This document shows positions 1 through 47,382 of a stretch of 47,382 bases of DNA, in pieces (the stretch's first letter is position 1; every line of letters begins with the position of its first letter). Position numbers and translations under genes: made by a program. This stretch comes from an uncultured Methylophilaceae bacterium (lineage in GTDB: Bacteria > Pseudomonadota > Gammaproteobacteria > Burkholderiales > Methylophilaceae): contig CAIPBJ010000111.1 in the NCBI GenBank assembly GCA_903863255.1, positions 1-47,382 of the forward strand. Direction: 5' to 3'. The notes beneath the pieces were generated by a model. That model saw nothing but the letters and a program-made list of their open reading frames with translations, had not been told where the DNA came from and did no database searches.

Positions 1-18
1 AAAATCTTCTAGTTTCAT
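1..18 (-). CDS. pilO: PilO start (partial, first 6 codons)
   Basis: Reading leftwards from 18, an ATG begins M-K-L-E-D-F and runs off the window edge. It starts 3 bp after the pilN stop. PilO is the inner-membrane partner of PilN in the type IV pilus alignment complex and always follows pilN in the pilMNOPQ operon; a short acidic start of this kind fits the family. The call rests mainly on position, because only six residues are visible. Confidence 0.7.
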
Positions 19-21
19 GAA

Positions 22-609
22 TTATTGAACCTTAATCTTTTTGGATTTAGAGGTGTCATCAGCAGTCTTCTGCAATTTTTGCAGCGCATTCAGAGTGAAA
101 TCGTTGCGTTTTAATCCATTTACAGTCTCAGCCTTGATCTCAACCAGTCCTGGGGACTCCAGCCAGTCGGACAAGGAGAGGTTTCTAACAAGGGTGGCCA
201 CACGAGCATTTGTGTCCGCTACGCCTTCAAGGGTAATCAAGTTTCCTTGCTCCTTTATGGACCTCAGATACATACCTTCGGGAAGTTTGCGTGCGATCTC
301 ATCTAATAAAATAACAGCCTGTCCCCGGTTTGTCTGCAAATTCTCAACGACTTGCTTACGATCTAATACATCATTAATCTTACTTTTTAGGTCTTTAATC
401 TCATTTATGTCTTTATCGAGTTTGGCGATAGCTTTATCGAGTCTGTTATTTCTTGAGGTTTGATTGTCGATCTCGGCATCGATAAAAGTTTGTCCAGTAA
501 ATACAGTGCCCGCAGCCAGAATAATCACGGCCACGATCATTAGATTGAACTGGCGTTGACGCTCGATTCGTTTTATCTGCCTATGCGGTAAAAGATTGAT
601 TCTTATCAT
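22..609 (-). CDS. pilN: Type IV pilus inner-membrane protein PilN
   Basis: This 195-residue protein begins with the PilN signature MIRINLLPHR, the short cytoplasmic tail that docks into the groove of PilM. A membrane segment follows at about residues 22-42, then a periplasmic coiled coil (about 45-95) and a ferredoxin-like C-terminal domain that pairs with PilO. In the family PilN bridges the cytoplasmic ATPase/PilM side to PilO, PilP and the PilQ secretin during pilus assembly and twitching. Its ATG overlaps the pilM stop by 4 bp (ATGA), so the two are translationally coupled, and pilO begins 3 bp downstream. Length is normal. The identification is secure from the N-terminal motif and gene order. 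Confidence 0.95.
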   Translation of the reverse strand: MIRINLLPHRQIKRIERQRQFNLMIVAVIILAAGTVFTGQTFIDAEIDNQTSRNNRLDKAIAKLDKDINEIKDLKSKINDVLDRKQVVENLQTNRGQAVILLDEIARKLPEGMYLRSIKEQGNLITLEGVADTNARVATLVRNLSLSDWLESPGLVEIKAETVNGLKRNDFTLNALQKLQKTADDTSKSKKIKVQ

Positions 610-1679
610 TTGTCAAATCTCCGCAGTGCAAGACCGCAAGCAATCGTCAATGCAGGAGCATCTGCAAAAATCTGTTGTTGCCTGATGCGCGGATTTAACT
701 CCATTTGACTAAATGGATTGGCGATTATTGTATTGACCTGAGTTCGCTCTTGAACGATATTTGCAATCCCATTTATTGAGGCGCATCCACCTGCCAATAC
801 GATGTGATCAACTTGATTGTATTGTGTTGCACTTGTGAAGAACTGAAGCGCGCGACTGACTTCCAGCGCCAGCGATTGTATAAATGGTTGTAAGACTTCA
901 GCTTCATAGCTTTCAGGTAATCCGCCTTTTCTTTTTGCGATTTCTGCTTCTTCTATCGAAAGTCCGAATCGTCTCTGAATCTCTTGGGTCAACTGGGCGC
1001 CACCAAAAGCTTGTTCACGTATGTATACAGACTGATTGTCATGAAGAACATTAATATGCATGGTTGAGGAGCCGATGTCGACTATCATTACGGTCTGACC
1101 AGTTCCATTGTTTGGTAGCTGCTTGACAACCAATGAGTGGGCGGCCTCTGTTGCATAGGTCTCAATGTCCATAATGATTACCTTTAGGCCTGCACCCTCA
1201 GCAGCAGCAACACGGTCTTCAATCTTTTCTTTTCTTGACGCGGCAATCAGAACCTCGACTTCTGTCGAACTGGCTGGATTTGGACCAAGAACTTGAAAAT
1301 CAATATTAACCTCGTCTAATGGGAATGGAATATATTGATTCGCTTCAGATTCAACCTGAAACTCCATATCCTCTTCACGCAAACCGGCCTGCATGATAAC
1401 TTTTTTGCTTATTACAGCTGCGGCAGGTAAGGCGAGCGCAAGTCTTTTTTCACGTGTACCAAGAAGTTTCCATGCACGGCCTATCGCTTCAGCGACTTGC
1501 TCAAGATTGGATATATTGCCATCTACCACGGCATCTTTTGCAATGGGGGAGATAGAGTAGTTCTCAAGCCTGTAGGCGCTTTTGCTGCCTTCAACAAGCT
1601 CGACCATCTTTACGGACGCTGAAGTGATATCAACACCGATCAATGGTGGACTGCGATCTAAAAAAAAGTTGAATTTCAA
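606..1679 (-). CDS. pilM: Type IV pilus assembly protein PilM (actin-like ATPase)
   Basis: A 357-residue actin/FtsA-fold protein that binds ATP and the PilN tail on the cytoplasmic face of the membrane. Visible family motifs are IGVDITSASVKMVEL near residues 14-28 (phosphate 1), VDIGSSTMHINVL at about 200 (phosphate 2) and VLAGGCASINGI near 295 (adenosine loop). The start is TTG at 1677-1679, preceded by an AAAGGGA ribosome-binding site about 8 bp upstream; no ATG gives the expected N terminus. It is the first gene of the pilMNO operon and is divergent from mrcA with 166 bp between starts, the arrangement found in pseudomonads and many betaproteobacteria. Confidence 0.95.
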   Translation of the reverse strand: MKFNFFLDRSPPLIGVDITSASVKMVELVEGSKSAYRLENYSISPIAKDAVVDGNISNLEQVAEAIGRAWKLLGTREKRLALALPAAAVISKKVIMQAGLREEDMEFQVESEANQYIPFPLDEVNIDFQVLGPNPASSTEVEVLIAASRKEKIEDRVAAAEGAGLKVIIMDIETYATEAAHSLVVKQLPNNGTGQTVMIVDIGSSTMHINVLHDNQSVYIREQAFGGAQLTQEIQRRFGLSIEEAEIAKRKGGLPESYEAEVLQPFIQSLALEVSRALQFFTSATQYNQVDHIVLAGGCASINGIANIVQERTQVNTIIANPFSQMELNPRIRQQQIFADAPALTIACGLALRRFDK

Positions 1680-1845
1680 ATTGAAATTCCCTTTCTAAAT
1701 TGGTTAGTTACGCACAATACTCATAATTTACCTTAAATGCTAGCAACAACTATAAATACTGTAAAGCTAATTTTTATTTTTAATTTATTCAATGTGACAC
1801 ATATGGTACATTTACCACATTATTATATTTCGATTCAAACTAGAA
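1680..1845. promoter_or_regulatory. Divergent pilM/mrcA control region
   Basis: This AT-rich 166 bp spacer must hold the promoters of both divergent units. It contains a short inverted repeat, TGGTA-CATT-TACCA, at 1804-1817, about 30 bp before the mrcA start, and AT-rich -10-like stretches around 1819-1829. No hexamer pair with good spacing stands out on either strand, so I do not assign transcription starts. Confidence 0.3.
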
Positions 1846-4185
1846 ATGTTCTTAAAAAAATGGTTGCAAATAACGTTGGTCACTGCCCTGGTTTTAGGCT
1901 TGGTTGGAATCGCTCTACTAGGTTTTGCAGCCGCGCTGATCTATCCAGAACTGCCATCTCTTGAAACCCTTACGAATTATCAGCCTAAGTTACCACTTCG
2001 TGTCTATTCGGAAGATGGTTACATGATAGGGGAGTTTGGGGAAGAGAGACGAGCATTTGTAACAATCGACAAGTACCCAAAAAATATGAAGTCTGCCGTT
2101 CTTGCCATAGAAGACAGACGCTTCTACCAACACAATGGTGTTGATATTCACGGTATTCTTCGTGCCGTAGTTAATAATCTCACGGGTAAAGGACGGGAAG
2201 GTGCCAGTACAATCACCATGCAAGTTGCAAAAAACTTTTTCTCTCATGGCGAGAGAAATTTAAAAGTTAAAATTTATGAAATATGTTTGTCTTTAAAGAT
2301 AGAGCACAGTTTAAGTAAAGATAAAATACTTGAATTGTATTTTAATCAAATCTATTTGGGACAAAGAGCTTACGGATTTGCCGCTGCATCTCAGGTTTAT
2401 TTCGGTAAACCCTTAGACAAACTTACATTGGCAGAAACCGCACTTCTTGCAGGCCTGCCTAAGGCCCCATCCGGATACAATCCTTTTTTGCATCCTAAAC
2501 GGGCAATCACCCGCCAACATGAGGTCTTGAATAATATGTGGCGTTTTGGTTTCATTGATGAGGCTTCATATAAGGAAGCCCTTAATCAACCCCTTGTTTT
2601 TAAAACGTCGAAACAATCCAGCGATTTGTCAGCTGATTACGTTGCTGAAATCGTACGTCAAGCAATGTACGAGCGATATCAGGATAAAATTTATAGCAGT
2701 GGGCTTAAAGTCTATACAACAATCCTTAAAACGAATCAAGAAGCTGCAAATGCATCTGCATTACAAGGGATTCTGGATTACGATCAACGTCATGGTTATC
2801 GAGGTCCGGAAAAACAATTGGATCTGAAAAATCCCGATGAATCTTTGGATAAGCAACTGGATGAGTTTGAAGAGTATGGTGGGCTTATTCCAGCAATCGT
2901 GACTTCTGTTGGTGAGAAGCAAATAAAAGTTCATGCTCAGAATGGTGAGGACTTGACGATTTCAGGTGATGGATTGAGTCTCGTTCAAAGGTATATAACC
3001 GATAAGAATAAGAGTCGGGTTGATGAAAAGTTACAGATTAGAATAGGTTCTGTTGTCCGTATAGCTAAAATTTCTGACTCCTGGAAAGTCACTCAGTTGC
3101 CGCAAGTCGAATCAGCATTTGTTGCAATGGATCCTCAAACGGGAGCGGTTCGTGCCCTTTTTGGGGGATTTGATTTTAATAGAAATAAATTTAATCATGT
3201 CACTCAGGCTTGGCGTCAGCCTGGTTCAAGTTTTAAACCATTTATTTATTCGGCCGCATTGGAAAAAGGCTACACACCAGCAAGCATAGTGGAAGATGAA
3301 CCGATTACTTTTCCAGCAAGCCAAATGGGAATGGCTGAAGATTGGGTGCCTCATAATTTTGATGATAAGTACGAAGGCCCAATCCGGCTTAGAACGGCGC
3401 TTACAAAATCAAAAAATATGGTGTCGATACGAGTACTGGATTCGATAGGGGTAAAATATGCACAGGACTATATCACGCGTTTTGGATTTTCAGCTAAGGA
3501 TCATCCGGCGTATTTAACAATGGCTCTTGGTGCTGGTTCCGTTACGCCTTGGCAGTTGGCTGAAGCATATTCGGTCTTTGCTAATGGTGGCTTTCATGTA
3601 AAACCTTACCTAATAAGTAAGATCGTTAATAGTAAGGGGGAAGTTGTCGAGCAAGCAACTATTCTTCCTGCTGGCAATGGAGCGCCACGAGTAATTGACA
3701 GCAGAAATGCATTTATCATGACATCCATGATGCAGGACGTTACCAGAGTGGGTACGGCTGCCAAAGCAAGGCAGTTGGGTAGGGATGATCTCGCGGGCAA
3801 AACAGGAACAACAAACAACCAGTTTGATACATGGTTTGCAGGATATAACCCTAAACAAGTCGCCGTGGTTTGGATGGGTTTCGATCAGCCACAATCCCTT
3901 GGAAAAAGTGAAACTGGTGGTTTAACGGCTCTTCCGACCTGGATTCACTATATGTCGGTCGTCTTAAAAGGGGTGCCAGATTTGCCTTATGAGGTGCCTG
4001 AGGGAGTTGATTCAATTAAAATCGATTTGCTAACTGGAACAAGAGCCAAGGAGAATGAGAGTGGCTACTACGATTATTTTTATCGTGAGTACCCTCCTCC
4101 TGAATTGGAGCAATCTTTTGAGCCAATTCCTGGTTCATCAAACAACACTGGAAACAGTCAACTTCAACCAGAACAACTTTATTAG
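1846..4185 (+). CDS. mrcA: Penicillin-binding protein 1A, bifunctional glycosyltransferase/transpeptidase
   Basis: A class A penicillin-binding protein of 779 residues that polymerises lipid II glycan strands and cross-links their peptides in the periplasm. An N-terminal anchor spans about residues 10-32. The GT51 domain carries AIEDRRFYQHNGVD with catalytic Glu89, followed by GASTITMQVAKN. The transpeptidase domain has the SxxK motif SSFK (Ser461, Lys464), SKN (522-524) and KTGT (652-655). An OB-like insert lies between the domains at roughly 315-420, as in PBP1A. The family is usually 750-850 residues, so this is full length. It ends with a Pro/Ser/Asn/Gln-rich tail. A gene of unknown function starts 6 bp downstream and is probably co-transcribed. 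Confidence 0.96.
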   Translation: MFLKKWLQITLVTALVLGLVGIALLGFAAALIYPELPSLETLTNYQPKLPLRVYSEDGYMIGEFGEERRAFVTIDKYPKNMKSAVLAIEDRRFYQHNGVDIHGILRAVVNNLTGKGREGASTITMQVAKNFFSHGERNLKVKIYEICLSLKIEHSLSKDKILELYFNQIYLGQRAYGFAAASQVYFGKPLDKLTLAETALLAGLPKAPSGYNPFLHPKRAITRQHEVLNNMWRFGFIDEASYKEALNQPLVFKTSKQSSDLSADYVAEIVRQAMYERYQDKIYSSGLKVYTTILKTNQEAANASALQGILDYDQRHGYRGPEKQLDLKNPDESLDKQLDEFEEYGGLIPAIVTSVGEKQIKVHAQNGEDLTISGDGLSLVQRYITDKNKSRVDEKLQIRIGSVVRIAKISDSWKVTQLPQVESAFVAMDPQTGAVRALFGGFDFNRNKFNHVTQAWRQPGSSFKPFIYSAALEKGYTPASIVEDEPITFPASQMGMAEDWVPHNFDDKYEGPIRLRTALTKSKNMVSIRVLDSIGVKYAQDYITRFGFSAKDHPAYLTMALGAGSVTPWQLAEAYSVFANGGFHVKPYLISKIVNSKGEVVEQATILPAGNGAPRVIDSRNAFIMTSMMQDVTRVGTAAKARQLGRDDLAGKTGTTNNQFDTWFAGYNPKQVAVVWMGFDQPQSLGKSETGGLTALPTWIHYMSVVLKGVPDLPYEVPEGVDSIKIDLLTGTRAKENESGYYDYFYREYPPPELEQSFEPIPGSSNNTGNSQLQPEQLY

Positions 4186-4191
4186 GTAATC

Positions 4192-5844
<1,653 letters not shown>

Positions 5845-6633
5845 TTATGCGAATATTTTGGCAAGTTCACTTCCGGGATCGGGCTGGCGCATGAACGCCT
5901 CGCCAACTAAAAAAGTATGAACATGATTCCTTCGCATAAGTTGTACATCTTCTTTGGTAAAGATTCCACTCTCAGTCACAACGATTTTATTTTCGGGAAT
6001 TCGATCAAGCAAGCTAAGCGTTACATCAAGTGAAACATTGAAGGTACGAAGGTCTCGATTGTTTATTCCCAATAACGGGGTGTCAAGTTTAAGCGCGTTA
6101 TCAAGCTCATCACTATTATGTATTTCCACGAGTACTGACATCCCAAGTTCATTCGCTATTGATTCAAGTCGAATCATGGTAGAAACGTCAAGTGCAGCTG
6201 CAATAAGCAAGATGCAATCTGCACCCATGGCGCGAGCCTCATAGACCTGATAAGGGTCAATCATGAAATCTTTTCTTAATACGGGCAAATTGCAAGCAGA
6301 ACGTGCTTCCATCAAATATTCACTTGAGCCCTGAAAAAACTGTTTGTCTGTTAGTACAGATAAACAGGCTGCGCCACCATTTTGGTAGCTTACCGCAATC
6401 TCTGCAGGTTTGAAGTCTTGACGAATTATCCCTTTCGAAGGGCTCGCCTTTTTAATTTCTGCAATTACCGCAGCTTTGCCAGCATCTATCTTTGATTGAA
6501 TACCACCTACAAAATTCCGCGTGGGTGGCATGGCCAGAGCCTCTTCCTGGATAACACTAAAGGGCTTGCCAATTAACGAATGCGCTACTTCGGAGGTCTT
6601 TACTTCTAAGATTCTTTTTAAAATATCGGACAT
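5845..6633 (-). CDS. trpC: Indole-3-glycerol phosphate synthase
   Basis: A 262-residue TIM-barrel enzyme that cyclises 1-(2-carboxyphenylamino)-1-deoxyribulose-5-phosphate to indole-3-glycerol phosphate in tryptophan synthesis. Diagnostic motifs are [14 protein letters not shown] (catalytic Lys, about residues 54-67), the strand [20 protein letters not shown], and near the C terminus [12 protein letters not shown] and VTESGIFT. It is a monofunctional TrpC: there is no fused PRA isomerase (TrpF) domain, so trpF must be elsewhere. The gap from trpD is 53 bp, the largest inside the trpEGDC cluster, and the ribosome-binding site is weak. Confidence 0.97.
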
Positions 6634-6686
6634 GATTTAACTTTTATAGTTTGAAGTAAAACATTGTTTATAACATGGTGTATATA

Positions 6687-7721
6687 TTAACTTGTAAGGG
6701 GTGTTTCATTGCTTTGAGCAATAAGGTCATTAAGTTTTCTCAAACTCGCACCATTATCAATAACTTTTGCTGCTTTAACGATGCCAGCACCCAGGTTTTC
6801 AGCCAATCCAGAAACATATATTGCTGCCCCGGCGTTCAGCAATACAATATCGCGGGCAGGTACATGTTTTCCGTTCAATACGTCTAGAATCATATTTTTG
6901 GATTCATCTACCGTTTTGACTTGAATATCTTCCAATTTATGAGGGCTTAAGCTAAACATTTCAGGTTTAATTATATATTCATTAACGATGCCGTTTTTTA
7001 GTTCTGCGATGAAAGTCTCACCTGAGAAAGATATTTCATCCATGCCATCTGCACCATGCACAACCAAGACATGAGTGCTGCCTAATTTCTTCAGGACTGA
7101 GGCAAGTTTTGATGTCAGCTTCCTGTCAAAGACTCCCATGATCTGACGTTTTGCATTGGCTGGATTGGTTAAAGGGCCTAATAAGTTAAATATTGTCCTT
7201 ACGCCGAGTTCTTTTCTTACAGGAGCAGCGTGCTTCATTGCGCTATGATGATTCGGAGCAAACATGAAACCAATGCCGATGTCTTCAATACTTTTTGCTA
7301 CTTCATCAGGAGCTTGATTGACGTTCAATCCCAGTTTCTCTAATACATCCGCACTTCCACAGGTTGAAGAAACCGATCGTCCACCATGCTTGGCAACTTT
7401 TGCTCCAGCAGCGGCTGCAACGAAAGCGCAGGCTGTTGAAATATTGAAAGTTTGTATACTGTCGCCCCCAGTTCCGCAGGTATCGATTAGATGAGTATGA
7501 TCTCCAATCTTAACCTTGCTGGAAAGCTCTCTCATAACTTCTGCAGCGGCAGCAATTTCATCAACGGTTTCACCTTTCATGCGAAGGGCAATAGTCAATC
7601 CTGCGATCTGGGCTGATGTTAACTCGCCCCTCATGACTTTTCTCATGATCGAAAGCATGGTGTCATGGTCTAGGTCATTACGATTGAGTATTCTTTCAAG
7701 TGTTTTCTTGAATTCTGGCAT
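6687..7721 (-). CDS. trpD: Anthranilate phosphoribosyltransferase
   Basis: Transfers phosphoribosyl from PRPP to anthranilate. The 344-residue protein shows the family's PRPP/metal motif CGTGGDSIQTFNISTACAFV (about residues 81-100), KHGGRSVSSTCGSADVLEKLG shortly after, and HHSAMKHAAPVRKELGVRTI and NLLGPLTNPAN in the middle. An N-terminal helical domain (about 1-70) handles dimerisation. A GGAAATTAG stretch just before the ATG acts as a ribosome-binding site, 19 bp after trpG. TrpD and TrpG are separate genes here, unlike the fused enterobacterial TrpGD. Confidence 0.97.
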   Translation of the reverse strand: MPEFKKTLERILNRNDLDHDTMLSIMRKVMRGELTSAQIAGLTIALRMKGETVDEIAAAAEVMRELSSKVKIGDHTHLIDTCGTGGDSIQTFNISTACAFVAAAAGAKVAKHGGRSVSSTCGSADVLEKLGLNVNQAPDEVAKSIEDIGIGFMFAPNHHSAMKHAAPVRKELGVRTIFNLLGPLTNPANAKRQIMGVFDRKLTSKLASVLKKLGSTHVLVVHGADGMDEISFSGETFIAELKNGIVNEYIIKPEMFSLSPHKLEDIQVKTVDESKNMILDVLNGKHVPARDIVLLNAGAAIYVSGLAENLGAGIVKAAKVIDNGASLRKLNDLIAQSNETPLTS

Positions 7722-7740
7722 CTAATTTCCAAATATACTT

Positions 7741-8307
7741 TTATTTAGACTTTAAGAAGTTATCCAATAGCTCATGCCCATATTCGGTCAGTATGGATTC
7801 AGGATGAAATTGAACTCCTTCAATTGGCATGCTTTTATGTTTGACACCCATGATTTCATCATCATCTGTCCATGCGGTAATCTCTAAACATTCAGGTATC
7901 GTTGACCGGTCAATGACGAGTGAGTGATACCTCGTAGCAGTATATGGATTAGGAAGGTCTTTAAAAACGCCAATATTTTTATGATAGATTTGAGAAGTTT
8001 TTCCATGCATCAGGCGCTTGGCGTGAATAATTTTTCCACCAAAAGCCTGGCCAATACTTTGGTGGCCAAGGCATACGCCAAGGATTGGAATTTTTCCTGC
8101 AAACTCATGAATCAAAGCTAGCGATATTCCTGCTTCATTTGGCGTGCAAGGGCCTGGGGAAATTACGATTTTATCGGGATTGATCTCCTCGATCTTCTTT
8201 AGATCAATTTGATCGTTTCGAAATACCAAAACTTCTTGACCCAGCTCGCCAAAATATTGAACAAGGTTGTATGTAAAGGAATCATAGTTATCTATCATCA
8301 ATAGCAT
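7741..8307 (-). CDS. trpG: Anthranilate synthase component II (glutamine amidotransferase)
   Basis: Class I glutamine amidotransferase subunit that supplies ammonia to TrpE; in many bacteria the same subunit also serves para-aminobenzoate synthase, and no separate pabA is visible here. Catalytic Cys lies in [15 protein letters not shown] and the His/Glu pair in [15 protein letters not shown] chose the ATG at 8305-8307 (188 residues, starting [14 protein letters not shown]), because an AAGGTGAGG ribosome-binding site sits about 8 bp upstream inside the end of trpE and family proteins begin here. An in-frame GTG at 8317-8319 would add four residues. The start lies 1 bp after the trpE stop, so coupling is likely. 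Confidence 0.96.
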
Positions 8308-8308
8308 A

Positions 8309-9817
8309 TTATGCCTCACCTTCGAACTTTAGATTGTAATCGAGGCCGTCCAGAACCAATTCTGCAGCTCGAATGGCCGCTCTGGCTTTGTTTTGGGTTT
8401 CATCCCACTCGTTTTGAGGTAAGGAGTCAGCAACGATACCAGCTCCAGCTTGTATGTATAAGGTTTGGTTTTTAATCACTGCCGTACGGATGGCAATGGC
8501 CACATCCATGTCTCCATTAAAACTTAAGTATCCAACTGCCCCAGCATAAATCCCACGCTTGGAGGGTTCAAGTTCATCTATGATTTCCATTGCCCTGACT
8601 TTGGGTGCGCCTGAAACAGTACCGGCAGGAAAGGTTGCCTTGATAACATCAATTGCATCCATGCCAGGTTTGAGTTTACCTTCGACATTTGAAACGATAT
8701 GCATTACATGAGAGTAACGTTCGATCACCATATTTTCAGTAACTTTTACAGAACCAATCTGAGCGACTCGACCGACGTCGTTTCTTCCCAAATCCATTAG
8801 TTGAACATGTTCAGCACACTCTTTGGGGTCAGCCAATAGCTCTTCCGCCAATGCATTATCAGTTTCACGGTCCTTTCCTCTTGGTCTGGTTCCTGCGATG
8901 GGTCGTGCGGTAACCGTGTCGCCTTCCAGTCTTACCAGGATTTCTGGAGAGGCACCAACTACAAAATGATCCCCCATGTCGTAATAAAACATATAAGGTG
9001 AGGGGTTCAGGCTTCTATATGCTCTGTATAAGGAAAGAGGCGAAGCGGTGAAAGGCTGAGACATTCTCTGGGAAAGAACAACTTGCATGATGTCACCGTC
9101 AAATATGTACTGCTTGCATTTATCGACGGCTGCTTTGAAATTTGCCTCGCCAAACTCGGATTCAGCCTTTACGGAAGGCATCGCTTTGACTTCTGGAATG
9201 TCAACTGAAACCCTCATTTGCTTTATAAGCGACTCCAGTCTTGATATCGCGTCTTCGTAGGCTTGATCTTCGCTAGGATCCGCATAGACTATAAAGTACA
9301 ATTTTCCAGATAAATTATCTACAACGGCCAGTTCTTCAGAAACCATTAGAAGGATATCGGGTACATTCAGCTTGTCGGTCTTTTTATGATTATTTTTAGC
9401 GAGACGAGGCTCAATATATTTGATGGTCTCGTAACCAAAATAACCGGCCAAGCCTCCTGTAAAACGAGGTAATCCGTTATGACTTGGTGTTTTAAAGCGA
9501 GATATGAATTCTTTAATAAAATCCAAAGGATTCGATTCGGAATTGGATTCGATAATTTTTTGATTCTGAATGACCTGAATCTGATTTCCTTCAACCACTA
9601 TGCGGGTCTTGGCTGGCAAGCCAATGATCGAATAGCGCCCAAAACGTTCACCACCCTGAACGGATTCAAGAAGATAGGAGAAAGGTCTGTTTGCTAGTTT
9701 TAGATAAAGCGATAATGGGGTGTCAAGGTCTGCGAATGTCTCGATAACTAACGGAATGCGATTGAAACCCAGTGATGCAAGATTTTCGAACTCTTTTTTG
9801 TTGATGGTGTAAAACAT
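8309..9817 (-). CDS. trpE: Anthranilate synthase component I
   Basis: Chorismate-binding subunit that makes anthranilate with TrpG, the committed step of tryptophan synthesis. The 502-residue protein has the feedback-site motif [18 protein letters not shown] (about residues 49-66) expected of a Trp-inhibited enzyme, and the catalytic core with [56 protein letters not shown] and [27 protein letters not shown] ribosome-binding site lies 8 bp before the ATG. A 104 bp spacer separates it from gph and contains the trpL leader peptide. Confidence 0.97.
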
Positions 9818-9880
9818 GAAAATATCCTTAAGTCTAAAAGTTTGCCTATAGGCGGCTTATATATTTTTGCGGACTCTAAT
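9818..9880 (-). promoter_or_regulatory. trp leader RNA between trpL and trpE (candidate attenuator)
   Basis: On the minus-strand RNA, the octamer GGUGGCUU, which covers the last two Trp codons of trpL (9891-9884), can pair with AAGCCGCC (9858-9851), with one G-U wobble. The second octamer shares three bases with the palindrome GCCUAUAGGC (9853-9844), so the two structures exclude each other. This is the kind of alternative pairing a ribosome-stalling leader uses. However, I see no GC-rich stem followed by a long U-run before trpE, so a classic intrinsic attenuator is not demonstrated. Control of trpE translation or of Rho access is equally possible. Confidence 0.45.
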
Positions 9881-9919
9881 TCAAAGCCACCATCGCCAAC
9901 TTCTTAACTTCACTTTCAT
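9881..9919 (-). CDS. trpL: trp operon leader peptide, Trp-rich (12 residues)
   Basis: A short reading frame between gph and trpE encodes MKVKLRSWRWWL then TGA: three Trp codons in the last five sense codons, two of them adjacent. The ATG is 2 bp after the gph stop and has an AAGG ribosome-binding site with 7 bp spacing, embedded in the end of gph. Trp is rare, so three codons in twelve directly ahead of trpE is unlikely by chance and matches the logic of trp leader peptides, where uncharged tRNA-Trp stalls the ribosome and switches expression of the structural genes. The peptide itself needs no function. Because it directly follows gph, read-through mRNA from rpe-gph would be sensed too. Confidence 0.75.
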   Translation of the reverse strand: MKVKLRSWRWWL

Positions 9920-9921
9920 GC

Positions 9922-10587
9922 TTATGCCTTCATCAATAATTTAGCAGCTTCGAGTATCGAAGATACTTCACGGTCACTTTTCAATGTCCCTGAGCTTGAA
10001 TTGTAACCATACGGGACTGAAAAAATATAGCTGCCAGCCGATCTGGCAGCTTCAACGTCGGAAATAGAGTCACCTATCATCAAAAGTTCATTGGGCTTGA
10101 TTCCAAACTCTTCACATACTCTGTATAAAGGTAAAGGATCTGGTTTTTTTCTAGGTAAACTATCGCCGGATAATACAATTTCAAAATAGTCGTACAAATT
10201 CATTGCTTTTAATAATGGAATCGTGAATTTCTCTGGTTTGTTCGTAATACATGCCATTCTAAACTTACCGTTCTGCAACAAATCCAATCCATCCCTCACA
10301 CCTGGATACAGCTCTGATTTCAAGTGTAAGACATCTGCATAATTCTCGAAAAAACTACTCATAGCCCTTTTAAGCAAGGCAGCATCTGGTTCGGATTCCA
10401 TTTCTCCAGTAAGCAAGCGTTTCACGAGCTTTTCAGCACCATTGCCGATATAACTCATTACTTGGCTGAGCGAGACAGATGCCATCTGAAGGTCGGACAG
10501 CATTCTATTTGCAGCTTCAGCTAAGTCTGGCGCTGTGTTAAGCAACGTACCATCAAGGTCAATTGCAACCGCTTTTACAGCAATCAT
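9922..10587 (-). CDS. gph: Phosphoglycolate phosphatase (HAD family)
   Basis: Dephosphorylates 2-phosphoglycolate, a by-product of DNA repair and of RuBisCO oxygenation. HAD motif I is IDLDGTLLN (nucleophile Asp10, acid/base Asp12), motif II includes ACITNKP, motif III the Lys of PRKKPDPLPLY, and motif IV GDSISDVEAARSAG. I take the ATG at 10585-10587, giving 221 residues as in the family. An open frame continues upstream to 10674, but that part lies inside rpe and has no homologous look. The start is 7 bp after the rpe stop; the ribosome-binding site is poor, so coupling with rpe is likely. The gene ends 2 bp before trpL. Confidence 0.93.
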   Translation of the reverse strand: MIAVKAVAIDLDGTLLNTAPDLAEAANRMLSDLQMASVSLSQVMSYIGNGAEKLVKRLLTGEMESEPDAALLKRAMSSFFENYADVLHLKSELYPGVRDGLDLLQNGKFRMACITNKPEKFTIPLLKAMNLYDYFEIVLSGDSLPRKKPDPLPLYRVCEEFGIKPNELLMIGDSISDVEAARSAGSYIFSVPYGYNSSSGTLKSDREVSSILEAAKLLMKA

Positions 10588-10594
10588 TAATCGA

Positions 10595-11293
10595 TTACAA
10601 GCTAGCCAAGGAGTCTCTAATCGACTTAACCACCGAGTTATAGCGATTTGGATCCGAGTCTTTGCCAGCACCAAAAATAGCTGACCCAGCTACAAAAGTG
10701 TCGGCTCCTGCTTTTGCAATTTCAGCAATATTGCCAGCATTCACTCCCCCATCCACTTCAAGCCATATTTCGCGACCTGATTTCTCTTTGTAGGCATCAA
10801 TTCTTGCCCTAGCCAGCTTTAATTTTTCTAAAGTACTTGGGATGAATTTCTGCCCACCAAATCCTGGGTTTACAGACATGAGAAGAACCATGTCGATTTT
10901 ATCCATAACAAAATCAAGGTAATCAAGAGGAGTCGCTGGGTTGAAAACCAATCCCGATTTGCATCCATGATCACGAATCAAGGATAAGCTCCTGTCGATA
11001 TGTTCTGAGCCTTCAGGATGAAAAGTAATGATATTGGCGCCTGCTTTTGCAAAATCGGGGATAATACGGTCAACTGGTTTCACCATAAGATGGACATCAA
11101 TGATGGCGTCTGTTACAGGGCGTATTGCTTCGCATACTAAAGGACCAATTGTCAGGTTCGGAACATAATGGTTATCCATCACGTCAAAATGGACTATATC
11201 GGTTCCAGATGCAATCACATCGGTGATCTCTTGACCCAGTTTTGCGAAGTTAGCAGATAAAATACTTGGTGCGATTCTGAATTGTTTAGACAT
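10595..11293 (-). CDS. rpe: Ribulose-phosphate 3-epimerase
   Basis: Interconverts ribulose-5-phosphate and xylulose-5-phosphate in the pentose phosphate or ribulose monophosphate/Calvin pathways. The 232-residue TIM barrel shows the family motifs [55 protein letters not shown] and LEVDGGVN, which carry the metal ligands and catalytic aspartates. It is the first gene of the minus-strand unit rpe-gph-trpL-trpEGDC-hemB. The rpe-gph-trpE order is common in proteobacteria. A 105 bp spacer separates its start from the divergent gene at 11399. Confidence 0.97.
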
Positions 11294-11398
11294 AATGTTT
11301 TAATTGAATGTGCAAAACCACTATTTTAACCGTAATTTGAGCTTATATGTAGTGTTAAGATACTGAAAAGTAACTTTATCTTTATTTAAAAGGCAAGT

Positions 11399-11974
11399 AT
11401 GGAGAAGCGAACGTTAATTAGCCTGATCCTGATGTTGATGATCTTTGGCTATCCAATCACTGCCGCTCTGGCTGAAAATCAGGACGACAATGTAAAACCT
11501 GCGGCTGACGTAAATATAAATGAATTCATTGGAGAAAAGGATACCGCGAGTGAACAAAAAGAGCCTTTATCCAAAGAGGAGCAACTTGATGAACGAACAA
11601 ACGGTTTCGTCTATGCTCTTGATGGTTGGGCAAAGGCTTGGGCTAGCAAAGATGCTGAGAAATACATTAAATACTACCAACCTGAATATAAAGGCCAGTC
11701 AAATGATAGAAAAAGCTGGGAAATGCTTCGAAGGGAGCGTGCAAAATCCAAACAGGAAATACATCTTAAGGTTACCAATGCCAAAGTTACGATCCCTGAA
11801 GCCTCGGTTCTGAAAACACAACCAAAAGTTCAGGCAACTGTGGATTTTGATCAATATTTCCAACAGGGTACTTTTTGCGAAACGGGAAGGAAACACATGG
11901 TTTGGTCTCGAGAGACCTTGGATTCACCATGGTTGATAGAAGTTGAGGATTTTAAAAAAGCAGGTGGCTGTTAA
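11399..11974 (+). CDS. Secreted protein with NTF2-like domain
   Basis: A 191-residue protein with a clear signal peptide (MEKRTLISLILMLMIFGYPITAALA, cleavage probably after Ala25) and an acidic linker to about residue 65. The C-terminal half (DGWAKAWASKDAEKYIKYY, then a W-x-x-x-R-R-E-R-A-K-S-K stretch and DFDQYF) matches the SnoaL/NTF2-like fold that is often found C-terminal to L,D-transpeptidase domains in proteobacteria. No catalytic L,D-transpeptidase domain is present, so this looks like the stand-alone module. Two cysteines near the end (CETG and the final GGC) could form a disulfide. An AAAAGGCA ribosome-binding site supports the start. Function unknown; a cell-envelope role is inference. 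Confidence 0.6.
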   Translation: MEKRTLISLILMLMIFGYPITAALAENQDDNVKPAADVNINEFIGEKDTASEQKEPLSKEEQLDERTNGFVYALDGWAKAWASKDAEKYIKYYQPEYKGQSNDRKSWEMLRRERAKSKQEIHLKVTNAKVTIPEASVLKTQPKVQATVDFDQYFQQGTFCETGRKHMVWSRETLDSPWLIEVEDFKKAGGC

Positions 11975-12048
11975 ATATATTTTATTTAATTCCAATTAAA
12001 ATGCATTTAAATATTGCCATAGCTTGGTAGTTACAGGAAAATTGCGCA

Positions 12049-13287
12049 ATGCATTTATTTACAGTCGGTGTAAATCACACCACGGCTCCCTTATCTGTTC
12101 GCGAAAATGTTGCCTTTCAGCACGAAACGTTAGGCCACGCTTTGCGAGACTTAACTTCACATGGTGTAAGTGAAGCGGCAATCCTTTCAACCTGCAATCG
12201 AACGGAGCTGTATTGCAATACTGAGAATCCAAATCAGGCATTGAACTGGCTGGCACAATATCACAAGCTCAATCCGGAAAATATTCATCCCTATATGTAC
12301 ACGCTTCCGAGTCAAGATGCAGTTAAACATGCATTTAGAGTTGCTTCCGGACTAGACTCAATGGTGCTAGGTGAACCTCAAATACTGGGGCAAATGAAAC
12401 AAGCGGTTAAAATCGCTGAAAGTGCCGGTACGCTAGGTACCTTGCTGCATAAGCTTTTCCAGCGTACTTTCGCAGTAGCAAAGGAAGTTCGAACTTCAAC
12501 CGATATTGGGGCAAGTTCGATTTCGATGGCTGCTGCCTGTGTAAAACTTTCTCAAAAAATATTTGGGAACATTTCGAATCAGCACGTTCTATTCATTGGT
12601 GCGGGGGAAATGATTGAACTTTGCGCCAATCATTTTGCTGCGCAGAATCCTGCTAGCATTACTGTCGCAAATAGGAATCTCGATCGCGGATTGGAACTTG
12701 CTCGCAACTTTAATGGCAAGGCTATTCTTTTGTCTGACCTTGCAGAATATTTAAGCTCATACGACATTGTTATAACCAGCACGGCCAGCCAATTGCCAAT
12801 AGTTGGTCTGGGTATGGTTGAAAGAGCGCTCAAGGCCAGGAAGCATAGACCAATTTTCATGGTCGATTTGGCGGTGCCCAGAGATATTGAAGCGGAAGTA
12901 AAGGATTTGGATGATGTTTTCTTGTACACCGTGGACGATTTGTCCCAGGTCGTTCAAGAAGGGGTTGTCAATCGAAAGGAAGCAGCCATAGAAGCTGAGT
13001 CAATCATTGCTTTGCGTGTTGAGCATTTCATGCACTGGATAAAAACCCGCGAGTCAGTCTCAACTATACGAGCGCTTAGGGATCAGGCCGAACAATATCG
13101 AAAGAATGAATTGGAGAAAGCGATCAAGCAACTTTCAAAAGGGGAAGATCCTCAAGTTGTGCTGGAGGTATTGAGTAACGCACTAACGAACAAACTTCTG
13201 CATGGGCCAAGCCATGCTTTAAGCAATGCTCATGGTGATGAGCAGGAAAAACTTGAACAACTTCTGCGTCAAATCTTTCAAATATAA
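12049..13287 (+). CDS. hemA: Glutamyl-tRNA reductase
   Basis: Reduces glutamyl-tRNA-Glu to glutamate-1-semialdehyde with NADPH, the first step of the C5 route to heme. The 412-residue protein starts [14 protein letters not shown], has the nucleophile Cys49 in STCNRTELY, the substrate region [17 protein letters not shown], a Rossmann GAGEM motif near residue 185, and the C-terminal helical dimerisation domain from about 310. An AGGA ribosome-binding site precedes the ATG. prfA starts 2 bp after its stop, forming the conserved hemA-prfA-prmC operon. The usual N-terminal Lys-rich heme-sensing stretch seen in enterics is absent. Confidence 0.97.
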
Positions 13288-13289
13288 AT

Positions 13290-14372
13290 ATGAAACCCTC
13301 AGTACAAATAAAACTTGCTAACTTAAGCGAGCGTCTAGACGAACTCAATCGATTATTAAGCACTGAAGATGTGACTAGTAATATGGATTATTATCGTAAA
13401 ATATCGAAAGAGCATGCTGAAATCACGCCGATAGTCGAAAAATTTCGTGAATTCCAGAAAGTTGAATCCGACATTTCTGAGGCACAGGCAATGCTCGCTG
13501 ATCCTGAAATGAAGGTTTTTGCTCAGGAAGAAATAGAATCGGGTAAGAAACGTTCAGATGAAATCGCTTTGTCACTTCAGAAATTGCTGTTACCCAAAGA
13601 CCCCAATGATGAGAAAAATATTTTTCTAGAGATACGGGCGGGAACAGGCGGAGATGAATCGGCACTCTTTGCAGGTGATCTTTTCAGAATGTATTCGAGA
13701 TATGCGGAAAGGCAGAACTGGAAAGTAGAGGTGGTTTCTGCAAGTGAATCAGAAGTCGGTGGGTATAAGGAAATTATTGCAAAGATTGAGGGGTATGGCG
13801 CCTACTCAAAATTAAAATTTGAAAGCGGTGGTCATCGTGTCCAGCGAGTTCCTGATACTGAAACACAAGGCCGCATTCACACTTCAGCCTGTACTGTCGC
13901 AGTTCTTCCTGAGGCTGATGAGGTAAGCGATGTGATTATCAATCCAGCTGAAATTCGCATCGATACGTTTAGAGCAAGTGGTGCGGGTGGTCAGCATATC
14001 AATAAAACAGATTCGGCAGTTCGTATCACCCATCTTCCTACTGGAATTGTCGTTGAATGTCAGGACGATCGAAGTCAGCATAAAAACAAAGCTCAAGCAA
14101 TGAGCGTTCTAGTCGCAAGAATAAAGGATGCTGAGGTTCGCGCTCAGCAATCAAAGATAGCATCCGAAAGGAAAAGTTTGATAGGCAGCGGGGATCGTTC
14201 AGAAAGAATCAGGACCTATAATTATCCACAAGGCCGCATTACTGATCATCGAATTAATCTCACGCTTTATAAAATTGATGCGATTACGGAGGGTGACATG
14301 GATGAATTAATAAATGCGCTCTTGACCGAATATCAGGCTGACCTGCTTGCAAGTCTCGGAGAAGAAAACTAA
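13290..14372 (+). CDS. prfA: Peptide chain release factor 1
   Basis: Recognises UAA and UAG stop codons and triggers hydrolysis of the peptidyl-tRNA ester. The 360-residue protein has the catalytic GGQ at 233-235 inside [23 protein letters not shown] and the stop-codon-reading P-x-T loop in [20 protein letters not shown], here Pro188-Asp189-Thr190. E. coli has PAT; the middle residue is variable in the family, and the P and T that define RF1 are kept. The downstream gene is prmC, whose enzyme methylates the Gln of this GGQ, so target and modifier are co-expressed. Confidence 0.98.
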
Positions 14373-15233
14373 TTGCCCGAGCGTATTCATGAAGTTCTTT
14401 TAACTGCGCAAAGTCTTATATCAGAACGCTTAAAGCTTCAAGGTGCTGAAGCGCGGATTGAGTCTCAAGTTCTTCTTCAGGAAACTTTAAATGTCAACCT
14501 CGCTTGGTTAATAGCTCACCGCCACGAAGAATTGGAATGTAATGAATATAATAGATTTAGAAGTTTGCTCGAAAGGCGTTTGGAAGGTGAGCCAATTGCA
14601 TATATATTGGGATACAAAGAGTTTTATGGTTTGAAATTACAAGTTTCACCAGCTACCCTCATTCCCCGGCAAGATACTGAAACCTTAGTTGACTTAGCCT
14701 TGAAAAAAATTTCAAAAGTAAGTGAAGTCAGCATTCTTGATCTTGGTACAGGTTCTGGTGCAATTGCCTTAGCCATCGCTTCGCAGAGACCCAATGCAAC
14801 TATTCTGGCAACTGACGTATCAGAAGAGGCCTTGAAAATTGCTGTTTCAAACGCCAACTTATTGAAACTAGAAAATATAAGATTTGAGCTTGGTAGCTGG
14901 TTAAATCCGACAGGCGCCGAAAGATTCGATTTTATACTGAGCAATCCACCTTATATCTCGTTGGGTGATGAGCATCTTGGATCAGGCGATTTGAGATATG
15001 AACCTTTAGGCGCTTTGATTTCTGGAGTGGATGGTTTGAAAGATATTCAAGCCATCGTCAATTCTGCGGCAGACCATCTTAATCCTTTGGGCTGGCTGAT
15101 GCTGGAACACGGTTATAAGCAATCGGAAGAAGTCGCTGATTTGATGGCCGAGGCAGGTTTTAAATCAATCAGTCATGAGAGGGATATTGCTGGCATCCCT
15201 CGAGTTACCCTTGGTCAACACAGTGTTTTTTGA
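14373..15233 (+). CDS. prmC: Release factor glutamine methyltransferase PrmC (HemK)
   Basis: SAM-dependent N5-glutamine methyltransferase that modifies the GGQ of release factors. The 286-residue protein has an N-terminal helical domain (about 1-80), the SAM motif ILDLGTGSGAIALAIA (from residue 121) and the glutamine-binding NPPY at 191-194. The start is TTG immediately after the prfA stop, with GGAGAAG lying 8-11 bp upstream; no ATG is available near it. Zero spacing to prfA implies translational coupling. Confidence 0.96.
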   Translation: MPERIHEVLLTAQSLISERLKLQGAEARIESQVLLQETLNVNLAWLIAHRHEELECNEYNRFRSLLERRLEGEPIAYILGYKEFYGLKLQVSPATLIPRQDTETLVDLALKKISKVSEVSILDLGTGSGAIALAIASQRPNATILATDVSEEALKIAVSNANLLKLENIRFELGSWLNPTGAERFDFILSNPPYISLGDEHLGSGDLRYEPLGALISGVDGLKDIQAIVNSAADHLNPLGWLMLEHGYKQSEEVADLMAEAGFKSISHERDIAGIPRVTLGQHSVF

Positions 15234-15365
15234 CTTTTTCGATGCCATGAATGGTGAGATTTAGGCGCTATTTTGATTAACTCTGCTTATTTGTTTGCTT
15301 TGTTTGTTTCTAGATGTCTTTATTATAGATTATAGGAGCGAAAAGGGGGCTTTGAAGGACAGGAG

Positions 15366-15920
15366 TTAGCCTTTTAAATATTGATCTTTTAGTAGAATGT
15401 ATTGTTCTGCAGATACTTTGATGCTTGATATCTCATCGGCACTCAATTTACGGATTTTTCTTGCTGGACTGCCTAGATAAAGAAAGCCCCCTTCAAGAAC
15501 TTTCCCAGAAGAGACAAGACTGCCAGCACCCAGCACTACGTTTTTTTCTATAATTGCATTATCCATCACGATACTTCCCATCCCTATCAGGCATTCATCT
15601 TCAATTTTGCAGCCGTGCAGAATAACGCTATGCCCAACCGTCACATATTTGCCGATCATTAGAGGTGAGCCCTCGGGTTCCATTTCTGACCGATGGTTAA
15701 CATGCAGCATGCAAAGGTCTTGAATATTTGTGCCTTCATCAATTCGTATGAAGTTCACGTCACCTCGAATAACTGTATTGGGCCAAATTGAACAGTTAAT
15801 GCCTATTTCAACCTGACCGATTAACACGCTTGTTGAATGAACAAAGGAACCCGCCCCAATCTTTGGTAATTGATTGTTAAATACATTAATATTTGATGAA
15901 TGAGCATCTTTCATAAGCAT
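15366..15920 (-). CDS. Gamma-carbonic-anhydrase-like left-handed beta-helix protein
   Basis: A 184-residue hexapeptide-repeat protein of the YrdA/PaaY group. It has the trimer-forming helix with NTVIRGDVNFIRIDEGTNIQ and metal-ligand histidines in CMLHVNHR and VGHSVILHGC, the pattern of class gamma carbonic anhydrases, then a C-terminal helix. Activity in this branch is often low or unproven. I chose ATG 15918-15920; ATG 15912-15914 is an alternative two codons in. A longer open frame continues upstream but overlaps metX, so I reject it. Its start is only 14 bp from the divergent metX start, and neither gene has a clear ribosome-binding site. Confidence 0.88.
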   Translation of the reverse strand: MLMKDAHSSNINVFNNQLPKIGAGSFVHSTSVLIGQVEIGINCSIWPNTVIRGDVNFIRIDEGTNIQDLCMLHVNHRSEMEPEGSPLMIGKYVTVGHSVILHGCKIEDECLIGMGSIVMDNAIIEKNVVLGAGSLVSSGKVLEGGFLYLGSPARKIRKLSADEISSIKVSAEQYILLKDQYLKG

Positions 15921-15934
15921 AGTATAATCATAAT
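15921..15934. promoter_or_regulatory. Divergent start region with perfect -10 box for metX
   Basis: The 14 bp between the two start codons contain TATAAT at 15923-15928 on the plus strand. Transcription from it would begin at about 15935, the A of the metX ATG, predicting a leaderless or nearly leaderless mRNA; this agrees with the lack of a ribosome-binding site. The best -35 at 17 bp spacing (ATGAGC, 15900-15905) is poor. On the minus strand TATTAT (15935-15930) could serve the carbonic anhydrase gene in the same way. Confidence 0.45.
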
Positions 15935-17062
15935 ATGTTAGAAAATAATTCTGTAGGCATTGTTGCCCCCCAAATCGCACATTTCAATTCGCCACTTCAA
16001 CTAAAGGGTGGGGAAGTACTTACTCAATACCACCTGGTTTATGAAACTTATGGGAAGCTGAACAAAAATAAATCAAATGCTGTATTTGTTTGCCATGCAC
16101 TATCAGGAAATCATCATTTGGCGGGTAAATATTCTGCTGATGATCGGCATACCGGATGGTGGGATAATTTGATAGGCCCCGGCAAGCCCTTAGACACCAA
16201 TAAATTTTTTGTGGTTGGAATTAACAATCTTGGCGGATGCCACGGAAGCAGCGGTCCCTTGAGTATAAATCCCATTACGGATAAGCCTTGGGGTGCAACT
16301 TTTCCCGTTGTTACGGTTGAAGATTGGGTGAATGCGCAAGCTCGCCTAGCTGATTTTTTGGGTGTTGAGCAATTAGCGGCTGTGATAGGCGGAAGTTTAG
16401 GCGGCATGCAAGCGCTTCAGTGGACGTTGTCCTATCCTGATCGAGTGCGTAATGCCCTCGTTATCGCTTCGGCTCCCAATTTAACAGCACAGAATATGGC
16501 TTTCAACGAAGTTGCGCGTCAGGCCATAATCACAGATCCTGAGTTTCACGATGGGTATTATTATAATTTTGGTGTGGTCCCAAGAAGGGGGCTACGAATT
16601 GCTCGAATGTTGGGTCACATCACCTATTTATCTGATGACGCTATGGGTGCCAAATTTGGCCGGAAATTGAGGGATGGAGAAATTAAGTACAGTTTCGAAG
16701 TTGAATTCGAGATGGAATCTTATCTTCGATATCAGGGTGATAAATTTGCAGGCGAGTTTGACGCAAACACCTATTTGAGAATGACCAGGGCTCTGGATTA
16801 TTTCGATCCGGCGGCCGAATACGGTGGCAACCTTACTTCGGCTTTGGCGATTGCTAAAGCCAATTTCTTAGTGATTTCCTTTACAAGCGACTGGCGATTT
16901 TCTCCAAACCGATCACGTGAGATTGTAAAAGCATTGCTCGATAATGAGCTCTCTGTTCGCTACGCAGAAGTTACAGCGGCACATGGCCACGACGCATTCT
17001 TGATGCCAGACAAACACTACCATGACATTATGCGTGGGTATCTAAATATGATAGAGGTGTAA
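15935..17062 (+). CDS. metX: Homoserine O-acyltransferase MetX
   Basis: Alpha/beta-hydrolase enzyme that acylates homoserine from acetyl- or succinyl-CoA, the first step of methionine synthesis. The 375-residue protein has the nucleophile elbow GGSLGGMQ (Ser154), the oxyanion region [17 protein letters not shown] near residue 100, and the catalytic Asp and His in FTSDWRFSP and [11 protein letters not shown]. The acyl donor cannot be told by eye, since some proteobacterial MetX use succinyl-CoA. metW follows after 1 bp, the standard partner. No SAM or SAH riboswitch can fit upstream, because the divergent gene starts 14 bp away. Confidence 0.95.
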
Positions 17063-17063
17063 C

Positions 17064-17684
17064 TTGGGAAGTTTTGAGGAAAATATTGCTATTAGTGCAA
17101 ATATAAGATCCGATTTTGCTTTAATAGCAAAATGGATTGGAAATAAAGCCAAGGTGTTGGATTTAGGCTGTGGTGATGGATCTTTACTTAGCCAATTACG
17201 CGAGACACATCATATTCGAGGATATGGGGTCGAAAAGGATGATTCAAATTGGCTTAAGGCTATGATAAATGGAATTGACGTAATTCAAATGGATTTGGAA
17301 GCCGGGCTTTCTGGCTTTGAAGCGCAATCTTTCGATGTGGTTGTGTTATCCCAGACACTTCAGGCCGTTCTAAACACGGAGTCAATTGTATTGGAAATGC
17401 TTCGGGTTGGACGAGAGGCAATAGTGACATTCCCTAATTTCGGCTATTGGAAGCATCGAATACAACTGGTGGCTGGGAAAATGCCAGTTTCTAAAAATCT
17501 TCCTTACCAATGGTATGACACGCCTAACGTTCATTTATGTACCATAAAGGACTTCGACGAGTTTTGTATGAAACATGAGATAGAGATAATGGAGAGGTTA
17601 GTGCTTACTGACAAGGAACCTATTAATTTCATGCCGAACTTAATGGGAAGCTTAGCGATGTATCGTATTAAAGCCGGCAAATAA
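17064..17684 (+). CDS. metW: Methionine biosynthesis protein MetW
   Basis: A 206-residue SAM-methyltransferase-fold protein that partners MetX; in several proteobacteria the pair is needed for efficient homoserine acylation. The SAM motif is VLDLGCGDGSLLSQL (about residues 31-45), followed by the MetW hallmarks GVEKDD, IQMDLEAGL and DVVVLSQTLQ, and TFPNFGYWKHR near residue 120. The start is TTG at 17064, one base after the metX stop, with GAGGTG 4 bp upstream; no ATG lies near the expected N terminus. Confidence 0.95.
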   Translation: MGSFEENIAISANIRSDFALIAKWIGNKAKVLDLGCGDGSLLSQLRETHHIRGYGVEKDDSNWLKAMINGIDVIQMDLEAGLSGFEAQSFDVVVLSQTLQAVLNTESIVLEMLRVGREAIVTFPNFGYWKHRIQLVAGKMPVSKNLPYQWYDTPNVHLCTIKDFDEFCMKHEIEIMERLVLTDKEPINFMPNLMGSLAMYRIKAGK

Positions 17685-17703
17685 GCCAGGAAAATTCTAT
17701 TTT

Positions 17704-18396
17704 TCAATGCGTCAAGCTTGGATATCCTGAGGATAGTACAAGATTACATAGACCCGTAATACCCAGTCCCATCACTGTCAATCCACTGATCTTTCTTACC
17801 AGTGAATTCTGAAGGTATCCTTTTATTCGTATTGATGTCATTCCCATTGCCAGCATAATCGGTAAGGTACCAATTCCGAAAGTCAACATAATCAAGCCTC
17901 CGCTTAACGGGTTTCCTGAGGCAATGGCAGCAATCAGTACGCTGTAGACTAAGCCACAAGGTAGCCAACCCCAAATAATGCCTAAATAGAAAGCTTGCTT
18001 TAGCGATCTCACCGGGATGAATTTCATCCCAAAAGGTTGAATCTTTTTCCAGACAGCACTTCCGAGTTGTTCAATTATAGTCAGAGCCGACGATATACCG
18101 GATAGATAAAGTCCCAGCAGAATCATCATTACGCAGGATGCAAAATAAAGAGTCTTCTCTATCGGAACCACGTTAGAAAGTATCGAGGTGCTTGCTCCAA
18201 TTGCTCCTGCTAGACAACCTGCGAATGTGTAACTGGAGATTCGGCCCAAGTTGTATGCAATTAGGTAGGGGTGCTGGTTCCCGGAGCCTTGCAAACTGAA
18301 GTTAACAGCGCCCACAATGCCTCCACACATGCCGATGCAATGCCCACCACCAAGCAATCCTACAAGAAAAACACTTATTAAGTTAAATTCAAGCAT
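17704..18396 (-). CDS. TauE/SafE-like six-TM membrane protein (COG2836 type)
   Basis: A 230-residue integral membrane protein starting MLEFNLISVFLVGLLGGGHCIGMCGG. The HCxGMCGG motif in the first helix and a second half with WGWLPCGLVYSVL define the UreH/SafE-like branch, whose members are often near cytochrome oxidase or copper-handling genes. Six to seven hydrophobic segments are visible. The Cys/His/Met cluster suggests metal or electron handling, but the substrate is unknown. I chose ATG 18394-18396; a longer frame reaching 18489 adds a non-hydrophobic, basic stretch that overlaps the divergent ampG-like gene. Convergent with metW, 19 bp apart. Confidence 0.82.
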   Translation of the reverse strand: MLEFNLISVFLVGLLGGGHCIGMCGGIVGAVNFSLQGSGNQHPYLIAYNLGRISSYTFAGCLAGAIGASTSILSNVVPIEKTLYFASCVMMILLGLYLSGISSALTIIEQLGSAVWKKIQPFGMKFIPVRSLKQAFYLGIIWGWLPCGLVYSVLIAAIASGNPLSGGLIMLTFGIGTLPIMLAMGMTSIRIKGYLQNSLVRKISGLTVMGLGITGLCNLVLSSGYPSLTH

Positions 18397-18439
18397 TATG
18401 GTATTGTGGCATGTATTTATTGATTCGAGATACAGTTTT

Positions 18440-19678
18440 ATGAAGCGAAACAATCTGGCAGAAGTCATTTTTAATAAGCGTATGCTCATCTGTATATTTA
18501 CAGGGTTCAGTTCAGGTTTGCCACTTTATGTTCTTATTAGTCTTCTTCCTGCATGGTTAAGGACGGAGGGGGTTAATTTGAAAGCTATAGGGTTGTTTGC
18601 ATTGATAAACTTGCCATATACCTGGAAATTTGTGTGGGCTCCTTTTTTTGATCGATATGCCCCCAAAATTGGACGCAGAAGAGGGTGGTTGATAGTTACA
18701 CAGTTTGCTTTGCTTTTTACGATACCTGTATTTGGTTTTCTTAATGCCCAGTTGGATATTTGGGCAATCGCATTGCTTGCATTGATGACAGCATTTTTTA
18801 GTGCGAGTCAGGATATTGTATTGGATGCCTACAGGAGAGAACTTCTTTCGGATGATGAATTGGGATTTGGAAATGTTGTGCATGTCAATGCCTATAAAAT
18901 TGCAGGCCTGGTCCCGGGTTCGTTGTCATTGATACTTGCAGACTATTACTCATGGGCAGCCGTATTTTTAATAACTTCACTTTTTATGATGCCTGGTCTG
19001 ATTATGACGCTGGTTGTTGAAGAGCCTTTCACCAAGACCGAGGGTAAAGTTGGATTAAGGGCTGCAGTTTTGGATCCATTTAAGGAATTTATTCAGAGAA
19101 ATGGAATTGTTGATGCACTGACCATTCTTGGATTCATTTTCCTTTATAAGCTCGGGGATAGCATGGCTACCTCTTTGGCGACCCCTTTCTATTTGGATAT
19201 GGGATTCACGAAAACTGAAATTGGTCTAATTGCAAAAAATGCGGGACTCTGGCCTAGCGTAATTGGGGGGATGCTTGGAGGTATATGGATGGTTAAGATA
19301 GGAATCAACAAGGCATTATGGATTTTTGGAGGGCTCCAAATGCTCGCCATTCTCGGTTTTGCCTGGTTAGCAACTGCTGGGCACGACGCGTTAGGGTTAG
19401 CTGCAGTCATAGGACTCGAAGCGTTAGGAGTTGGACTCGGAACAGCCGCCTTCGTCGCATTTATTGCTAGAACTACCAACCCGATCTATACCGCGACACA
19501 GTTCGCACTATTTACCAGTCTGGCAGCCGTGCCAAGAACATTCGCAAATGCATTCACCGGTTATTTAGTTGATGGACTTGGTTGGAAACACTTCTTTGTT
19601 TTATGTTTTGTTCTTGCAATACCGGGAATGCTGCTTCTTTATAAAGTTGCACCTTGGAATGGGGGTAACGATTCATGA
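18440..19678 (+). CDS. ampG: AmpG-like MFS transporter (muropeptide permease)
   Basis: A 412-residue, twelve-helix major facilitator protein. AmpG hallmarks are FTGFSSGLPLYVLISLLPAW near the N terminus, GRRRGWLIVTQ in the 2-3 loop and FFSASQDIVLDAYRREL in helix 4. The family imports anhydro-muropeptides for cell-wall recycling; in some species this also feeds beta-lactamase induction. I chose ATG 18440-18442, since MKRNNLAEVIFNKRM fits the usual cytoplasmic start; the open frame extends upstream into the divergent gene. The ribosome-binding site is weak. The 43 bp gap to the divergent membrane gene must hold both promoters. Confidence 0.87.
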   Translation: MKRNNLAEVIFNKRMLICIFTGFSSGLPLYVLISLLPAWLRTEGVNLKAIGLFALINLPYTWKFVWAPFFDRYAPKIGRRRGWLIVTQFALLFTIPVFGFLNAQLDIWAIALLALMTAFFSASQDIVLDAYRRELLSDDELGFGNVVHVNAYKIAGLVPGSLSLILADYYSWAAVFLITSLFMMPGLIMTLVVEEPFTKTEGKVGLRAAVLDPFKEFIQRNGIVDALTILGFIFLYKLGDSMATSLATPFYLDMGFTKTEIGLIAKNAGLWPSVIGGMLGGIWMVKIGINKALWIFGGLQMLAILGFAWLATAGHDALGLAAVIGLEALGVGLGTAAFVAFIARTTNPIYTATQFALFTSLAAVPRTFANAFTGYLVDGLGWKHFFVLCFVLAIPGMLLLYKVAPWNGGNDS

Positions 19679-19999
19679 GGTCATGATTTTAGCGAGATCT
19701 GATCGCTTCAAAGACCTCTGTTTTGCGAACGTACATCTGAAATCAAAGTTGTGTTAAACATTGCATGATGTTCCTGCATCAATAATTTTGACGGCTAGAC
19801 TCGCTTCATGGCTCGATATTTGGTTTAAACTAGTATGGAAAAGGGGCAATGTTTCTGCTTGTGCAAGAAAGCCATGATTTTTCTATTTGAGCATGTAACC
19901 TAGACTAACCGAGCGCGCGTATTTGTTCAATTAATTAATGTGCATGTCCAAGTTATTCTCTTGGGGTATAATTCATCCTTTTTAAATGGATATTCGTAT
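19679..19999. other. Longest non-coding spacer, mostly unexplained
   Basis: These 321 bases separate the AmpG-like gene from the FmdB-like gene. I see no protein frame with family features, no tRNA T-loop motif and no strong terminator after the transporter. The only clear element is a perfect TATAAT at 19967-19972, 27 bp before the next start, without a good -35 partner. A small RNA cannot be excluded by eye. Confidence 0.4.
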
Positions 20000-20263
20000 A
20001 TGCCTATCTACGATTTTCAATGCACGAGTTGTGGCTTTAAAAAAGAAGTTATGCGTAAATCGGATGCGCCGAGTCTGACGGTGTGCCCAGAATGCAAAAA
20101 TGAAACTTTTGCAAAGTTGTTATCTGCCCCAAGTTTCCAGCTTAATGGTTCTGGGTGGTATGCAACGGATTTTAAAGGAACTGCAAAGTCCTCTGAGGAT
20201 AAAACCAAAACAGAAGAAACTCCACCACCTGCTTCTTGCAACCCAGGATGTGCTTGTCACTAG
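20000..20263 (+). CDS. FmdB-family zinc-ribbon protein
   Basis: An 87-residue protein beginning MPIYDFQCTSCGFKKEVM with two CxxC knuckles (CTSC and CPEC, about 20 residues apart) that make a single zinc ribbon, then FAKLLSAPSFQLNGSGWYATDFK and a Cys-rich end, SCNPGCACH. The family (FmdB/CxxC_CxxC_SSSS) was named from a formamidase operon regulator, but its role is unproven; gene order next to a DUF502 gene and aspS is widespread in beta- and gammaproteobacteria. I chose the ATG at 20000; an upstream in-frame ATG at 19940 precedes the likely -10 box. Confidence 0.87.
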   Translation: MPIYDFQCTSCGFKKEVMRKSDAPSLTVCPECKNETFAKLLSAPSFQLNGSGWYATDFKGTAKSSEDKTKTEETPPPASCNPGCACH

Positions 20264-20273
20264 GGTGTTTTTA

Positions 20274-20870
20274 ATGAAACGATACCTCATAACGGGCCTG
20301 CTGGTCCTCGTTCCATTATTCATCACTATTTGGGTTCTAAATACGCTAATTGGTCTCATGGATCAGAGTTTATTGTTGCTGCCCAAGGAGTGGAGAACAG
20401 AAGCGCTATTTGGTCGAAACATTCCTGGTTTTGGCGTAATAGTGACGTTTCTTATCGTCTTGATAACTGGACTGGTCGCGACGAATTTCTTCGGAAGGCA
20501 GCTAATTAATCTATGGGAAGCAATGCTTGCCAGAGTGCCGGTCGTAAAGTCTATTTATTCAAGTGTTAAACAAGTTTCTGATACGCTATTTTCAGATTCT
20601 GGGAATGCGTTCCGCAAGACCCTTTTGGTTCAATTCCCTCGCGAAGGATGCTGGACTATTGCGTTCCAAACGGGTGTCCCTGGGGGCGATGTGCAAAATC
20701 ATCTTAAAGGCGAGTACGTGAGTGTTTACGTACCGACCACACCGAATCCAACAGGTGGTTATTTCTTGATGATGCCAAAATCTGAAGTAATTGAATTGAA
20801 CATGAGTGTTGACGAAGCGCTTAAATACATAATTAGTATGGGCGTGGTTGCTCCTGCTGAAAAACATTAA
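20274..20870 (+). CDS. DUF502 two-TM membrane protein
   Basis: A 198-residue protein with two N-terminal membrane helices (about residues 2-24 and 50-72), then a conserved cytoplasmic part with PVVKSIYSSVKQVSDTLF, GEYVSVYVPTTPNPTGGYF and a final amphipathic stretch. These are hallmarks of the DUF502 family, which has no established function. I chose ATG 20274 with an AGGGTG ribosome-binding site 6 bp upstream; GTG 20265 is a possible start three codons earlier. It lies 10 bp after the zinc-ribbon gene and 33 bp before aspS. Confidence 0.85.
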   Translation: MKRYLITGLLVLVPLFITIWVLNTLIGLMDQSLLLLPKEWRTEALFGRNIPGFGVIVTFLIVLITGLVATNFFGRQLINLWEAMLARVPVVKSIYSSVKQVSDTLFSDSGNAFRKTLLVQFPREGCWTIAFQTGVPGGDVQNHLKGEYVSVYVPTTPNPTGGYFLMMPKSEVIELNMSVDEALKYIISMGVVAPAEKH

Positions 20871-20903
20871 CCCTTTATTATTTGAAATAAGCTTATAAAT
20901 ATT

Positions 20904-22691
20904 ATGATGAGAACACATTACTGCGGTCACTTGAACCGTGAACATATCGGACAAACAGTAACCTTGTGTGGTTGGGCACACCGTAGGAGAGATCATGGGG
21001 GCGTCATTTTTATCGATTTGAGGGACCGTGAAGGAATATCCCAAATTGTAATTGACCCAGACACTCCGGAAGCATTTGCTATTGCTGAAACTGTTAGGAA
21101 CGAGTTTGTACTTAAAGTGGTGTGTAAGGTGCGAGCAAGGCCTGAAGGAACGGTAAACCCTAACATTCCAACCGGAGAGGTCGAAATGCTGGCCAGTGAA
21201 ATAGAGGTGCTTAACCAGTCATTAACCCCACCATTTATGCTTGATGATGACAATCTTTCTGAAATGGTTCGACTGGAGCATAGGTACATAGATTTAAGAA
21301 GGCCCGCTATGCAAAAGAATCTGATGCTGCGTTATCGTGTGGCTAAAACATTGCGCGATTATTTGGATACGGCTGGATTTATTGAAATAGAAACCCCAAT
21401 ATTGACTAGAAGTACTCCTGAGGGAGCACGCGATTATCTTGTGCCAAGTCGAGTTCACCATGGGCATTTCTTTGCTTTGCCTCAATCACCCCAATTGTTT
21501 AAACAATTGCTAATGGTTTCGGGTTTTGATAGGTATTTCCAGATTACTAAGTGTTTCAGGGATGAAGATCTTCGAGCAGATCGTCAGCCAGAATTTACGC
21601 AGGTAGATATAGAAACGTCATTCTTGGAAGAGCAAGATATCATGGATATCGTTGAAGAAATGATCCGAAAGATGTTTAAGTCTGTTCAAGGCATTGAGTT
21701 CCCGGAGAAGTTCCAGCGTATGCCATATTCTGAAGCGATGAGTCAATACGGTTCTGATAAACCCGATTTGCGTATCACGCTTAAGATTACTGAACTTACT
21801 GAAGTCATGAAAGATGTTGACTTCAAAGTTTTTAGCGGTGCGGCTAATATGGTGGGTGGTCGTGTTGCAGCCATATGTGTTCCAAACGGCGCATTGATCA
21901 GTCGTTCAGAAATAGATGGGTATACGGATTTCGTTAAGATTTATGGTGCAAAAGGTCTTGCTTATATCAAAGTCAACGACGCGACCAAGTTAAATGAAGA
22001 AGGTTTGCAGAGCCCTATAGTAAAGAATATCCATATCAATGCACTAAAATCGATTATTGAACTCACGGGTGCAAAGAATGGCGATATCATTTTCTTCGGA
22101 GCAGATAAGGAAAAGGTAGTGAACGAGGCCTTAGGTGCACTAAGAGCAAAAATTGGCCATGAAAAAGGCCATGTTGATGGACGAGCATGGGCTCCTTTGT
22201 GGGTAGTGGATTTCCCAATGTTCGAGCACGATGAAGACTCAAATCGATGGGTTGCATTACATCATCCATTTACTTCACCTAAAGATGGACATGAAGACCT
22301 TCTGACAACCAACCCCGGTGGATGTCTGTCAAAGGCATATGATATGGTTATCAATGGATGGGAAGTTGGTGGCGGGTCGGTACGTATTCATAAGCAGGAA
22401 GTTCAGTCCAAGGTATTCGATGCGCTTAAAATTAGTAAGGAGGAAGCGCAGGAAAAGTTTGGTTTTCTACTTGATGCCCTTCAATACGGAGCACCTCCGC
22501 ACGGCGGATTGGCCTTTGGCCTTGACCGTCTTGTAACCCTCATGGCTGGAGCAGAGTCAATACGCGATGTTATTGCATTTCCGAAAACACAGCGCGCCCA
22601 GTGTTTAATGACAAATGCCCCCAATGAAGTGGACGAAAAACAATTGCGTGAGCTTCATATTCGAGTAAGGCAGCAAAATACCCCTGCTTAA
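20904..22691 (+). CDS. aspS: Aspartyl-tRNA synthetase (non-discriminating signature)
   Basis: Class II synthetase charging tRNA-Asp, 595 residues (594 if the second ATG at 20907 is used). It has the OB-fold anticodon domain at 1-110, motif 2 [18 protein letters not shown], the GAD insertion domain at about 300-410 and motif 3 [13 protein letters not shown]. In the anticodon domain, HRRRDHGG carries His31 and RARPEGT carries Gly82 where E. coli has Leu and Lys. His and Gly at these sites mark non-discriminating AspRS in Pseudomonas aeruginosa, which also charges tRNA-Asn for later amidation by GatCAB. That behaviour is inferred for this protein. Confidence 0.97.
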
Positions 22692-22697
22692 GGATTT

Positions 22698-22796
22698 ATG
22701 GAGCCTATCTGTGTATTTCGGTTGTATGTCAAGCTGGGTGAAAAAGACACGCACCGATTTCTTGGAATGATGGTCAAGGTCTTTTGTGACATTTAA
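22698..22796 (+). CDS. Possible small ORF between aspS and nudB
   Basis: A 32-codon frame starts at ATG 22698, four bases past an AGGA, and ends at 22796 after overlapping the nudB start. The product would be basic and unrecognised (MEPICVFRLYVKLGEKDTHR at its start). The spacing of the ribosome-binding site is too short and the frame has no family features, so chance is the likelier explanation; it is listed because it fills nearly all of the otherwise empty spacer. Confidence 0.15.
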   Translation: MEPICVFRLYVKLGEKDTHRFLGMMVKVFCDI

Positions 22797-23250
22797 AACA
22801 CCTGTTTCCATTCTTGTTCTTATCTATACTTCCGATTTGGAGGTGTTGTTGTTAGAACGAGCAGACAAGTCTGGGTTCTGGCAATCCGTTACGGGAAGCA
22901 TCGAACCTCAAGATAAAAGTCTTATGGATACTGCCATTCGTGAAGTGAAAGAGGAAACAGGAATAGATGCAATGGAACACGAACTAACAAACTGGAACGT
23001 GTCAAAAGTCTATGATATATACCCACACTGGCGATATCGTTACGCACCTGAAGTCAGCCAGAATACAGAACATCACTTCGGACTTAAGTTATCTAAAAAG
23101 GTAAATGTTACATTGTCGCCTTTAGAGCATACACGATACGAATGGGTGGACTGGAAAGAGGCCGCAAAACGAGTATTTTCCTGGACTAATGTTGATGCCT
23201 TAATTTATTTAGGTCAGATTCATGGGTTAGAACTTGAAGACAATCCTTAA
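22786..23250 (+). CDS. nudB: Dihydroneopterin triphosphate diphosphatase (Nudix)
   Basis: Removes pyrophosphate from dihydroneopterin triphosphate in folate synthesis. The 154-residue protein contains the Nudix box with REVKEETGI (about residues 47-55) following GSIEPQDKSLMDTA, and the NudB-type N terminus FKTPVSILVLIYT and LLLERADKSGFWQSVTGS. The start is GTG at 22786 with AAGG 6 bp upstream. It acts upstream of FolB, whose gene lies at 43.7-44.1 kb. The order aspS-nudB is frequent in betaproteobacteria. Confidence 0.93.
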   Translation: MTFKTPVSILVLIYTSDLEVLLLERADKSGFWQSVTGSIEPQDKSLMDTAIREVKEETGIDAMEHELTNWNVSKVYDIYPHWRYRYAPEVSQNTEHHFGLKLSKKVNVTLSPLEHTRYEWVDWKEAAKRVFSWTNVDALIYLGQIHGLELEDNP

Positions 23251-23279
23251 TTTCTAAAGATCCCTTATAGGTTAATTGT

Positions 23280-24377
23280 ATGCAAACATCGACAATAAAA
23301 TTCGATAGATATCAACATTCTTCTGAGGATGAATGTCAAGAAAGAATCCTGGCAGCAAAAGAAAAGCTGGGGTCGGATCTTGTTATTCTTGGACATCATT
23401 ATCAACAGGAAAGCGTATATAAACACGCCGACTTCACAGGTGACTCGCTCAAGCTCTCGCGTTATGCAAGCGAAGCCAAAGCGAGATATATCGTTTTTCT
23501 TGGTGTCCATTTCATGGCCGAGGTTGCCGATATTCTTTCAAGGGACGATCAGATTGCTATTTTGCCAGATCTATCAGCAGGATGCTCGATGGCTGATATG
23601 GCAAATCTTGCCAAAGTTGAAAGAAGTTACAGGGAATTAAGCAAGGTATTAGACTTTGATAACGTGATTACTCCATTGACGTATATTAATTCCGCAGCTG
23701 ATCTGAAGGCTTTCTGTGGGGAGCATGGAGGCATCGTGTGCACTTCGACAAATGCCCCTAAAATGCTTGAATGGAGTTTCTCTCGACGAGATAAAGTGCT
23801 TTTCTTTCCGGATCAGAATCTAGGTCGATGGAGCGGATATAAAATGGGTATTCCCCTTGATCAAATGCCTGTTTGGGATCCAGATCAGCCAATGGGTGGG
23901 CTTACAGAGGATCAGGTTAAGAATGCCAAGATTCTTCTTTGGAAGGGTCATTGTGCAGTTCATCAAATGTTTAGGGAACAGAATATTAAACAATTTAGAC
24001 AGGCGCATCCGGACGGATTGGTGATTTCTCACCCAGAATCCCCTTTTGAGGTATGTCTAAATTCCGATTACGTGGGCTCTACGGAATATATTCTAAAAAC
24101 CGTATCGGATGCCAAAAAAGGAACAAGATGGCTGGTTGGAACTGAGCTTAATCTCGTGAACCGACTAGCTGAGAAAATGAAATCGGAAGATAAGACAGTG
24201 CAGTTTATGTCCCACGTTATTTGTGAATGTTCAACAATGGCACGTATTGACCCGCAGCATCTGGCTTGGACCTTGGAAAATCTTGCCGAGGGTAAAGTTG
24301 TAAACCAAATTAAAGTTCCTATAAAAGAAGCAGAGCTTGCCAGGCTGGCTTTAACACGCATGCTTGAGGCTTCCTAA
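23280..24377 (+). CDS. nadA: Quinolinate synthase A
   Basis: Condenses iminoaspartate with dihydroxyacetone phosphate to quinolinate for NAD synthesis, using a [4Fe-4S] cluster. The 365-residue protein has the three-fold repeat typical of NadA. Probable cluster cysteines lie in GGIVCTSTNA and HVICECSTMARID, with a further conserved Cys in LSAGCSMADM; HHYQ, FMAE and SHPE substrate motifs are also visible. A TAGGT ribosome-binding site precedes the ATG. Neither nadB nor nadC is in the window. Confidence 0.97.
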   Translation: MQTSTIKFDRYQHSSEDECQERILAAKEKLGSDLVILGHHYQQESVYKHADFTGDSLKLSRYASEAKARYIVFLGVHFMAEVADILSRDDQIAILPDLSAGCSMADMANLAKVERSYRELSKVLDFDNVITPLTYINSAADLKAFCGEHGGIVCTSTNAPKMLEWSFSRRDKVLFFPDQNLGRWSGYKMGIPLDQMPVWDPDQPMGGLTEDQVKNAKILLWKGHCAVHQMFREQNIKQFRQAHPDGLVISHPESPFEVCLNSDYVGSTEYILKTVSDAKKGTRWLVGTELNLVNRLAEKMKSEDKTVQFMSHVICECSTMARIDPQHLAWTLENLAEGKVVNQIKVPIKEAELARLALTRMLEAS

Positions 24378-24412
24378 TATAAATAGTTTTATTGTGTAAT
24401 GGGGCAGTCATA

Positions 24413-25165
24413 TTGCATAGCACGATAAGAATAGCAACATTTAACATTCATAAAGGTCATACTGGACTAAGTTCCAGATTTGCTTTGCATGAACAAAGAG
24501 AACTTCTGCATAGAATTCAACCGGATATCGTATTTCTTCAGGAAGTTCGTGATGAGCACAAAAAGAACAGATTAAATAAATCACGTTCAGTAGATAGACA
24601 GTCGGAGTTTTTGGCGGGAGTCGCATGGCCATCGTTTGCCTATGGCAAGAATGCGGTCTATCCGGCAGGGCATCATGGAAATGCGATACTGTCTAAATTT
24701 CCTATTTCAAAAATTTTTAATAAAGACATATCCTCACATGCAGTTGAGCAAAGGGGTATGTTGCATTGTGAAATTGATATCCCTGGGTGGGATCAGCCTC
24801 TTCATGGCATTTGCGTTCATCTGGGATTGTTTTCACATTGGAGATTGAGGCAGCTGCAAACGGTTAGAGACTACATTGAGGAAAATATTCCTCATAATGC
24901 AAAGCTTATCATAGCAGGTGACTTTAATGACTGGGGCTTGCATGCCGGAAAGAGTTTTGCCAGTAGTTTGCATCTTCGAGAGGTTTTTGAACAAGCTGAA
25001 GGTAAGCCAGCGAGAAGTTTTCCATCCTGGATGCCGGTTTTAAGATTAGATCGAATTTATGTTCGTGGATTCAATATCAGGCATGTTCAAGTTCATGGGG
25101 GTCCTCTTTTTGATAATTTATCTGATCACGCTATTTTGAGTGCAACAATCGCAAAAGCATGGTGA
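24413..25165 (+). CDS. Endonuclease/exonuclease/phosphatase-family hydrolase (YbhP-like)
   Basis: A 250-residue EEP-fold metal-dependent hydrolase. Motifs in order: IRIATFNIHKG, DIVFLQEVRDE, GHHGNAILSKFPI, GDFNDWG and LSDHAILSA, which carry the Asn, Glu, Asp, Asn and His of the active site. The partner gene clsB overlaps its end by 7 bp, the same pairing as E. coli ybhP-clsB, so a phospholipid or polar-headgroup substrate is plausible but unproven. I chose TTG 24413 with GGGG 9 bp upstream; another in-frame TTG lies at 24392. There is no ATG near the N terminus. Confidence 0.85.
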   Translation: MHSTIRIATFNIHKGHTGLSSRFALHEQRELLHRIQPDIVFLQEVRDEHKKNRLNKSRSVDRQSEFLAGVAWPSFAYGKNAVYPAGHHGNAILSKFPISKIFNKDISSHAVEQRGMLHCEIDIPGWDQPLHGICVHLGLFSHWRLRQLQTVRDYIEENIPHNAKLIIAGDFNDWGLHAGKSFASSLHLREVFEQAEGKPARSFPSWMPVLRLDRIYVRGFNIRHVQVHGGPLFDNLSDHAILSATIAKAW

Positions 25166-26322
25166 ACTTTGTCCAAGGAAATAAAATTAAACTCCTTCAT
25201 AATGGGGAGGAATATTTTCCCTCTCTTGTGAATGAGATAAATCGTGCTGAACGCGAAGTCTACATTCAGACCTATATTTATGAATACGACAAAACAGGTC
25301 GTCTAATAGGTGAAGTATTAAAAAGTGCAGCTGCTCGTTTAGTGAGAGTGCATCTTTTGGTAGATGGATTTGGTAGCAGATATTTACCAAAAGAGTTTGT
25401 TGAAGATCTGCAACAGTCTGGGGTTGAGGTCATGTTCTTTAGGCCGAAAATTTCGCCATGGACCTTCAAAAAGAATCGACTTAGACGGTTGCATAGAAAA
25501 ATCTGTGTTATAGACGCTAAAATAGCCTACGTTGGAGGGATAAATATTATCGATGATAATAATGCCCCTCATAAGGATCCGCCACGAATTGATTTTGCAG
25601 TAAGAATTGAAGGCCCACTGTTACTACAAATTCATGATAGTGTTCGCAGGTTGTGGCGACATGTTGCTTGGCGTCATCTGAAACCGGTAGAGTTTGCACC
25701 TGTACTTAGAGAAACTCAGTCCTTCACGCACGGTATCAATGCGGCTTTTGTAATGCGAGATAACGTATTGCATCGGAGCGATATTGAGAAAGCCTACTTG
25801 ATTGCAATTGGTAAGGCAAAATCCGAGATTGTGATTGCAAACGCGTATTTCATTCCTGGAAGGCCCTTTCGCAAGGCAATCGTTGATGCAGCCCAGCGGG
25901 GTGTGAAAGTGACGCTGCTGCTTCAGGGAAGGATGGAATATTTTTTGATGCAGGCGACGCAAGCGCTTTATACGCCATTATTGCAAAACGGCATTAAGAT
26001 TTATGAATATCATAAAAGCTTTATGCATTGTAAGGTTGCTGTAATTGACCGTAATTGGGCAACGGTTGGATCATCGAACATAGATCCCTTTAGTCTGCTC
26101 CTTGCAAGAGAGGCTAATATCATGGTCTTGGACTCGAGTTTCTCTCAAAAGCTGTATGAGGAAGTGGAAAGGTTGATCAATGAGGGCTCTCATCCAGTAT
26201 TGCTGGATGACTGGAAAAATGCACATCTTTTGAAGCGAGTTTTTTCTTGGATCATATTTGGCTTAATGAGACTCTTTCTTGGCTTGATAGGCTTTTCAGA
26301 AAGAGAATTCGACAAGTCGTGA
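25159..26322 (+). CDS. clsB: Cardiolipin synthase B
   Basis: Phospholipase-D-superfamily enzyme that makes cardiolipin from phosphatidylglycerol, 387 residues. Both HKD motifs are intact: LHRKICVIDAKIAYVGGIN (about residues 111-129) and MHCKVAVIDRNWATVGSSN (about 289-307). There are no N-terminal membrane helices, which separates ClsB from ClsA; a hydrophobic stretch near the C terminus may attach it to the membrane. Its ATG overlaps the upstream hydrolase stop. plsY, which makes an earlier phospholipid precursor, is far away at 44 kb. Confidence 0.93.
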   Translation: MVNFVQGNKIKLLHNGEEYFPSLVNEINRAEREVYIQTYIYEYDKTGRLIGEVLKSAAARLVRVHLLVDGFGSRYLPKEFVEDLQQSGVEVMFFRPKISPWTFKKNRLRRLHRKICVIDAKIAYVGGINIIDDNNAPHKDPPRIDFAVRIEGPLLLQIHDSVRRLWRHVAWRHLKPVEFAPVLRETQSFTHGINAAFVMRDNVLHRSDIEKAYLIAIGKAKSEIVIANAYFIPGRPFRKAIVDAAQRGVKVTLLLQGRMEYFLMQATQALYTPLLQNGIKIYEYHKSFMHCKVAVIDRNWATVGSSNIDPFSLLLAREANIMVLDSSFSQKLYEEVERLINEGSHPVLLDDWKNAHLLKRVFSWIIFGLMRLFLGLIGFSEREFDKS

Positions 26323-26324
26323 AT

Positions 26325-26353
26325 TTGCCGTGAGGACTTCAACCTCTTATAAT
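26325..26353 (+). promoter_or_regulatory. Sigma-70 promoter for the MliC-like lipoprotein
   Basis: TTGCCG at 26325-26330 and a perfect TATAAT at 26348-26353 are separated by exactly 17 bp, placing the start of transcription near 26360, about 44 bp before the lipoprotein ATG. It begins just after the clsB stop. One of the best-formed promoters in the window. Confidence 0.6.
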
Positions 26354-26403
26354 CGTTCCGAAATTCATAAATCAATATGAATAACTATATTTGTGAGGAA
26401 TAA

Positions 26404-26775
26404 ATGCGTAAATTGTCTAGCCTTGTTTTGATGGTTCTAATCTGTGAATTGGCTGGTTGCGGTGGTTTCAGCTACTGGCCATTCGAGAAAAAGAAACAAG
26501 AAACAGGGGAATATAAACCTGCTGACTCAGTTAAATATTTATGTGATGGGGGTAATAAGTTTTTTGTTCGCTCCATTGATAAAGGTAATGCTGCCTGGCT
26601 AATTCTCAGTGATAGAGAAGTGTCTTTAGCCAAAGTGGGGTCTGGCGTTGAGAAAAAATACAGTAACGGGATCACTACGTTGCAAATCAATGGAAACGAA
26701 GCTACCTTGGAACTTGCGCAAGGGAAAAGTTACGCGGGTTGCAAGTTGGATCTGGCTCCAATTGATAAGAAATAG
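26404..26775 (+). CDS. Lipoprotein with MliC-like C-type lysozyme inhibitor domain
   Basis: A 123-residue lipoprotein: signal sequence with lipobox LAGC (Cys19), followed by GGFSYWPF and a Lys-rich linker. The rest resembles the MliC/PliC beta-barrel: VKYLCDGGNKFFVR, then LILSDREVSLAKVGSG, a Tyr-Ser-Asn-Gly loop and a Cys near the end (SYAGCKL) that could pair with the first Cys. Known members block host C-type lysozymes at the outer membrane. The match is by pattern only. A GAGGA ribosome-binding site and its own promoter make it an independent unit. Confidence 0.6.
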   Translation: MRKLSSLVLMVLICELAGCGGFSYWPFEKKKQETGEYKPADSVKYLCDGGNKFFVRSIDKGNAAWLILSDREVSLAKVGSGVEKKYSNGITTLQINGNEATLELAQGKSYAGCKLDLAPIDKK

Positions 26776-26823
26776 AGGAATAATAGTTAGTTTTCTTAGT
26801 CTAGATAGTTAATCAGGAGAATC

Positions 26824-27243
26824 ATGAAAAGTTATCGAAAGGAATTATGGTTTAATCCACCAACTCGAGTGGCGTTCATTAACATAACTTCTCAAGTTCG
26901 TGAATGCCTAAGAGAAAGTGGGATCAGGGAAGGGCTCATATTGGTAAATGCTATGCATATCACCGCGAGCGTTTTCATTAATGACGACGAGTCAGGATTG
27001 CATCACGATTATACCCAATGGCTTGAAAGACTCGCGCCTCATGAGCCGATCAGGAACTACAGGCATAACGACACCGGTGAAGACAATGCTGATGCGCATA
27101 TGAAACGCCAAATCATGGGAAGAGAAGTTGTTGTTGCCATAACGGATGGTCAGATGGATTTTGGACCGTGGGAACAAATCTTTTATGGCGAGTTTGATGG
27201 ACGAAGAAATAAAAGGGTATTAGTGAAGGTGATTGGCGAATAA
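26824..27243 (+). CDS. yjbQ: YjbQ / UPF0047 family protein
   Basis: A 139-residue member of the UPF0047 family. Conserved features visible: [57 protein letters not shown] and [13 protein letters not shown]. Family members form beta-rich trimers with a His/Asp metal site, and E. coli YjbQ can substitute weakly for thiamin phosphate synthase; the true role is unsettled. An AGGAGA ribosome-binding site lies 4 bp before the ATG. Its stop overlaps the trhP start by one base (TAATG), so the two are coupled. Confidence 0.92.
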
Positions 27244-28589
27244 TGAATCAACCAGAACTTTTAGCGCCTGCAGGCGATTTGGATCGAATGCGCACTGCAT
27301 TCGACTATGGAGCTGATGCGGTTTATGCAGGTCAGCCCCGATATAGCCTTCGGGCGCGCAATAATGAATTTACGCTAATGAATCTTGAAATGGGTATCAA
27401 AGAGGCTCATGCAAGGGATAAAAAGTTTTTCGTCGCAAGTAATATATTGCCGCATAACGCTAAAGTGAAAACTTATTTGGCTGATATGGCCCCTGTCATT
27501 GAAATGAATCCAGACGCACTTATTATGGCTGATCCTGGACTTATCATGATGGTTCGTGAGAAATGGCCAAATATTCCTATTCATCTTTCCGTTCAGGCTA
27601 ATGCTGTCAACTATGCCGCAGTGCGGTTCTGGCAGAGTATCGGTCTAACAAGAGTGATACTTTCTAGAGAGCTTTCTCTTGAGGAGATTGAGGAAATTCG
27701 TCAGAAATGTCCTGATGTCGAGCTTGAGGTCTTCGTGCACGGTGCATTGTGCATAGCTTATTCAGGACGGTGTCTTCTGTCGGGGTATTTTAACCATCGT
27801 GATCCTAATCAGGGTACCTGTACGAACAGTTGCAGATGGGACTATAAGGTTCATGATGCTTCGGAAGATCCTGTCGGCGTAATACGGATGAATGAATTTG
27901 ATTTTCAGACTGAAATTGAAAAATCAAATTTATCGGGCTGTGGAAGCCTTGTTCGTCATCCATTAGCCGATAATGTCTATTTGATAGAAGAAAAACAAAG
28001 ACCAGGCGAATTGCTTCCGATTATGGAGGACGAACATGGTACTTATATTATGAACAGTAAAGATCTAAGAGCAATTGAACATATTGAGAGGTTAATCAAA
28101 ATTGGAGTCGACTCATTAAAGATTGAAGGCAGAACCAAATCAAGATATTACGTAGCCCGAACCTGTCAGAGTTACAGAAAAGCGATTAATGATGCGGTGG
28201 AGGGCAAGCCCTTCGATTGGAATCTGCTTGGTTCTCTTGAGAATCTTGCAAATCGAGGTTATACCGATGGTTTTTATCAAAGGCATCATACGGCTGAACA
28301 TCAGAACTACGTGCAAGGCCATTCAATTGCCACCAGAAGTCAATACGTTGGCGATGTGATAGGTTATAACGAAGATGATGGGTTATGTGAGGTTGCAGTA
28401 AAAAACAAATTTGCTGTTGGAGACCGAATCCAGATTATCGAACCTTCTGGAAATCAAGAAATAAGGATAGACAGCCTTTTTAACAAACAAGGCATTTCTC
28501 TTCAAGAGGCAGCAGGCAGCGGAATCACAGTTAAGATTCCATTGCCTGCCGGAACGTTTAAAAATGCAATGCTAGCTCGCCTGATGTGA
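27243..28589 (+). CDS. trhP: tRNA 5-hydroxyuridine synthase component TrhP (YegQ, peptidase U32)
   Basis: A 448-residue U32-family protein. It has the family signature EVFVHGALCIAYSGRCLLS with the cysteines that, together with those in GTCTNSC, form a proposed iron-sulfur cluster, the N terminus PELLAPAGDLDRMRTAFDYGADAVYAG, and a C-terminal beta-barrel. E. coli TrhP (453 residues) performs prephenate-dependent hydroxylation of U34 in tRNA. Length and end-to-end pattern match that group, rather than UbiU/UbiV. Convergent with the CBS gene, 14 bp apart. Confidence 0.93.
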   Translation: MNQPELLAPAGDLDRMRTAFDYGADAVYAGQPRYSLRARNNEFTLMNLEMGIKEAHARDKKFFVASNILPHNAKVKTYLADMAPVIEMNPDALIMADPGLIMMVREKWPNIPIHLSVQANAVNYAAVRFWQSIGLTRVILSRELSLEEIEEIRQKCPDVELEVFVHGALCIAYSGRCLLSGYFNHRDPNQGTCTNSCRWDYKVHDASEDPVGVIRMNEFDFQTEIEKSNLSGCGSLVRHPLADNVYLIEEKQRPGELLPIMEDEHGTYIMNSKDLRAIEHIERLIKIGVDSLKIEGRTKSRYYVARTCQSYRKAINDAVEGKPFDWNLLGSLENLANRGYTDGFYQRHHTAEHQNYVQGHSIATRSQYVGDVIGYNEDDGLCEVAVKNKFAVGDRIQIIEPSGNQEIRIDSLFNKQGISLQEAAGSGITVKIPLPAGTFKNAMLARLM

Positions 28590-28603
28590 AATCCAGGGAC
28601 AAG

Positions 28604-29032
28604 CTAACTTTGAATGTATTGTTCGAGCTGTTTTATCAGAAAAGCCTGATAGGCTATCGTTTCCTTTACCAAGTCGCCAATTGATAAAACACCAATCACC
28701 CTATCATTTTCAATGACGGGTAAATGACGGATACGTTTTCCTGACATTAAGTTCATGCAATCTTCCACGGTATTTTCAGGAGTAACCGTTATAACTGTGG
28801 AAGACATTATTTCTGAAACTAAGGTGTTTTTAGATGTCTTGCCTTTTAATGCAACGCTTCTTGCATAGTCACGTTCAGAAAATATACCTACCAGCTTTTG
28901 ATCTTTTAGTACAACAAGTGCACCTACTCGGTGTTCAGCCATAACCACTAAAGCGTCATAAACTTGACTTTCAGGAGAAATGGACAATATCTCACTGCCT
29001 TTCACTCCTAATAATTGACGTACGGTTTTCAT
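28604..29032 (-). CDS. CBS-domain pair protein
   Basis: A 142-residue protein made almost entirely of two CBS motifs (about residues 10-65 and 75-130), each ending in the typical VGIFSERDYAR or IGVLSIGDLVK strand. Stand-alone CBS pairs bind adenosine nucleotides (AMP, ATP, SAM) and act as energy sensors, but the partner of this one cannot be inferred. A GGAGA ribosome-binding site precedes the ATG. It is divergent from the MarR gene with 111 bp between starts, so it might share the regulator's control region. Confidence 0.88.
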   Translation of the reverse strand: MKTVRQLLGVKGSEILSISPESQVYDALVVMAEHRVGALVVLKDQKLVGIFSERDYARSVALKGKTSKNTLVSEIMSSTVITVTPENTVEDCMNLMSGKRIRHLPVIENDRVIGVLSIGDLVKETIAYQAFLIKQLEQYIQS

Positions 29033-29085
29033 ATTGTCTCCTCAACCAATTAGTTTTTGTTATAACTCAAATATACACTTTTCGA

Positions 29086-29115
29086 TTGAATGACGCATGA
29101 AATTATTGCTATAAT
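29086..29115 (+). promoter_or_regulatory. Sigma-70 promoter of the MarR-EamA unit
   Basis: TTGAAT at 29086-29091 and a perfect TATAAT at 29110-29115 with an 18 bp spacer. The -10 box is inside the left arm of the inverted repeat listed next, so a bound repressor would block it directly. Predicted start near 29122, giving a leader of about 22 bases with the ribosome-binding site GGAAG at 29133-29137. Confidence 0.6.
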
Positions 29116-29145
29116 TAGCGTGTTAATTATATGGAAGCTAATTAT
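29110..29145. promoter_or_regulatory. Nested inverted repeats, predicted MarR operator
   Basis: TATAATTA (29110-29117) and TAATTATA (29124-29131) form a perfect 8-bp-arm dyad with 6 bp spacer. The extended half ATAATTAGC (29111-29119) also has a perfect 9-bp partner, GCTAATTAT, at 29137-29145, which covers the ATG of the regulator. Dyads of this size over the -10 box of their own gene are typical sites for dimeric MarR repressors, so autoregulation is the natural inference. Confidence 0.55.
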
Positions 29146-29647
29146 GTTGCAGTTAAGGGATTTGCCAACGCCCGAAATATTGAACAAATTTTCAATGAGG
29201 TACCCTGATGCTGATGTGGGGGCTATTTCGACCTTCCTCTTTCTATTAAGAGTGGCTACCGATTTATCCAATGTTCTTGATGACTGCTTAAATCGCCATG
29301 GTCTTTTACAAGGTAGGTGGTGGGTATTAATTCTGCTTATGCGCGAAGACAGCAGAAGTCTAACACCGTCGCAGTTGTCAGATAAAATTGGGGTAAGCAG
29401 GGCGTCGATAACGGGATTGCTGGATGGATTAGAGCGAGATGGATTGATAACCCGATTTTACAATGAAAAGGATAGAAGAAGTCTTTCAATTGGATTGACT
29501 GAATCGGGACAGAAAAAGCTTGATCAAGTCATGCCTGATTATTATGAGTGCCTTAAGTTTTGCATGAGTGACTTGGATCCAGGGTCGAAGAATCAGTTGA
29601 ATCAAATGCTATCTTTGATAAGCCATAAGTTACAAACTTTCTTTTAA
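29144..29647 (+). CDS. MarR-family transcriptional regulator
   Basis: A 167-residue winged-helix regulator. The helix-turn-helix is in LTPSQLSDKIGVSRASITGLLDGLERDGLI (about residues 67-96) and the wing in FYNEKDRRSLSIGLTESG. N- and C-terminal helices form the dimer. I chose ATG 29144 with a GGAAG ribosome-binding site 6 bp upstream; an open frame extends to 29090, but that stretch is the promoter. It is followed after 48 bp by an EamA exporter, a pairing typical of a regulator controlling efflux of its own ligand. The effector is unknown. Confidence 0.9.
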   Translation: MLQLRDLPTPEILNKFSMRYPDADVGAISTFLFLLRVATDLSNVLDDCLNRHGLLQGRWWVLILLMREDSRSLTPSQLSDKIGVSRASITGLLDGLERDGLITRFYNEKDRRSLSIGLTESGQKKLDQVMPDYYECLKFCMSDLDPGSKNQLNQMLSLISHKLQTFF

Positions 29648-29695
29648 CATTAAACCACTCAATTAAAGCGTAACAAGAATAGGAACAAATACCCA

Positions 29696-30604
29696 ATGAA
29701 TTCAAAGTCAATCCGTCCATTTGCAGCATTGATTTTACTATCGTGTTTGTGGGGATATAACTGGGTAGTTATGAAATATGGGTTAATGGATGCTTCTGCT
29801 TTTCAGTTTGGTGCACTGCGTACGTTTCTAGGAGCATTGTGCTTGCTGTTGCTGCTTGTTGTCTTGCGTAAACCATTGCGACCCCAGGAAGTACCCACTT
29901 TAATCCTTTTGGGAATTCTGCAAACATGTGGATTTACCGGTCTTATAATTTGGGCTTTAGTTCACGGGAGCGCTGGTAAAACGGCAGTTTTGACCTATAC
30001 CATGCCATTTTGGGTGATGGTTATGGCTTGGTTGTTTTTACGTGAAAAAATAGGATATACACAGAAGGTCGCCATAATCTTATCTTTAACAGGCTTATTG
30101 CTGATTGTAGATCCCATTCACATGGGGTCGGATGGATTCAGCATTTTACTGGCGATTTTGGCAGGTGTGTTTTGGGCATTTGCAGTAATCATTGCAAAAA
30201 AATTACACCATCGTGTACCCGATCTTGATTTGTTGTCATTAACTGCATGGCAAATGCTATTTGGTTCGCTTCCTTTGGTAATACTTGCATTATGGGTACC
30301 AGCCCCACCTATTCATTGGACCTCAAGATTTATTGCTTCAGTGGCTTTTAATGCAATTTTTTGTAACGCATTGGCATGGCTTTTATGGCTTTATGCACTA
30401 AAGCGGCTTGCAGCAGGCGTTGCAAGCATGACTTCGATGTTAGCACCTCTTTTCGGTGTCCTCGCCGCATGGGTTCAACTTGGTGAAAGACCGATGCCGC
30501 ATGAATTTTGCGGGATGTTGCTCATAGGAGTATCGTTGATCATGATATCGACTCATGCGATGAGCCAGCATCAAGAAATTGAGTCCGCTATGGGGCAAGA
30601 TTAG
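29696..30604 (+). CDS. EamA/DMT-family transporter
   Basis: A 302-residue inner-membrane protein with ten hydrophobic helices arranged as two EamA repeats (about residues 8-140 and 152-285). The start SCLWGYNWVVMKYGL and the motif GALRTFLGALCLLLLL are standard for the drug/metabolite transporter superfamily, which includes exporters of amino acids and metabolites (RhtA, YdcZ-like). The substrate cannot be read from sequence. It lies behind the MarR gene on the same strand and is probably its main target. Confidence 0.9.
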   Translation: MNSKSIRPFAALILLSCLWGYNWVVMKYGLMDASAFQFGALRTFLGALCLLLLLVVLRKPLRPQEVPTLILLGILQTCGFTGLIIWALVHGSAGKTAVLTYTMPFWVMVMAWLFLREKIGYTQKVAIILSLTGLLLIVDPIHMGSDGFSILLAILAGVFWAFAVIIAKKLHHRVPDLDLLSLTAWQMLFGSLPLVILALWVPAPPIHWTSRFIASVAFNAIFCNALAWLLWLYALKRLAAGVASMTSMLAPLFGVLAAWVQLGERPMPHEFCGMLLIGVSLIMISTHAMSQHQEIESAMGQD

Positions 30605-30664
30605 AAAATCATGGCTTGTGGTAAAATTTATTAAATTATGAGCAATTAATAGAGGGGTCTGGTT

Positions 30665-31390
30665 ATGGCAGGACATTCAAAATGGGCGAACATTCAACAC
30701 CGCAAGGGACGGCAAGATGCCAAAAGAGGGAAGATATTTACGAGACTGATCAAAGAGATCACCGTAGCGGCCCGGATGGGTGGCGGTGATTTGGGCAGCA
30801 ATCCGCGGCTTAGGATGGCTGTGGATAAAGCCAAGGCTGAATCGATGCCAAAGGACAACATTGAAAATGCCATCAAAAGGGGAACAGGAACTTTGGATGG
30901 GGTAAATTATGAGGAAATCCGATACGAAGGTTACGGAATTGGAGGGTCTGCTGTGATGGTGGATTGCCTTACCGATAATCGTAACAGAGCAGTTGCAGAT
31001 GTAAGGCATGCCTTTTCAAAATACGGTGGGAATCTTGGCACGGATGGTTCAGTTTCGTTCTTGTTCAAACATTGTGGCACATTGTTATTCCCACCCAAAA
31101 CGGATGAGGACAAGGTAATGGAGGTTGCGTTGGATGCGGGTGCCGATGACGTTGTTGCAAATGACGATGGGACAATTGAAGTTATCACTTCACCAAGTGA
31201 ATTCACATTCGTAAAGGAAGCGCTTGAAAAAGCGGGACTTTCTGCGGTTTTTGCTGAAGTGACAATGAAAGCATTGAACGATACAGAACTTAAGGGGGAC
31301 GATGCTGTTAAAATGCAAAAGCTTCTGGATGCATTAGATGATTTGGATGATGTTCAGGAAGTTTATACATCAGCAGTGATGGACGAGTGA
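30665..31390 (+). CDS. yebC: YebC/PmpR family protein
   Basis: A 241-residue protein beginning [20 protein letters not shown], the unmistakable YebC start, then [20 protein letters not shown] and [20 protein letters not shown]. Family members were described as DNA-binding regulators, and recent work links them to translation through difficult sequences. The gene precedes ruvCAB as in many proteobacteria, and its TGA overlaps the ruvC GTG (GTGA). Confidence 0.96.
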
Positions 31391-31932
31391 CTAAAATTCA
31401 TATTCTCGGAATTGATCCTGGTCTAAGGATTACTGGTTTTGGTGTTATCGAGAAAATTGGTGATAAGCTTCATTATGTGGCAAGCGGATCGATCAAGACG
31501 GCAAGCGGAAAAACGGATGAAAGGGAGGAGCTTCCTGGAAGACTAAAGATAATTCTTGATGGCCTATTTGAAGTGATCGACACTTATTCACCAACGGAAG
31601 TTGCTGTTGAAAAAGTATTCGTGAATGTTAATCCACAGTCAACTTTATTACTAGGACAGGCCCGAGGAGCAGCAATCAGTGCAGCTGTAATTAGAAATCT
31701 GCCGGTATCAGAGTACACTGCTTTGCAAGTCAAGCAATCAGTCGTTGGAAATGGCCATGCCAAAAAAGAACAAGTTCAAGAAATGGTTAAAAGATTGCTG
31801 AATTTACCGGCAGTGCCTAAACCTGATTCTGCAGATGCTCTAGCCTGCGCAATATGCCATGCCCATGCAGGGTTTGGTCTTGGGTCTTATGCGAAAGCGG
31901 GTTTTCGAGTGAAAGGTGGCAGAATGCTATGA
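31387..31932 (+). CDS. ruvC: Holliday junction resolvase RuvC
   Basis: Endonuclease that cuts Holliday junctions made in recombination, 181 residues. RNase-H fold with the catalytic Asp in [14 protein letters not shown], the Glu in [15 protein letters not shown], and the C-terminal acidic pair in [16 protein letters not shown]. Start is GTG 31387, overlapping the yebC stop by four bases. The end overlaps ruvA by ATGA. Confidence 0.97.
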
Positions 31933-32513
31933 TAGGCAGAATTAATGGGATATTGATAGAAAAAACCCCTCCTCAAGTAGTAATCGAATGTGCTGGTGTG
32001 GGATACGAGTGCGAAGTGCCGATGAGTACATTCTACAATTTGCCTTCTATAGGCGAGAATATCGTGTTGTTCACACAATTTATTGTCAGAGAAGATGCGC
32101 AATTGCTTTATGGATTCGGTTCAGAGGCGGAAAGAGCGACTTTCAGGCAGTTGCTTAAGGTGAATGGAGTTGGAGCAAAGTCTGCATTGTCGATTTTAAG
32201 TGGCCTTTCGTTGGAAGATCTTTCGACAGCAATCGGTATGCAAGACGCCACATTATTAATGAGAGTGCCTGGCGTTGGAAAGAAAACAGCAGAAAGGCTT
32301 CTGTTGGAATTGAAAGACAAGTTTATATCTGACCGAACCGTTTCAAGTCAGTCATTATCTGCTGGATCAGCAAGAAGTGATATTCTGAATGCCCTGATAT
32401 CACTCGGATATAATGAAAAAGAATCAGTTCTGACTTTAAAAAAATTGCCAGAAGATATTAACGTATCTGACGGAATCAAACTTTCCTTGAAACTATTATC
32501 GAAATCATCATGA
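31929..32513 (+). CDS. ruvA: Holliday junction helicase subunit RuvA
   Basis: Junction-binding subunit that loads RuvB; 194 residues. OB-fold start [20 protein letters not shown], acidic-pin region, two helix-hairpin-helix motifs ([19 protein letters not shown] and [19 protein letters not shown]) and a C-terminal three-helix domain (from about 150) that contacts RuvB. The ATG overlaps the ruvC stop; a longer upstream frame lies inside ruvC and is not real. The stop overlaps the ruvB ATG. Confidence 0.97.
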
Positions 32514-33547
32514 TTGAGACTGATCGACTTATTGCTTCGGAACCAGTCAGTCATCAGGAAGAGGCTCTCGAAAGGGCACTTCGTCCTAAAGTACTGGAAG
32601 AGTATATTGGTCAGGAGAAGGCAAGAGGCCAGCTGGAGATATTCATCAATGCTGCTCGAGGTCGATCTGAAGCACTGGATCATGTATTGTTGTTTGGACC
32701 TCCTGGGCTTGGCAAAACCACCTTGGCCCACATTATAGCGAAAGAAATGGGCGTCAACATGCGGCAAACCTCTGGCCCAGTGCTTGAAAGAGCAGGTGAT
32801 CTTGCTGCTCTTTTGACTAACCTTGAGCCAAACGATGTTTTGTTTATTGATGAAATTCATAGATTATCGCCTGTTGTAGAAGAAATTCTCTATCCGGCCA
32901 TGGAAGATTACCGATTAGATATCATGATAGGCGAGGGTCCTGCAGCCAGATCCGTAAGGCTGGATCTCCCACCTTTTACATTGGTTGGCGCTACAACACG
33001 GGCTGGCATGCTTACTAATCCATTGCGTGACCGTTTTGGTATTGTTTCAAGATTGGAGTTTTATACCGCAGAAGAACTTGCAAAAATTGTGAAACGCTCG
33101 GCTGGCTTGCTGGAAGTTAATATTTTAAATAATGGAGCGCTGGAGATTGCAAACCGATCAAGAGGAACTCCCAGAATAGCCAATAGACTATTAAGGCGCG
33201 TAAGAGATTATGCCCAAGTAAAATCAGATGGAAATGTGACTTCTGAAATAGCCAATAAGGCATTAGAAATGCTCGATGTAGACAAGTTGGGATTTGATGT
33301 AATGGATAGAAAGCTATTACAAGCTGTTCTGACCAAGTTTGGTGGTGGACCGGTCGGTCTTGATAACCTGGCCGCAGCAATTGGTGAAGAAAGGGATACG
33401 ATTGAAGATGTTATTGAGCCATATCTCATTCAGCAAGGATTCTTGATGCGGACTCCGCGCGGTCGTGTTGCCACCGCATCGGCATACCATCATTTTGGAC
33501 TTTCGTTACCAAGTTCCTTGATTAATGGTGAGTTGTGGCAAGAATGA
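32510..33547 (+). CDS. ruvB: Holliday junction helicase ATPase RuvB
   Basis: AAA+ motor driving branch migration, 345 residues. Walker A GPPGLGKT at 63-70, Walker [10 protein letters not shown], sensor 1 [11 protein letters not shown], arginine finger region PLRDRFGI, and a C-terminal winged-helix domain ending with [13 protein letters not shown]. ruvCAB are linked by four-base overlaps throughout, indicating strict co-translation. The last four bases overlap ybgC. Confidence 0.98.
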
Positions 33548-33954
33548 ACGGGTTCAGTTTTGCGGTCAGAGTTTACTATGAGGATACGGATGCAGGGGGT
33601 GTTGTATACCATAGCCAATACTTGAATTTTATGGAGAGGGCTAGAACAGAATGGTTAAGAAGTATGGGCTTTATTCAAACCGAACTTCAGGCTAAAATGG
33701 GAATCATTTTTGTGGTGCATAACTTACAAATTAAATATCAGAAACCGGCATGCTTCGATGACATGCTAATTATTCAAACCAACCTAACAAGAGTTGGTCG
33801 TTGTTTTCTAGAGTTCAAGCAAGTCGTTCTTAGGGGAGATGAACAGCTAACACAGGCTACTGTCGAGGTGGTGAGTGTTGATGCTGAGAAATTTAAACCT
33901 GTCAGTATTCCAGCTGAATTAAGTATTAGCTTTCAGGCCTTAAAAATAAATTAA
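33544..33954 (+). CDS. ybgC: Acyl-CoA thioesterase YbgC (Tol-Pal associated)
   Basis: Hot-dog fold thioesterase of 136 residues with the catalytic motif [19 protein letters not shown] near the N terminus. In E. coli YbgC hydrolyses acyl-CoA/acyl-ACP and interacts with phospholipid enzymes, and its gene heads the tol-pal cluster, as here. I chose ATG 33544, which overlaps the ruvB stop (ATGA); an in-frame GTG at 33535 would add three residues but has a badly placed ribosome-binding site. Confidence 0.94.
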
Positions 33955-33972
33955 TGACTAGATGGAGAAATA

Positions 33973-34662
33973 ATGAATGAAGTTGCTGTAAATTCCGTCG
34001 GCGATATGTCGCTGCTGACACTTATTACTGGTGCTAGCCTTCCCGTTCAGGTGGTGATGGTAATTCTCCTGATTACATCACTTATTTCATGGTGGTACAT
34101 ATTTATAAAATTAGCCACTATCAATCGTGCGGAAAGGGAGGCTGTAGAATTTGAAGATGCGTTTTGGAGTGGCGGTGACCTGAATAAATTATATGAAAGT
34201 GTCACTTCAGGTCGACGAAAACCACAGGGTATGTCAAGTATATTTGAAGCTGGGTTTAAGGAGTTTGTAAGACTTAAGCGTCAGGTCGGTCTTGAAGTAA
34301 GTGATATAACAGAAGGCGCTAGAAGAGCGATGCGGGCAGCGAATAATCGTGAAATGGACGGACTGGATTCACATTTGCCTTTTTTGGCCTCGGTAGCTTC
34401 GGTAAGTCCTTACATAGGTCTTTTTGGAACAGTATGGGGAATCATGAATGCTTTTCGCGGGTTGGCTAATATGGCTCAGGCAACTTTGGCTCATGTGGCG
34501 CCTGGTATAGCTGAGGCACTTATTGCGACTGCTATTGGACTTTTTGCAGCAATCCCAGCAGTTATAGCCTATAACCGTTTTGCGGCATCTGTTGACAGGC
34601 TTGCAGTTCGCTATGAAAGTTTTATGGAAGAGTTTACAAATATTCTTCAGCGGAAAAGTTAA
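33973..34662 (+). CDS. tolQ: Tol-Pal system protein TolQ
   Basis: Inner-membrane proton-channel subunit of the Tol-Pal motor that keeps the outer membrane attached during division, 229 residues. Three membrane segments are visible (about 16-38, 135-158, 168-192); the conserved SVASVSPYIGLFGTVWGIMNAF and GIAEALIATAIGLFAAIPAVIAYN line the channel with TolR. A GGAG ribosome-binding site precedes the ATG. tolR starts 5 bp downstream. Confidence 0.96.
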   Translation: MNEVAVNSVGDMSLLTLITGASLPVQVVMVILLITSLISWWYIFIKLATINRAEREAVEFEDAFWSGGDLNKLYESVTSGRRKPQGMSSIFEAGFKEFVRLKRQVGLEVSDITEGARRAMRAANNREMDGLDSHLPFLASVASVSPYIGLFGTVWGIMNAFRGLANMAQATLAHVAPGIAEALIATAIGLFAAIPAVIAYNRFAASVDRLAVRYESFMEEFTNILQRKS

Positions 34663-34667
34663 AAAAT

Positions 34668-35054
34668 ATGGCTCGCATTCGTAAAAGAAGAATGATGAAT
34701 CAGATTAACGTAGTGCCATATATAGACGTTACACTGGTTCTTTTGGTTATTTTTATGGTTACTGCGCCAATGACCAATCCAGGGGTGGTAGATCTACCAA
34801 AGGTAGGGCAAGCCTTAAAGCAGGCAGGTGCGCCAATGGTTATTACGATAAGGGAAAATTCGAAAATTGAGCTGGATAATAAGACTCTTGAGCGTGATCA
34901 GTTATTGTTTGAAGTAAAGAACGAACTAAAAAAAACGCCTGATAGAGCATTAGTTATCGCGGCAGATAAAAATGTGAAATACGAACAGGTGATTTCCTTA
35001 ATGGATTCTTTGAAAGCATATAAAGTTGGTTTGTTATTAAAGCCGGCGAATTGA
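34668..35054 (+). CDS. tolR: Tol-Pal system protein TolR
   Basis: 128-residue ExbD/TolR-family protein with one membrane helix. The essential proton-carrying aspartate is in NVVPYIDVTLVLLVIFMV (Asp20). A periplasmic domain follows that dimerises and binds peptidoglycan. Slightly shorter than E. coli TolR (142). Six bases separate it from tolA. Confidence 0.96.
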   Translation: MARIRKRRMMNQINVVPYIDVTLVLLVIFMVTAPMTNPGVVDLPKVGQALKQAGAPMVITIRENSKIELDNKTLERDQLLFEVKNELKKTPDRALVIAADKNVKYEQVISLMDSLKAYKVGLLLKPAN

Positions 35055-35060
35055 ATTTAA

Positions 35061-35828
35061 ATGAAAAGTAAGAATGAAAATGCCGTAGCGCTTCGTGCAG
35101 GTGCACTTTCAGTTTTGGTGCATGGGATATTACTAGCCTTGCTTTTTTTTTCATTTAATTGGAAGTCTGTAAAGCCAATGAATGTTGCCCAAGTGGATCT
35201 TTGGGAGAGCTTGCCAATTGAGAAAATGCCAGAATCACAGACGAATGTACAAGAAAAGCCGGTGTTGGAAGAAAAGGTAGAAAAAAAACAGGAAACCGTG
35301 ACAGAACCAAAGGCCGAAATTCAGATAAAAAAAGAACCATTAAAACCAAACAAGCCTAAAAATATCGATAAGGCAGTACCTAAAGAAAAGTTGGAAACAA
35401 AACCTGACCCAAAGAAAAATAAAGATGAAATTTTAAAGAAGCTGCAGCAGCAATTACTTGCAGAAGATACAAAAGAAGCTCAACAATCAAGTTCAAAGCA
35501 GGGGGCAAATGAGACAACTAAGCCTTCTTCGGAGTCTCAGGATGAGATTAATAAATATATGGCATTGATTTCTAATAAAGTTAGACAAAATGTGAATAAG
35601 CAATTATGCGGGAATGGCAATACTGAATTAGTATATAAAATATCGGTTATCCCTACCGGAGAGGTTGCTGGTTCGCAACTGATAAAATCGAGTGGAATTC
35701 CGTCCTGTGATGAATCCGTTGAACGGGCCATATTACAGGCTTCGCCATTGCCTATTCCTTCGGAACCAAGTTTAATGAGCCAATTCAGGAACTTTAATCT
35801 TAAATTTCACCCAAATGAGGGCAACTAA
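35061..35828 (+). CDS. tolA: Tol-Pal system protein TolA (short stalk)
   Basis: Links the TolQR motor to TolB/Pal across the periplasm, 255 residues. Domain I is a single anchor (about residues 15-33). Domain II (about 50-160) is a Lys/Glu/Pro/Gln-rich stretch with several KP and EKK repeats, rather than the long Ala/Lys helix of E. coli TolA (421 residues). Domain III (about 163-255) is a clear TolA C-terminal domain with two Cys (LCGNG, PSCDES) and the YKISVIPTGEVAGSQLIKSSG core. The anchor lacks the usual SHS-like helix motif in obvious form. Confidence 0.92.
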   Translation: MKSKNENAVALRAGALSVLVHGILLALLFFSFNWKSVKPMNVAQVDLWESLPIEKMPESQTNVQEKPVLEEKVEKKQETVTEPKAEIQIKKEPLKPNKPKNIDKAVPKEKLETKPDPKKNKDEILKKLQQQLLAEDTKEAQQSSSKQGANETTKPSSESQDEINKYMALISNKVRQNVNKQLCGNGNTELVYKISVIPTGEVAGSQLIKSSGIPSCDESVERAILQASPLPIPSEPSLMSQFRNFNLKFHPNEGN

Positions 35829-35893
35829 TTTGGTAGAATGTACACAAAAGTTGCCAATTAGATATTGATTAACTTTTTAGACCATAGATATAG

Positions 35894-37168
35894 ATGAAAA
35901 ATATTCGTTTTATAATAACGCTCGTGATTCTGATGCTCCCCAGACTTGTTTGGGGTGAGCTAACAATTGAAGTTGTCGGAGGGGCCGCACAGCAAATTCC
36001 TATAGCGGTAGTTCCCTTTTCACAGCCAAATAATCAGGCAGATAATATTGCGACCGTAATCGGGGCCGACTTAAGGCGAAGCGGTTTCTTTCGTGTGCTG
36101 GAAACGCGTGGTGTTGCTAACCAGCCTCACAATCTAACGGAAGTCAAATATTCCGATTGGGCTAACATACAATCACAGGCATTAACGATAGGGTCAGTCG
36201 AGTCGCTGCCAGGCAATCGCTTGAGAGTATCATTTAGATTGCTGGATGTTTTGAAGCAAAACCAACTTGCCGCATTGGAGTTCAACATATCTCCCTCTCA
36301 ACAACGAACAACAGCCCATCGTATTGCAGATATCATTTACGAAAAACTTACAGGGGAAAAGGGCGTTTTTTCTACAAGAATTGCATATATAACCAAGGCG
36401 AACGGCAGATATTCTTTGCAGGTTGCGGATGCAGATGGCTTTAATCCTCAAACTGTAGTCTCTTCTAAGGAACCTTTGATTTCTCCATCATGGTCTCCAG
36501 ATGGTACGAAACTTGCGTATGTTTCATTCGAAAAGAAAAAGCCAGTGATATTTATACAGTCTTTGGTTTCAGGGCAGCGTTATGTGCTAGCTAATTTTAA
36601 GGGTAACAATAGTGCACCTTCATGGTCGCCAGATGGAAACAGGTTGGCTATCGTTCTGACATATAGCGCAAACTCTCAGGTATACACGATTAATTCAGAT
36701 GGAACGGGTTTGAAACAACTAACGAGTAGTAACGGAATAGATACTGAGCCAGTTTGGTCACCCGATGGCTCATTAATTTATTTTACTTCCAATCGAGGAG
36801 GTGGTCCTCAGATATATAAGGTGTCATCCGCAAGCGGGGATGTTAAAAGGGTAACATTTGAGGGTTCATATAATGTGACTCCAAGAATATCCCCTGACGG
36901 GAAATTACTTGCTTTTATCAAACAAGGGCCTGACGGTTTTCATGTGGCCGTTCAGGATTTGAATTCTGGTCAGGTTCAGGTTCTAAGTGATACATCACAA
37001 GACGAGTCTCCCAGTTTTGCACCTAATGGAAGAATGATTATCTATGCAACGAATATAGGAGGTAAAGGTTCACTTGCAGCAGTTTCAGCAGATGGCCGAG
37101 TAAAACAGCGTTTAAGCGATACATTAGGCGATGTGCGCGAACCCGCATGGGGTTCAGCATCCAACTAG
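35894..37168 (+). CDS. tolB: Tol-Pal system protein TolB
   Basis: Periplasmic protein of 424 residues: signal peptide (about residues 1-21, ending LVWG before ELTIEVVGG), an N-terminal alpha/beta domain with IPIAVVPFSQP and the DLRRSGFF motif, then a six-bladed beta-propeller whose blades show repeats such as PSWSPDGTKLAYVSF and PVWSPDGSLIYFTSNRGG. The N-terminal tail contacts TolA and the propeller binds Pal. A 65 bp spacer separates it from tolA. Confidence 0.97.
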   Translation: MKNIRFIITLVILMLPRLVWGELTIEVVGGAAQQIPIAVVPFSQPNNQADNIATVIGADLRRSGFFRVLETRGVANQPHNLTEVKYSDWANIQSQALTIGSVESLPGNRLRVSFRLLDVLKQNQLAALEFNISPSQQRTTAHRIADIIYEKLTGEKGVFSTRIAYITKANGRYSLQVADADGFNPQTVVSSKEPLISPSWSPDGTKLAYVSFEKKKPVIFIQSLVSGQRYVLANFKGNNSAPSWSPDGNRLAIVLTYSANSQVYTINSDGTGLKQLTSSNGIDTEPVWSPDGSLIYFTSNRGGGPQIYKVSSASGDVKRVTFEGSYNVTPRISPDGKLLAFIKQGPDGFHVAVQDLNSGQVQVLSDTSQDESPSFAPNGRMIIYATNIGGKGSLAAVSADGRVKQRLSDTLGDVREPAWGSASN

Positions 37169-37200
37169 TTTTTTAATGAAGTAAATTAAGGAGAGCAGTA

Positions 37201-37743
37201 ATGAACAAGAGTTTTGTAATAAGTGTTTTATTAACATTAATGTTGGCGGCATGTTCGAGTAATACCGTCAAAGATAAACCGGCCGCTCCTGTTGAAGACA
37301 AGAGCCCATCTAGCCAAACTATGGCCGCTCCTCAACAGGAAACGGCTACTACTGCACCTGCTGTTGAATCTGACATGGGTGTTAATCCGTTGAAAGATCC
37401 TAATAATATCCTTTCAAAAAGAAGCGTTTATTTTGATTTTGACAAAGATGAAGTCAAATCGGAATATCGTCCTTTGGTCGAAGCTCATGCTAAATACCTC
37501 TTGGCACATCCGAATGCTAAAGTTTTCCTTCAAGGAAATGCTGATAACCGCGGCTCCAGAGAATATAACTTATCTTTAGGTCAACGTCGTTCAGTCGCAG
37601 TTAAGAAGGTAATGAACGTATTGGGAGTTCAAGATAAGCAAATTGAGACAGTGAGTTACGGCAAGGAAAAGGCTAAAAACTGTCAAGACGAGTCCTGTTA
37701 TCAACAAGATCGTCGTGTAGATATTGTTTACGAAAACGAGTAA
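37201..37743 (+). CDS. pal: Peptidoglycan-associated lipoprotein Pal
   Basis: Outer-membrane lipoprotein, 180 residues. Lipobox LAAC with Cys18 followed by Ser19 (no Asp+2 inner-membrane signal), a Pro/Ala/Thr-rich linker to about residue 75, then the OmpA-like domain with VYFDFDKDEVK and LQGNADNRGSREYNLSLGQRR, which carries the Asp and Arg that hold meso-diaminopimelate. AAGGAGAG gives a strong ribosome-binding site. cpoB begins 6 bp downstream. Confidence 0.97.
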   Translation: MNKSFVISVLLTLMLAACSSNTVKDKPAAPVEDKSPSSQTMAAPQQETATTAPAVESDMGVNPLKDPNNILSKRSVYFDFDKDEVKSEYRPLVEAHAKYLLAHPNAKVFLQGNADNRGSREYNLSLGQRRSVAVKKVMNVLGVQDKQIETVSYGKEKAKNCQDESCYQQDRRVDIVYENE

Positions 37744-37749
37744 ATAAAT

Positions 37750-38586
37750 ATGCGAAAACTGATTCTGGTTACAGGAATTTTGTTAGGTTTATCCCAAGTT
37801 ACCCAAGCAGCCCTCTTTGATGATAAGGAAGCTAGGCAGCAGATACAGGATTTGCAACAAAAGTTCGATACCCAGAATCAGAATACGCAGGCAACACTGG
37901 ACAGCATTAAAAAAAACCAACAGTCATTGGAGCAAAGAATAGTTTCGTTGGAATCAGTTATAAAGAGTCAGGGTTTAATGGATCTTCTTGGCCAAGTTGA
38001 TCACCTTAATCAGGAATTGAGTCGTGTACAAGGTGAATTGGAAATCGCGCAGCATAATTTGGAAATAACTCAACAGCGTCAAAAAGACCTGTACGGTGAT
38101 ACCGATTCCAGATTACGTAAGCTGGAAGCAAATCCCTCAACCAATAATCAAGTTCCGGATAATGTTGTTCAGCCTAATAACAGCATTCCAGCAGAATCCA
38201 GCGGGGAATCTAAGGATTTTGAAGCAGCCCAAGCATTAAGCAAGGCAGGTAAATATAAAGAGGCGTTTGACGCATATAATAAATTCATTGAGACCTATCC
38301 CAACGGACAACGGACTTCCGAGGCTGAGTATGAATTGGGATTGACACAATTTTCGCTTAAGAACTATAAAGCTGCAATCGCAACGCAGCAAAAACTCCTC
38401 AAGCAGTTTCCAGATAGTGTAAAGGCGCCTGACGCTACATTCAATATAGCAAATTGCCAAATTCAATTGGCAGATATAGATGGGGCGAAGAAAACACTGC
38501 ATGAACTGCTCACAAAATATCCGAATAGTGAAGTCGTACCCAATGCCAAACGCAGATTGTCAGTTCTAGAATCCATAAAAAGATAG
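37750..38586 (+). CDS. cpoB: Cell division coordinator CpoB (YbgF)
   Basis: Periplasmic protein of 278 residues with signal peptide (cleavage after about residue 21, TQA), an N-terminal trimerising coiled coil rich in Gln/Asn (about 30-120) and three TPR units (about 150-278; SKAGKYKEAFDAYNKFIETYPNG and similar). In E. coli it binds TolA and coordinates PBP1B with outer-membrane constriction; this window also carries PBP1A, unlinked at 1.8-4.2 kb. Standard last gene of tol-pal. Confidence 0.94.
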   Translation: MRKLILVTGILLGLSQVTQAALFDDKEARQQIQDLQQKFDTQNQNTQATLDSIKKNQQSLEQRIVSLESVIKSQGLMDLLGQVDHLNQELSRVQGELEIAQHNLEITQQRQKDLYGDTDSRLRKLEANPSTNNQVPDNVVQPNNSIPAESSGESKDFEAAQALSKAGKYKEAFDAYNKFIETYPNGQRTSEAEYELGLTQFSLKNYKAAIATQQKLLKQFPDSVKAPDATFNIANCQIQLADIDGAKKTLHELLTKYPNSEVVPNAKRRLSVLESIKR

Positions 38587-38619
38587 CTTCTTGGTAAGCT
38601 TTCAGGCGAAAATCGGCGA

Positions 38620-39258
38620 ATGAATCTACGCATTTACGAAATTTTTTTTTCTATACAGGGTGAGTCTTCTCGCGTTGGGTTGCCTACCGTATTCATAAGA
38701 CTAACCGGATGTCCTCTTAGATGTGGTTACTGTGATACCGAATATGCATTTTCCGGTGGGACCAACAAATCCTTTGATGAAATACTAAGCGAAGTTAGGC
38801 AATATAAAACCAGTTATATTTGCGTTACAGGTGGGGAACCACTTGCTCAAAAAGCAAGCATTGGACTGCTTAAATTATTATGTGATAACGGCTACAGCGT
38901 TTCTCTGGAAACAAGTGGAGCAATGGATATTAGTGAAGTTGACCAATCGGTTTCAGTGATTATGGACATAAAAACACCGGGTTCCGGTGAGAGCGCAAAA
39001 AACCTGTGGTCTAACCTTAAGTTACTAAAAGAAAAAGACGAGGTTAAATTTGTTCTTTGTAACCGAGAAGATTACGAATGGTCAAGGGATGTAATAACCA
39101 AATCAATTAGTAAAGAAAAATGTAACATCCTTTTTTCGCCTGCATACAATCAATTGAATCCAGCTGAGTTGGCAGAATGGATACTGCAGGATAATCTCCC
39201 TGTTCGAATGCAAATCCAAATGCATAAAGTTCTTTGGGGTGAAAAGCCAGGAGTTTAA
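38620..39258 (+). CDS. queE: 7-carboxy-7-deazaguanine synthase QueE
   Basis: Radical-SAM enzyme of 212 residues that makes the deazaguanine core of queuosine. The cluster motif is CPLRCGYC (CxxxCxxC) after [21 protein letters not shown], and TGGEPLAQ follows near residue 70. Directly behind cpoB and ahead of queC, the order found in many proteobacteria. queD and queF are not in the window. Confidence 0.95.
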
Positions 39259-39277
39259 TGGGTTCTTGAAATCTGAT

Positions 39278-39952
39278 ATGAAAAATAAAGCTGTAGTTTT
39301 ACTTTCTGGGGGCCTTGATTCTTCAACTGTTCTGGCAATTGCCAAGGAGCAGGGGTATGAATGTTATTGTCTCAGTTTGGATTATCATCAACGACACAGT
39401 TCTGAACTGCAAGCAGCAAAAAATGTTGCTCAGAATCTAAATGCAAACGAACATAAAACGGTTCATCTAGATTTATCTCTTTTTGGGGGGTCCGCTCTTA
39501 CCGATAAAAACATAGCCGTTCCTATAGAACCAAGCAAAGGAATTCCAGTAACCTACGTCCCGGCTAGGAATACCATAATGCTTTCATTAGCCCTTGCCTG
39601 GGCTGAAGTAATCGAAGCCCAGGATATTTTTATTGGTGTGAATTCACTGGATTACTCAGGGTATCCTGATTGTAGATCAGAGTACATTTCTGCTTTCCAG
39701 AATATGGCAAATCTAGCCACCAAATCAGCCGTAGAGGGCAAGGAAATTAAAATACATGCGCCTTTAATCAATATGACAAAAAATCAAATTATCCAGACAG
39801 GCGTCGCTTTAGGACTTGACTATGGCCTTACTGTATCTTGTTATAACGCTGATGATTTTGGAAGGGCTTGCGGTTCTTGTGACTCTTGTCGATTCAGGAA
39901 AGAAGGCTTTTATCTTGCTGGAATTCCTGATCCAACGAAATACCAAATTTAA
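39278..39952 (+). CDS. queC: 7-cyano-7-deazaguanine synthase QueC
   Basis: ATP-dependent enzyme of 224 residues converting 7-carboxy- to 7-cyano-7-deazaguanine (preQ0). The PP-loop [11 protein letters not shown] lies at the N terminus, [17 protein letters not shown] in the middle, and the zinc cysteines in [20 protein letters not shown] chose ATG 39278; an in-frame GTG at 39239 would overlap queE by 20 bp and add 13 residues with no family match. Ribosome-binding site weak. Confidence 0.95.
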
Positions 39953-39973
39953 GTTCAAAATTCTTTTGAACTT
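39951..39973 (+). terminator. AT-rich hairpin at the end of queC
   Basis: AAGTTCAAAA and TTTTGAACTT form a perfect 10-bp stem with a TTC loop, beginning in the queC stop codon. The stem is AT-rich and no U-run follows, so it is a weak terminator at best; it may protect the 3' end instead. Confidence 0.45.
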
Positions 39974-40012
39974 GTAACACCGCATTATATTTTAGTCATA
40001 CCAATATTCTTC

Positions 40013-40042
40013 TTGCCAAAGACACTAAAAATAACGTAAAAT
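40013..40042 (+). promoter_or_regulatory. Sigma-70 promoter of the rpsP-trmD operon
   Basis: TTGCCA at 40013-40018, 18 bp spacer, TAAAAT at 40037-40042. The bases right after the -10 (CCGCGCC) form a GC-rich discriminator in an otherwise AT-rich region, the feature expected of stable-RNA and ribosomal-protein promoters under ppGpp/DksA control. The predicted leader before rpsP is about 30 bases. Confidence 0.6.
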
Positions 40043-40079
40043 CCGCGCCTTTCTGTATCATATTAAAGAGAACATAATT

Positions 40080-40523
40080 ATGGTGGTCATTCGTTTAGCC
40101 CGCGGTGGAGCGAAGAAAACTCCTTTTTACAGTGTTGTAGTTGCGGATTCTCGTAACCGTCGTGACGGCAGGTTTATTGAGCGCGTAGGATTTTACAACC
40201 CATCCGCTAAGATAGGAACTGAAGGATTACGTTTGGATAGCGAACGTATAACACATTGGCAAAAAAACGGTGCTCAGTTGTCGGAAACGGTAGCAAGATT
40301 GGTCAAGCTGGATGCTAAGGGCCCCGGTGCTGCTGATGCTGCAAAAGCTAAGGACGCTGCAAAAGCCGCTGCGGTTGCGAAAGCCAAAGCAGAAGCAGAG
40401 GCTGCTAAATTAGCAGCTATTGCTGCAGAAGAAGCAAAAAAGGCTGCTGAAAAAGCCGCTGCCGATGCAGCAGAGGCTGCTGCAGCTGCAGCAGAATCCG
40501 TTGAAACTCCGGCTTCAGAGTAA
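40080..40523 (+). CDS. rpsP: Ribosomal protein bS16 with long Ala/Lys-rich tail
   Basis: The first 80 residues are a normal bS16 ([31 protein letters not shown]). Residues 81-147 are an extension of about 67 residues made almost only of Ala, Lys and Glu, with acidic residues near the end. bS16 is usually 80-90 residues, so the tail nearly doubles it. It would be predicted as a long helix projecting from the 30S surface. The reading frame is continuous, and codons in the tail are varied (GCT, GCA, GCC, GCG), which argues against a recent repeat expansion. First gene of rpsP-rimM-trmD-rplS. Confidence 0.95.
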
Positions 40524-40527
40524 ATCG

Positions 40528-40549
40528 ACCGTTTTTATACGGTTTTTTT
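40528..40549 (+). terminator. Small intrinsic terminator between rpsP and rimM
   Basis: ACCGT, loop TTTTAT, ACGGT, followed at once by six further T. The stem is only 5 bp, so read-through should be frequent, as required for the essential trmD and rplS downstream. It fits an attenuating terminator setting bS16 above RimM and TrmD. Confidence 0.55.
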
Positions 40550-40555
40550 CTGGTT

Positions 40556-41053
40556 GTGAGTGATATGGTTGTCATGGGGCGCATTGTCGCCCCATATGGC
40601 ATTTTGGGATGGCTCAAAGTGCAGCCTCATACCGAAAATGTTGATAGTCTGTTCGACTATGAAAATTGGTGGTTGGGGCGCGATAGTGTATGGAATGAAT
40701 ATTCCGTGGAAGAAGCCAAGGTTCATGGTAAAACCTTGCTGGTAAAGCTTGATAAGATTAATGATCGAGATTCGGCTTTGGTTTTTAAAGGTAAGCAGGT
40801 GGCCGTTCCACGTGAGCTTTTGCCGCCGACTGAAGAAAATGAATATTATTGGTCAGATCTAATTGGTCTGGAAGTGACCAATAAAGAATCAATTTGTATG
40901 GGATCTATTGTAGACGTTTTTGAAACTGGAGCGAACGATGTTCTCGTTGTCAAAGGCGATAAGGAACGATTGATTCCTTTTGTTGCTCAAGTAATTTTAC
41001 AAGTTGATTTGGAATCTAAAACCATGATTGTTGATTGGGATGCAGATTTTTGA
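40556..41053 (+). CDS. rimM: Ribosome maturation factor RimM
   Basis: Assists 30S head assembly, binding uS19; 165 residues. N-terminal domain with [23 protein letters not shown] and C-terminal PRC-barrel with [21 protein letters not shown] and LIPFVAQVI. The start is either GTG 40556 or ATG 40565, three codons in; neither has a strong ribosome-binding site. Its stop overlaps the trmD TTG (TTGA). Confidence 0.96.
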
Positions 41054-41811
41054 GTATCCAGTTTGATGTTATCACTTTATTTCCTCAAATGTTTGAGGCA
41101 TTGAAGCGTTTCGGCATCTCATCAAGGGCATTAGAAAAAAATTTATATGAAATGCATTTGTGGAATCCAAGAGATTTTACAAATGATAATCACAGGACGG
41201 TCGATGACAGACCTTATGGTGGTGGTCCTGGTATGGTAATGCTTGCTGAACCGTTGCAAAAGGCAATTGAGTCGGCAGTTGATAGGCAGTTAAGCAGGGG
41301 GTTGGACAGGCCAAAAGTGATTCATCTGTCACCTGTGGGTAAGCCATTGACGCACCGAGCGATTATGGAACTTTCTCAATATGCTGGAATAATTTTATTA
41401 GCAAGCAGATACGAAGGGGTCGATGAGCGTCTTTTGAGTCGATGTGTGGATGAAGAGTATTCCTTGGGAGACTATGTCCTTTCCGGAGGTGAGCTTCCAG
41501 CAATGGTCATGATGGATGCCATAATCAGGCAATTGCCAGGAGCACTGGGAGATGCCGATTCTGCTGTAGAAGACTCTTTTGTAGATGGTTTGCTAGATTG
41601 CCCACACTACACAAGACCTGAAGAGTACGAGGGTATGCGAGTTCCAGAGATATTAATGTCTGGGAATCATGCAAAGATTAAAGAGTGGCGGCTAAAAATG
41701 TCACTTAAAAGAACTCGGGATAAACGTCCTGATTTATTGACCGCAAGGTCGTTGACGAAAGAAGAATCTCGTCTGCTCAGTGAATTGGAGCAGGAACAAG
41801 AATCTTTATAA
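41050..41811 (+). CDS. trmD: tRNA (guanine-N1)-methyltransferase TrmD
   Basis: Makes m1G37 in tRNA and prevents +1 frameshifts; 253 residues. SPOUT knot with [39 protein letters not shown] and [15 protein letters not shown] chose TTG 41050, which overlaps the rimM stop by TTGA and gives the family N terminus two residues before FDVITLFP. Another TTG at 41035 would add five residues; no ATG is available. Confidence 0.97.
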
Positions 41812-41828
41812 TTAAAAGGAACCCAGAA

Positions 41829-42224
41829 ATGGCAGATATAATCAAACAGTTGGAACAGGAAGAGATTGCTCGCCTGAATAAAGTAATACCAGATTTTGCA
41901 CCTGGTGATACTTTGGTAGTCGGTGTGAACGTGGTAGAAGGAAACCGAAAACGCGTTCAGGCATACGAAGGTGTTGTAATTGCTAAGCGTAATAGAGGGC
42001 TTAACTCATCCTTTATCGTTAGAAAGATTTCATCAGGAGAAGGTGTTGAACGTACATTTCAAACTTATTCCCCTTTGATAGCCTCAATTGAAGTTAAGCG
42101 TCGTGGCGATGTAAGACGTGCAAAACTTTACTATCTCCGTGAGCGTTCAGGTAAATCCGCACGTATTAAGGAAAAGCTTCAAGCTCGTGATAAAGAGATC
42201 ATGGCTCCAGAGTCTGCAGAATAA
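41829..42224 (+). CDS. rplS: Ribosomal protein bL19
   Basis: 50S protein at the subunit interface, 131 residues. Family motifs [39 protein letters not shown] and the Arg/Lys-rich [17 protein letters not shown]. Last gene of the trmD operon, closed by a strong terminator. The acidic C-terminal end is slightly longer than E. coli L19. Confidence 0.98.
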
Positions 42225-42249
42225 ATTATCTTTTTTAGGATAACCAAGA

Positions 42250-42280
42250 AGCCCCAGAAAATTTTCTGGGGCTTTTTTTT
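42250..42280 (+). terminator. Strong Rho-independent terminator after rplS
   Basis: GCCCCAGAAAA and TTTTCTGGGGC form a perfect 22-base palindrome at 42251-42272, followed by eight T. Four to five GC pairs at the base and a long U-run make it the clearest terminator in the window. Confidence 0.92.
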
Positions 42281-42297
42281 AAGTTAATATACTGAGT

Positions 42298-42771
42298 ATG
42301 GAAAATATTTGTGATGCATTCATCGAAACGCCTTTTGGCAGCGTCGGTATTCAAACCAGTCAAGGGTGTTTGCTTGCAGTAAAGCTTTTTCCTTCAATGG
42401 GAATTCAAAAGTCTCCTCAAGATGATTTCACGAGGATGGTTCTTAATCAGATACAAGGTTATTTGATTAATCCAAATAACAAAATTGATTTAAACCTAAA
42501 TATGATAGGTACGAATTTCCAAAAAAATGTTTGGACGAGAATCGCTGAAATACCAGTTGGACAAACACAGAGTTATAGCGACTTGGCTATCAGCTTAGGT
42601 AGTGGCCCCCGTGCGGTTGCAAATGCATGCGGGGCAAATAATTTTCCGCTTGTTATCCCATGTCATCGTGTTGTAGCTAAAGCTGGGCTTGGGGGATTTA
42701 TGCAGAATGCTGAAGGTGGAATGGTAATAAAAAGATGGTTAATCGACCATGAAAAAGCTAATGCATGGTAA
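42298..42771 (+). CDS. ogt: Methylated-DNA-[protein]-cysteine S-methyltransferase
   Basis: Suicide DNA repair protein that takes methyl groups from O6-methylguanine, 157 residues. The acceptor Cys is in VIPCHRVVA, and the DNA-binding helix with GSGPRAVANACGANNF and the N-terminal small domain are present. The ATG is just 18 bp past the U-run of the rplS terminator, so its promoter must overlap that hairpin (TAATAT at 42285-42290 is the best -10). No ribosome-binding site is seen. Its end overlaps xerD by 7 bp. Confidence 0.94.
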   Translation: MENICDAFIETPFGSVGIQTSQGCLLAVKLFPSMGIQKSPQDDFTRMVLNQIQGYLINPNNKIDLNLNMIGTNFQKNVWTRIAEIPVGQTQSYSDLAISLGSGPRAVANACGANNFPLVIPCHRVVAKAGLGGFMQNAEGGMVIKRWLIDHEKANAW

Positions 42772-43688
42772 GCGATCAAATAAACAGAACCTTAAATCAT
42801 CAGAGTCAGGAAATGATTGATGAATTTATTGATCAGATCTGGTTAGAAGAGGGATTGGCAAAAAACACGCTTGAAAGTTATCGGCATGATTTGACTGGTT
42901 TCGGAATCTGGCTCAAATTGTATAAAGATAGGCATCTATATCAAGTTGAACAAACGGATATTCAAAATTATCTGGCTTTCAAGTTTCCCAAAAGCAAGCC
43001 TCGAACTATTGGCCGTTTGATCGCAAGCTTAAGAAGATTTTACCGACTTGCACTAAGGGAAAACAAAATCGATTTTGATCCAACCGTTCAGATCGAAGCA
43101 CCAAAATTGCCACGCTCCTTACCCAAAAGTCTATCTGAGGACGAAGTAACTGCTTTGTTAAATGCTCCTGACACGAATGAAATGTTGGGTTTGCGTGATA
43201 AGGCCATGTTGGAACTGCTTTATGCAAGTGGGCTTCGTGTTTCGGAATTAATAAATTTAAAAGTTACAGAGGTTAGTTTAACTGAAGGGGTTGTACGCGT
43301 AACAGGAAAAGGAAGCAAAACAAGACTGGTTCCTATGGGGGAAGTTGCACTTGACTGGATCACAAATTACTTGGTACAAGCCAGACCAGTCATATTAGGG
43401 AAAAGACTATGCGAAAGTATTTTCGTTACGCAACGAGGTTTGCCCATGACTCGTCAATCATTCTGGTATGTAATAAAGCGTTATGCTGGCCTTGCAAATA
43501 TAGATAAACCATTATCGCCACATGTATTGCGTCATGCCTTTGCAACTCATCTTCTTAATCATGGGGCGGACTTGAGGGTTGTGCAGATGTTACTTGGGCA
43601 CGCTGACATTTCAACAACTCAAATATATACCCATGTGGCTAGGGAGCGCTTGAAACAGCTTCATCAACAACATCATCCTCGTGGTTGA
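42765..43688 (+). CDS. xerD: Tyrosine recombinase XerD
   Basis: Site-specific recombinase that resolves chromosome dimers at dif with XerC and FtsK; 307 residues. N-terminal SAM-like DNA-binding domain with IWLEEGLAKNTLESYRHDL; catalytic domain with Arg in ASGLRVSELI, Lys in TGKGSKTRLVP, HVLRHAFATHLLNHGADLR, GHADISTTQIYTH with the nucleophile Tyr. XerD rather than XerC is inferred from the WLEEGLxKNTLxxYR pattern. Starts inside ogt. No integrase-like context. Confidence 0.93.
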   Translation: MVSDQINRTLNHQSQEMIDEFIDQIWLEEGLAKNTLESYRHDLTGFGIWLKLYKDRHLYQVEQTDIQNYLAFKFPKSKPRTIGRLIASLRRFYRLALRENKIDFDPTVQIEAPKLPRSLPKSLSEDEVTALLNAPDTNEMLGLRDKAMLELLYASGLRVSELINLKVTEVSLTEGVVRVTGKGSKTRLVPMGEVALDWITNYLVQARPVILGKRLCESIFVTQRGLPMTRQSFWYVIKRYAGLANIDKPLSPHVLRHAFATHLLNHGADLRVVQMLLGHADISTTQIYTHVARERLKQLHQQHHPRG

Positions 43689-43702
43689 TTGTCGATTCGA
43701 GT

Positions 43703-44065
43703 TTAACTTGAAACTATTTCTCCTCTTTCAATGATGACTCCAAGTGCTTTCAAACCTGGCAGAATGCCGGGTTTTGAAACTTTCAATCTTACCCAAGGAG
43801 CCCCAAACTCCGTCATTATCAATTGGCAAACCTGCTCAGCAAGATACTCGACTAGTTGAAAGCTGTTTTTCGCAAGCAGTTCTCTAATGCGGAATACAAC
43901 ATCTGCGTAATTTATTGTGTCTTTAATGTCGTCACTTTGGCAACTCTTGCTTGAGGGCAATCCGATTTCAATATCAAGAATTATATTTTGGTTCAATATT
44001 CTTTCCCATTCAGGAACGCCTAGTCTTGTTTTAACTTTTACTTCGCTTAAAAAAATGATATCCAT
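43703..44065 (-). CDS. folB: Dihydroneopterin aldolase
   Basis: Converts dihydroneopterin to hydroxymethyl-dihydropterin in folate synthesis; 120 residues. Begins MDIIFLSEVKVKTRLGVPEWE, with the catalytic Glu/Lys region in VEYLAEQVC and LKVSKPGIL. Divergent from plsY, as in many proteobacteria. Complements NudB at 22.8 kb, which acts one step earlier. Convergent with xerD, 14 bp apart. Confidence 0.95.
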   Translation of the reverse strand: MDIIFLSEVKVKTRLGVPEWERILNQNIILDIEIGLPSSKSCQSDDIKDTINYADVVFRIRELLAKNSFQLVEYLAEQVCQLIMTEFGAPWVRLKVSKPGILPGLKALGVIIERGEIVSS

Positions 44066-44124
44066 TGGGAATTTTTAATATAAAAGATTATGATAAAGGT
44101 TTACAGATTTTAGAGCATCTAGAG

Positions 44125-44748
44125 ATGAATGAGTTAGGATTTATTCCAGTAACGTTGATTCCAGTTTTGTGGATTGTGAGTTCTTATTTGTTAGGATCCA
44201 TTTCATTTGGAATTCTAGTTTGCAAGCTATTTGGATTGCCAGACCCCAGAACGGTTGGATCTGGTAACCCAGGTGCGACAAATGTGCTTAGAAGCGGAAA
44301 GAAGTTTGCGGCCCTTCTGACTTTGATCGGGGATGCTTTAAAAGGTTGGTTTCCAGTTTGGCTGGCATTTCATAATAATATGCTGATGTGGGTAATAAGC
44401 TATGCCGGCTTTGCCGTGTTCCTTGGACATCTCTACCCAGTTTTTTACAGATTCAAGGGTGGTAAGGGTGTCGCAACTGCTTTGGGTGTTATGCTGGCTA
44501 TATCGCCATTGTTGGGCCTTGCTGCTGTATTGACATGGGGACTGGTTTTTCTATTGTTTCGCTACTCATCACTCGCTGCAATTGTCGCAGCTTTTAGTGC
44601 CCCATTCTATGCTTACTTGTTGCTTAGACCCTACAAGGATTACATTATATTGGTATTTGTATTGGCACTATTTCTAATATGGCGGCATAAGACAAATATA
44701 AAGAAACTATTGAGTGGAACTGAATCAAGCTTTAGAAAAACTTCTTAA
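44125..44748 (+). CDS. plsY: Glycerol-3-phosphate acyltransferase PlsY
   Basis: Transfers acyl from acyl-phosphate to glycerol-3-phosphate, the first acylation in phospholipid synthesis; 207 residues and five membrane helices. Motifs [26 protein letters not shown] and [10 protein letters not shown] are all intact. I chose ATG 44125; the open frame begins at TTG 44065, but those 20 residues are not hydrophobic and the base overlaps the folB start. Its stop overlaps the convergent tsaD by 4 bp. Confidence 0.94.
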
Positions 44749-45770
44749 GGCTTTTGAAGTTCAGCTAAGTCCCATCGGGGTTTTACATGAAAGCTGAGAC
44801 TTTCTCGCGTAAAGTTCAATATCCTCATAGCCCCAGCAAAAGCAATCATTGCCCCGTTGTCAGTGCAGAATTCCAACCTAGGATAATGAACTTTGCATAA
44901 TTTTTTATTCGTTGCCAGATTTAATTTCTCACGAAGTCTTTTATTCGCACCCACCCCACCAGAAACAACCAAATTATCAAGTCCCGTTCTGCGGAGAGCT
45001 TCCATGCATTTGAAAGTCAGTACTTCAGTCACTGATTCTTGAAATGCGTAGGCAATGTCCGCTTTAATCGAGTCGTTGATTTTTCCGGTTGGGTCGCTTT
45101 GTTGGTTCACTAAAGTTAGAACGGCAGTTTTCAGTCCACTGAAACTAAAATTGAGGTCACCACTGTTCAGCATTGGTTTTGGTAATAAATAATTTGGTTT
45201 ACCCATCAAAGCAAGTTTCGATATTGCAGGACCACCCGGATAGGCTAAGCCAAGTAACTTGGCTGTCTTGTCGAAGGCCTCCCCGGCTGCATCGTCTAGC
45301 GTATCCCCAAGCAGTTCATATTCCCCTATCCCTGACACTAACATTAACTGGGTATGACCACCGGAGACTAGGAGCGCTACAAAAGGGAATTGGGGTCGAT
45401 TCTCTTCTAGTAAAGGTGCAAGTAGATGCCCTTCTAGATGGTGAATTGGTATGGTAGGTATCTTTAAAGAAAAGGCAAGCGATTCAGCTATGCTTGTTCC
45501 TACCAGAAGGGCACCTGACAAACCGGGTCCTTGAGTGTACGCGATCGCATTGATCGAATTTTTTGTTAAACCAGCCTTATTTAAAACAGTATCAATCAAC
45601 GGGAGGGTCCGCCGGATATGATCTCTTGATGCTAGTTCTGGCACAACACCGCCATATTCCGCATGCATTTCAATTTGGGAATGAAGGGCATGAGCCAATA
45701 ACCCTCTTTCTGTATCATATAGTGCAACGCCTGTCTCATCACAGGACGATTCGATGCCAAGTACTAACAT
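44745..45770 (-). CDS. tsaD: tRNA threonylcarbamoyladenosine synthase subunit TsaD
   Basis: ASKHA-fold enzyme of 341 residues that transfers threonylcarbamoyl to A37 of ANN-decoding tRNAs. Starts [14 protein letters not shown], has the metal HxxxH in [20 protein letters not shown] and the C-terminal [13 protein letters not shown] chose ATG 45768-45770; a longer frame to 45911 reads through the rpsU promoter and 5' end and lacks homology. Divergent from rpsU, the widely conserved tsaD/rpsU pair. Confidence 0.97.
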
Positions 45771-45784
45771 ATTGATATTCTGTA

Positions 45785-45813
45785 TTGATAATTCTAAATA
45801 ATACGGATAGAAT
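45785..45813 (+). promoter_or_regulatory. Promoter of rpsU-yqeY-(dnaG)
   Basis: TTGATA at 45785-45790, exactly 17 bp spacer, TAGAAT at 45808-45813; predicted start near 45820, about 33 bases ahead of the rpsU ATG. AAAGGAAAG at about 45837-45845 is the ribosome-binding site. Confidence 0.6.
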
Positions 45814-45838
45814 ACCAGACTTTTTCCACCTTTCTCAA
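45809..45838 (-). promoter_or_regulatory. Promoter of tsaD, overlapping the rpsU promoter
   Basis: Reading leftwards: TTGAGA (45838-45833), 18 bp, TATTCT (45814-45809). Its -10 shares five base pairs with the rpsU -10 on the other strand, so one polymerase at a time can occupy the site. Hexamers are fair (5 of 6 and 4 of 6 to consensus). Confidence 0.45.
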
Positions 45839-45852
45839 AGGAAAGTGATTTA

Positions 45853-46065
45853 ATGTCAAGCGTACGTGTTAAAGAAAATGAGCCATTTGATGTTGCTCTT
45901 CGCCGTTTCAAGCGAATGATTGAAAAAACAGGACTTTTAACCGATCTTCGCGCACGCGAATTTTACGAAAAGCCAACTTGGGAGCGTAAACGCAAAGCTG
46001 CTGCGGCTGTTAAACGTCATTATCGTCGTATTCGCAATCAAACGTTGCCAGCAAAACTCTACTAG
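45853..46065 (+). CDS. rpsU: Ribosomal protein bS21
   Basis: Small basic 30S protein of 70 residues beginning [21 protein letters not shown] and ending [13 protein letters not shown]; exactly the usual length. It helps start-site selection on mRNA. First gene of the macromolecular synthesis cluster with yqeY and dnaG. Confidence 0.98.
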
Positions 46066-46097
46066 TCTAATCAGTCCCTTTTTGAAGGATTTTGTTG

Positions 46098-46544
46098 GTG
46101 AGTCTTAAAGTAAGAATATCTGACGATATGAAGAATGCTATGCGGGCCAGAGACGCTGCAAGGCTTGGAGCAATAAGGCTTCTGCAATCAGCGATTAAGC
46201 AGCGTGAGGTAGATGAGCGTATCGAGCTTGATGATGATCAAGTGATAGAAGCTATTGAGAAAATGTTGAAACAGAGAAGAGACTCTATTTCTCAATACGA
46301 GGCTGCTAACAGATTTGATTTGGCGGACGCAGAAAAATTCGAAGTCAGCGTATTGCAAGATTATCTTCCAAAGCAATTGTCTGAAAAAGAAATCCTGGAT
46401 ATTATCGATGAGGTAGTTAAAGAGATCGGTGCAACTGGAATCAAGGACATGAGCAAAGTGATGGCAGTTATTAAGCCGAAAGTGTTGGGTCGAGCTGATA
46501 TGGGAATGATATCAGGGCTTATTAAAACTAAGCTAAGCGTTTAA
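46098..46544 (+). CDS. yqeY: GatB/YqeY domain protein
   Basis: A 148-residue helical protein (MSLKVRISDDMKNAMRARDAARL at the start; LGRADMGMISGLIK near the end) resembling the C-terminal domain of GatB. The free-standing form is common between rpsU and dnaG; a role in tRNA-dependent amidation is assumed but unproven. I chose GTG 46098 with GAAGGA 8 bp upstream; TTG 46092 is in frame. A good terminator follows. Confidence 0.93.
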   Translation: MSLKVRISDDMKNAMRARDAARLGAIRLLQSAIKQREVDERIELDDDQVIEAIEKMLKQRRDSISQYEAANRFDLADAEKFEVSVLQDYLPKQLSEKEILDIIDEVVKEIGATGIKDMSKVMAVIKPKVLGRADMGMISGLIKTKLSV

Positions 46545-46568
46545 AAAATAACGTTAAGGTTTTATATG

Positions 46569-46591
46569 AAAGGAGCATAGTGCTCCTTTTT
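46569..46591 (+). terminator. Rho-independent terminator after yqeY
   Basis: AAAGGAGCA, loop TAG, TGCTCCTTT, then more T: a 9-bp stem with a short U-run. It should separate rpsU-yqeY from dnaG, which starts 91 bp downstream, or only partially attenuate. Confidence 0.85.
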
Positions 46592-46681
46592 GCTTTTAAG
46601 CCATACTCTCCCTGATTCTTGAAAGTACAATGAATATTTTGGATTGCAGGTAATTGTAATGATGGGGTTTATAACTTAGGT

Positions 46682-47382
46682 ATGATTCCAGAATCCTTTA
46701 TTCAAGAACTAATCAATCGTGTTGATATTGTGGACGTGATTGATAAATATGTCCCACTTAAAAAGGCCGGGGCAAATTATTCTGCTTGCTGTCCTTTCCA
46801 TAACGAGAAATCCCCATCTTTTACGGTAAGTCCCACTAAACAGTTTTATCACTGCTTTGGATGCGGTGTGCATGGAACTGCTATTGGATTCCTCATGGAG
46901 TATCAGGGATTGAGTTTTGTTGATTCAGTCAGTGAGCTTGCAAAATTGGTTGGATTAAATGTTCCTCAAGAGTCAACGAATGAGTTGAGGGTGCATAAAA
47001 ATGAAGCAATCGGTATGTATGAGGCTCTTCAAGAAGCGCTTAAATATTATCGTGCCGAACTAAAGAATTCTAGTTTAGCTATTGAGTATCTAAAAAAGAG
47101 AGGATTAAGCGGAGAAATTGCGGCTCGTTTCCAAATTGGTTATGCGCCAGCTAATTGGCAGAATCTGGAAAGCGTATTTATTGATTATAAAAGTGATGTG
47201 TTGCAGACCGTAGGGCTTGTCGTAACAAACGAACAAGGTAAGAGGTACGATCGGTTTAGAGACAGAATCATGTTTCCAATTCACGATTTGAAAGGTCAGG
47301 TCATTGGATTTGGCGGACGAGTGCTTACCTCAGCTAGAGATGAAGATGGACCGAAATATTTAAACTCTCCTGAAACCCCACT
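46682..47382 (+). CDS. dnaG: DNA primase DnaG (partial, runs off window)
   Basis: The frame starts at ATG 46682 (MIPESFIQELINRVDIVDVI) and is open to the window edge, about 233 codons. The CHC2 zinc-binding domain has ligands Cys37, His40, Cys58 and Cys61 (CCPFHNEKSPSF; HCFGCG). The start of the catalytic core carries RFRDRIMFPIHD and VIGFGGRVL. DnaG makes the RNA primers for replication. The C-terminal helicase-binding part and probably rpoD lie beyond the end. The TTAGGT before the ATG is a modest ribosome-binding site. Confidence 0.96.
   Translation, partial: MIPESFIQELINRVDIVDVIDKYVPLKKAGANYSACCPFHNEKSPSFTVSPTKQFYHCFGCGVHGTAIGFLMEYQGLSFVDSVSELAKLVGLNVPQESTNELRVHKNEAIGMYEALQEALKYYRAELKNSSLAIEYLKKRGLSGEIAARFQIGYAPANWQNLESVFIDYKSDVLQTVGLVVTNEQGKRYDRFRDRIMFPIHDLKGQVIGFGGRVLTSARDEDGPKYLNSPETP

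Follow-up and report, generated by a model that had tools for sequence, protein, structure and literature searches.

The textbook example of a switch built on a terminator is the attenuation of tryptophan (Trp) biosynthesis. In the attenuators of the erm type, such as ermC and ermB, stalling of a ribosome on the leader open reading frame (ORF) makes the start region of the following gene accessible, and in Bacillus subtilis a TRAP-dependent hairpin blocks the Shine-Dalgarno (SD) sequence of trpE. The 2004 survey of Vitreschak reportedly covered the alpha and gamma groups and not the beta group. The locus described here lies in a stretch of 47,382 nucleotides from an uncultured member of the family Methylophilaceae, order Burkholderiales; this whole stretch is referred to as the window. 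We propose that a Trp-rich leader before trpE acts by translational attenuation, a mode in which a ribosome stalled at the Trp codons would unlock trpE, and on the modelling presented below we give this reading a probability of about 0.7. Compared with the erm type, the proposed signal would be the missing charged tRNA at the codons and not an antibiotic, and the leader ORF and the start region are predicted to pair directly, almost end to end. The TRAP system of B. subtilis likewise has a hairpin closing the trpE start, and differs in using a Trp-binding protein and no leader peptide.

In regard to the classical trp attenuator with its leader trpL, as described in E. coli and in Sinorhizobium (PMC7298713), the locus has in common a short leader with Trp codons directly before trpE and the proposed coupling to Trp supply. 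It differs from the classical attenuator in that no terminator was found, that the predicted partner of the trpE start region is the leader ORF itself, and that the leader is intergenic and is not known to stand at a 5' end. The nearest printed idea that we found is the LEU element before leuA in Actinobacteria, where a predicted stem joins the leucine codons of the leader with the leuA SD (PMC1262725). Pairing of a codon run with an SD is shared between the two, and the LEU element differs in its amino acid, its host group and its pseudoknot, with no Trp codons or CGA pattern described in the available part of that paper. A survey from 2010, as far as its text was available, outlined attenuation through overlap with the ribosome-binding site, sharing the principle that leader genes exert codon-driven control over that site (PMC4833913). 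Likewise, mgtQ of Salmonella, situated between mgtC and mgtB, is a short intergenic ORF of an operon, the translation of which affects initiation of the gene behind it, and differs in its named elements, which are acidic residues in mgtQ and low magnesium and not Trp codons (PMC8092293). For TrpL of Campylobacter, the accessible parts of two papers propose termination as the mode (PMC3847290) and report initiation peaks in Ribo-seq (PMC11955535). The word trpE is absent from the main texts, in the form available, of two surveys of structured bacterial RNAs (PMC8632094, PMC6429828). Among the matches listed for the open-access literature, with subscription papers mostly outside, there was no Trp leader in this family and no leader-peptide control of trpE translation. 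The principle is therefore known, and what we did not find in the open-access literature is a Trp leader locking trpE translation and its spread through an order.

The leader and its conservation

The original prediction had placed between gph and trpE a peptide, MKVKLRSWRWWL, with three Trp codons, an AAGG ribosome-binding site and an ATG 2 nt after the gph stop. Direct reading confirmed each of these features and supplied the strand, which had been left unstated and is the minus strand (Table 1). The ORF encodes 12 residues (codons ATG AAA GTG AAG TTA AGA AGT TGG CGA TGG TGG CTT TGA) and begins just downstream of the gph stop TAA at 9924-9922; 7 nt separate the AAGG from the leader ATG, and 63 nt separate the leader stop from the trpE ATG. 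The position of the leader inside an rpe-gph-trp-hemB gene order, which the original prediction took for one longer mRNA, is seen in the window, where the genes follow as rpe-gph-leader-trpE-trpG-trpD-trpC-hemB with gaps of 19 nt between trpG and trpD and 53 nt between trpD and trpC, and the order recurs in relatives.

Table 1. Coordinates of the leader, the predicted hairpin and the neighbouring genes in the window.
Feature	Position	Strand	Basis or remark
Trp-rich leader ORF, MKVKLRSWRWWL and stop	9881..9919	-	direct reading and conservation in the family
AAGG, putative leader ribosome-binding site, within the last gph codons	9927..9930	-	direct reading
TGG CGA TGG TGG	9887..9898	-	Trp codons 9898-9896, 9892-9890, 9889-9887; Arg codon CGA 9895-9893
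Lock hairpin, 5' arm (predicted), almost the entire leader ORF including its start codon	9884..9923	-	folding
Lock hairpin, 3' arm (predicted), 29 nt 5' of the trpE SD, the SD and the trpE start codon	9812..9858	-	folding
AAGGA, putative trpE SD, bulged in the predicted hairpin	9825..9829	-	reading and folding
trpE, proposed regulated gene, 502 aa	8309..9817	-	
gph ORF as listed, TTG start (putative) overlapping rpe; upstream neighbour	9922..10674	-	
rpe	10595..11293	-	
trpG, overlaps the trpE end	7741..8319	-	
trpD	6687..7721	-	
trpC	5845..6633	-	
hemB, 21 nt past trpC	4819..5823	-	context only

A consensus scan limited to sigma-70-type sites found no internal promoter ahead of the leader. 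Upstream of the leader, positions 10051-10029 of the minus strand hold a terminator-like element, a 9-bp hairpin followed by ATATTTTTTC, which lies within the coding sequence of gph and is oriented with the operon. Among 80 relatives' loci (L031-L110), rpe and not gph was the nearer of the two genes within 260 nt before trpE in 19, so the leader can also directly follow rpe. A search for a second leader copy in the same genome gave 31 pattern matches, of which 20 were examined, the window's own leader being among the other 11; the 20 included one short ORF (L258), which overlaps a parB-like gene in a different reading frame and is thus a chance match. Libraries of known families gave no counterpart: Rfam had no match in the window at the gathering score, and for positions 9700-10050 with E up to 10 its single hit, at 14.2 bits, was to a snoRNA family without relation to the locus; eight longer leader peptides from relatives (21-43 aa) had no match in NCBIfam and one in Pfam at 12.7 bits, under the cut-off of 27.

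Conservation was assessed with a strict finder that accepts an ATG-started short ORF with W-R-W, WRWW or WR..WR at its C-terminus, within 220 nt before trpE. The family sample held 110 loci, reduced to 97 distinct ones by removing 12 duplicates and one locus that was too short; part of it came from the best 80 of 364 relatives, the named ones being mostly Methylophilaceae, and one genome (G022) supplied only a trpE paralogue. A strict Trp-rich leader precedes trpE in 92 of 96 non-redundant family loci, the relatives being partly those best 80 of 364, compared with 0/96 on the reverse strand, 4/4800 dinucleotide shuffles and 0/40 stretches internal to trpE. With a permissive finder, which accepts ATG, GTG or TTG, the leader was present in 95/97 loci, and in the two that it missed (L015 and L100) a short ORF with one Trp codon is visible by eye. 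The wider sample comprised 130 further loci, taking in 100 of 110 newly matched genomes, and 124 of these loci belong to 48 other families of the order. There, the strict finder detected a leader in 55/124 loci and in 24/48 families, with 0/124 on the reverse strand and 8/6200 in shuffles; the remaining 24 families had no leader by this finder. The six further loci of the family itself included two with a leader and four without (L116, G031; L128, G033; L131, G012; L132, G014), the latter being family members with genomes of 1.3-1.4 Mb that stand outside the 97-locus set. In L131, a short inverted repeat was seen by eye immediately before trpE, in place of the leader.

The presence of a Trp-rich leader before trpE is not due to chance. 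Conserved Trp codons upstream of trpE in relatives, the check suggested for the original prediction, were found as given above (92/96 against 4/4800), with the number and spacing of the Trp codons differing by subgroup (SWRWW, SWRGSWRS, SWRRSWRG). A short ORF with clustered Trp codons directly 5' of trpE is what would be expected of trpL in the broad sense, and its conservation supports reading the leader as a probable Trp-codon leader of trpE. The earlier designation as trpL for trpEGDC stands to that extent, as a conserved Trp-codon leader belonging to trpE; its likely output is initiation of trpE translation and not termination of transcription, as no terminator was found between leader and trpE on the operon strand of the window and the leader co-varies with the trpE start region.

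The predicted hairpin and the predicted pairing of leader and trpE start

When the window segment 9929-9805 was folded, it gave -36.7 kcal/mol (z -4.04), and none of 200 shuffles was equally stable. In the predicted structure, the leader ORF as 5' arm pairs with a 3' arm that includes the trpE start codon, the two start codons would pair with each other as CAUG with CAUG, and the trpE SD, AAGGA, forms a 5-nt bulge. The mean z over 40 family cluster representatives was -3.5, with values below -2 in 32 of them; the same level was reached in 15 of 27 other families, represented by one locus each, and in 2 of 40 control stretches. Furthermore, in 86/95 loci the predicted probability that the leader pairs with the trpE start region (-12..+3) exceeds 0.5. 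Pairing between a leader and the start of the gene behind it, one mark of a translational attenuator, is indicated by prediction and by co-variation. Alignments of six family subgroups yielded only 2 to 7 pairs with two-sided changes each, many of them in the loop hairpin, and in subgroups C and F the alignment recovers little of the long stem. The case is carried by partner permutation and leader swapping and does not rest on the alignment-based covariation, which was weak.

In 95 family loci, the duplex between the leader and its own trpE start had a mean energy of -24.2 kcal/mol, compared with -18.8 kcal/mol for permuted partners, and for the 40 cluster representatives the values were -25.5 and -19.8 kcal/mol; in both sets, none of 20000 permutations matched the own pairs. 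Outside the family, 67 candidates were reduced to 64, some of them weak, by removing three out of a list of five judged to lie inside gph, and this set gave -30.3 for own and -25.7 kcal/mol for permuted partners, or -31.8 and -27.4 kcal/mol when 27 families were represented by one locus each (0/20000 in both cases). The compared stretches overlapped in 6 of the 64 loci because the distance between leader and trpE is below 45 nt; with these dropped, the values were -32.7 and -27.7 kcal/mol for 25 families, again with 0/20000. When the extreme locus L113 was dropped as well, 2 of 20000 permutations reached the own value; the figure was 0/20000 when the terminator families, f4 and f8, were excluded. 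That extreme locus (genome G050, family f15) has an unbroken helix of about 26 bp between leader and trpE start, with repeats of the CACAGAG type, and possibly represents a repeat element that later came to serve as a lock.

Replacing the native leader by a foreign one raised the mean accessibility of the SD from 0.25 to 0.37 in the family (native lower in 30/40, Wilcoxon p 0.0005) and from 0.29 to 0.38 in the other families (native lower in 21/27, p 0.007), where the p-values, like those below, treat cluster representatives as independent and the accessibility figures use the starts given by the finder, which are internal in some loci (such as L053 and L056). The pairing and opening figures were computed with corrected leader starts. 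Pairing of the trpE start region (-12..+3) to the leader was 0.69 with the native and 0.48 with the swapped leader (33/40, p 2e-7), and pairing of the trpE AUG to the start region of the leader was 0.71 and 0.48, respectively (p 0.001), part of this start-to-start pairing being expected since CAUG is self-complementary.

The energy needed to open the trpE start (-18..+8) averaged 13.3 kcal/mol in the family with the native leader, 7.1 with a foreign leader and 4.5 with the leader removed, and was higher with the native than with the foreign leader in 38/40 representatives. In a ribosome footprint model, which is crude, a footprint at the first Trp codon brought the family mean to 9.3 kcal/mol, below the free state in 38/40 and with a drop of more than 3 kcal/mol in 19/40, and adding another ribosome at the start of the leader, in those loci with enough room, brought it to 6.5 kcal/mol. 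For the window, the cost was 16.8 kcal/mol in the free state, 7.2 with the first-Trp footprint and 9.8 as the mean over the Trp codons. The 27 other families gave 13.9 free, 12.2 with the first-Trp footprint (lower in 20/27) and 8.4 kcal/mol with a queue; the median drop without a queued ribosome was 1.3 kcal/mol, and a drop above 3 kcal/mol occurred in 6/27. Related to this, the mean SD accessibility in the family was 0.24 in the free state, 0.37 under a stall at the first Trp codon and 0.26 under a stall at the last. The window shows the reverse, a decrease from 0.72 to 0.47 under the first-Trp stall, since its SD is bulged out when the hairpin is free. These model values make release of the trpE start by a stalled ribosome plausible, and many genomes would need queued ribosomes or co-transcriptional timing for it. 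What the computation shows of this reading is the ORF with its conservation, the hairpin, the co-variation of leader and trpE start, and the lower opening cost with a footprint.

Terminator, proposed lock and the proposed course of events

An alternative is that the leader, as in E. coli, controls an intrinsic terminator before trpE. Speaking for it are the same kind of leader and the sites found in some relatives: in L225 and L239, both scans show a clear hairpin of terminator type, followed by a T-run, in the interval from leader to trpE, L237 has one before trpE in the loose scan, and L238 and L133 have one by eye, the latter locus also showing an irregular stem in the loose scan. On the operon strand of the window, two scans and a promoter/terminator tool found no intrinsic terminator between leader and trpE; the tool reported a single weak site in this interval, on the opposite strand. 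The long helix of the window ends beyond the trpE start codon, an unexpected place for a terminator. The E. coli trp terminator, used as a positive control, was detected by both scans, yet the strict one flagged just 5/95 family loci, all weakly, and 5/64 outside the family, and in L237 and L238 its hit was a hairpin in the leader, the terminator visible by eye being passed over. With the loose scan, the hits were 4/40 family loci and 28/64 elsewhere, many of these being long irregular stems. In the five terminator-type loci, a set picked partly by eye, the gap between leader and trpE is 80-141 nt, whereas the remaining 59 loci have a median gap of 52 nt. One of them, L238, has a strong duplex between leader and trpE start too, so pairing and terminator can coexist. 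The order seems to hold both outputs, a translational lock and a terminator. In the window the leader is probably not an attenuator of the E. coli type, and we regard classical transcriptional attenuation there as very improbable.

Alternatively, the leader could be translated just to hold the trpE start open or to hand ribosomes on, without any sensing of Trp. In the footprint model, the lock is opened by a ribosome anywhere on the leader and most of all by one that is initiating, and mgtQ-mgtB is a known case of an intergenic short ORF controlling the next gene through hairpins, according to the available part of the source (PMC8092293). Such coupling leaves unexplained why clustered Trp codons should stand before a gene of Trp biosynthesis in 92 of 96 loci, and the 63-nt gap is, by general knowledge, long for re-initiation, which makes coupling without sensing quite improbable. 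It could also be proposed that, in the manner of TnaC, the arrest comes from the nascent S-W-R-W-W responding to a molecule rather than from a lack of charged tRNA-Trp. Short arrest peptides exist, and the length of 12 residues is not decisive in this respect; the Ser before and the Arg between the Trp codons recur as well. The variation in Trp number and spacing among subgroups speaks against this, and arrest at excess Trp would open trpE at high Trp, which is the wrong sign, so that we consider this explanation extremely improbable.

For translational attenuation, we infer the translation of the leader, the stalling, the response to Trp, the order of events and the role of CGA, as follows. 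The lock on the trpE start region would be formed by the RNA of the leader ORF, and undisturbed RNA would form one long hairpin with trpE closed. During transcription, a ribosome would enter the leader before the trpE start emerges. When charged tRNA-Trp is ample, it would finish the leader and depart, and the hairpin would shut. When it stalls at W-R-W-W, it would occupy the leader strand, together with any queued ribosomes, and trpE would be translated. The CGA between the Trp codons may slow the ribosome further. A more specific version, which we hold tentatively and find somewhat doubtful, is a one-shot latch: each mRNA would decide once, according to whether its first ribosome is still paused at W-CGA-W as the trpE start appears, and Trp leaders would be wired either to the latch or to a terminator. 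In such a latch, the start codons of both the leader and trpE are paired in the closed hairpin, so neither could be entered once it is shut.

The Arg codon of W-R-W is CGA in all 22 family representatives that have the motif (21/21 with a narrower pattern), and CGA makes up 4.8% of the Arg codons in the trpE genes of the family representatives. Over all W-R pairs of these leaders, CGA was used in 34/62. Outside the family, it is the W-R-W codon in 34/43, the nine exceptions being three terminator-type leaders of f4 and six loci with no called terminator (L119, L153, L166, L197, L203 and L216). The window genome has 44 tRNA hits, all typed, with the Arg anticodons TCT, CCT, ACG and CCG and no TCG; CGA is therefore probably read solely by inosine wobble. 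Data from a his-leader assay in Salmonella suggest, in the part of the paper available, a slower translation of CGA than of CGU and CGC, subject to effects of context (PMC4046918). A slow CGA beside the sensing codons would lengthen the stall. An AUG in a shifted frame, created by CGA-TGG, was rejected as the main reason for CGA: the overlapping frames end at differing places (by eye), and leaders of the SWRGSWRS type use CGA in their final W-R as well, without an AUG being created there. The A of CGA has a pairing probability below 0.3 in 6 of the 22 representatives (0.28 in the window) and a mean of 0.72, a variation which indicates that structure may contribute and does not account for every case.

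Operon context and meaning

The recurring gene order is rpe-(gph)-trpE, often followed by trpG-D-C-hemB. Among the 65 loci that extend 5 kb or more beyond the trpE start, hemB lies no more than 400 nt after trpC in 47. Of the 18 without hemB, 13 are in the leader set and three are exact duplicates of leader loci (L043, L075, L101), the remaining two being L080, too short to judge, and L100, with its one-Trp ORF. Since the leader is present in 16 of these 18 loci, it goes with trpE and not with hemB. The link from Trp supply to heme synthesis through hemB, which had been drawn originally, comes down to conserved gene order and was not supported. Locking the translation of trpE need not affect hemB, and could reach it only via polarity or mRNA decay. 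In this regard, Rho might act in addition to the lock by ending untranslated mRNA, which would affect the rest of the operon, including hemB. Polarity is a general consequence of untranslated mRNA, and hemB follows trpC in the 47 of 65 loci given above; we consider such an addition rather unlikely.

If the proposed translational attenuation is true, many members of one proteobacterial order control trpE through a translation lock built from the leader gene itself, and the CGA kept next to the sensing codons is a possible second sensor element. Some relatives would have kept the terminator, which would make the evolution of attenuation outputs testable, and leaders wired to latch or terminator within one order, if true, would represent a natural series on how the output of attenuation changes. 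Finally, methylotrophs used in the laboratory would gain a defined control point for tryptophan.
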